Below are positions 1 to 35,177 of a stretch of 35,177 bases of DNA, piece by piece; the first letter of the stretch is position 1; every line of letters starts with the position of its first letter. Source of the DNA: Alteromonadaceae bacterium (GTDB lineage: Bacteria > Pseudomonadota > Gammaproteobacteria > Enterobacterales > Alteromonadaceae); NCBI GenBank assembly GCA_013216005.1, contig JABSOJ010000015.1:1-35177 (forward strand), given 5' to 3'. Made by a program: the position numbers and the translations under genes. The notes under the pieces were generated by a model. The model was not told the origin of the DNA, made no database searches, and worked only from the letters and a program-made list of their open reading frames with translations.

Positions 1-8
1 TACCTCTA

Positions 9-182
9 CTAAAAAACCAATCTATCTCTATAGAACATTATTGAATCACTTATAATGTAGAATTGACTAAGAGATAGGCCTGAGCTTAGGCGTTCCATAG
101 CAATGCTTTGCCCATTAATGGACTTGTTGAGCATTCTCTGACCAAATAAACTGACAATGTTGGTATTGACCGATAACGACAT
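9..182 (-). pseudogene. Truncated flagellin, N-terminal remnant (57 codons)
   Basis: Reading leftward from ATG at 182, the first 36 or so residues are a recognisable flagellin D0 start: it opens MSLSVNTNIVSLFGQR and reaches MERLSSGL, the hallmark of bacterial flagellin N-termini. After that point similarity stops. Instead of the expected INSAKDDAAG-type continuation, about 20 unrelated residues run to an in-frame TAG at 9-11. The other two frames do not restore flagellin sequence, so this is not a simple frameshift within the visible part. No Shine-Dalgarno sequence is visible before the ATG, although a perfect sigma28 promoter lies 33 bases upstream. The likely explanation is a flagellin gene whose 3' part was lost or replaced. 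A deliberately short expressed peptide is a less likely alternative. Confidence 0.75.
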
Positions 183-214
183 AATAAAATCGTAAGATTA
201 GAATAATTAAAACT

Positions 215-241
215 TTATCGGCAGAGTACCATCGAACTTTA
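215..241 (-). promoter_or_regulatory. Sigma28 (FliA) promoter for the flagellin remnant
   Basis: On the minus strand the sequence reads TAAAG, 14 bases, GCCGATAA, which matches the enterobacterial FliA consensus at every specified base and in spacing. Transcription would start near 207 and run left into the flagellin remnant at 182. Late flagellin genes are classic FliA targets, so promoter and gene fragment support each other. Confidence 0.8.
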
Positions 242-286
242 GTTTGTTTTTTAATCTAATTGCTTTTTTTTTAATACAAGCAGTAA

Positions 287-295
287 GGGGGGGGG
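287..295. repeat. G9 homopolymer tract
   Basis: Nine consecutive G residues lie in an otherwise AT-rich spacer between the fliT-like gene and the sigma28 promoter. Such tracts are prone to slippage. Here the tract is non-coding and upstream of the promoter, so any effect would be on promoter context or on the 3' end of the fliT transcript. Confidence 0.6.
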
Positions 296-326
296 TTGAT
301 AGTTTGTTCAACGGGGCTGAGTAGCT

Positions 327-626
327 TTATCGGTAAGCTTTTTTAATTTTGTCAGATTTTTTAATTTTTAAAATATCTTGTTTAGTTTCCTCAAAACAAC
401 GTTCACAAAGCTCGGTAACTTCAGTTGAAAGTGTCAGTAGTTGGTCTAGTTTATCACTAACATCAAGTAGTTGTTCTTGGGAGTAGTTAATAAAAAATTG
501 GTCGATCAGTTGTTGTCTAACTAATTCTTTAGTGCTGAGTAAATCAAATTGTTCTTTTTCAATAACGGCAAAGAGTTGTTTTGTTTTAGTGATAATAAAA
601 TCTATATCGCGTTCTATATCAGTCAT
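327..626 (-). CDS. fliT: FliT/FlaI-like flagellar chaperone
   Basis: A 99-residue, highly charged, helix-rich protein encoded directly downstream of fliS on the same strand. In vibrios the small gene next to fliS is flaI, a FliT-like protein. FliT proteins are cytosolic export chaperones for the filament cap FliD. The sequence contains heptad-like hydrophobic spacing (for example around LLDVSDKLDQLL) and a lysine-rich C-terminus, but no motif that proves the assignment. The ATG at 626 is preceded by an AAGAGA-type ribosome binding site. The call rests mainly on size, composition and position. fliD itself is not in the window. Another small FliS-linked protein remains possible. Confidence 0.55.
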   Translation of the reverse strand: MTDIERDIDFIITKTKQLFAVIEKEQFDLLSTKELVRQQLIDQFFINYSQEQLLDVSDKLDQLLTLSTEVTELCERCFEETKQDILKIKKSDKIKKAYR

Positions 627-681
627 TATTTATCTCTTGGCCATTTATTTATAACTTAGTAATTAGCGAATAAAAGGGTGA

Positions 682-1077
682 TCAGGTTGTTGGTTTAACT
701 CTGTTTTCAACGGGTATTGCTTCCCAGCCTTCTTTTATTTCAGCGATTAAATTTCTTACTTCATCTAATTTTTCAATGTTGTTTTCCAGATTAGCCTGAA
801 TCAGGCAGCGAACAACATAGTCGTATAAATCAAACAAATTTGTAGACAGATCTCCGCCTTTTTCCATATCAAGGCTATCTTGTAACTCACCGACCAGGGC
901 TATTGCTTTTGTTAAGCAGTTACCTTTATTTTCTATTTCGTTTCTTGATATTGCCCCTTTTGCGATGGCAATATTAGATAAAATATGTTTGAAAATAATG
1001 CTTATCAGCTGATGAGGATCGGCATCAATTACATTATCCGCATTGGCGTTTCTATATTTTTTTATCGATGCTCTCAT
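682..1077 (-). CDS. fliS: Flagellin export chaperone FliS
   Basis: FliS binds the C-terminal D0 region of newly made flagellin in the cytosol and keeps it unpolymerised until export. The protein is about 131 residues, the usual family length. It begins MRASIKKYRN and continues with a DPHQLI segment, matching the family's N-terminal Y-x-(n)-P-H-x-L-I pattern, then an all-helical body containing AKGAI. I chose ATG at 1077 because it gives the canonical FliS start; a TTG at 1092 in the same frame would add five residues and has no better ribosome binding site. It is probably co-transcribed with the fliT-like gene 55 bases downstream, from the sigma54-type promoter near 1186-1203. Confidence 0.88.
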   Translation of the reverse strand: MRASIKKYRNANADNVIDADPHQLISIIFKHILSNIAIAKGAISRNEIENKGNCLTKAIALVGELQDSLDMEKGGDLSTNLFDLYDYVVRCLIQANLENNIEKLDEVRNLIAEIKEGWEAIPVENRVKPTT

Positions 1078-1185
1078 AATTTTGCTACTCAATTAATCTA
1101 AGTGTTGTACTTTTAAGCTTTGTAACGCTACTTTATGTAACTATAATATATTTAAAGTCTAATATATTCTAAGTTTAATATAGCC

Positions 1186-1203
1186 TAAGCAATTTACAAG
1201 CCA
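1186..1203 (-). promoter_or_regulatory. Sigma54-type promoter for fliS-fliT
   Basis: The minus strand reads TGGCTTGTAAATTGCTTA, with GG and GC exactly ten bases apart as required for sigma54 -24/-12 elements. Transcription would start near 1175, about 100 bases before the fliS ATG. It fits a FlrA- or FlrC-activated transcription unit. Confidence 0.65.
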
Positions 1204-1304
1204 AGAAGGTTTTGCATTATTTGCTCGCTAATTATAAGTTGGTCATTAGCTATTCTCTGCTGGTTATCAATGATAAAAGCATTAATAATGCCTCTACTAT
1301 CCAA
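1194..1304 (-). other. Possible 36-codon ORF or gene remnant in the fliS upstream spacer
   Basis: The 364-base spacer between fliS and the 108-residue gene holds no convincing long gene. One minus-strand stretch reads like protein: it includes SRGIINAF, DNQQRIAND and ends EQIMQNLLGL before TAA at 1194. The only candidate start is TTG at 1304, three bases after an AAAGGA, which is too close for a normal ribosome binding site. An upstream stop closes the frame about 14 codons earlier. The 3' end overlaps the sigma54-type promoter. It may be a degraded gene, a very small protein or chance. I do not recognise it. Confidence 0.2.
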
Positions 1305-1441
1305 TAATCCTTTCGTCAGTGCAATATTATATTACATTTAATGTTAATGGATAGTGAAAAAATAAGGTGCTGGTTTTTTACAATTTACAAATAGTTAAGT
1401 AATAGCTACAGCAATAACTAACGCAATAACGAATGCAAGCA

Positions 1442-1768
1442 CTAAAGTAAATTAGCAATTTTATTGTAAAGTGCCAAAGCTTGCTCTGCGGTTAAATTAC
1501 CTTGTGAGCGGGCTTTCCCGATGGTCGAACTGATTTTAACCACATCATTGGCAATCTGTTCTATTTCTTTAGCAGCTTCGAGCTGAGTTTCATTTTTTTG
1601 TTTTTTAAGTCCTATTTTTGATATTTCAAGAATATCATCGGAAAATTCACCCAACTCTGGCTTGTACGGATTGGGTTTGTACGGATTGGGGTCTGACGGT
1701 ATTAATATTGTAGAAGGGGTGATACGTTGAATATCACTGCTTGCTGTCAGTGGATTTGCAATCGACAT
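1442..1768 (-). CDS. Hypothetical 108-residue protein in the flagellar locus
   Basis: I do not recognise a named family. The protein has a polar, proline-rich N-terminal half with a tandem NPYKPNPYKP, then a helical, charged C-terminal half running from about residue 45 to the end (IANDVVKISSTIGKARSQG, then AEQALALYNKIANLL). There is no signal peptide or membrane segment, so it should be cytosolic. It is very likely real: GGAGG lies seven bases before the ATG at 1768, the strongest ribosome binding site in this part of the window. It is divergently arranged to flrA with 262 bases between them. A role in flagellar assembly or its regulation is inferred only from position. Confidence 0.7.
   Translation of the reverse strand: MSIANPLTASSDIQRITPSTILIPSDPNPYKPNPYKPELGEFSDDILEISKIGLKKQKNETQLEAAKEIEQIANDVVKISSTIGKARSQGNLTAEQALALYNKIANLL
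1659..1688 (-). repeat. In-frame 15-bp tandem duplication (NPYKP x2)
   Basis: Two copies of a 15-bp unit, 1659-1673 and 1674-1688, differ at one base and encode NPYKP twice in the 108-residue protein. It belongs to the window-wide family of short tandem duplications. Confidence 0.85.
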
Positions 1769-1890
1769 TTCGGCCCTCCAGAAGCTAACTTAAACTGCTA
1801 GCCGTGTAGTAACAGTATACCCTACAGTCCAATAAATAAACAGCTTGCAGAGGGTGTTCATTCAAGAATATCAATTTATAAAAGCATCGT

Positions 1891-1913
1891 TATAACTTTA
1901 TAACTTTATAATT
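1891..1913 (+). repeat. 8-bp tandem repeat with a TATAAT hexamer upstream of flrA
   Basis: The unit TATAACTT occurs twice and is followed by TATAATT. The last unit contains a perfect -10 hexamer (1907-1912) about 120 bases before flrA. No good -35 element is visible 17 bases upstream, so a role as the flrA promoter is only a possibility. Confidence 0.4.
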
Positions 1914-2030
1914 AGGGATTAAAGTCAAAAAAATGGCATCAGGGTGTCAATATTTTGTTGCTAAATAAATAATACAGGTTAGAATCAGAAATGAGGTTCT
2001 GGTTTAATTATCTATAGAAGTAAGAAAGAC

Positions 2031-3518
2031 ATGCAAAATCATAAACATATTCTTGTCATTGATAATGATGAACAACGTCGGCATCAAATCGAAACAGTAT
2101 TAGCTTTTGTTGGCGAAAAATTTAATACTTGTTGCGAAGATGACGTTTTAAGTTATTTTCAAAATAGTAATGATCTATTGACTGTTATTTTACCGGGTCA
2201 GTTATCTGACGCTATGCTGAAATTGATAAAATTAAATCCAGCTTGTCCATTTATTTTACATGATACAGTCGATTTACAGCAAGTTACCAATTTTGCCAAT
2301 GTTGTTGGTGAGTTATCAGTACCACTTAATTATGCACAGTTAACTGAGCTTATTCATCATAGTCACCAGTATCATAATAATTTACCGCAGCAACGTAAAA
2401 CCAGCAGTTCAAAATCACTTTTTAAATCACTTGTTGGTATAAGTGAAGAAATGAATCAGGTTCGTTTTTTAATTGAGCAGGTTGCCGGTACGCAAGCCAG
2501 TGTTTTGATTCTGGGGGAATCTGGTACAGGTAAAGAAGTTGTTGCCCGAAATATACATGATTTATCTTCTCGGGCTAAAGGACCATTTGTACCACTCAAT
2601 TGTGGGGCAATTCCTGCTGAATTGCTTGAAAGTGAGCTGTTTGGTCATGAAAAAGGTTCTTTTACAGGTGCAATATCAACCAGAAAAGGGCGTTTTGAAT
2701 TAGCAGAAGGCGGAACACTGTTTTTAGATGAAATTGGTGATATGCCGCAACCTATGCAGGTAAAATTGTTACGTGTTCTACAAGAGCGTACCTTTGAACG
2801 GATTGGTGGGGTTAAAAGTATAAAAGCGAATGTTCGCATTATTGCTGCTACGCACCAAAATTTAGAAGAAATGATCAAAACCAATGATTTTCGGGAAGAT
2901 CTTTATTACCGTTTGAATGTCTTTCCAATAGAAACACCTGCTTTACGTGATCGAAAAGATGATGTGCCGCTATTATTAAAAGAATTAATTTCACGTTTTG
3001 AAAATGAACAAGGGCAAGGCGTTCGTTTTACCGAAAAAGCAATTGAATCATTGCAAGAGCATACTTGGGCTGGAAATGTCAGGGAATTGTCTAATTTAAT
3101 TGAACGTATGATCATTATGTATGCCGATCAGGTGGTAGATGTACCGGAGTTGCCCCAAAAATATCAGCATATAGATGTTGAAAATTATCAGCCTGAATAT
3201 CCTGAAGAATTACTTGAACGAGATGCCATCAATGCATTATTTTCTGGTTTTGATTATGACGACGATGATACAGATGATACGGATTCGTTTGAAAATGACG
3301 AATTTAATGAAACTGAAGATTCCATAAATTATGGTCATTTGCCAAGTGAAGGCTTGAATTTAAAAGAATATTTAGCTGAACTTGAAGTCTCTTTGATCAA
3401 GCAAGCCCTGACTAAACATCAGTGGGTTGTTGCTCGTGCAGCGGAAACTTTGGGCATGCGACGTACAACTTTAGTCGAAAAAATGCGTAAATATGATCTT
3501 CAAAAAGAGAATGCTTAG
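2031..3518 (+). CDS. flrA: FlrA/FleQ-type sigma54-dependent master flagellar activator
   Basis: FlrA starts the flagellar transcription cascade by activating sigma54 promoters of flrBC and early genes. The 495-residue protein has a FleQ-type N-terminal domain (residues 1 to about 125) lacking a clear phospho-acceptor, an AAA+ domain (about 135-370) with Walker A GESGTGKE at 162-169 and Walker B LFLDEIGD, and a C-terminal Fis-type helix-turn-helix ([19 protein letters not shown]). The sigma54-contact loop reads GSFTGA at 209-214 rather than the usual GAFTGA. Between AAA+ and HTH lies an unusually acidic linker of runs of Asp and Glu (about residues 405-435). FleQ homologues bind cyclic di-GMP, and by family this one may too. 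The neighbouring flrB has its own sigma54-type promoter. Confidence 0.93.
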
Positions 3519-3520
3519 AT

Positions 3521-3541
3521 TTATCTTTTCAGAGAAAATAA
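3521..3541 (+). terminator. Weak hairpin after flrA
   Basis: TTTTC-AGA-GAAAA with AT-rich flanks can fold into a short hairpin directly after the flrA stop. It is AT-rich and lacks an adjacent T run, although TTTTTT follows about 13 bases later. It may separate flrA from flrB transcription, but the support is weak. Confidence 0.25.
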
Positions 3542-3607
3542 CATTCAGACAATTTTTTGACGTCGTTGTTTTCCTGTTATCTAACTGAAAAATATACACT
3601 TATTAAT

Positions 3608-3623
3608 TGGCATATTAAATGCT
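3608..3623 (+). promoter_or_regulatory. Sigma54-type promoter of flrBC
   Basis: TGGCATATTAAATGCT has GG and GC ten bases apart and a strong -24 half (TGGCAT). It lies 37 bases before the flrB ATG. In vibrios flrBC is the FlrA-dependent sigma54 operon, which fits. Confidence 0.75.
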
Positions 3624-3659
3624 TTATCTTGATTAGTATTAATAATCGAGTGAAGTATT

Positions 3660-4874
3660 ATGGCGTTTGCATTTTCTAACACAGCACAACATGTAGCGAC
3701 TGAACCGCTAGTTAATTTATCTGGTGTTGTTTTTAAGCAAAATCAGCCATTTGCAGATCATAATACCTCGTTGGAGTCAGAAGCTTTTGTTGGTGAATTA
3801 GCTTTATTACGACAAAAAAACACACAATTAGATCAAGTGATTGATTCTATGCCTACTGGTATGGTGATGCTTGACGGCAACGGAATTGTGATTAAAGTCA
3901 ATAAAGTAGCTCTCTCTTTACTCGATGAACCAATTCTTGGTCACGCTTGGTTTAATGTTATCCGACGTTCATTTAAACCACGTGCCGATGATTGGCATGA
4001 GGTCTCTTTAAAAGATGGTCGACGGGTTAAGCTGGAAATAACAGCTTTGGGTAATCAACCGGGTCAGTTGATCATGATCACTGATTTAACTGAAACCCGA
4101 TTAATGCAAGACAAACTCGGTCAACTGCAACGCCTTTCTTCTTTAGGTCGAATGGTTTCAACGCTTGCTCATCAAATTCGCACCCCTTTATCAGCTGCGA
4201 TGTTGTACGGAGCTAATTTAGCAAATAAAAAACTTTCTACAAAAGACAGCGGAAGTTTTCAGCAGAAGTTAATGTCCCGTTTAAAAGATTTAGAGCAGCA
4301 AGTAAATGATATGTTGTTATTTGCCAAAAGCGGTAAACAGCAGGTGGTTGAAGCTTTAAGTGTTAACGAACTCATTGCTGATACTGTTCAAAGTATGGAA
4401 GCGATAGCAAAGCAGGCTAACGGAAATATTTCGTTTATCCCTTGTAAAAATGGCTGTCAAATACTGGGAAATAAAACTGCGCTCACAGGGGCAATTCAAA
4501 ATCTTATTCATAATAGCTTACAAGTCATTAAACAGGATGCTGAAATTAGTATTGCAGTAGAATGTCAGGCTGATCACGTTATGATTAATGTTAAAGACAA
4601 TGGTCAGGGTATCAGTCAGGAATTAACGGATAAAATTTTTGAGCCTTTCTATACTTCAAGGGTACAAGGTACGGGTTTAGGGTTAGCTGTTGTTAAATCG
4701 GTGGCTAATGCTCATCAGGGTGATGTTCGTTTATTAAGTAAACCAGGTGAAGGAGCACACTTTTGTATTAAATTACCTTTGCTGACTTCTAACCAGCTAG
4801 ATAACAAGGCTGATAATTCATTTGTTACAGCGTTCAATTCATCATCACAGGAGACATCTTATGAGCACAAGTAA
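3660..4874 (+). CDS. flrB: FlrB/FleS-type sensor histidine kinase
   Basis: FlrB phosphorylates FlrC to switch on middle flagellar genes. The 404-residue protein has no membrane segment, so it is a cytosolic kinase. A PAS-like region covers about residues 55-150 (DSMPTGMVMLDGNGIVIKVN). The dimerisation and phosphotransfer helix has the H-box HQIRTPLSAA with His171, and the ATPase domain shows the N-box NLIHNSLQ, DNGQGI and GTGLGLAVVKS. The gene overlaps flrC by 14 bases, indicating translational coupling. The Asn/Ser-rich C-terminal tail after about residue 375 is not part of the catalytic core. Confidence 0.93.
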   Translation: MAFAFSNTAQHVATEPLVNLSGVVFKQNQPFADHNTSLESEAFVGELALLRQKNTQLDQVIDSMPTGMVMLDGNGIVIKVNKVALSLLDEPILGHAWFNVIRRSFKPRADDWHEVSLKDGRRVKLEITALGNQPGQLIMITDLTETRLMQDKLGQLQRLSSLGRMVSTLAHQIRTPLSAAMLYGANLANKKLSTKDSGSFQQKLMSRLKDLEQQVNDMLLFAKSGKQQVVEALSVNELIADTVQSMEAIAKQANGNISFIPCKNGCQILGNKTALTGAIQNLIHNSLQVIKQDAEISIAVECQADHVMINVKDNGQGISQELTDKIFEPFYTSRVQGTGLGLAVVKSVANAHQGDVRLLSKPGEGAHFCIKLPLLTSNQLDNKADNSFVTAFNSSSQETSYEHK

Positions 4875-6234
4875 AATTTTAGTGGTTGAAGATGATGCAG
4901 GTTTACGTGAAGCATTAGTCGATACTTTAATGTTAGGGGGTTATCAATGTTGTGAAGCTGACTCTGGTGAAGCTGCCTTGTTATTACTGAATAATCAAAA
5001 GATGAATAACCAAAAGTCAAATAACCAAAAGATTGATTTGGTTGTCAGTGATGTACAAATGGGTGGAATGTCTGGCCTCACCTTATTAAAAAACATTAAG
5101 AATTTTGATGCCAACCTCCCGGTACTCATCATGACTGCGTACGGTACTATAGATGATGCGGTGAAAGCGATGAGAGACGGGGCATGTAATTACATGGCGA
5201 AACCTTTTGCGCCTGAAGTTTTGTTGAATATGGTGAGTCAGTATATTCCACCGGAAATAACGGATAAACAAAACCCTATTGTTGCAGATGCGAAAAGTCT
5301 AGAGTTATTGTCTTTAGCCAAAAAAGTGGCTTCTACAGATGCTTCTGTGATGGTACTTGGTCCTAGTGGTTCAGGAAAAGAAGTGTTAGCTCAATATGTT
5401 CATTACAATTCGCCCCGTTCAGAAAAACCTTTTGTTGCGATAAATTGTGCTGCGATCCCGGAAAATATGCTTGAAGCAACTTTATTCGGATATGAAAAAG
5501 GTGCTTTTACCGGTGCAATTCAGGCATGTCCGGGTAAATTTGAGCAAGCTCAAGGCGGAACCATTTTATTAGATGAAATTACAGAAATGGATTTAAGTTT
5601 GCAGGCAAAAATTCTTCGTGTTTTACAAGAACGGGAAGTAGAACGCTTAGGTGGTCGAAAAACTATTCAGTTAGATGTGCGGGTGATTGCCACCAGTAAC
5701 AGAGATTTGAAAAAAGCAGTGTCGGGTGGCGACTTTCGGGAAGACCTTTATTATCGACTTAACGTTTTCCCTTTAACCTGGCTTCCTTTAGCTCAACGTA
5801 GAGATGATATTTTACCTTTAAGCAAACATTTGATTGAACGTATTTGTCAAAAAAATGGTGATAGGATCCCAGAATTAACTGCAGCAGCACGCAGTAAATT
5901 AGTTGCTTATGATTGGCCTGGAAATGTCAGGGAATTAGACAATGTTATTCAACGGGCTTTGATTTTATACAGCGATAATATTATTGACGACAGTGATTTA
6001 TTGATTGAAAATTTTGACACAGTATCTGTCGTTGATTCTGAAATTGAATCGCCAAAAGTTGATGAAAAATTAGGTAATGAATTAAAATTACAAGAGCATC
6101 AGATTATTTTGGATACCCTAAACGCATGTAATGGCATTCGTAAAGATGTTGCAGAACGTTTAGGTATCAGTCCGCGTACACTGAGATATAAAATCGCAAG
6201 AATGCGTGATAATGGTATTTCAATTCCAGTGTGA
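4861..6234 (+). CDS. flrC: FlrC/FleR-type sigma54 response regulator
   Basis: FlrC, phosphorylated by FlrB, activates sigma54-dependent middle flagellar operons. From ATG at 4861 (AGGAG just upstream, overlapping the flrB end) the protein is 457 residues. It has an N-terminal receiver (about 5-125) with phospho-acceptor Asp64 in LVVSDVQM, an AAA+ domain with GPSGSGKE and an intact GAFTGA loop at 214-219, and a C-terminal Fis-type HTH (DVAERLGISPRTLRYKIARM). The receiver contains a three-fold five-residue repeat (NNQK plus one residue) directly before the phospho-acceptor strand. The Vibrio cholerae FlrC acceptor is Asp54, so the ten-residue offset equals two extra repeat units. Confidence 0.94.
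   Translation: MSTSKILVVEDDAGLREALVDTLMLGGYQCCEADSGEAALLLLNNQKMNNQKSNNQKIDLVVSDVQMGGMSGLTLLKNIKNFDANLPVLIMTAYGTIDDAVKAMRDGACNYMAKPFAPEVLLNMVSQYIPPEITDKQNPIVADAKSLELLSLAKKVASTDASVMVLGPSGSGKEVLAQYVHYNSPRSEKPFVAINCAAIPENMLEATLFGYEKGAFTGAIQACPGKFEQAQGGTILLDEITEMDLSLQAKILRVLQEREVERLGGRKTIQLDVRVIATSNRDLKKAVSGGDFREDLYYRLNVFPLTWLPLAQRRDDILPLSKHLIERICQKNGDRIPELTAAARSKLVAYDWPGNVRELDNVIQRALILYSDNIIDDSDLLIENFDTVSVVDSEIESPKVDEKLGNELKLQEHQIILDTLNACNGIRKDVAERLGISPRTLRYKIARMRDNGISIPV
4990..5034 (+). repeat. Three 15-bp in-frame tandem units in flrC
   Basis: Units at 4990-5004, 5005-5019 and 5020-5034 encode NNQKM, NNQKS and NNQKI. They sit in the receiver domain loop before the strand carrying Asp64. Confidence 0.9.
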
Positions 6235-6271
6235 TTTTGATGTTTATGTTTATGAAAAGGCTATTTTGCAG

Positions 6272-6299
6272 GATGGGTTAGCCAGAGGCGTAACCCATC
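6272..6299. repeat. Palindromic REP-like hairpin after flrC
   Basis: GATGGGTTA and TAACCCATC form a perfect 9-bp stem. GCC and GGC inside extend it to 12 bp with one bulged G and an AGA loop. There is no T run after it, so it is not a standard intrinsic terminator. The GATGGGTTA...TAACCCATC palindrome resembles a dispersed repeat I recall from many gammaproteobacterial genomes, but I cannot check copy number here. Confidence 0.6.
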
Positions 6300-6440
6300 A
6301 ATAACACTCAGCTGTTACTTGATAATTAATAAACAGAAAAAAAGACTAATTGAAAGTTATTGATTTTTCTCAAAATTAATTTATAAATCACGCCTCTGAT
6401 TAATTCATTCCACACCACTTATCCCATTGCCACTCTACGT

Positions 6441-6456
6441 TGGCATCATGCTTGCT
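6441..6456 (+). promoter_or_regulatory. Sigma54-type promoter of the fliE operon
   Basis: TGGCATCATGCTTGCT matches the sigma54 consensus at nearly every position, with GG and GC ten bases apart. Transcription would start near 6467, giving a leader of about 42 bases to fliE. It is the best sigma54 site in the window and is expected to respond to FlrA or FlrC. Confidence 0.85.
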
Positions 6457-6508
6457 TTACCTTAGTTATACTGTTCAATAGCAATAAATTGACACAAGAG
6501 GGTAAATC

Positions 6509-6841
6509 ATGGATATCAAAGCAAATTCTTTATTCGCACAAATGCAGAGTATGTCTCTGGAAGCGACTTCTAGTCGTCAAATATCACCCTCGTCAGTAAA
6601 TGCAGTCAATAATTCAAGCAGTGATTTTGGTGCCTTGCTTAAAGATGCTGTAAATAAGGTTAATGACATTCAGCTTGATGCAGGAGCTAAAAAAATGGCT
6701 TTTGAAATGGGCGATCGCAGTGTCACGCTTGCGGAAACCATGATAGCAAGTGCCAAAGCGGGTATTGCGTTTGATGCCACGGTTCAGGTACGGAACAAAT
6801 TTGTAGAAGCGTACAAAGAAATAATGAATATGCCGGTTTAA
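6509..6841 (+). CDS. fliE: Flagellar hook-basal body protein FliE
   Basis: FliE is a small periplasmic protein linking the MS ring (FliF) to the proximal rod and is exported by the flagellar type III system. The 110-residue protein has the expected length and the conserved C-terminal half: FGALLKDAVNKVNDIQ, then a glycine/serine-free helix ending VQVRNKFVEAYKEIMNMPV, which is the family signature. There is no Sec signal, as expected for a type III substrate. GAGGG precedes the ATG. It leads the basal-body operon and is driven by the sigma54-type promoter just upstream. Confidence 0.95.
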   Translation: MDIKANSLFAQMQSMSLEATSSRQISPSSVNAVNNSSSDFGALLKDAVNKVNDIQLDAGAKKMAFEMGDRSVTLAETMIASAKAGIAFDATVQVRNKFVEAYKEIMNMPV

Positions 6842-6873
6842 TAAACTTGATTCGCATTACGATAGTAAAAAGT

Positions 6874-6933
6874 TTCATTAATACCTTCATTAATACCTTT
6901 AGTAAAACTTTTAGTAAAACATATAAGTAAAAC
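6874..6933 (+). repeat. Tandem 12-13-bp duplications between fliE and fliF
   Basis: TTCATTAATACC occurs twice in tandem (6874-6885, 6886-6897). It is followed by three units ending in AGTAAAAC (6898-6908, 6909-6920, 6921-6933). The spacer has no other visible signal apart from the fliF ribosome binding site. Confidence 0.85.
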
Positions 6934-6965
6934 ATTTAGCGGATAAAAATTAGCGGAGTAGTTCA

Positions 6966-8681
6966 GTGGCTGATACAACAAATTCAACAGGTATAGCTTT
7001 ATCAGATGGAAATGACCTAGTGGCAATGGATAACGATACTCTTTCAGAGCAAAAATCAGGCTTTGCAGCTGCGTTAGGCAATACGGATGTCTTACGTCAG
7101 TTGACACTGATTCTGGCACTGACGATATCTCTGGGAATTGCTGTATCTGTTATTATGTGGGCTAACCAAACTGAATATCGCGCTTTAGCTAAATTACCTA
7201 CGCAACAACTGATCAAAACCATGGATTTTCTTGATGTACAAAACGTTGATTTCAAGCAGGAAAACAATGTTATTTCAGTACCTATCGATGAATATCATCA
7301 CATTAAAATGTTACTGGCCCGCGAAGGTTTAACCGAAGAAGCTTCGGACGGCGAAAATATTTTAATGAAAGACATGGGGTTTGGTGTCAGCCAGCGTTTA
7401 GAAACAGAACGTTTAAAATATGGTAGAGAGCAACAGCTGGCCAGAACTATTGAACAATTACAATCAATCACTAAAGCCAATGTATTGCTTGCTATCCCTC
7501 GTGATAATGTTTTTGCAAGAAAAGCGAAAAACCCTTCGGCAACGGTTGTCTTAATTTTAAAACGTGGTCGGTTATTGTCTGAAGAAGAAGTTGATGCGGT
7601 AGTTGATATTATTGCCTCTGCGGTACAGGGTTTACAGCCAAACAGAGTTACAGTAACAGATCAAAATGGTCGGTTACTCAATTCAGGTTCACAAAGTTCT
7701 TTTTCTTCCCGTTCCCGTAAAGAGTTCGAAATTGAACAAAAACGTGAACAGGAATACATGGAAAAAATTGATTCAATTTTGATCCCTATCGTTGGTTTAG
7801 GGAATTACACCGCTCAGGCTGATGTTCTTATGGACTTCACTAATATTGAAGAAACATCACGGAAATATAATTCAGATCTGCCTGCTTTGCGCAGCGAAAT
7901 GAAAGTTGAAGATAACGTTATTGGTGGTGTACTGGGTGGTATTGCCGGTGCGTTAAGTAATCAGCCGCCCCTAGATGCAAATATTCCGGAAAATGCGGTA
8001 GCTACCAATCAAAATAGAACCTCGCCGGGTAGAAAGCATTCAGAATCAACAAAAAACTATGAATTAGATGAATCAATCAGTCATATTAAACAGCAAACTG
8101 GCGTGATCCGTAGAATTAGTGTTTCAGTAGCGTTAGATTACTTATCATCAACAAATGCAGATAGTGTTACTACACAAGTTCCTCGCTCGGTCACAGAAAT
8201 AGCTAATATTCGTCGTTTATTGCAAGGTACTATAGGCTTTGACATACAACGGGGTGATGTTTTAGAAGTGATCACCATTCCATTTTCACGCACCGTTCTT
8301 GATGTGGCAGAAGAATTACCTATTTATCAGCAGCCTTGGTTTTTGAAAATGTTTAAGTTGGCGATGGGCGCTTTAGTGATAATCGTGTTAATTACTTTTG
8401 TTATTCGTCCTATGTTGAAACGCTTAATTAACCCGGAACAGACACCAAGTGATTACGGTGAGAAGTCGCTTGATTCTCATATTGATTTAGGTGATGCAAC
8501 CATGGATATGTTAACATCAGACTTTGATGCTGGTGCGGTTGGTTTTGCTTCTGATGGTAGTTTACAGTTGCCTGATTTGCATCGGGACGAAGATATCCTT
8601 AAAGCGGTTCGTGCACTTGTTGCAAATGAGCCTGAATTGTCCTCACAAGTTGTGAAAAGTTGGTTGGTAGAAGATGAGTGA
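6966..8681 (+). CDS. fliF: MS-ring protein FliF
   Basis: FliF oligomerises in the inner membrane to form the MS ring, the platform for rod, C-ring and export gate. The 571-residue protein starts at GTG 6966 with GGAG eight bases upstream. It has a first membrane helix at about 44-66 (LTLILALTISLGIAVSVIMW), a periplasmic YscJ/FliF ring-building region (RBM domains, about 70-230), a long periplasmic FliF C region, a second membrane helix at about 458-480, and a C-terminal cytosolic tail (EDILKAVRALVANEPELSSQVVKSWL) that binds FliG. The 3' end overlaps fliG by eight bases, so the two are translationally coupled. Confidence 0.96.
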   Translation: MADTTNSTGIALSDGNDLVAMDNDTLSEQKSGFAAALGNTDVLRQLTLILALTISLGIAVSVIMWANQTEYRALAKLPTQQLIKTMDFLDVQNVDFKQENNVISVPIDEYHHIKMLLAREGLTEEASDGENILMKDMGFGVSQRLETERLKYGREQQLARTIEQLQSITKANVLLAIPRDNVFARKAKNPSATVVLILKRGRLLSEEEVDAVVDIIASAVQGLQPNRVTVTDQNGRLLNSGSQSSFSSRSRKEFEIEQKREQEYMEKIDSILIPIVGLGNYTAQADVLMDFTNIEETSRKYNSDLPALRSEMKVEDNVIGGVLGGIAGALSNQPPLDANIPENAVATNQNRTSPGRKHSESTKNYELDESISHIKQQTGVIRRISVSVALDYLSSTNADSVTTQVPRSVTEIANIRRLLQGTIGFDIQRGDVLEVITIPFSRTVLDVAEELPIYQQPWFLKMFKLAMGALVIIVLITFVIRPMLKRLINPEQTPSDYGEKSLDSHIDLGDATMDMLTSDFDAGAVGFASDGSLQLPDLHRDEDILKAVRALVANEPELSSQVVKSWLVEDE

Positions 8682-9723
8682 TGAAAGCCCAGAATTAGCC
8701 CCAGCACCGATTGGGTTTGACGTTGATAAACTTGATGGCGCTGAAAAAGCCGCAATTTTATTGTTAAGTTTGTCTGAAGAAGATGCCGCGCAAATATTAA
8801 AACATCTTGAGCCGAAGCAAGTGCAGCAAGTGGGTATGGTCATGGCCGCTATGGAAGACTTTACTCAGGAAAAAATTACTGCGGTTCATAAATTATTTAT
8901 CAATGAAATTCAAAATTTCAGTACCATTGGTTTCCAAAGTGAAGAATTTGTTCGTAAAGCGTTAACGGCTGCTTTAGGTGAAGATAAGGCTGGTAACCTG
9001 ATCGACCAAATCGTTATGGGAAGCGGTGCAAAAGGTTTAGATTCATTAAAATGGATGGATTCTAAGCAAGTGGCTAATATTATCCAAAATGAGCATCCAC
9101 AAATTCAAACTATTGTTTTGTCTTATCTGGAGCCTTCTCAATCGGCTGAAATTATGAGCCAATTTTCTGAAAAAGTTCGTTTAGATTTAATGATGCGCAT
9201 TGCTAATTTAGAAGAAGTTCAACCAGCAGCGTTACAAGAATTAAATGAAATTATGGAAAAACAATTTGCGGGTCAAGCGGGTGCGCAAGCAGCTAAGATG
9301 GGCGGTTTGAAAGCTGCGGCAGATATTATGAACTTCCTTGAAACTAATGTTGAAGGGGTGTTGATGGACTCTATCCGTGAGCATGACGAAGAAATGAGTC
9401 AACAAATACAGGATTTGATGTTTGTATTTGAAAATCTGGCTGATGTTGACGATCGTGGAATGCAAGCCATACTTAGAGATGTACAGCAAGATGCCTTGAT
9501 GAAAGCAATTAAAGGTGCTGATGAATCATTGAAAGAAAAAATACTTAATAATATGTCTAAACGTGCAGCAGAAATGATGGTTGATGATTTAGAAGCTATG
9601 GGGCCTGTGCGGATCAGTGAAGTGGAAGCTGCCCAGAAAGAAATATTGTCTGTAGCTCGTCGATTGTCTGACTCGGGTGAAATTATGCTTGGTGGTGCTG
9701 GTGGTGCTGATGAATTCTTATAG
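8674..9723 (+). CDS. fliG: Motor switch protein FliG
   Basis: FliG sits on the MS ring in the C-ring and generates torque with the stator. It also transmits the CheY-P-driven direction switch. At 349 residues it is slightly longer than the E. coli protein. The N-terminal domain (LDGAEKAAILLLSLSEEDAAQILKHL) binds FliF. The middle domain carries the EHPQ motif (NEHPQIQ) that binds FliM. The C-terminal torque helix with charged residues is visible as DLEAMGPVRISEVEAAQKEIL. It overlaps the fliF end and ends with a small Gly-rich tail (GGAGGADEFL). Confidence 0.96.
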   Translation: MSDESPELAPAPIGFDVDKLDGAEKAAILLLSLSEEDAAQILKHLEPKQVQQVGMVMAAMEDFTQEKITAVHKLFINEIQNFSTIGFQSEEFVRKALTAALGEDKAGNLIDQIVMGSGAKGLDSLKWMDSKQVANIIQNEHPQIQTIVLSYLEPSQSAEIMSQFSEKVRLDLMMRIANLEEVQPAALQELNEIMEKQFAGQAGAQAAKMGGLKAAADIMNFLETNVEGVLMDSIREHDEEMSQQIQDLMFVFENLADVDDRGMQAILRDVQQDALMKAIKGADESLKEKILNNMSKRAAEMMVDDLEAMGPVRISEVEAAQKEILSVARRLSDSGEIMLGGAGGADEFL

Positions 9724-9776
9724 ATCATTAAGTTTACAGAACAAAACCAGAAGCACGAAAAGTTTGAGAGTTTAAT

Positions 9777-10550
9777 ATGAGTAAATTGATAAAGCCTGAG
9801 GATGAATCAGGGCATAATATTTGGCCTTTACCTCAAGTTGAGCCGAATCAAAAAGTCGATAGCAATAAAACGAATGCTTTTGGTCACAAAAGTAATTGGA
9901 AGTATGAACCGCCTGAAGAAACAGTAATTGATACTCCAAAGCCTTTAACCGCAGAAGAGATTGAAGAAATTCGTCAAGCAGCGTTAGATGACGGTTTCAG
10001 TCAAGGAAAGGAAGAGGGTTTCAGTAAAGGATACGAAGAAGGAAAAGCTTTAGGCCATGAAGAAGGTCTTAAATCAGGTCACGAAGAAGGAATTGCCAGC
10101 GGACTTGAAACAGGGAAAGAAAGCATAGATAAATTGTCTGAAGATTGGCAATCTTTAATTACTCAGCTTCACCAGCCAATGGCGAATATTGAAAAAAATG
10201 TTGAAGAACAATTATTACATTTGGTAGTGCAATTAACTGAAGCTGTAACCTTACAAGAAGCAAAAACCAATCCTGATATTTTATCTGCTGCGATCACCGC
10301 AGGCATAAAAGCTTTGCCTAGTCAGGAAGCGAAAACGCAAATTTTACTTAATCCTGAGGATATCAGGCTGGTAGAAAAACAATTTGGTAGTGAACATATA
10401 CAAGAGCAGGGTTGGCGTTTGTTAGCTGCACCTCAAGTTCAACAAGGCAGTTGCCAAATTGAAAATAGCATTTCAAATGTAGACCTCACGATAAAGTCCA
10501 GACTTAAAGAAGTCTTGGAATCCTTTTTGCAGGAAGCATTACATCAGTAA
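9777..10550 (+). CDS. fliH: Flagellar export ATPase regulator FliH
   Basis: FliH dimerises, binds and regulates the FliI ATPase and anchors it to the C-ring protein FliN. The 257-residue protein has a low-complexity N-terminal part containing tryptophans (NIWPLPQ) of the type that contacts FliN or FlhA. It then has an uninterrupted GxxxG helix with glycine every fourth residue from 73 to 113, and a C-terminal V-ATPase-E-like domain (about 130-257). The GxxxG run is family-typical but long and regular here. It lies between fliG and fliI, with 17 bases to fliI. Confidence 0.93.
9993..10112 (+). repeat. Five 24-bp (8-residue) units encoding the FliH GxxxG helix
   Basis: Within fliH five consecutive 8-residue units each contain two glycines four residues apart. 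The second triplet of the first four units is KEE, YEE, HEE, HEE. The first two DNA units (9993-10016 and 10017-10040) are near-identical, and later units are diverged. This suggests growth by 24-bp duplication. Confidence 0.8.
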
Positions 10551-10567
10551 ACCGTCAAAAAGTTGCC

Positions 10568-11929
10568 ATGGTTGATAGTATTCGTATTAGTGAAAGACTA
10601 AAAAATTGCCTGACCTTTATTCATCCGCACAAGGTTTCTGTTGCCGGACGTTTGGTTCGGGTAGTAGGCCTGACCTTGGAAGCTGTTGGCGTAAAAGCCA
10701 GCGTTGGTAGTCAATGTATGGTGGAAACCGCTAAAGGTAGTTTAATTGCTGAGGTGGTTGGTTTTTCACACGACAAAACTTTTTTAATGCCGGAACAAAG
10801 TCTTGAAGGGGTTTTACCGGGGGCAAGTGTAATGCCCTTGTCAGGCAAAGCCCGATTACCCTTTTCTATGAGTTTACTTGGTCGGGTAATTGATGGTGTT
10901 GGTCAACCTATTGATGGTAAAGGTCCGATTAAAATTGATGAAAATTACTTCTACGAAAGCAAACCGATAAATCCCTTATCGCGACGCGCTATTACTGAAC
11001 CTCTTGATGTCGGCGTTCGTGCTATTAATAGTTTTCTTACCGTGGGGCAGGGTCAGCGTATGGGCCTTTTTGCCGGTTCGGGCGTTGGTAAAAGTGTATT
11101 ATTAGGCATGATGACCAGAGGAACTACGGCAGATGTTATTGTTGTTGGTTTAATTGGTGAACGTGGTCGGGAAGTTAAAGAATTTATTGAGGAAATTTTA
11201 GGTGAAGAAGGAAGGAAACGTGCAGTTGTTGTTGCGGCCCCTGCGGATAATTCTCCTTTGATGCGTTTAAAAGGCTGTGAAACTGCAGTTCAAATCAGTG
11301 AATATTTTCGGGATCAAGGATTGAATGTTTTACTGCTAGTAGATTCAATTACCCGATATGCCCAGGCTCAACGGGAAATTGCGCTAGCGGTTGGTGAACC
11401 CCCAGCAACGAAAGGTTATCCGCCTTCTGTGTTTTCCAAGTTACCTCAGTTAGTTGAACGAGCGGGTAATGGTGGTGACGGTCAGGGGTCAATTAGTGCA
11501 TTTTTTACTGTGTTAACTGAAGGTGATGATTTACAAGATCCTATTGCTGATGCTGCGCGGGCAATTTTAGACGGCCATATTGTTTTATCCCGTTCTCTTT
11601 CTGATGCCGGACATTATCCTGCGGTTGATATTGAAGCATCAATAAGCCGGGTTATGCCAATGGTAACGAGTCCTGAGCACCAACAGCTTGCTCAGCAACT
11701 GAAACAAGTTTATTCCCTTTATCAACAGAACAAAGATTTAATATCAATTGGAGCCTACAGTAAAGGTAGTGATCCTCGAATTGATCAAGCCATCAATATG
11801 TTGCCGGTGATAAATTTCTTCTTGCAACAAAAAATGAAGGAAGTTATTCCTTATGATCAAAGCCTGCAACAGTTACAGGAGATTATTGCAGCTGCTCAAG
11901 CCCATGCGAATACTCAGGCTGCAGGATAA
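10568..11929 (+). CDS. fliI: Flagellum-specific export ATPase FliI
   Basis: FliI hydrolyses ATP to help unfold and deliver export substrates to the FlhA/FlhB gate, working as a hexamer with FliH and FliJ. The 453-residue protein is of family length. Walker A is AGSGVGKS at 169-176. Further F1-beta-like signatures are [15 protein letters not shown], Walker [21 protein letters not shown], and the ATPase alpha/beta signature [14 protein letters not shown]. The short N-terminal region mediates FliH binding. The start ATG lies 17 bases after the fliH stop. Confidence 0.96.
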
Positions 11930-11941
11930 GGTCTTTTTTGG

Positions 11942-11984
11942 CAAGTTATTTAGAGTAAGTTATTTAAGGTAAGTTATTTACGGT
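11942..11984 (+). repeat. Three 14-15-bp tandem units between fliI and fliJ
   Basis: AAGTTATTTA followed by AGAGT, AGGT or CGGT is repeated three times in the 95-base spacer. No hairpin or promoter is visible there. Confidence 0.85.
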
Positions 11985-12024
11985 AATCATTAGCGGAAAG
12001 TTAAAAGTATTAAAGGAACAATCC

Positions 12025-12471
12025 ATGAAACAACTAGATATTATCGTTAAATTCGAACAAGACAAAGAACAACAAGCCGCTTTGAAATTACAAGCCGCCG
12101 AGTTTGACTATCAACAAAATATTGAACGTTTAAATAACGTTGGCGAGTATCGTCTGGAATATATGAAACGGTTGAGCCAACGGGCAATGGAAGGTATTGA
12201 TAGTGCCACTTACACTCATTTTCACGCATTTGTCTCTAAGTTGGATAATGCTGCTGAACAAGTACAAATTGCGATCACACAATCAAAAAGTCTGGTAGAT
12301 CAATATAAATCACTTTGGTTAAAGCAAAGACAAAAAGTACAAGCTGTAGAGTTACTTCGAGAAAAGAAATGTAAAAAACTGGCAATCATTGCTGAGAAAC
12401 AAGAGCAGAAAATGTTTGATGAAATTGCCACACAGCGTTTTGTTCGTCGGAATTTAAACCTGAATTTTTAA
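12025..12471 (+). CDS. fliJ: Flagellar export chaperone/stalk FliJ
   Basis: FliJ forms the central coiled-coil stalk of the FliI hexamer and shuttles chaperones to FlhA. The 148-residue protein is almost entirely an alpha-helical coiled coil, rich in Gln, Lys and Glu (KFEQDKEQQAALKLQAAEFDYQQN at the start, and charged repeats to the end), matching FliJ length and composition. AAAGGA precedes the ATG. It closes the fliE-J group and is followed by a 403-base spacer with a MITE-like insertion before fliK. Confidence 0.9.
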   Translation: MKQLDIIVKFEQDKEQQAALKLQAAEFDYQQNIERLNNVGEYRLEYMKRLSQRAMEGIDSATYTHFHAFVSKLDNAAEQVQIAITQSKSLVDQYKSLWLKQRQKVQAVELLREKKCKKLAIIAEKQEQKMFDEIATQRFVRRNLNLNF

Positions 12472-12508
12472 CCGGGCATTTTTAACTAGGAATTATTAAC
12501 CGGGAAAG
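12465..12508 (+). repeat. 14-16-bp tandem units at the fliJ 3' end
   Basis: TTTTTAACCGGGCA, TTTTTAACTAGGAA and TTATTAACCGGGAAAG follow one another, starting inside the last fliJ codons. The ATTAAC core of this array recurs as the direct repeat flanking the MITE-like element. Confidence 0.7.
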
Positions 12509-12514
12509 ATTAAC

Positions 12515-12734
12515 CCTACATTCCGCACATTTAAAATGTTGATTTAAATGAACTTTAAAAGTCATAAAATGTAGCCATGTATTTGTGTGTTTTATAATCA
12601 ATTGATAAATATAAGTTTATTTTAAATTGCCATTATTGGTCAATTTGCGAACTTTATATAAAAAACTGCTTAACTACATGTTATTAAAGTTGTTTTTAAT
12701 TATTTTCTTTTTATAAAATTGTACGGAATGTAGG
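12515..12734. mobile_element. MITE-like element with 15-bp terminal inverted repeats
   Basis: The left end reads CCTACATTCCGCACA, and the right end, read in reverse complement, is CCTACATTCCGTACA: 14 of 15 bases match. Direct copies of ATTAAC (12509-12514 and 12735-12740) flank it, consistent with a target-site duplication, although ATTAAC also occurs in the adjacent tandem array. The 220-bp interior is AT-rich with no ORF, so it is non-autonomous. It occupies most of the 403-base fliJ-fliK spacer. The remaining 140 bases before fliK show no convincing sigma54 or sigma28 promoter. Confidence 0.7.
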
Positions 12735-12874
12735 ATTAACCGAAAAAATAAGTAACTAAAATCTGGCAGTATAAACGGAACAATAATTGCATTTAGATAT
12801 TCATATGTTACTTATAAAGATCTGTGCAGACCTTGTATAGCTCGAATATTTATTATTAAACAATTGGATTTAAT

Positions 12875-14794
12875 ATGCCTCAAATAAATACTCTCTTAAT
12901 TGATATAGCTCAACCTGCTGATGTTAAGGCAAATAAACCTTCATCAATGAAGCAGGGAAAAAGTGGTGGCGACGAATTTTCTAAAATGGTCGAGCAGCAT
13001 TTATCCTCAGAGAAAAGCGGCAATAATCAGTCAAGGAAGGCAAATAGGAGCGATGAAACTTCTAATTCAAAGCCACATCACTCAGGTAATAGAGAAGTAG
13101 ATGCTCAAAAATCCGAAACGAATCCGGCAGAAAATGCGTTAAATACAAGAGATGCTGACAATGAAGGTTCAAATGGACATGCTTCAGACGGCAAGGAATT
13201 TATTGTTGATGAAATGAATGCTGATAATAAAAGTTCAGCTACTGAAAATGTTGATGAGACAGAGCAGTCTCAGCAGTTTCTTACTTTGTTAACTGAATCA
13301 GGTAAAGTTTTACGAAATAATGACAGTGCAGTTAATGATGATCTGGAAGTTGTAGCAACAAAAGAGTCTGTTGGAAAAACGGTAGATGAGCAAGCTTCAT
13401 TGAAATTACTTTTGGAGCAACAAAAGAATGAGCAAGGTAAGCTTGAGGGCAATGCAGCTTCTTACCAAGGTGGTAATAAAGACGATATTGCTAAAGCCAT
13501 GTTGAAACAAGATCAACTTGCAGGTAAAAATAATTTTTCTAAAGAAGCCTCTGAAGTAGGAGCAACTAATGGTAAATATAGTGAAATTGCTAAGCAGGCT
13601 ACAGCTGAAGAAATTATAGGTGCAGAGGGCGGATCAGCAAAGAATGTAAAAACAACAGATGAGTTGGCAAAAGACAAAAGCGACACTATTAAAGCTCAAC
13701 AGTTAGCAGCCAGTCTTCTTTCAGGAAAAACGACTGAACCTACAGATGAAGCTGCAAAGAGTAAAGCAGAACAAAGTCAACTATCAGCATCAATAGAAAT
13801 TTTAAAAGCACAATCAGCTTTGATGGATAAAGAAACGAAGGCAGAGTCTAAACAAACATCATCTGCAATTGGTTCAGCAGGTAAAGTCGCTGATTTAAAG
13901 GCCGTAGATGATGTGCCTGTGACGATTAGGAAAAATGAAGACAAGATATTAGAAGGCCCTTTGAATACAGCGGTAAGTAGGGCTACTGCTGACGGTCTTA
14001 ATTTTGTAAAACAATCGGCAGTTTCAATAAATAGTGCAGCAACACCAACGGTGTTACCTGAAAATACAATGTCGAAATCAACGGGTTCAGACAGCGAATT
14101 TATTGAAAGTAATAATCTGGATAGTACAGAAAGTCTTGAGTTGGAGCAGGAACTGTCTCAACAAAATGCAGGTTCAGACAATAACGCTAAAGAGCAGCCG
14201 ACAGCGAATAAAGCTTTTGGTGCAAATCCTCTTTTTGGTGGTAATGCCGAAGCGGGTATTCATTCAGTGTCAGGTCAAGAACGTCAAGAGCAATTGCTTA
14301 ATATGATTGATAATCAAATTGCTAATGAAAAAATTCAAAGTGTTAAAAATACCAATGTGATTGGGCAAGAAATCATTGCTATTCACAGCAAAGATTTTTC
14401 GGGTGCAGTTAAAGATAAAGTTATGTTCATGATTAATCAAAAACTTCAGCAGGTAGAAATTCGATTAGATCCGCCTGAGCTGGGTAGCATGCACATACGC
14501 TTAAATTTACAGAACGAACAAGCTGTTGTTAATTTTGTTGTACAAAATCAACAAGCCAAAGAAGCAGTAGAGGAAAATTTAGCTAAATTAAAAGAGATGT
14601 TGGCTGAGAGTGGTATCGATGTTGGAGAATCAAATGTTGAGCAGCAAGGACAGCAAGCTGATAATTCCGGATTTGGACAAAGTTCAAATTCAAAAGGTAA
14701 ATCATTTGAAGATGGAATGAGTGATAGTCAAACATCAATTATTCACAGGCAAGTGGTTAATGCTTCGGCAAGTGGTGTCGATTATTACGCCTGA
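12875..14794 (+). CDS. fliK: Flagellar hook-length control protein FliK
   Basis: FliK is exported during hook growth, measures hook length and switches FlhB from rod/hook to filament substrates. The 639-residue protein has a long, low-complexity N-terminal ruler region (about 1-470) rich in Ala, Ser, Glu, Lys, Asn and Gln. The compact conserved C-terminal FliK domain carries the signature VEIRLDPPELGSMHIRL and EENLAKLKEMLAESGI. No cysteine-rich or membrane segment is seen, as expected for a type III substrate. It is longer than the Salmonella protein (405 residues). The ribosome binding site is weak. The MITE-like element lies 140 bases upstream and may influence expression. Confidence 0.93.
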   Translation: MPQINTLLIDIAQPADVKANKPSSMKQGKSGGDEFSKMVEQHLSSEKSGNNQSRKANRSDETSNSKPHHSGNREVDAQKSETNPAENALNTRDADNEGSNGHASDGKEFIVDEMNADNKSSATENVDETEQSQQFLTLLTESGKVLRNNDSAVNDDLEVVATKESVGKTVDEQASLKLLLEQQKNEQGKLEGNAASYQGGNKDDIAKAMLKQDQLAGKNNFSKEASEVGATNGKYSEIAKQATAEEIIGAEGGSAKNVKTTDELAKDKSDTIKAQQLAASLLSGKTTEPTDEAAKSKAEQSQLSASIEILKAQSALMDKETKAESKQTSSAIGSAGKVADLKAVDDVPVTIRKNEDKILEGPLNTAVSRATADGLNFVKQSAVSINSAATPTVLPENTMSKSTGSDSEFIESNNLDSTESLELEQELSQQNAGSDNNAKEQPTANKAFGANPLFGGNAEAGIHSVSGQERQEQLLNMIDNQIANEKIQSVKNTNVIGQEIIAIHSKDFSGAVKDKVMFMINQKLQQVEIRLDPPELGSMHIRLNLQNEQAVVNFVVQNQQAKEAVEENLAKLKEMLAESGIDVGESNVEQQGQQADNSGFGQSSNSKGKSFEDGMSDSQTSIIHRQVVNASASGVDYYA

Positions 14795-14990
14795 TGTTAA
14801 GTTACTATTGATGAATTAGAAAAAATTTTAAGATAAGCGACAATAATTAATTAAAACGCATTGGCTCAGGCAGCTTTCAAGGATATAGTTACACTTAAGT
14901 ACTTTGGGATAAGAGTCTGAAAAGACAGTGCAATGATATTAATTGAACTTAGTCAGTCATTGTAAATTAGCAAAAATAAATGAGGTCACC

Positions 14991-15545
14991 ATGGCTGCCG
15001 GCAACGAAAAAGATAATGAATTAAAACTTGATGGTTCAAATAAAAAGAAAAAGTTAATCATCATGATTGCCATTGGTGTGGTAATTATTTTTGGTGGTAT
15101 CGGGGGATATGTTTTACTCTCAGGAAATGACAACGCAGTTCCCGTTGCTGTTCTAGATGCTGAAGCTACTGAAGATGAACAGATTAATACCTCAAATATT
15201 GCAACAGGGGCAACTGTTGGTACAGGGTCGGCGTTATATGTGCCACTACCCCGACCATTTCGATTTAATGTTCCGGGTTCGAGTCGGGATCGTTTTGTAG
15301 AAATTAGAGTGCAGTTATTAATTCGTGGTTTAGAAAATGAGGAACATGCTAAAAAGCATATACCATTAATTGAGAGCACTTTGCTGAGAATGTTTACTCA
15401 ATCAAATGCTGATGATCTGGCAACCAGTGCCGGTAAAGCTTCTTTGAAACAGAAGTCATTAGTGGAAGTTCAAGAAACAATGAAAGATATCACGGGTGGG
15501 AAAGTTGTCGAGCAAGTATTGTTTACTGGTTTTGTAATGCAATAA
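14991..15545 (+). CDS. fliL: Flagellar basal body-associated protein FliL
   Basis: FliL surrounds the stator units in the inner membrane and stabilises torque generation. I start it at ATG 14991 because GAGG lies seven bases upstream; this gives 184 residues. A lysine-rich cytosolic N-terminus is followed by one membrane helix at about 23-44 (LIIMIAIGVVIIFGGIGGYVL is its core) and a periplasmic stomatin-like domain (VEIRVQLLIRGLEN through GKVVEQVLFTGFVMQ). It heads the fliLMNOPQR-flhB group. The 196-base gap after fliK has no promoter I can support. Confidence 0.93.
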   Translation: MAAGNEKDNELKLDGSNKKKKLIIMIAIGVVIIFGGIGGYVLLSGNDNAVPVAVLDAEATEDEQINTSNIATGATVGTGSALYVPLPRPFRFNVPGSSRDRFVEIRVQLLIRGLENEEHAKKHIPLIESTLLRMFTQSNADDLATSAGKASLKQKSLVEVQETMKDITGGKVVEQVLFTGFVMQ

Positions 15546-15588
15546 AAATGGTTGTACCAATACTATTCAATAGAAAAGAGACTATCGA

Positions 15589-16656
15589 GTGAGTGATTTA
15601 TTATCGCAAGACGAAATTGACGCGTTATTACATGGTGTTGATGACGTTGAAGAAGAAGAAGCTGTTGAGAATGAGTCTTCTGAGGAAGGCATGCTGGATT
15701 ATGATTTCTCTTCACAAGATCGTATTGTTCGTGGTCGTATGCCGACCCTTGAAATGGTCAACGAGCGCTTTGCCCGTCATATGCGGATCAGTCTTTTTAA
15801 TATGATGAGACGGACTGCGGAAGTTTCTATTAATGGTATTCAAATGATCAAGTTTGGTGAGTACGTACATACCTTGTTTGTACCGACCAGCTTGAACATG
15901 GTTCGATTCAGACCTTTAAAAGGCACCGCTTTAATTACCATGGAAGCTAGGTTGGTTTTTATCCTGGTAGATAACTTTTTTGGTGGTGATGGACGTTATC
16001 ACGCAAAAATTGAAGGACGGGAATTTACCCCTACTGAACGTCGAATTGTTCAAATGTTGTTAAAAATAATATTTGAAGATTACAAAGAAGCCTGGTCTCC
16101 GGTGATGGATGTTTCGTTTGAATATCTTGATTCAGAAGTTAACCCTGCGATGGCAAATATCGTTAGTCCAACCGAAGTTGTCGTTATTAGTTCATTCCAT
16201 ATTGAGCTGGATGGTGGTGGTGGTGATTTTCATATCGCTTTACCCTATTCAATGTTAGAGCCTATTCGTGAGTTGCTTGACGCTGGTGTGCAAAGTGATA
16301 AAGAAGATACAGATATGCGGTGGTCTAAAGCATTACGTGACGAAATTATGGACGTACCTGTTGAGATCAGCACTAAATTTTTAGAATTAGATTTAACGCT
16401 ACAACAAATAATGGATATGGAAGTGGGAGATATTTTGCCGATAGAAATGCCTGAAACTATTACAGTGATGGTGGAAGACTTACCAACTTATCGGGCTAAA
16501 TTAGGCCGCAGCCGTGATAATATAGCAATACAAATTGAATCTAAAATAAAACGTCCGGAATCAGTTAAAAATGAACTGACCATTTTAACAAAAGGCGGGA
16601 AACGCTTAGACAGCGATGCCGAAATTCATTTGTTAGAAGAAGATTTTGATTATTAA
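15589..16656 (+). CDS. fliM: Motor switch protein FliM
   Basis: FliM forms the bulk of the C-ring and receives phosphorylated CheY to change rotation direction. The 355-residue protein starts at GTG 15589 (AAAAGAG upstream). Its N-terminus is the CheY-binding peptide LLSQDEIDALLHG (residues 4-16), joined by an acidic linker to the CheC-like middle domain (about 45-230), which contains the GGGG loop near FHIELDGGGGDFHI. A C-terminal SpoA domain (about 250-335) pairs with FliN. The CheY-binding peptide is echoed in CheZ and, unexpectedly, in CheA in this window. Confidence 0.96.
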   Translation: MSDLLSQDEIDALLHGVDDVEEEEAVENESSEEGMLDYDFSSQDRIVRGRMPTLEMVNERFARHMRISLFNMMRRTAEVSINGIQMIKFGEYVHTLFVPTSLNMVRFRPLKGTALITMEARLVFILVDNFFGGDGRYHAKIEGREFTPTERRIVQMLLKIIFEDYKEAWSPVMDVSFEYLDSEVNPAMANIVSPTEVVVISSFHIELDGGGGDFHIALPYSMLEPIRELLDAGVQSDKEDTDMRWSKALRDEIMDVPVEISTKFLELDLTLQQIMDMEVGDILPIEMPETITVMVEDLPTYRAKLGRSRDNIAIQIESKIKRPESVKNELTILTKGGKRLDSDAEIHLLEEDFDY

Positions 16657-16679
16657 TATCAGCAAAAAAGGCAAGCAGA

Positions 16680-17081
16680 ATGAGTACAGACAATGATGAC
16701 GATCTAGGCATGTGGGATGAAGCTTTAGATGAACAAGCGGAAGCTAAAGCTGCTAAAGATCAGGCTGAAAAGGTTGAGTTAGAAGAATTAAAGGAAGACG
16801 CGCCGATCACTGCAGATGAAAAGCGTAAATTGGATACTATCCTTGATATTCCGGTCACTATTTCTATGGAAGTAGGGCGGAGTCATATTAGTATCAGAAA
16901 TTTATTGCAGCTAAATCAAGGTTCTGTAGTTGAACTTGATCGTGTTGCTGGTGAGTCGTTAGATGTTTTAGTTAACGGTACTTTGATTGCTCACGGTGAA
17001 GTGGTCGTAGTTAATGATAAATTTGGTATTCGTTTAACTGATGTTATTAGTCAGACGGAACGAATCAAAAAATTAAAATAG
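16680..17081 (+). CDS. fliN: Motor switch protein FliN
   Basis: FliN forms the cytosolic rim of the C-ring and docks FliH for export. The 133-residue protein has an acidic N-terminal extension (DDDLGMWDEALDEQ), an alanine/lysine helix, and the conserved SpoA domain from about 55 (LDIPVTISMEVGRSHISIRN through IRLTDVISQTERIKKLK). Its length matches E. coli FliN (137). It follows fliM by 23 bases. Its last codons and stop lie in an exact 15-bp duplication. Confidence 0.95.
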   Translation: MSTDNDDDLGMWDEALDEQAEAKAAKDQAEKVELEELKEDAPITADEKRKLDTILDIPVTISMEVGRSHISIRNLLQLNQGSVVELDRVAGESLDVLVNGTLIAHGEVVVVNDKFGIRLTDVISQTERIKKLK

Positions 17082-17097
17082 TAAAAATTAAAATAGT
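17068..17097 (+). repeat. Exact 15-bp tandem duplication across the fliN stop
   Basis: AAAAATTAAAATAGT occurs twice without mismatch at 17068-17082 and 17083-17097. The first copy contains the fliN stop codon, so the second duplicates the 3' end of the gene into the spacer. This is the cleanest recent duplication in the window. Confidence 0.92.
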
Positions 17098-17107
17098 AGA
17101 ATGTTAT

Positions 17108-17620
17108 ATGCGGTTATTCCTTGTTTGTCTGACATTATTTATTTCAACTGTTGCTTTTTCACAAGAAGTGGCTCAAGAAGTAGCGCAGCAAAAAGTAGAA
17201 CAAGTTGCTCCAAATACTATAGCTGAAAATACCATTCAAGAAACACCTCTTCAGGTCGGTAAACATGTTGCGGGTAATATGGATGCTATGACCATGATAT
17301 TATCCTTGCTGATGGTCCTAGTGTTAATCGTTGTAGTTGCAGTTGTTTTAAAACGTTTTCAGCCTAAGCGACAAGGGCTGGCTGGTTTGAAGATCATCAC
17401 CAGCGTACATTTAGGCTCAAAAGAACGTTTGGTGGTAGTGCAGGTTGCTGATAAGCAACTGTTGTTGGGCGTTACAGCACAACAAATAACATTATTGGAT
17501 AATTTAGAAAAACCGCTGGATACCGGAGTAAATTTGACCAGTGAGTTGGGTCAGTCAGTTATCTCATTTTTTCAAAAACAAACGACAAACAAGATGACAA
17601 ACATTAAGGTCAAAAAATAG
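17108..17620 (+). CDS. fliO: Flagellar export gate accessory protein FliO
   Basis: FliO is a membrane chaperone that assembles the FliP ring of the export gate. The 170-residue protein has a Sec signal-like N-terminus (MRLFLVCLTLFISTVAFS), a Gln/Val/Glu-rich periplasmic stretch, one membrane helix at about 59-80 (MILSLLMVLVLIVVVAVVL), and a cytosolic domain (GLAGLKIITSVHLGSKERLVVVQV), which is the conserved FliO signature with QLLLGVT. It lies between fliN and fliP, the canonical position. Confidence 0.9.
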   Translation: MRLFLVCLTLFISTVAFSQEVAQEVAQQKVEQVAPNTIAENTIQETPLQVGKHVAGNMDAMTMILSLLMVLVLIVVVAVVLKRFQPKRQGLAGLKIITSVHLGSKERLVVVQVADKQLLLGVTAQQITLLDNLEKPLDTGVNLTSELGQSVISFFQKQTTNKMTNIKVKK

Positions 17621-17714
17621 CAGCTAAATATCTTGGGGTAGTTCCACCCAATTAAATCATTTGAAATTAACAAATAAAATTTACTGCAAAATAAGGTGAG
17701 TATTTTAAAATATT

Positions 17715-18503
17715 ATGAAAAACATCATAAATAAAAGAATTAAGCTACTCATCATGCTGGTCTTATCTTTGATCTGCACCAGTGGTTTAGTTTATGCAGC
17801 AGACGGAAATGCTGGTGATTTAAGTATGTCAGCACTTACACTAACTACAAATGCTGACGGCTCACAAGAGTATTCGGTTACCTTACAGATTTTGATCTTT
17901 ATGACCGCGCTGAGCTTTATTCCTGCCGCGATTATTATGATGACGTCTTTCACTCGTATCGTGGTGATCCTCGCTATTTTACGACAAGCTTTTGGTTTAC
18001 AGCAAACGCCGTCAAACCAGGTTATTATTGGTTTAACTTTGTTTATGACATTATTTATTATGACCCCTGTTTATAATGAAATTAATGCCAGAGCTATTCA
18101 GCCTTATTTACAAGAAGAGTTAACTTCTGTCGAAGCGGTAAGTAAGGCTATTGTACCATTACGTGCATTTATGTTAGAACAGACTCGACTTAAAGATTTA
18201 GGTACTTTAGCTGAAATGGCTGGAATTGAAAATGTGGATAGTCCGGCAGATTTACCGATGACGGTGATTATTCCCGCGTTTATCATCAGTGAATTAAAAA
18301 CAGCCTTTCAAATTGGGTTTATATTATTTATTCCCTTTCTGATTATCGATCTTGTGGTCGCTAGTATATTAATGGCAATGGGGATGATGATGTTATCCCC
18401 GATGATAGTTTCCCTACCTTTTAAGTTGATGTTGTTTGTGATGATTGATGGCTGGAATTTAGTTATAGGCACTATAGCAACGAGCTATGGTATGGGTGGT
18501 TAG
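17715..18503 (+). CDS. fliP: Flagellar export gate protein FliP
   Basis: FliP forms, as a pentamer with FliR and FliQ, the core of the type III export gate. The 262-residue protein has a cleavable signal peptide (about 1-28, ending VYAAD) and four membrane helices. Both family signatures are visible: [21 protein letters not shown] and [20 protein letters not shown]. The start ATG at 17715 has an AAGGTGAG about 16 bases upstream, further away than usual. Confidence 0.96.
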
Positions 18504-18583
18504 CTGTTTTATAAAAATGAATAGTTGTCAAAAAAAATCACTAAGGTTTAGGTCTAAGTTAATTATAACGTGGGAGCAATCTA

Positions 18584-18853
18584 ATGGGTCCTGAAGTTTT
18601 TGTTGATATTTTACGAGATGCTGCTTTTTTGGTGATTTTGCTCGTTAGCGCAGTTATCGTACCAAGTTTATGCGTCGGTTTAGTTGTGGCTGTATTTCAA
18701 GCGGCAACGTCAATTAATGAGCAAACATTAAGTTTCTTACCTCGTCTTATTGTTACTTTATTGTCATTGACCATTGGTGGACATTGGTTGGTGCAAAAGT
18801 TAATGGATTATACGATCCGCCTGATAAGCAGCATTCCCAATGTGGTCAGTTAA
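18584..18853 (+). CDS. fliQ: Flagellar export gate protein FliQ
   Basis: FliQ wraps the FliP-FliR core of the export gate. The 89-residue protein is the standard length, with two membrane helices (about 13-38 and 50-72) and the conserved loop containing QAATSINEQTLSFLPRL. GGGAGCAA precedes the ATG. It follows fliP by 80 bases. Confidence 0.96.
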   Translation: MGPEVFVDILRDAAFLVILLVSAVIVPSLCVGLVVAVFQAATSINEQTLSFLPRLIVTLLSLTIGGHWLVQKLMDYTIRLISSIPNVVS

Positions 18854-18862
18854 TTATGCTGT

Positions 18863-18912
18863 TTTTTGAGTCGATGTTTTTGAGAAGTAACTTTTGAGAC
18901 ATAACTTTTGAG
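18863..18912 (+). repeat. 14-15-bp tandem units between fliQ and fliR
   Basis: TTTTGAG begins each of four successive units (18863-18876, 18877-18891, 18892-18905, 18906 onward). The last runs straight into the G8 tract before fliR. Confidence 0.85.
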
Positions 18913-18919
18913 GGGGGGG
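18912..18919 (+). promoter_or_regulatory. G8 tract serving as the fliR ribosome binding site
   Basis: GAG followed by a run to eight consecutive G lies one base before the fliR ATG at 18921. The only Shine-Dalgarno-like match is inside this tract, at GAGG. Loss or gain of G would change its spacing to the start. Confidence 0.6.
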
Positions 18920-18920
18920 A

Positions 18921-19706
18921 ATGGAGTTTACTGAGTCAATTATTAATCAATATTTGGCTGATTTTTTATTGCCGTTATTTCGCGTATCTGCGCTGATCAT
19001 GAGTATGGTTGGATTAGGCTCCCGTACCATTCCGATGCCTATCAAGTTATTTTTATCTATTATGATCACTGTTGCAATTATGCCAGCGATCCCGCCAACA
19101 CGAGTTGATAATTTACTTTCTTTGGGCACTGCTTTACTGATCGCCGAACAAACGCTTATTGGTGTTATGCTTGGTTTTATTACCGTGCTTGTGGTGAATA
19201 CTTTTACCCTGGCCGGACAGATTATTGCAATGCAGACGGGTCTTGGTTTTGCATCTTTGGTTGATCCCGCCAGTGGTATGAATGTACCGGCGGTAGGACA
19301 ATTTTTCCTGATATTATCAACCTTGCTTTTTTGGGCTATGGACGGTCATCTTGCCTATCTGCAATTTGTTGTTGCCAGTTTTGATACTATCCCTATCCCT
19401 GCGACTGACGTTTTTTCCAGTATTAAATTCAAAGAACTTGTTGAGTGGGGCAGCTGGATGTTTGCTACGGCGTTATCTCTGGCAATAGCGCCTATAACAG
19501 CGATGTTATTGATTAACTTTTCATTTGGTATTATGACCCGTGCTGCGCCGCAACTTAACATTTTTGCTATTGGTTTTCCTATCACAATGACTGCCGGTTT
19601 AATTATTATGTGGTTAACCATGGGTAACTTTTTTACTCACTTCGAATTACAATGGGAACGAGCGATAAATTTCAGCTGTTACCTGCTTAATTGCGGGATG
19701 AAATAA
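18921..19706 (+). CDS. fliR: Flagellar export gate protein FliR
   Basis: FliR is the single-copy subunit that completes the FliP5-FliQ4-FliR1 export gate. The 261-residue protein is polytopic with about five or six membrane helices. Family marks include the N-terminal FRVSALIMSMVGLGSRTIP and the segment GFASLVDPASGMNVPAVGQF. It ends abutting flhB (stop TAA immediately followed by the flhB ATG), so translation is likely coupled. A poly-G tract forms the ribosome binding site. Confidence 0.95.
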   Translation: MEFTESIINQYLADFLLPLFRVSALIMSMVGLGSRTIPMPIKLFLSIMITVAIMPAIPPTRVDNLLSLGTALLIAEQTLIGVMLGFITVLVVNTFTLAGQIIAMQTGLGFASLVDPASGMNVPAVGQFFLILSTLLFWAMDGHLAYLQFVVASFDTIPIPATDVFSSIKFKELVEWGSWMFATALSLAIAPITAMLLINFSFGIMTRAAPQLNIFAIGFPITMTAGLIIMWLTMGNFFTHFELQWERAINFSCYLLNCGMK

Positions 19707-20840
19707 ATGGCTGAAGCTGAGAGCGGCGGGGAACGCACCGAAGACCCCACGGGGAAAAAACTCGAAGATGCCCGAAAAAAGGGGCAAATAGCACGTTCTA
19801 AAGAGTTAGGCACTATGTTTGTCTTGGTGGGAAGTGCCTGTGGTATGATGATTGTCGGTAGTTCTTTGGTCGATGCTTTGTCGACGGTGATGAGCCGATT
19901 ATTCAGTATAACCCGTGAAGAAGCGATGGATGTTGATGCTATTTTCGCCTTGGTCCGTGACGCTGTAAGTACTGTTGTTTCCCCTTTATTGTGGTTGTTC
20001 GCCATTATAGCTGTTGCAGCTCTCGTCGGTAATACACTGCTAGGAGGCATTAGTATATCTTGGGAAGCTATAGGTCCTAAAGCAAGTAGAATGTCTCCTA
20101 TGGCTGGTTTTAAGCGTATGTTTGGCGTACAGGCTTATGTGGAATTACTGAAATCCGTGCTGAAATTTTTTGTGGTGTTTTTTGTCGCTTATGCGTTGCT
20201 TAGTGGACTGTTTCCTAAAATTTTAGGCTTAAGTTTGGAAGCTGTGCCAATAAACTTTGCTCATGCAGTAAATTTATTGTTATGGATGTTTCTGGCCCTG
20301 ACTTTGTCGTTGATTATTATTGCGCTTATAGATGCTCCCTATCAAGTATGGAAGCATAACAATGAATTAAAAATGACTAAACAAGAGGTAAAGGATGAAA
20401 TGAAAAATACTGAGGGTAGCCCTGAAATAAAAGGGCGTATCCGACAAACACAGTATGAAATGTCACAACGGCGAATGATGCAGGATATTCCGGATTCTGA
20501 CGTGGTGATCACCAATCCAACCCATTACTCTATTGCTATAAAGTATGATCATGAGCGGGGAGGAGCACCTTTCCTAACGGCTAAAGGGATAGATGAAATG
20601 GCATTGCATATTCGTAAAATAGCGAAAGAGCATAATGTTGAAATTCTGCAATCACCTGCACTGGCAAGATCTCTTTATTACACGGCAGAAGTCAATGAAG
20701 AAATACCAGAAGAATTATTTGGTGCTGTAGCTCAAATTTTAGCTTTTGTTTACCAACTCAATGAACATAAAAAAGGTCGGGCTAAGCGCCCAACTCCAGT
20801 CTCGAAAAACTTACCGATACCTGAAGAATTCCGTTATTAA
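19707..20840 (+). CDS. flhB: Export switch protein FlhB
   Basis: FlhB switches the export apparatus from rod/hook to filament substrates after autocleavage. The 377-residue protein opens with the family signature AESGGERTEDPTGKKLEDARKKGQ, has four membrane helices between about 33 and 210, and has a C-terminal cytosolic domain with the autocleavage motif NPTH at 270-273, intact and at nearly the same position as in Salmonella (Asn269). It directly follows fliR with no spacer. Its stop lies in a 13-bp tandem duplication. Confidence 0.96.
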   Translation: MAEAESGGERTEDPTGKKLEDARKKGQIARSKELGTMFVLVGSACGMMIVGSSLVDALSTVMSRLFSITREEAMDVDAIFALVRDAVSTVVSPLLWLFAIIAVAALVGNTLLGGISISWEAIGPKASRMSPMAGFKRMFGVQAYVELLKSVLKFFVVFFVAYALLSGLFPKILGLSLEAVPINFAHAVNLLLWMFLALTLSLIIIALIDAPYQVWKHNNELKMTKQEVKDEMKNTEGSPEIKGRIRQTQYEMSQRRMMQDIPDSDVVITNPTHYSIAIKYDHERGGAPFLTAKGIDEMALHIRKIAKEHNVEILQSPALARSLYYTAEVNEEIPEELFGAVAQILAFVYQLNEHKKGRAKRPTPVSKNLPIPEEFRY

Positions 20841-20859
20841 CTTTCATTATTAACTTTCG
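20834..20859 (+). repeat. 13-bp tandem duplication across the flhB stop
   Basis: TTATTAACTTTCA and TTATTAACTTTCG are adjacent. The first contains the flhB TAA. A third partial unit (TTATTCA) follows. Confidence 0.85.
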
Positions 20860-20879
20860 TTATTCAATATGGCCTGAAG

Positions 20880-20896
20880 TGGTCTGCTTATTGCTT
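20880..20896 (+). promoter_or_regulatory. Candidate sigma54 promoter of flhA
   Basis: TGGTCTGCTTATTGCTT has GG and GC ten bases apart and a perfect TTGC half. In Vibrio cholerae and Pseudomonas flhA has a sigma54 promoter. The predicted start, near 20906, falls almost on the GTG at 20908, which is awkward: either the transcript is nearly leaderless, flhA starts at ATG 20935, or the match is chance. Confidence 0.45.
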
Positions 20897-20907
20897 CGAT
20901 CGAGTAA

Positions 20908-23034
20908 GTGTCAAAATATTATCGCGATGTATCAATGCAATTACCAGCCTCTTTTAAGAATTTCGACAGAAGCAAACTAAGTTTTCTTTCTGGTTTAGGA
21001 ACACCCGTATTAGTTATGGCCGCTTTGGGCATGGTAATACTGCCAATGCCTGCAATTTTACTTGATATCCTATTTTCATTCAACATCGCTTTATCTCTGG
21101 TGGTTTTGTTGATCACTGTTTATACCTTAAAACCGTTAGATTTTGGATCTTTCCCTGCAGTATTGCTTATCGCCACGATATTAAGGCTAGCCCTGAACGT
21201 TGCCAGTACCCGTTTAGTCTTGTTGGAAGGTCATTTAGGGCCCGATGCTGCTGGTAAAGTTATTGAAGCTTTTGGTTCTGTTGTTATCGGTGGTAATTAT
21301 GCTGTCGGTTTAGTGGTTTTCCTTATTTTAATTATTATCAATTTTATTGTGGTAACTAAAGGTGCAGGTCGTATTTCTGAAGTAACAGCTCGCTTTACTT
21401 TAGATGCCATGCCCGGTAAACAAATGGCGATTGACGCGGATTTGAATGCCGGATTTATTAATGCTGAGGAAGCACGGGAACGACGTCTGGAAGTGACCAG
21501 TGAAGCCGATTTCTATGGTTCGATGGACGGTGCAAGTAAATTTGTAAAAGGCGATGCCATTGCCGGCATATTGATTTTATTTATTAACATTATTGGTGGC
21601 TTAATTATTGGTATGGTGCAGCACGATTTATCTTTTGAATCTGCTGTTGAAATTTATACTTTGTTGACTATTGGTGATGGATTAGTTGCGCAAATACCAG
21701 GGCTTTTATTATCGGTTGGTACCGCAATTGTTGTTACCCGACAAAATACTTCTGAAGATATGGGCGCGCAGGTCAGCAGTCAACTAGGACAACAAAAGTC
21801 ACTTTATATTACCGCTGTAATAATGTTTGTTATGAGTATAGTACCAGGCATGCCGTGGGCTTTTATGTTCTTCGCTTTTTTAATTGCAGCATTGGCGTTT
21901 GTTAGTGGTAAATTAAAGGAGGCTAAAGCTAAAGATTTGGAGAAAAAAGAACAAGAAGTAGCGGTCGAAACGCTTCAGCAAGAAGACGAAGTTAAAGAAT
22001 TGGGTTGGGATGATGTAAATCATGTTGACATTATTGGTCTGGAAATTGGTTATCGTTTGATCCCGTTAGTAGACAAAGCTCAAGGGGGAGAGTTGTTAAA
22101 CCGAATTAAAGGGGTAAGAAAAAAATTATCTCAAGAGTTTGGATTTTTGGTGCCAGCGGTACATATTAGGGACAATTTAGACCTTGCGCCGAATGCATAT
22201 CAAATTTCATTGATGGGGGTCACTATTGGTCAAGCTGAGATACGTCATGATCAAGACTTGGCAATTAATCCCGGACAAGTATTTGGTAAACTCGATGGAG
22301 TAGAAACAAAAGATCCAGCCTTCGGTTTAGATGCTGTATGGATTAATCAAAATCAAAGAGAGCAGGCACAGGCATTAGGTTATACCGTTGTTGATGCGTC
22401 TACTGTACTAGCGACCCATTTAAGCCAAATATTAACGAATAACGCTGCACAATTATTAGGTCATGAAGAAGTTCAGAATTTATTGGACTTGCTTGGTAAA
22501 AACTATCCTAAATTAGTGGAAGGTTTGATCCCGGATACTTTAACACTGGCAACCGTTGTTAAAGTACTACAGAACTTAATGAATGAAGGAGTACCAGTTC
22601 GTGATATGCGTAGCATTGTACAAACTCTGGTTGAGTATGGTCCTAAGAGTCAGGATCCTGAAATTTTAACCGCAGCAGTTCGTATAACCCTGAGAAAGTT
22701 CATCGTTCAGGAACTTGTCGGTCCCGAATTGGAAGTGCCTGTCATTACTTTGGCGCCAGAGCTGGAACAGATGTTGCATAAGTCTATGCAGATGGCTGGT
22801 GATGATGGTGCAGGTATAGAGCCTGGTTTGGCGGAGCGGTTACAGAAATCATTGACAGATGGTGCGCAAGAACAGGAATTGGCTGGCGATACGCCAATTT
22901 TGTTAACCTCTGGAATTCTACGTTCAGTATTGGCTAAATTTGTTAAATACACCATTCCCAGCTTACGGGTTCTTTCTTATCAGGAAGTTCCTGATGATAA
23001 ACAAATTAAGATTGTTAGTGCGATTGGTCAGTAA
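20908..23034 (+). CDS. flhA: Export gate protein FlhA
   Basis: FlhA forms the nonameric export gate ring that receives chaperone-substrate complexes and uses the proton gradient. The 708-residue protein has about eight membrane helices in residues 25-335, the FHIPEP-family signature ARFTLDAMPGKQMAIDADLN, and a large C-terminal cytosolic domain (about 360-708). The GTG start at 20908 gives the longest product and has only a weak GAG upstream. ATG at 20935 would remove nine residues and still leave a normal N-terminus. The first helix begins near residue 25-30 in either case. Confidence 0.95.
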   Translation: MSKYYRDVSMQLPASFKNFDRSKLSFLSGLGTPVLVMAALGMVILPMPAILLDILFSFNIALSLVVLLITVYTLKPLDFGSFPAVLLIATILRLALNVASTRLVLLEGHLGPDAAGKVIEAFGSVVIGGNYAVGLVVFLILIIINFIVVTKGAGRISEVTARFTLDAMPGKQMAIDADLNAGFINAEEARERRLEVTSEADFYGSMDGASKFVKGDAIAGILILFINIIGGLIIGMVQHDLSFESAVEIYTLLTIGDGLVAQIPGLLLSVGTAIVVTRQNTSEDMGAQVSSQLGQQKSLYITAVIMFVMSIVPGMPWAFMFFAFLIAALAFVSGKLKEAKAKDLEKKEQEVAVETLQQEDEVKELGWDDVNHVDIIGLEIGYRLIPLVDKAQGGELLNRIKGVRKKLSQEFGFLVPAVHIRDNLDLAPNAYQISLMGVTIGQAEIRHDQDLAINPGQVFGKLDGVETKDPAFGLDAVWINQNQREQAQALGYTVVDASTVLATHLSQILTNNAAQLLGHEEVQNLLDLLGKNYPKLVEGLIPDTLTLATVVKVLQNLMNEGVPVRDMRSIVQTLVEYGPKSQDPEILTAAVRITLRKFIVQELVGPELEVPVITLAPELEQMLHKSMQMAGDDGAGIEPGLAERLQKSLTDGAQEQELAGDTPILLTSGILRSVLAKFVKYTIPSLRVLSYQEVPDDKQIKIVSAIGQ

Positions 23035-23041
23035 TTAGCTT

Positions 23042-23100
23042 AGTAATAGCTATCTCAGTAATAGTTAGCTCAGAAATAGTTAGCTCAGAAATAGCTAAGG
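23042..23100 (+). repeat. Four 15-bp tandem units between flhA and flhF
   Basis: AGTAATAGCTATCTC, AGTAATAGTTAGCTC, AGAAATAGTTAGCTC and AGAAATAGCTAAGG follow in tandem, and a fifth partial unit overlaps the flhA stop. No promoter or hairpin is visible in the 141-base spacer. Confidence 0.9.
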
Positions 23101-23175
23101 TAAAAATCAGGCTAGTCAGCAGTAACAGCAACGTTGTATTGGAATTTAAGTGCAAAAAGAGTTAAGGGGTTTGCT

Positions 23176-24903
23176 GTGAAAATTAGACGATTTGTAGCCA
23201 AAGATATGAGAACTGCACTGACGACTATTAAAGAAGAACTTGGTGCTGATGCAGTCATCATGTCTAATAAAAAAATTCCTGAAGGTGTCGAATTGATGGC
23301 GGCTGTTGATTATCATCAGTCGCTGCCCGCAGCTAAAAGTACGGGTCAACAAAGTGAGCAGGACAATAGTCAGTTAAAGAATAGTCAGCTAAATAATAGT
23401 CAGCTAAATAATACCCATAGCGAAGAATTCGCAGGAAATCAGCAGGCTAGTTCTGAACGTTTGAATTCTGTTGTTGATCCGCAAGGTTCAAGCCACTCAA
23501 GCCAACTAAACCAATCTAATCAATTGAAAAATGATGTCGTTTCTTTAGGAAATAACCGAAATAATGACACTGGTTCTGCAGCTAGTGGCGCAATTCATGC
23601 GCAAAACACATCAACCACAAGTAATTCTTTAAATAGCAACTCGGCTAATGCTTCAGATAGTCCATCCGACAGTTTAGCAGCATTGCTTGGACGTCAAATA
23701 CAGCAAACTAATCAAAATGAAACAATAGCGACTAATGAATTAAGTGGTGCGGACAATACCATTGAACAACAACTGAAGAATTTTACTCAAAGACTGCAAA
23801 ACTCAACGGCTGGACAACATCCAAGTGAGCAATATAATGGTCAATTACAGCAGGGTTTTGATGAGCAGAGAAGTTTTTCGGAATATCAAAATATGCAAAG
23901 CGAGCAAGCTGACCAACTTACGCAATCTGTAAACATCCACCAAACACAGCAGAATCGAAATCATACTCAAAGCGTGCATTCTGTTGAATTTGAAAATATG
24001 CAAAAAGAAATGGCTTCTATTCGTCAGTTATTAGAGCATCAAATGTCCGGATTGATGTGGCAGGACATGGCACAAAAAAATCCATCACGGGCGGTATTGG
24101 TAAACCGTTTAATGGCAATGGGAATAACGGAAGAGTTATCAGATCAAATCGCAGGTTATATACCTCCACAAGTTAATGAACAAGATGCATGGCAGCAAGC
24201 ACAGCAATTAATTATTCAACAAATTAACACCACGAATAATGATATTATTCAATGTGGTGGTGTTGTTTCTTTGGTTGGACCTACAGGTGTTGGAAAAACA
24301 ACCACCATTGCAAAATTAGCCGCCAGATTTGCACAAATACATGGTGCAGATCAAGTTGCGATGATTTCAACAGATAGTTATCGTATTGCCGGCTTTGAAC
24401 AGCTTGCTACTTATGGAAAAATTATTGGCTGCCAGGTTAAGCTGGCACCGGATGCTGAAACATTAGATGATTTATTGCAAAAATATAGTCACAAGAAGCT
24501 AATTCTTATCGATACCGCAGGTATGGGACAAAGAGATATGAGATTAGCTGAACACTTAACTACCTTAATTGCCAATGCTCGTGTTAGAATTCGAAATTAT
24601 TTAGTATTAGCGGCAAATACGCAGCAGCGTGTTATGCAAGAAAATGTTGAAAGATTTAAAAAAGTGCCTTTAGCAGGTTGCATCTATACTAAATTAGATG
24701 AAAGCTTAAGTATCGGCGAAATTATATCAACATCTATTCAAAATGGTTTACCGATAGGGTATCTTACTGATGGGCAAAGGGTTCCTGAAGATATAAAAGT
24801 TGCAAATGCTGAAAAATTAGTTAGGCTTGCAGATAAAATGTCAGCAAAATATGCAAAAACAAATTCAGTAAGTTGGAGGCCTTTGCCAATAACCGCAGCC
24901 TAG
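23176..24903 (+). CDS. flhF: Polar flagellar placement GTPase FlhF
   Basis: FlhF is an SRP-family GTPase that marks the pole and sets where the flagellum is built. I start it at GTG 23176 because AAGGGG lies six bases upstream and the product then begins with the canonical MKIRRFVAKDMRTAL; this gives 575 residues. A basic N-terminal domain (1-60) is followed by a very long Asn/Gln/Ser-rich linker (about 65-285). The NG GTPase domain then shows P-loop GPTGVGKTT at 368-376, DTAGMGQRD and the TKLDE guanine motif. FlhF is usually about 430-500 residues, so the linker is expanded. It lies upstream of its antagonist flhG. Confidence 0.95.
   Translation: MKIRRFVAKDMRTALTTIKEELGADAVIMSNKKIPEGVELMAAVDYHQSLPAAKSTGQQSEQDNSQLKNSQLNNSQLNNTHSEEFAGNQQASSERLNSVVDPQGSSHSSQLNQSNQLKNDVVSLGNNRNNDTGSAASGAIHAQNTSTTSNSLNSNSANASDSPSDSLAALLGRQIQQTNQNETIATNELSGADNTIEQQLKNFTQRLQNSTAGQHPSEQYNGQLQQGFDEQRSFSEYQNMQSEQADQLTQSVNIHQTQQNRNHTQSVHSVEFENMQKEMASIRQLLEHQMSGLMWQDMAQKNPSRAVLVNRLMAMGITEELSDQIAGYIPPQVNEQDAWQQAQQLIIQQINTTNNDIIQCGGVVSLVGPTGVGKTTTIAKLAARFAQIHGADQVAMISTDSYRIAGFEQLATYGKIIGCQVKLAPDAETLDDLLQKYSHKKLILIDTAGMGQRDMRLAEHLTTLIANARVRIRNYLVLAANTQQRVMQENVERFKKVPLAGCIYTKLDESLSIGEIISTSIQNGLPIGYLTDGQRVPEDIKVANAEKLVRLADKMSAKYAKTNSVSWRPLPITAA
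23365..23409 (+). repeat. Three 15-bp in-frame tandem units in flhF
   Basis: AATAGTCAGTTAAAG, AATAGTCAGCTAAAT and AATAGTCAGCTAAAT encode NSQLK, NSQLN, NSQLN in the disordered linker. The last two units are identical. Confidence 0.9.
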
Positions 24904-25042
24904 GCTATATTTTTTTACTTTTTAATGATTTTGCTTGAATGTAAATAAGTGATTCTTTTAGGTAAAAACTTAGATGAATAGTTTAGATGAAAAATTTTAT
25001 GACACGAGAGTAGCTAGTCCCGTAGTAAGGAGACAAACATAA

Positions 25043-25912
25043 ATGATAGATCAAGCGAGTGGCTTAAGAAAAATGCAAGATTTGCGAAAAGTAAAAAATT
25101 CAGGACAAATTAAAGTCATCGCCGTTTCAGGTGGGAAAGGTGGTGTGGGAAAAACCAATGTCTCATTAAATACCGCTATTTCATTAGCTAAGCTAGGTAA
25201 AAAAGTACTGGTTTTGGATGCTGATTTAGGCTTGGCTAATGTTGATGTCATGTTAGGCTTACGGGTTACCCGTAATTTGTCACATGTATTGTCAGGCGAA
25301 TGTGAGCTTGATGATATTATTGTAGAAGGCCCTGCTGGCATAAAAGTAATCCCCGCGACTTCCGGAACACAATCTATGGTCGATTTAACCACTGCTGAAC
25401 ATGCTGGTTTAATTCGTGCCTTCAGTGATATGAATACAAAATTTGATATTTTGCTGGTTGATACTGCAGCAGGCATTTCAGATATGGTGCTGAGTTTTTG
25501 TCGGGCGGCACAAGATATTATATTAGTTGTTTGTGACGAACCTACCTCAATCACTGATTGCTATGCTTTAATGAAGTTGCTGAGTCGCGATCACGATATG
25601 TTTAAATTCAAAGTTGTTGCTAACATGGTGCGTAGTCCGAAGGAAGGACAACAGCTTTTTGGAAAATTAGCCAAAGTTACTGATCGTTTTTTGGATGTTG
25701 CGCTAGACTTAGTAGCAGTTATACCTTTTGATGAAAATGTCAGAAAATCAGTACGTAAACAGCAAGCAATTGTTGAAGCTTTTCCAGATTCTCCTGCTTC
25801 TAAAGCAATTAAATTATTGGCTAAAAGGATAATTGATTGGCCTGTACCTAGTAAAGCTTCAGGACATTTAGAATTTTTTATTGAAAAATTACTCGAAAAT
25901 AATAAAAAATAG
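25043..25912 (+). CDS. flhG: Flagellar number regulator FlhG (FleN), MinD-like ATPase
   Basis: FlhG limits flagellar number by opposing FlhF and, in relatives, by inhibiting FlrA/FleQ. The 289-residue protein has the N-terminal activator helix DQASGLRKM (DQAxxLR), which stimulates FlhF GTPase activity. It then has a MinD/ParA deviant Walker A GGKGGVGKTN (about 31-40), the ATPase motif LVLDADLGLANVDVMLG, and LLVDTAAGISDMVL. A C-terminal amphipathic membrane-targeting helix may be represented by the basic tail (LEFFIEKLLENNKK). AAGGAGA precedes the ATG. Confidence 0.95.
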   Translation: MIDQASGLRKMQDLRKVKNSGQIKVIAVSGGKGGVGKTNVSLNTAISLAKLGKKVLVLDADLGLANVDVMLGLRVTRNLSHVLSGECELDDIIVEGPAGIKVIPATSGTQSMVDLTTAEHAGLIRAFSDMNTKFDILLVDTAAGISDMVLSFCRAAQDIILVVCDEPTSITDCYALMKLLSRDHDMFKFKVVANMVRSPKEGQQLFGKLAKVTDRFLDVALDLVAVIPFDENVRKSVRKQQAIVEAFPDSPASKAIKLLAKRIIDWPVPSKASGHLEFFIEKLLENNKK

Positions 25913-25991
25913 CTAAATTGATACTCAACATTGAACTGTATTTCCAGAGTGTTTGAGTATTCGACAATAATTAATCGGAGCTATAGTTATA

Positions 25992-26711
25992 GTGGGAAGA
26001 GTAAATGCCTATAGTGTTCAACAGGACAAATTAGCTTTATTGGAACAACATACTGTTCTGGTAAAGCGAATTGCTTATCATTTGCTGGCAAGGTTACCTG
26101 CCAGTGTACTTGTTGATGATTTGATCCAATCGGGAATGATTGGATTATTAGAAGCCTCTAATAACTTTGATAGCAGCAAAGGTGCTAGTTTTGAAACCTT
26201 TGCTGGTATTCGTATTCGTGGTGCAATGCTTGATGAAATGCGCCGTGGAGACTGGACACCACGTTCGGTACACAGAAATAGTCGCATGGTCAGTGACGCT
26301 ATAAAATCCCTTGAAGCAGAATTTGGCCGAGATGTCACTGATATTGAAGTGGCTGAAAAACTTGATATTTCGTTAAATGAGTACCATCATATTCTTAGTG
26401 AGGTTAGTTCTGGTAAAATCATAGGCTTCGAAGATTTAGGGGTAAGTGAAGACGCAATTCATATTGATGATAATGGTAAAAATGATGACCCTTATCAAAA
26501 AATTGAACAAATAGTTTTTAAAAAAGCGTTAAGTGAGTGTATTTCTACTTTACCTGAACGCGAAGCTTTAGTACTGTCTTTATATTACGACGAAGAATTA
26601 AATTTACGTGAAATTGGACAAGTTCTCGATGTAAGTGAATCTAGGGTTAGTCAAATTCATAGTCAGGCGATGCATCGTTTAAAAGCTAGAATGCAATCTT
26701 GGCAAAGTTAA
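25992..26711 (+). CDS. fliA: Flagellar sigma factor FliA (sigma28)
   Basis: FliA directs RNA polymerase to late flagellar promoters such as flagellin. It is held inactive by FlgM (not in the window) until hook completion. The 239-residue protein has region 2 (AYHLLARLPASVLVDDLIQSG and RIRGAMLDEMRRGDW) and region 4 (REIGQVLDVSESRVSQIHSQAMHRLK). The start is GTG 25992, with GGAG about 11 bases upstream. A perfect FliA site lies at the left end of this window. Confidence 0.95.
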   Translation: MGRVNAYSVQQDKLALLEQHTVLVKRIAYHLLARLPASVLVDDLIQSGMIGLLEASNNFDSSKGASFETFAGIRIRGAMLDEMRRGDWTPRSVHRNSRMVSDAIKSLEAEFGRDVTDIEVAEKLDISLNEYHHILSEVSSGKIIGFEDLGVSEDAIHIDDNGKNDDPYQKIEQIVFKKALSECISTLPEREALVLSLYYDEELNLREIGQVLDVSESRVSQIHSQAMHRLKARMQSWQS

Positions 26712-26777
26712 ATAAAAAAATTAGTAAAATAGAAACATACAGTTAATTATTCACCATGAAACCTGTTGGAGGGTGCC

Positions 26778-27161
26778 TTGGATAAAAATATGAAAGTTCT
26801 TGTAGTTGATGATTTTTCAACCATGAGACGTATCGTGAAAAATTTGTTACGTGATTTAGGCTTCACCAATATATCAGAAGCGGATGATGGCAGTACTGCA
26901 TTGCCTATGCTGCAAGGTGGAGATTTCGATTTTGTCGTAACTGACTGGAATATGCCTGGCATGCAAGGGATAGATTTATTAAAAGCTATTCGAGCTGATG
27001 CTAATTTGGCTCATTTACCTGTTTTGTTGATAACGGCAGAAGCAAAGAAAGAGCAAATAATTATGGCAGCTCAAGCAGGAGTAAACGGTTATATTGTTAA
27101 ACCATTTACTGCTGCAACGTTGAAAACAAAGCTAGATAAAATTTTTGAGCGTTTAGGTTAA
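26778..27161 (+). CDS. cheY: Chemotaxis response regulator CheY
   Basis: Phosphorylated CheY binds FliM/FliN and changes motor direction. From TTG 26778 (GGAGG five bases upstream) the product is 127 residues, starting [12 protein letters not shown]. The ATG at 26790 is too far from the ribosome binding site. The receiver has acidic pocket residues Asp11-Asp12, phospho-acceptor Asp56 in VVTDWNMPG, the switch threonine region LLITAEA and the lysine of VKPF. It is a single-domain protein that heads the chemotaxis group. Confidence 0.95.
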
Positions 27162-27191
27162 TTAAATCTGGCTTTTGCGTAAGGACGTTGC

Positions 27192-27935
27192 ATGACTAAA
27201 TTTAACGGTGTCCATGTTACTTTGGAACAAGCAAAATTGTTGGTGGAGTATCTGGAATCTGATCAGCAAGATAAAGCCGATGAACTGGTTGCTGAAATAC
27301 AAAACCCGATCAATTCAAATTTATTTGAAGAAATTGGTAAGTTGACACGGCAGTTACATGATTCTTTGATGAATTTTCAGCTTGATTCAAGGTTAAATGA
27401 TTTGGCCAATGCAGAGATCCCTGATGCCAAAGAACGCTTGAATTATGTTATTAAACAAACTGAAAATGCAGCCAATAAAACCATGGATGCGGTCGAGGCA
27501 ATTTTTCCTGTTGTTGATAATATTCAACAACAGGTAAAAAATGTTGATCCGCTATGGGAAAAACTGATGAATAATCAGTTAGATCTGCCGGAATTTAAAA
27601 GTCTTTGTGTTGATATAGATAGTTTGTTAAAAACTACCAGTAAAGAGACCCAGATTATGCGAGTATTAATGACTGATGTTTTAATGGCGCAAGATTTCCA
27701 AGATTTAACCGGGCAAGTTATTCGTAAAGTTATTGAGCTAGTCCATGAAGTAGAAGAAAGTTTAATAAATATGCTGACCGTGTTTGGTATTTCAACGGCG
27801 GAAGCGAAAGGAGCTATTCTACCTAAAGTTGGTGATAATCTAGTGGAAGGGCCGGTAGTAAACAAAGAGACAAGAGATGATGTTGTTGTCGATCAGGACG
27901 ATGTTGATGATCTTTTGTCTAGTTTAGGATTTTAA
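27192..27935 (+). CDS. cheZ: CheY phosphatase CheZ
   Basis: CheZ dephosphorylates CheY-P and so ends the turning signal. The 247-residue protein is mostly a long four-helix hairpin. The catalytic region is visible as VLMAQDFQDLTGQVIRKVIEL, where the glutamine in the DFQDLTGQ stretch is the catalytic residue by family. The C-terminal CheY-tethering peptide QDDVDDLLSSLGF (235-247) matches E. coli CheZ. It is followed by cheA after 13 bases. Confidence 0.95.
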   Translation: MTKFNGVHVTLEQAKLLVEYLESDQQDKADELVAEIQNPINSNLFEEIGKLTRQLHDSLMNFQLDSRLNDLANAEIPDAKERLNYVIKQTENAANKTMDAVEAIFPVVDNIQQQVKNVDPLWEKLMNNQLDLPEFKSLCVDIDSLLKTTSKETQIMRVLMTDVLMAQDFQDLTGQVIRKVIELVHEVEESLINMLTVFGISTAEAKGAILPKVGDNLVEGPVVNKETRDDVVVDQDDVDDLLSSLGF

Positions 27936-27948
27936 CGGGAGTTGCTGC

Positions 27949-30219
27949 ATGTCATTTGAGGCAGATGAAGAAATTCTTCAGGACTTTTTAATTGAAGCGG
28001 GTGAAATACTGGAATCGCTTTCTGAACAGTTGATAGAACTGGAAAATGATCCGGGAAACGCTGAGTTATTGAATTCAATCTTTAGAGGTTTTCATACAGT
28101 AAAAGGTGGTGCAGGATTTCTTTCTTTAAACCATCTGGTTGATGTTTGCCATGGTGCGGAAAATATTTTTGATTTATTACGTACCGGACAACGTACAGTA
28201 AATTCTTCATTAATGGATGTTATTTTGCAATCGCTTGATAGCGTTAATGAAATGTTTGTTTTAGTGCAAAATGGTGAAGTACTTGAAGCTGCAGATTCTG
28301 CATTATTAGCTGAATTACATCGTTTAAGTACTCCTGAGGGAGAAGAGGCTGAAGTTGAACAAGTTGTTGTTTCGACGTCAAGGTCTGTTGATAGTGATGA
28401 AGAAATCACAGATGACGAATTTGAAGCGTTGCTTGATGAATTGCATGGTGGTGGTAGCCCTTCAGCTGCATCTTCGCCTGTAGCAACTTCGGTAAATTTA
28501 TCTACTGATAGTGATGAAATAACCGATGATGAATTTGAAGCATTACTTGATGAATTACACGGTAGCGGTGGTCCCTCTGCTGTAGGTTCTACAAAAAATT
28601 CACAGGCAACCAATACAACAAAAACAACGAAAACAACAAAATCAACCACGAATAGTGGTGAAATAACTGACGACGAGTTTGAATCATTACTTGATGAATT
28701 ACACGGTCAAGGTTCTTTTTTATCAGAGGCTAAAGCTCCAGCAACTTTGAGCGTTGCCAGTGACAGTGATGAAATAAACGAGCAGGAATTTGAAGCACTT
28801 CTTGATCAACTTCATGGTAAGGGTCAGGCACCTAAAACTCAGCCCGTTGTCACTACCCCAGCATTATCAACAAGTTCTCAACCAAAAGCTTCTAAGCCAA
28901 AAGCATCTTCAAATGCTGGTGCTGCAAAATCAACGGTTAAAAAACCAGTTGGAAAAATAGCGCCAAAACCAGTTGCGGGGAAAGCTAAGGCAAAAGATAA
29001 AAAAACGGCAGTAATTCCTCAAGGTGAAACTACCGTTCGTGTTGATACCAAACGACTTGATCAGATCATGAATATGGTTGGTGAGTTGGTATTAGTTCGT
29101 AACCGTTTGTCTAGCTTAGGCATGGCAAAAGAAGATGAAGAGCTTACTAAAGCCATTTCAAATTTGGATGCGGTGACTACTGATTTGCAGGGTGCGGTTA
29201 TGAAAACCCGCATGCAGCCAATCAAAAAAGTTTTTGGCCGTTTCCCGCGGGTTGTTCGAGATCTTGCCCGTAGCCTGAATAAAGAAATTAAATTGATACT
29301 GGAAGGTGAGGAGACCGATTTAGATAAAAATCTGGTTGAAGCCCTTGCTGATCCATTAGTGCATTTAGTTAGAAACTCAGTTGACCACGGTATTGAAGAG
29401 CCGGCCGTTCGTGAAGCTAATGGTAAACCCAGAGAAGGTACTGTTGTTTTATCTGCGTCCCAGGAAGGGGATCATATTCTATTAACCATTCGTGATGATG
29501 GTGCAGGTATGAATGCAAATAAATTAAAACAGATAGCGATAGAAAGAGGGGTTTTAGATACTGAAGCAGCTGCTCGTATGTCTGACTCTGAAGCTTTTAA
29601 TTTGATTTTTGCTCCTGGGTTTTCAACTAAAACTGAAATTTCTGAAGTATCTGGCCGTGGTGTCGGTATGGATGTGGTGAAAACAAAAATTACCCAGCTC
29701 AATGGTACAGTGGCTATTGATTCACAATTGGGCATTGGTACAGTACTGGAAATTAAAGTACCACTTACTTTAGCAATTCTACCTACTTTAATGGTAGTCG
29801 TAGGCAAACAGACATTTGCATTGCCGCTTGCCGGAGTGAATGAAATATTCCATTTAGATTTAACTAAAACCAATGTTGTTGATGGGCAATTAACCACAAT
29901 TGTCCGTGAAAAAGCTATTCCGTTATTTTATTTGGATCAATGGTTAGTGAGAGACTATGTTGAACAAACACGTGAAAAAGGTCATGTGGTTATTGTTCAG
30001 TTGGGCAAACAACAAATTGGTTTTGTGGTTGATAGCCTGATTGGTCAAGAAGAAGTAGTTATAAAACCTCTTGATAGATTATTGCATGGTACCCCAGGCA
30101 TGGCAGGAGCAACAATAACCAGTGATGGTGGCATTGCTTTGATTATTGATGTACCTAGCATGTTGAAATTCTATGCTAAGAAATCACCTGTTAACAAAAG
30201 ATTACGTACGCACAATTAA
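27949..30219 (+). CDS. cheA: Chemotaxis histidine kinase CheA with four tandem CheY-binding-like peptides
   Basis: CheA autophosphorylates when receptors are active and passes phosphate to CheY and CheB. The 756-residue protein has P1 with His49 in FRGFHTVKGGAGF. A long low-complexity region (about 135-360) replaces a recognisable P2. P3 dimerisation follows (TKRLDQIMNMVGELVLVRNRLS), then P4 kinase (N-box LVRNSVDHGIE, DDGAGM, GFSTKTEISEVSGRGVGMDVVK) and the CheW-like P5. In the linker four copies of an EITDDEFEALLDELHG-type unit begin at residues 152, 190, 238 and 275. They resemble the CheY-binding ends of FliM and CheZ. In vibrios the CheA segment bound by ParP (LID) lies in this general region, so ParP docking is an alternative role. 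Confidence 0.95.
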   Translation: MSFEADEEILQDFLIEAGEILESLSEQLIELENDPGNAELLNSIFRGFHTVKGGAGFLSLNHLVDVCHGAENIFDLLRTGQRTVNSSLMDVILQSLDSVNEMFVLVQNGEVLEAADSALLAELHRLSTPEGEEAEVEQVVVSTSRSVDSDEEITDDEFEALLDELHGGGSPSAASSPVATSVNLSTDSDEITDDEFEALLDELHGSGGPSAVGSTKNSQATNTTKTTKTTKSTTNSGEITDDEFESLLDELHGQGSFLSEAKAPATLSVASDSDEINEQEFEALLDQLHGKGQAPKTQPVVTTPALSTSSQPKASKPKASSNAGAAKSTVKKPVGKIAPKPVAGKAKAKDKKTAVIPQGETTVRVDTKRLDQIMNMVGELVLVRNRLSSLGMAKEDEELTKAISNLDAVTTDLQGAVMKTRMQPIKKVFGRFPRVVRDLARSLNKEIKLILEGEETDLDKNLVEALADPLVHLVRNSVDHGIEEPAVREANGKPREGTVVLSASQEGDHILLTIRDDGAGMNANKLKQIAIERGVLDTEAAARMSDSEAFNLIFAPGFSTKTEISEVSGRGVGMDVVKTKITQLNGTVAIDSQLGIGTVLEIKVPLTLAILPTLMVVVGKQTFALPLAGVNEIFHLDLTKTNVVDGQLTTIVREKAIPLFYLDQWLVRDYVEQTREKGHVVIVQLGKQQIGFVVDSLIGQEEVVIKPLDRLLHGTPGMAGATITSDGGIALIIDVPSMLKFYAKKSPVNKRLRTHN
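28402..28818 (+). repeat. Four 16-residue peptide repeats in the CheA linker
   Basis: Copies lie at 28402-28449, 28516-28563, 28660-28707 and 28771-28818. Copies 1 and 2 are identical at protein level (EITDDEFEALLDELHG), copy 3 has one change (A to S), and copy 4 is more diverged (EINEQEFEALLDQLHG). DNA identity is lower than protein identity, with many synonymous differences, which implies selection on the peptide rather than recent duplication. Linkers of 21-32 residues between copies are Ser/Thr/Ala/Lys-rich and unrelated to each other. Confidence 0.9.
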
Positions 30220-30263
30220 CCTTTTCAATAACAGTTATTAAAATAATAACAAAGAGAAATTAA

Positions 30264-31394
30264 ATGGCCTATAAGGTTTTGGTGGTAGACGACTCAAGCT
30301 TTTTCAGACGTCGTGTTACGGATATACTAAATGCAGATCCAAATCTTGATGTCATTGATGTTGCGGTAGATGGTAAAGACGCAGTAGAAAAAGCGATTAA
30401 ATTAAAACCTGATGTCATCACCATGGACATTGAAATGCCGCTTCTAAATGGGATTGAAGCGGTTAAACAAATCATGGCAAAATCGCCGACGGCAATTTTA
30501 ATGTTTTCTTCATTAACTCATAAAGGAGCACGAGCTACTTTAGACGCGCTAGAGGCTGGAGCATTAGATTTTCTTCCGAAAAAATTCAATGAAATTGCAA
30601 AAACAACTGAAGATGCAGGTAGTTTATTAAGACAACGTGTAGTCCAATTAGCTAAAGGTCGGAGGTTTACTACTCGTCGGTTAGTAAAAACCAAACCGGT
30701 TGTCACAACCCGCACAATAAATCGCACCAGAGTTCTACCGAAAATGGCAGTTGTTGACCGTGTTAAACCAGTTGCAAGCACTACTGATGCCAGGGTTAAG
30801 CGTAGTTCAGGCAAAGAATATAAATTACTTGCCATAGGCACCTCTACAGGCGGACCTATTGCTTTGCAGAAAATATTATCGAAGCTGCCGAAAGATTTTC
30901 CTTTACCTATTATTATGGTTCAGCACATGCCCGCTGCTTTCACGCAGACTTTTGCTACCCGTCTTGATTCGTTATGTAAAATAAGCGTTAAAGAAGCAAG
31001 TGACGGTGACGTGCTCAAACCAGGGTGCGCTTATCTTGCTCCCGGTGGTAAACAAATGATTTTGGATGGCACACCAAGTTCGTCAAGGCTACGAATACTG
31101 GAAGATACATCTGACAGAATTGCATTTAAACCAAGTGTTGATGTGAGTTTTGGATCAGCCGCTAAAATTTATAAAGGCTCAGTACTTGCGGTGATCCTGA
31201 CGGGTATGGGATCAGATGGCAGGGAAGGCTCTCGTATGTTGAAAGCTAAAGGATCAACTATTTGGGCACAAGACGAGGAATCTTGTGTGGTTTATGGTAT
31301 GCCACAGGCGGTAACAAAGGCAGGGCTGTCAGAATTATCTTTAAGTTTAGAAACCGTGGCTGATTCAGTGTTAACAGAAATAGACCATGGATAG
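30264..31394 (+). CDS. cheB: Chemotaxis methylesterase CheB
   Basis: CheB removes methyl groups from (or deamidates) receptor glutamyl sites for adaptation and is activated by CheA phosphorylation. The 376-residue protein has an N-terminal receiver with Asp55 (ITMDIEMP), a basic linker (about 135-185), and a C-terminal esterase domain with catalytic serine in GTSTGGP, histidine in VQHMP and aspartate in TGMGSDG. It overlaps motC by eight bases. Confidence 0.95.
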
Positions 31395-32133
31395 ATTAAG
31401 TATTGCCGGCATTATTGTCGCTTTACTGGCTATTATTATTGGTTTTACCCTTGATGGCGGAGGGCTCGGCGCTTTATTTGAATTGCCGGCATTTATTATT
31501 GTTGTTGGTGGGACATTGGGTGCAGTGATGTTGCAGTCGTCTCAGCAGCAGTTTGTGCATGCAATGTCGTTATTGAAATGGGTTATTTATCCGCCTAAGT
31601 ATGATATTCCTGAGGGTATTGACAGTATTCTTTTCTGGGCGGAAAAAGCACGTGAATCTGGATATTTAGCACTGGAAGATCTCGCACTCGAAGAAGATGA
31701 TGGCTATGTTGTAAAAGGGTTGAATTCTTTAGTTGATGGTATAGATGTTGATAAGTTTAAAGTCTCCCTTGACTTGGATTTAGATCTTTACCGCGAGCAT
31801 AATTTGCGCTCTGCCAATATATTTGAATCTATGGGGGGTTACAGTCCCACCATTGGAATACTTGGGGCTGTACTTGGTTTAATACATGCTATGGGCAATT
31901 TGAATGACCCCAACTTGTTAGGACAAGGTATTGCTACTGCATTTGTTGCTACTATTTATGGTGTAGGGTTTGCTAATTTATTATACATACCTGTAGCGAA
32001 TAAAATTAGAGGCATTGTTCATCAACAAACAATGTACAGAGAAATGATGGCGGAAGGACTATTGGCGATAGCCAATGCTGAAACCCCTAATTTTATCGCT
32101 AATAAACTTTCAGCTTTCAGGCTAGAGGAATGA
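31387..32133 (+). CDS. motC: Flagellar stator protein MotC (MotA/PomA family)
   Basis: MotA-family proteins form the pentamer around a MotB dimer, conduct ions and push on FliG. The 248-residue protein has four membrane helices (about 4-22, 30-48, 150-170, 182-205), with the family prolines in [17 protein letters not shown] and the [11 protein letters not shown] segment, and a cytosolic loop between helices 2 and 3. Position between cheB and parC matches motC of Pseudomonas, so I use that name. Ion specificity cannot be set from sequence by eye. It overlaps motD by four bases (ATGA). Confidence 0.92.
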
Positions 32134-33116
32134 ACCGCAGACGGGGGCGTCGTCATACTGTAGAGCATGACAATGTTCACCGGTGGTTAGTTTCCTACGC
32201 TGATTACATGACGTTGATGTTTGCTTTATTTGTGGTTTTGTATGCCATGGCTATGGTTAATGAAAAACCGTTTGAAAGTTTAACAGAGTCTATTGGCAGG
32301 ATATTTCAAGCGGATAAAGTTCCACCTAAGAATCGCGGACATGGCGATGATATTTTGCCAGTCAATCAAATTAAATCCAAAATAAACCTTTATGGGAATG
32401 CTATTTTGGATGTGGCAGGTTCTAATTTGGTAGATGGTGAGCCTGTCTTATCAAATATTGAAAGTACTTTAGTAGGCAGTAATTTAACAACGCTTGAAAA
32501 GGAATTGCATACGGCATTGTTTGATTTGGTTGAATCGGGTTTTGCCGAATTAACGGTAGACGGCGATTGGTTAGAAATTGAATTAAGTAGTGGATTGCTA
32601 TTTCCAAGCGGTTCTTCTTCAACAACCCTGTCTGCTACCGCAATTCTTGGTGTTATTTATGATGTAATTGGCGATGTCAGTAATCTTATTCGTATAAGAG
32701 GTTATACTGATGATCAGCCTATTAACACCGAAATATTTAATTCCAACTGGGAGTTATCAGTATTTAGAGCTACAGCTGTTTTACGTTCACTGGAAAAAAT
32801 GAATCTGAATCCGGCTCGTATGGCGATTGAAGCTTACGGACAGTATTATCCTACTTCAAATAATACAACGGCTCTAGGTAGGGCAAAAAACAGACGTGTT
32901 GTTATAGCCATCTCTAAGTACGGTTTAGAACAAAGAAATTTATTAACAACGCCGGTATTTAGCATTAAAGATGTGGATAAAATTAAGCAACTTAATGGTG
33001 ATGGTACTGGTACTGATGCCGATCGTAAAGGTAATAAAATTAAAGTTATTCGATTAGCAAATGGTGGTTTACGAATTACTACCCGGGAAGATGAACCACC
33101 GTCTCAAAATCAATAA
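32130..33116 (+). CDS. motD: Flagellar stator protein MotD (MotB/PomB family)
   Basis: MotB-family proteins anchor the stator to peptidoglycan and carry the ion-binding aspartate. The 328-residue protein has a basic cytosolic N-terminus and one membrane helix containing Asp25 in VSYADYMTLMFALFVVLYAM. A plug-like segment follows, then a periplasmic OmpA-like domain (about 145-265) with RGYTDDQPI, the peptidoglycan-binding NWELSVFRA and GRAKNRRVVI. The C-terminal 60 residues beyond the OmpA domain are extra and unassigned. It is translationally coupled to motC. Confidence 0.92.
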   Translation: MNRRRGRRHTVEHDNVHRWLVSYADYMTLMFALFVVLYAMAMVNEKPFESLTESIGRIFQADKVPPKNRGHGDDILPVNQIKSKINLYGNAILDVAGSNLVDGEPVLSNIESTLVGSNLTTLEKELHTALFDLVESGFAELTVDGDWLEIELSSGLLFPSGSSSTTLSATAILGVIYDVIGDVSNLIRIRGYTDDQPINTEIFNSNWELSVFRATAVLRSLEKMNLNPARMAIEAYGQYYPTSNNTTALGRAKNRRVVIAISKYGLEQRNLLTTPVFSIKDVDKIKQLNGDGTGTDADRKGNKIKVIRLANGGLRITTREDEPPSQNQ

Positions 33117-33154
33117 TGGGCATGTTTTTACTTATTTACTAAATTAACTGTATC

Positions 33155-33206
33155 TTTTAACTAGATATTTCAACTAAATGTTTTACCAAGATATTTTAAC
33201 TAGATA
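33155..33206 (+). repeat. 13-bp repeats between motD and parC
   Basis: TTTTAACTAGATA occurs at 33155-33167 and 33194-33206. The related TTTTACCAAGATA is at 33181-33193 and a more diverged unit lies before it. Confidence 0.85.
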
Positions 33207-33241
33207 AGTTATCTTGTTAATTTGAATAATAGGAATCTCAA

Positions 33242-34018
33242 TTGGTAGTTTGGACCGTAGCAAATCAAAAAGGTGGTGTGGGTAAAACAACCACTACAAT
33301 TGCATTGGGTGGCTTGTTGGCTGAACAAGGTTACCGAGTATTATTGGTTGATACTGATCCTCATGCATCATTGAGCTATTATTTTGGAATTGAATCTGAA
33401 GATTTGGACCTGAGTGTTTATAACTTATTTACCCGGGTGTCTAAAAAGGAAGAAATATTACAGAGTTTGTGTCCTACGCAATATGCAAACATTGATATTT
33501 TGCCGGCAACAATGGGATTAGCGACGCTTGATCGATCATTAGGGGCCAAAGGAGGCATGGGTTTAGTACTTAAAAAAGCGATGCAAAAAATCACTGATGA
33601 ATATGATTATGTTTTGATGGATTGTCCTCCAGTGTTGGGCGTATTAATGGTGAATGCATTAGCGGCATCGGACAGAATTATTGTGCCGGTACAAACGGAG
33701 TATCTTGCACTTAAAGGTTTAGATAGAATGATGAAAACGATGGATATTATGCAAGTGGAGCAAGATAAACCCTTTAATTACACTATAGTGCCAACCATGT
33801 TTGATAAAAGAACGAAGGCTTCGATATTAGCTTATAGAAGTTTACAGGAACAATATCCTGAAAGTTTATGGCTAGGAGTTGTGCCGGTAGATACAAATTT
33901 TAGAAATGCCAGTACCTGCAGACAAGTGCCATCGGATCACGCTGCATCTTCTCGTGGTGTTTTCGCTTATAGGAATTTATTAACGCATTTATTAGAATTA
34001 CAAACGGTGGCTAAATAA
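33242..34018 (+). CDS. parC: ParC, ParA-like ATPase for polar chemotaxis arrays
   Basis: In vibrios ParC localises chemotaxis arrays to the pole with ParP. The 258-residue protein has the ParA deviant Walker A KGGVGKTTTT (about 10-19), the switch motif LLVDTDPHASLS and LMDCPPVLGVLMVNAL. The start is TTG 33242 with AGGAA upstream, and the MVVWTVANQKGG start matches the family. No partner ParB or parS is visible, so plasmid/chromosome partition is unlikely. It abuts parP with no spacer. Confidence 0.9.
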   Translation: MVVWTVANQKGGVGKTTTTIALGGLLAEQGYRVLLVDTDPHASLSYYFGIESEDLDLSVYNLFTRVSKKEEILQSLCPTQYANIDILPATMGLATLDRSLGAKGGMGLVLKKAMQKITDEYDYVLMDCPPVLGVLMVNALAASDRIIVPVQTEYLALKGLDRMMKTMDIMQVEQDKPFNYTIVPTMFDKRTKASILAYRSLQEQYPESLWLGVVPVDTNFRNASTCRQVPSDHAASSRGVFAYRNLLTHLLELQTVAK

Positions 34019-34828
34019 ATGAGTAAGTCATTACCTGCCAGTAAAAAATTAATGCAAACCTACTTGTCTGAGCTGCTTACAGAAGAAGTGACTGAGGAAG
34101 AAAATCTGCCGGTTGCAAAAAGTGTTGTGGACATTGAAAAAGCTAAGCGTTTAGAAAAGCTATTGCAAAAAGTCAGTGTAACTCAGCAAGGATCAGAAAG
34201 TGAAAAACCTTCGATAACTTCGTATAAGTCAGAGCGGTCCAAAGTAGAAAGAAAAGTAGAAAGTAAAGTTGTTGATAAAGCGGTTGAAGTTAAAGCAACC
34301 CCAGTTAAGAAAAAAGTAACAGAGCAAGATTTAGTTACCCGTAAAAGTCAGGCGAACGAATTTTCTAAAGTTAAGAAAAATTATCGGTTAGGTAGTTTTC
34401 AAGCAATGTTTTTCGATGTGGCAGGTTTAACTCTTGCGGTGCCCTTAATAGAATTAGGTGGTATTTATAATGTCGGTAAAACCAATAGTATTATGGGGAA
34501 ACCCGATTGGTTTAAAGGCGTTATGTTACACAGAGACGAAAAAATTAATGTGGTAGATACTGCTTTATGGGTTATGCCGGAAAAATGTGATGAGAAATTA
34601 AAAAATTCACTAAACTATAAATATATTATAATGTTAAGTAATAGCTTGTGGGGATTGTCGGCAGAAAATCTGATTGATACCATTACACTAGAGCAAGATG
34701 AAGTAAAGTGGCTTGATAATTCGAACAAACGACCATGGTTAGCAGGTCTGGTAAAAGATAGAATGTGTGCATTATTAGACGTTGAATCACTAATCCAGCT
34801 ACTGAATGATGGTTTAGGAATTCAATAA
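34019..34828 (+). CDS. parP: ParP, CheW-domain chemotaxis array localisation protein
   Basis: ParP links ParC to the chemotaxis array through CheA and receptors and stops array loss from the pole. The 269-residue protein has a charged low-complexity N-terminal half (Lys/Glu/Val-rich, about 1-120) and a C-terminal CheW-like domain (about 128-265: FQAMFFDVAGLTLAVPLIEL through NLIDTITL and LAGLVKDRMCALLDVESLIQLL). Its ATG follows the parC stop immediately. The context (parC before, cheW after) is the same as in vibrios and Pseudomonas. Confidence 0.88.
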   Translation: MSKSLPASKKLMQTYLSELLTEEVTEEENLPVAKSVVDIEKAKRLEKLLQKVSVTQQGSESEKPSITSYKSERSKVERKVESKVVDKAVEVKATPVKKKVTEQDLVTRKSQANEFSKVKKNYRLGSFQAMFFDVAGLTLAVPLIELGGIYNVGKTNSIMGKPDWFKGVMLHRDEKINVVDTALWVMPEKCDEKLKNSLNYKYIIMLSNSLWGLSAENLIDTITLEQDEVKWLDNSNKRPWLAGLVKDRMCALLDVESLIQLLNDGLGIQ

Positions 34829-34862
34829 GATAAGCTATGCTAATAATAGTATGATCAGAATT

Positions 34863-34890
34863 ACTTGTTGATAGTTACATGTTGAGAGTT
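34863..34890 (+). repeat. 14-bp tandem units between parP and cheW
   Basis: ACTTGTTGATAGTT and ACATGTTGAGAGTT are adjacent, followed by a looser AAATGTT-containing unit. The 197-base spacer otherwise shows only the cheW ribosome binding site. Confidence 0.7.
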
Positions 34891-35025
34891 AAATGTTATG
34901 ACTAAATGTTTAGCAATAAGCTTAAAGATATTATTAGTGAAAAGTTTGTAAAAAAGTAGTAATGGAATTGGCAAAAGAAACAGCAGAAGTTAAATAAGAA
35001 TTTGATAATTTGAGGGGCAAATTGT

Positions 35026-35177
35026 ATGTCTGATGAAAGACGCAATGCTAGTGAAAAGATTGACGCCAATGATGAGGTGTTGCAATGGGTTACGTTTAAA
35101 CTTGACAGTGAAACGTATGGGATAAACGTAATGCAGGTACAGGAAGTGCTGCGTTACAGTGAAATAGCGCCAGTTCC
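35026..35177 (+). CDS. cheW: Chemotaxis coupling protein CheW, 5' part
   Basis: CheW couples receptors to CheA in the array. Only the first 50 codons are present; the gene runs off the window end. The visible protein reads DEVLQWVTFKLDSETYGINV and then MQVQEVLRY, the canonical CheW start (strand 1, then the V-x-E-V-L turn). GAGGGG lies about nine bases before ATG 35026. It completes the cheYZAB-motCD-parCP-cheW order. Confidence 0.92.
   Translation, partial: MSDERRNASEKIDANDEVLQWVTFKLDSETYGINVMQVQEVLRYSEIAPV

Follow-up and report, generated by a model that had tools for sequence, protein, structure and literature searches.

In the CheA kinases of E. coli and T. maritima, the segment between P1 and P3 holds P2, a single folded domain. 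The surface of CheY that binds CheA reportedly overlaps the one to which FliM and CheZ bind, and P2 is the part of CheA concerned in this overlap. FliM-like peptides prefer phosphorylated CheY, and P2 prefers unphosphorylated CheY. CheZ and FliM are described as sharing the alpha4-beta5-alpha5 face of CheY (PMC3774744). More than half of all CheAs are reported to be without P2 and to have an extended unstructured region there instead (Berry et al. 2023, PMC10782961); the main text of that survey contains no word beginning with motif, linear or disordered.

Another element is placed in the same part of the kinase in Vibrio. The LID of CheA binds the AIF domain of ParP (W305 in V. cholerae). In the parts of PMC7534058 and PMC5706961 that were available, the LID is located between P2 and P3 and is described as exclusive to species with ParC and ParP.

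The stretch of DNA analyzed here, called the window, comprises 35,177 nucleotides from an Alteromonadaceae bacterium (contig JABSOJ010000015.1). Its CheA consists of P1, about 250 residues and then P3-P4-P5, and within the 250 residues there are four 16-residue copies of one peptide, two of them identical (Table 1). The shared motif, [DE][DE]EF[ED]xLLDxLHG, spans about 11 residues and has the character of an acidic amphipathic helix. An earlier note on this DNA had described four tandem peptides in the stretch from P1 to P3, and both coordinates and translation agree with it. The Pfam matches of this CheA are Hpt, H-kinase_dim, HATPase_c, CheW and, on the repeat, a weak one to SHOCT. A SHOCT identity for the repeat was rejected: the 30.1 bits (against a 27-bit cut-off) were read as a sum of partial matches, and single stretches all fall below the cut-off; the same match appears in 16 of 30 chosen class-wide CheAs.

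With fliM further upstream, the window continues through cheY, cheZ, cheA, cheB, motA/motB-type genes, a parC-type gene and parP, matching the order fliM ... cheY cheZ cheA cheB ... parC parP that we take to be a mark of F6-class chemotaxis systems. Among 133 class-wide loci, many of them cut by contig ends, cheY is found near cheA in 118, cheZ in 116, parC in 101 and parP in 72. The cheY open reading frame opens with TTG at 26766, but the start that relatives share (MKVLVVDD) corresponds to the ATG at 26790.

Table 1. Features of the window that bear on the CheA repeat array.
Feature	Position	Strand	Basis
fliM	15589..16656	+	Pfam PF02154, translation
FliM N-terminal QDEIDALL, known CheY-binding type	15607-15630		
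cheY, proposed partner	26790..27161	+	Pfam PF00072, translation
cheZ	27192..27935	+	Pfam PF04344, translation
CheZ C-terminal QDDVDDLLSSLGF, known CheY-binding type	27894-27932		
cheA, 756 aa	27949..30219	+	ORF, Pfam; P2 domain not found
CheA P1 (Hpt domain, residues 8-99)	27970..28245	+	Pfam PF01627, E 1.8e-16
Motif copy 1, EITDDEFEALLDELHG	28402..28449	+	Translation, DNA repeat family D1
Motif copy 2, EITDDEFEALLDELHG (identical to copy 1)	28516..28563	+	Translation, DNA repeat family D1
Motif copy 3, EITDDEFESLLDELHG	28660..28707	+	Translation, DNA repeat family D1
Motif copy 4, EINEQEFEALLDQLHG	28771..28818	+	Translation, DNA repeat family D1
CheA P3 (H-kinase_dim, residues 361-420)	29029..29208	+	Pfam PF02895
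parC-type ParA ATPase gene	33242..34018	+	Pfam AAA_31; orthologues downstream of cheA
parP-type gene, CheW-like C-terminal domain, RPWLAG	34019..34828	+	Pfam CheW; W240 invariant in alignment A5

The earlier note saw no recognizable P2, and none was found in the window CheA by the Pfam P2 and CheY-binding models, nor by AlphaFold2 in a relative. The Pfam P2 models also matched none of 30 chosen class-wide CheAs. This test is of limited sensitivity, because the same models matched none of 20 paralogous CheAs, despite a fold-like conserved stretch at that place in their consensus. The AlphaFold2 construct joined CheY through a spacer to the CheA of the relative L087, which stood in for the window's own CheA. 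The L087 linker was predicted mostly below pLDDT 50 and formed no compact fold, and short predicted helices at construct residues 549-559, 584-594 and 620-631 coincide with the three motifs. The array resembles P2 in its position between P1 and P3 and in the task proposed for it, keeping CheY near P1. It differs in form: P2 is one folded domain, whereas the array would be one to seven short helices on disordered linkers.

The array is widespread. A CheA of the window type (E of 2.5e-188 or better) is present in 47 of 59 relatives' genomes, a set that includes the window's own genome. Of these 47, 45 contain a DNA pattern for DEFExLLD; across all 59 the pattern has 103 matches, 102 of them inside CheA. 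A class-wide comparison of CheA linkers drew evenly on 369 genomes, of which 136 yielded a CheA (E<=1e-140), and 133 loci were examined. The motif is present in all 120 CheAs whose P1-to-P3 linker is intact, in one copy (8 CheAs), two (43), three (55), four (13) or seven (1). The earlier note had treated the array as a feature of this CheA in particular; it is instead class-wide, and its retention in every intact linker rules out chance repeats. Outside the 120 stand three loci with no P3 anchor (L215, L234 and L243), six loci with the anchor in which P1 is not intact and copies are still present, and four whose linkers are cut or masked and show no copies (L167, L195, L197 and L217). The motif pattern was widened once, when L185 had given no match, so as to accept Val in place of the first Leu.

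Copy number varies around three. In 80 named loci, a set whose search used the motif itself as part of its seed, there are two copies in 17, three in 53, four in 9 and five in 1. Three copies are found in 27 of the 30 loci L001-L030, the window being one of the 30; compared with their close relatives, the window and its congener each carry an extra copy. Copies are separated by a median of 42 residues (range 24-111, 205 spacings). Two Halopseudomonas loci (L100 and L103) also carry the motif. A class-wide pattern search matched at least 98 of the 369 genomes, with matches outside CheA as well; among 11 chosen matches, three are CheA or pieces of CheA (L244, L245 and L252), and the other eight are single hits in other open reading frames. 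Paralogous CheAs of other types are nearly free of the motif: 18 of 20 chosen from related genomes have no pattern match anywhere, one (L276) has a single degenerate linker match, ADFESIL, and one (L292) has a single match in the P5 region.

Several individual loci deserve mention. The CheA of L174 (5355-8573, minus strand) has a 576-residue linker with seven copies, the largest array seen. In L185, Val replaces the first Leu of the motifs (EFEKVLD, EFENVLD), and the CheZ end of the same locus, QDEIDDILSDLGFD, has Ile at the matching place, a parallel change in a single case. The CheA of L234 (genome G229) is apparently split across two reading frames by a frameshift or an assembly error, and its upstream piece holds the motif copy DEFEALLDALHAS (full form EEFEALLDALHAS).

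The motif copies keep their sequence as the linkers around them drift. Between copies 1 and 2, 7 of 14 codons differ, every difference being synonymous, and copies 1 and 3 differ over the same length by seven synonymous changes and one non-synonymous change. Between the window and the near relative L031, the 56 motif codons contain 2 non-synonymous and 16 synonymous differences, while the 175 codons of the linkers between motifs contain 68 and 26; P1 (115 codons) contains 6 and 22. The earlier note had read synonymous divergence with a conserved protein sequence as a sign of selection, and the codon counts, both copy against copy and against L031, show this pattern. Across 61 CheA N-termini, the mean top-residue frequency is 0.85-0.91 in the three shared copies and 0.41 at other linker positions; for the counterpart of the window's first copy, which is occupied in 28%, it is 0.63.

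What the conserved peptide resembles is found at the ends of two other proteins of the pathway. The earlier note had aligned its core with QDEIDALL of FliM (residues 7-14) and QDDVDDLL of CheZ (residues 235-242), and the translations agree. Like the FliM N-terminal peptide, the CheA motif gathers an acidic or Gln residue, an acidic residue, a hydrophobic residue, a further acidic residue and A-L-L in one short stretch; like the CheZ C-terminal peptide, it reads acidic-x-hydrophobic-acidic-x-L-L-x-x-L. Against these ends, Phe and acidic residues in CheA replace Ile/Val and Q/D. Unlike the FliM peptide, with Ile where CheA has Phe, the CheA motif also has an added D-x-L-H-G tail, is repeated and is internal to a kinase, while the CheZ peptide is single and terminal.

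The resemblance was quantified with a matrix built from 87 FliM N-termini and 117 CheZ C-termini, with CheA left out of the training. It was run on 8,300 non-training open reading frames of at least 90 residues (134 of them CheA) from the class-wide loci and the window. CheA accounts for 14 of the top 20 scorers, 39 of the top 50 and 63 of the top 100 (AUC 0.98), and the best stretch of CheA lies within the motif in 116 of 134. A FliM-only matrix performs equally (AUC 0.98), its top 200 containing 111 CheZ and 75 CheA. The CheZ-only matrix scores CheA more weakly (AUC 0.93, with 24 CheA in the top 200 and 42 in the top 300). The window's CheA ranks 2 of 51 with FliM and CheZ combined, 3 of 52 with FliM alone and 10 of 52 with CheZ alone. 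In the reverse direction the signal is weaker, as 1.2% and 2.4% of unlabelled open reading frames reach the median FliM and CheZ scores, respectively, with a CheA matrix. With a matrix of the three commonest FliM peptides (64 of 87), 93 of 120 class-wide linkers exceed shuffles of their own composition at p<=0.01 and 108 at p<=0.05 (100 shuffles per linker), leaving 27 that miss p<=0.01; for the window, 33 of 5000 shuffles reach the FliM score of the linker. It also counts against the resemblance that acidic amphipathic helices in general score somewhat and that a single CheA has several copies. Judged by sequence, the motif matches the FliM/CheZ-type consensus by more than chance, with a likeness that is moderate rather than exact.

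Other proteins also scored. An open reading frame of the window at 6966-8681, perhaps a flagellar basal-body gene judging by its position, contains RLLSEEEVDAVVDIIA and stands above CheA in the combined and FliM-only scans. The best scorers other than CheA are three FliN-labelled open reading frames (L111-L243) with a QDDIDALL- or QDDVDSLM-type stretch; these FliM-like stretches are possible additional CheY-binding sites in the switch.

Taken as a whole, the array is probably, if by no wide measure of confidence, a multivalent linear-motif replacement for P2 that docks CheY. Each copy, as an acidic amphipathic helix on a disordered linker, would bind CheY on its alpha4-beta5-alpha5 face, where FliM and CheZ bind and, in E. 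coli, P2 as well. Since each CheA has several copies, each dimer two CheAs and each array many dimers, CheY would be held beside P1, and this would speed phosphotransfer. We infer the binding, the face used and the kinetic effect. A point against this reading is that FliM-like peptides favor the phosphorylated form, so that a motif of this type might slow CheY release.

The earlier note had likewise proposed that the array captures CheY, and this idea stands in part: no P2 was seen, the peptide is conserved on drifting linkers, and its likeness to FliM and CheZ exceeds chance. Its suggested check by predicting the complex of CheA peptide and CheY gave a less clear return. In the tethered L087 construct the three motif helices had similar, intermediate confidence (blocks of 79, 73 and 74). 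CheY was poorly folded with the 16-row alignment A3 and better folded with the 61-row alignment A6, where again no copy was singled out. Docking was thus not reproduced by the model, because no copy had distinctly higher confidence. This result would sit well with helices that tune the kinase, CheY being uninvolved, by binding within CheA itself or to receptors, CheW or CheB, and CheA is of course always present. We nonetheless consider such a role quite unlikely, given that a matrix made from CheY-binding peptides picks out these very stretches.

Independent hints of CheY docking come from other work. The CheYs of F6 systems are reported to depart, at positions that face P2, from those F6-like CheYs that serve F7 CheA (Ortega 2020, PMC7184735). 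In P. aeruginosa, which has an F6 pathway, CheY-EYFP overlaps CheA-CFP at the receptor cluster, and the available part of the same source describes this species as without ParC/ParP-related genes (PMC12410967). By numbering against E. coli CheY, the window's CheY presumably has Q94, V103 and K117.

The ParP-binding LID offers a different reading of the same residues. The array probably lies in the same stretch of CheA as the Vibrio LID, and the window contains a parP-type gene, with RPWLAG present in its product. The copies might then be LID and nothing else, docking the CheW-like AIF domain of ParP near the conserved RPWLAG tryptophan and tethering arrays to polar ParC, with the resemblance to FliM and CheZ arising by convergence of acidic helices. 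Consistent with such a role, 75 of 80 named loci have a ParP-like gene within reach on the downstream side. In addition, the motifs and their immediate flanks (Gly or Pro beside them) are nearly the sole conserved part of the P1-P3 linker, so the LID probably overlaps at least one copy.

Genomes without ParC and ParP bear directly on this reading. In 18 class-wide loci with at least 5 kb downstream, parC and parP are absent near cheA, and all 18 genomes were searched for both, using the window protein or a 38-row profile for ParP. Ten have both genes elsewhere (ParC at 198-282 bits together with a ParP match, broken in G376). In these ten (G161, G162, G174, G214, G261, G277, G324, G362, G363 and G376), parC sits on a different contig from the cheA cluster or at a long distance from it, and in most of them parP is next to parC. 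Genome searches detected neither ParC nor ParP in G059, G068, G080, G211, G227, G229, G249 and G353, which are 91-100% complete and belong to six families. These eight yielded only ParA paralogues at 118-137 bits, the level of second hits in ParC-bearing genomes, and, with the ParP profile, only CheW-length matches at 18-32 bits, with none in G353. For comparison, the profile gave 252 and 267 bits in two genomes contained in it and, outside it, 228 bits in G174 and 56-72 bits in G324, G344 and G376 (the latter two with broken frames). A very divergent ParP could escape the profile, because the weakest true matches reach only 56-72 bits, and the absence of ParC supports reading ParP as absent from the eight. 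G326 and G216 were not counted, since their ParP matches are only at CheW level but ParC is present (213 and 238 bits) and a divergent ParP is possible.

The array is kept in all eight. Their loci have four copies (L188), three (L241), two (L185, L138 and L238) or one (L232 and L237), with at least one copy in G229, in the upstream piece of its two-frame CheA. In five of the eight, at least one copy has a tail of the form L-(H/Y)-G or M/I-H-G. In L238 and L241, whose genomes are among those in which ParP and ParC were not found, the linkers contain longer repeated units (LPEGVDPDGEITDDEFEALLNQRD and similar) that keep the EF-acidic-LL core and have lost the D-x-L-H-G tail. CheZ was not found in the genomes G080, G227 and G159, and their CheAs have one, one and four copies. 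Where ParC and ParP, or CheZ, were not found, cheY adjoins cheA in every locus but L138, in which the contig breaks off near the beginning of cheZ, and fliM is present in each of these loci whose stretch extends to it. The array is therefore kept without ParP, ParC or CheZ and with cheY adjacent, which indicates that it follows CheY rather than ParP or CheZ.

ParP docking thus cannot be the array's only role, and the idea that it is, which the earlier note had named as its alternative, is weakened to the point of being unlikely. Unlike the LID as described in the available parts of PMC7534058 and PMC5706961, the array occurs without ParC and ParP; if the LID does consist of motif copies, its stated exclusivity misfits the eight genomes.

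One or more copies may still double as a ParP-binding LID where ParP exists. A division of labor, with some copies holding CheY and at least one holding ParP in species that have it, is a tentative possibility. The copies do differ by position: in alignment A2 the penultimate copy is followed by QGAF and the last by KGxAPK, and in 72 loci with ParP nearby an LHG-type tail is found in 58 of 69 last copies and 61 of 67 penultimate copies but in 17 of 46 third-from-last copies. These signatures are not universal, however, as a Phe follows soon after the tail in only 10 of 69 last copies and 12 of 67 penultimate ones.

CheY docking by the array, the reading preferred here, speaks to a gap in the field. 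How P2-less CheAs find CheY is left open in the parts of the 2023 survey that were available (PMC10782961), and the array gives one large CheA group a concrete candidate answer in the form of a conserved peptide of known type. No description of such an array was found in the parts covered of the literature on linear-motif CheY docks in CheA; the 2014 LID paper and a 2018 review, which fall outside that scope, may contain one. As a still speculative extension, the P2-less CheAs of the class may dock CheY through an array that imitates the peptides of motor and phosphatase, with the array acting as a polar buffer of CheY, possibly CheY-P, and the LID recruited from one of its copies. If this is true, kinase, motor and phosphatase would compete directly for one face of CheY.
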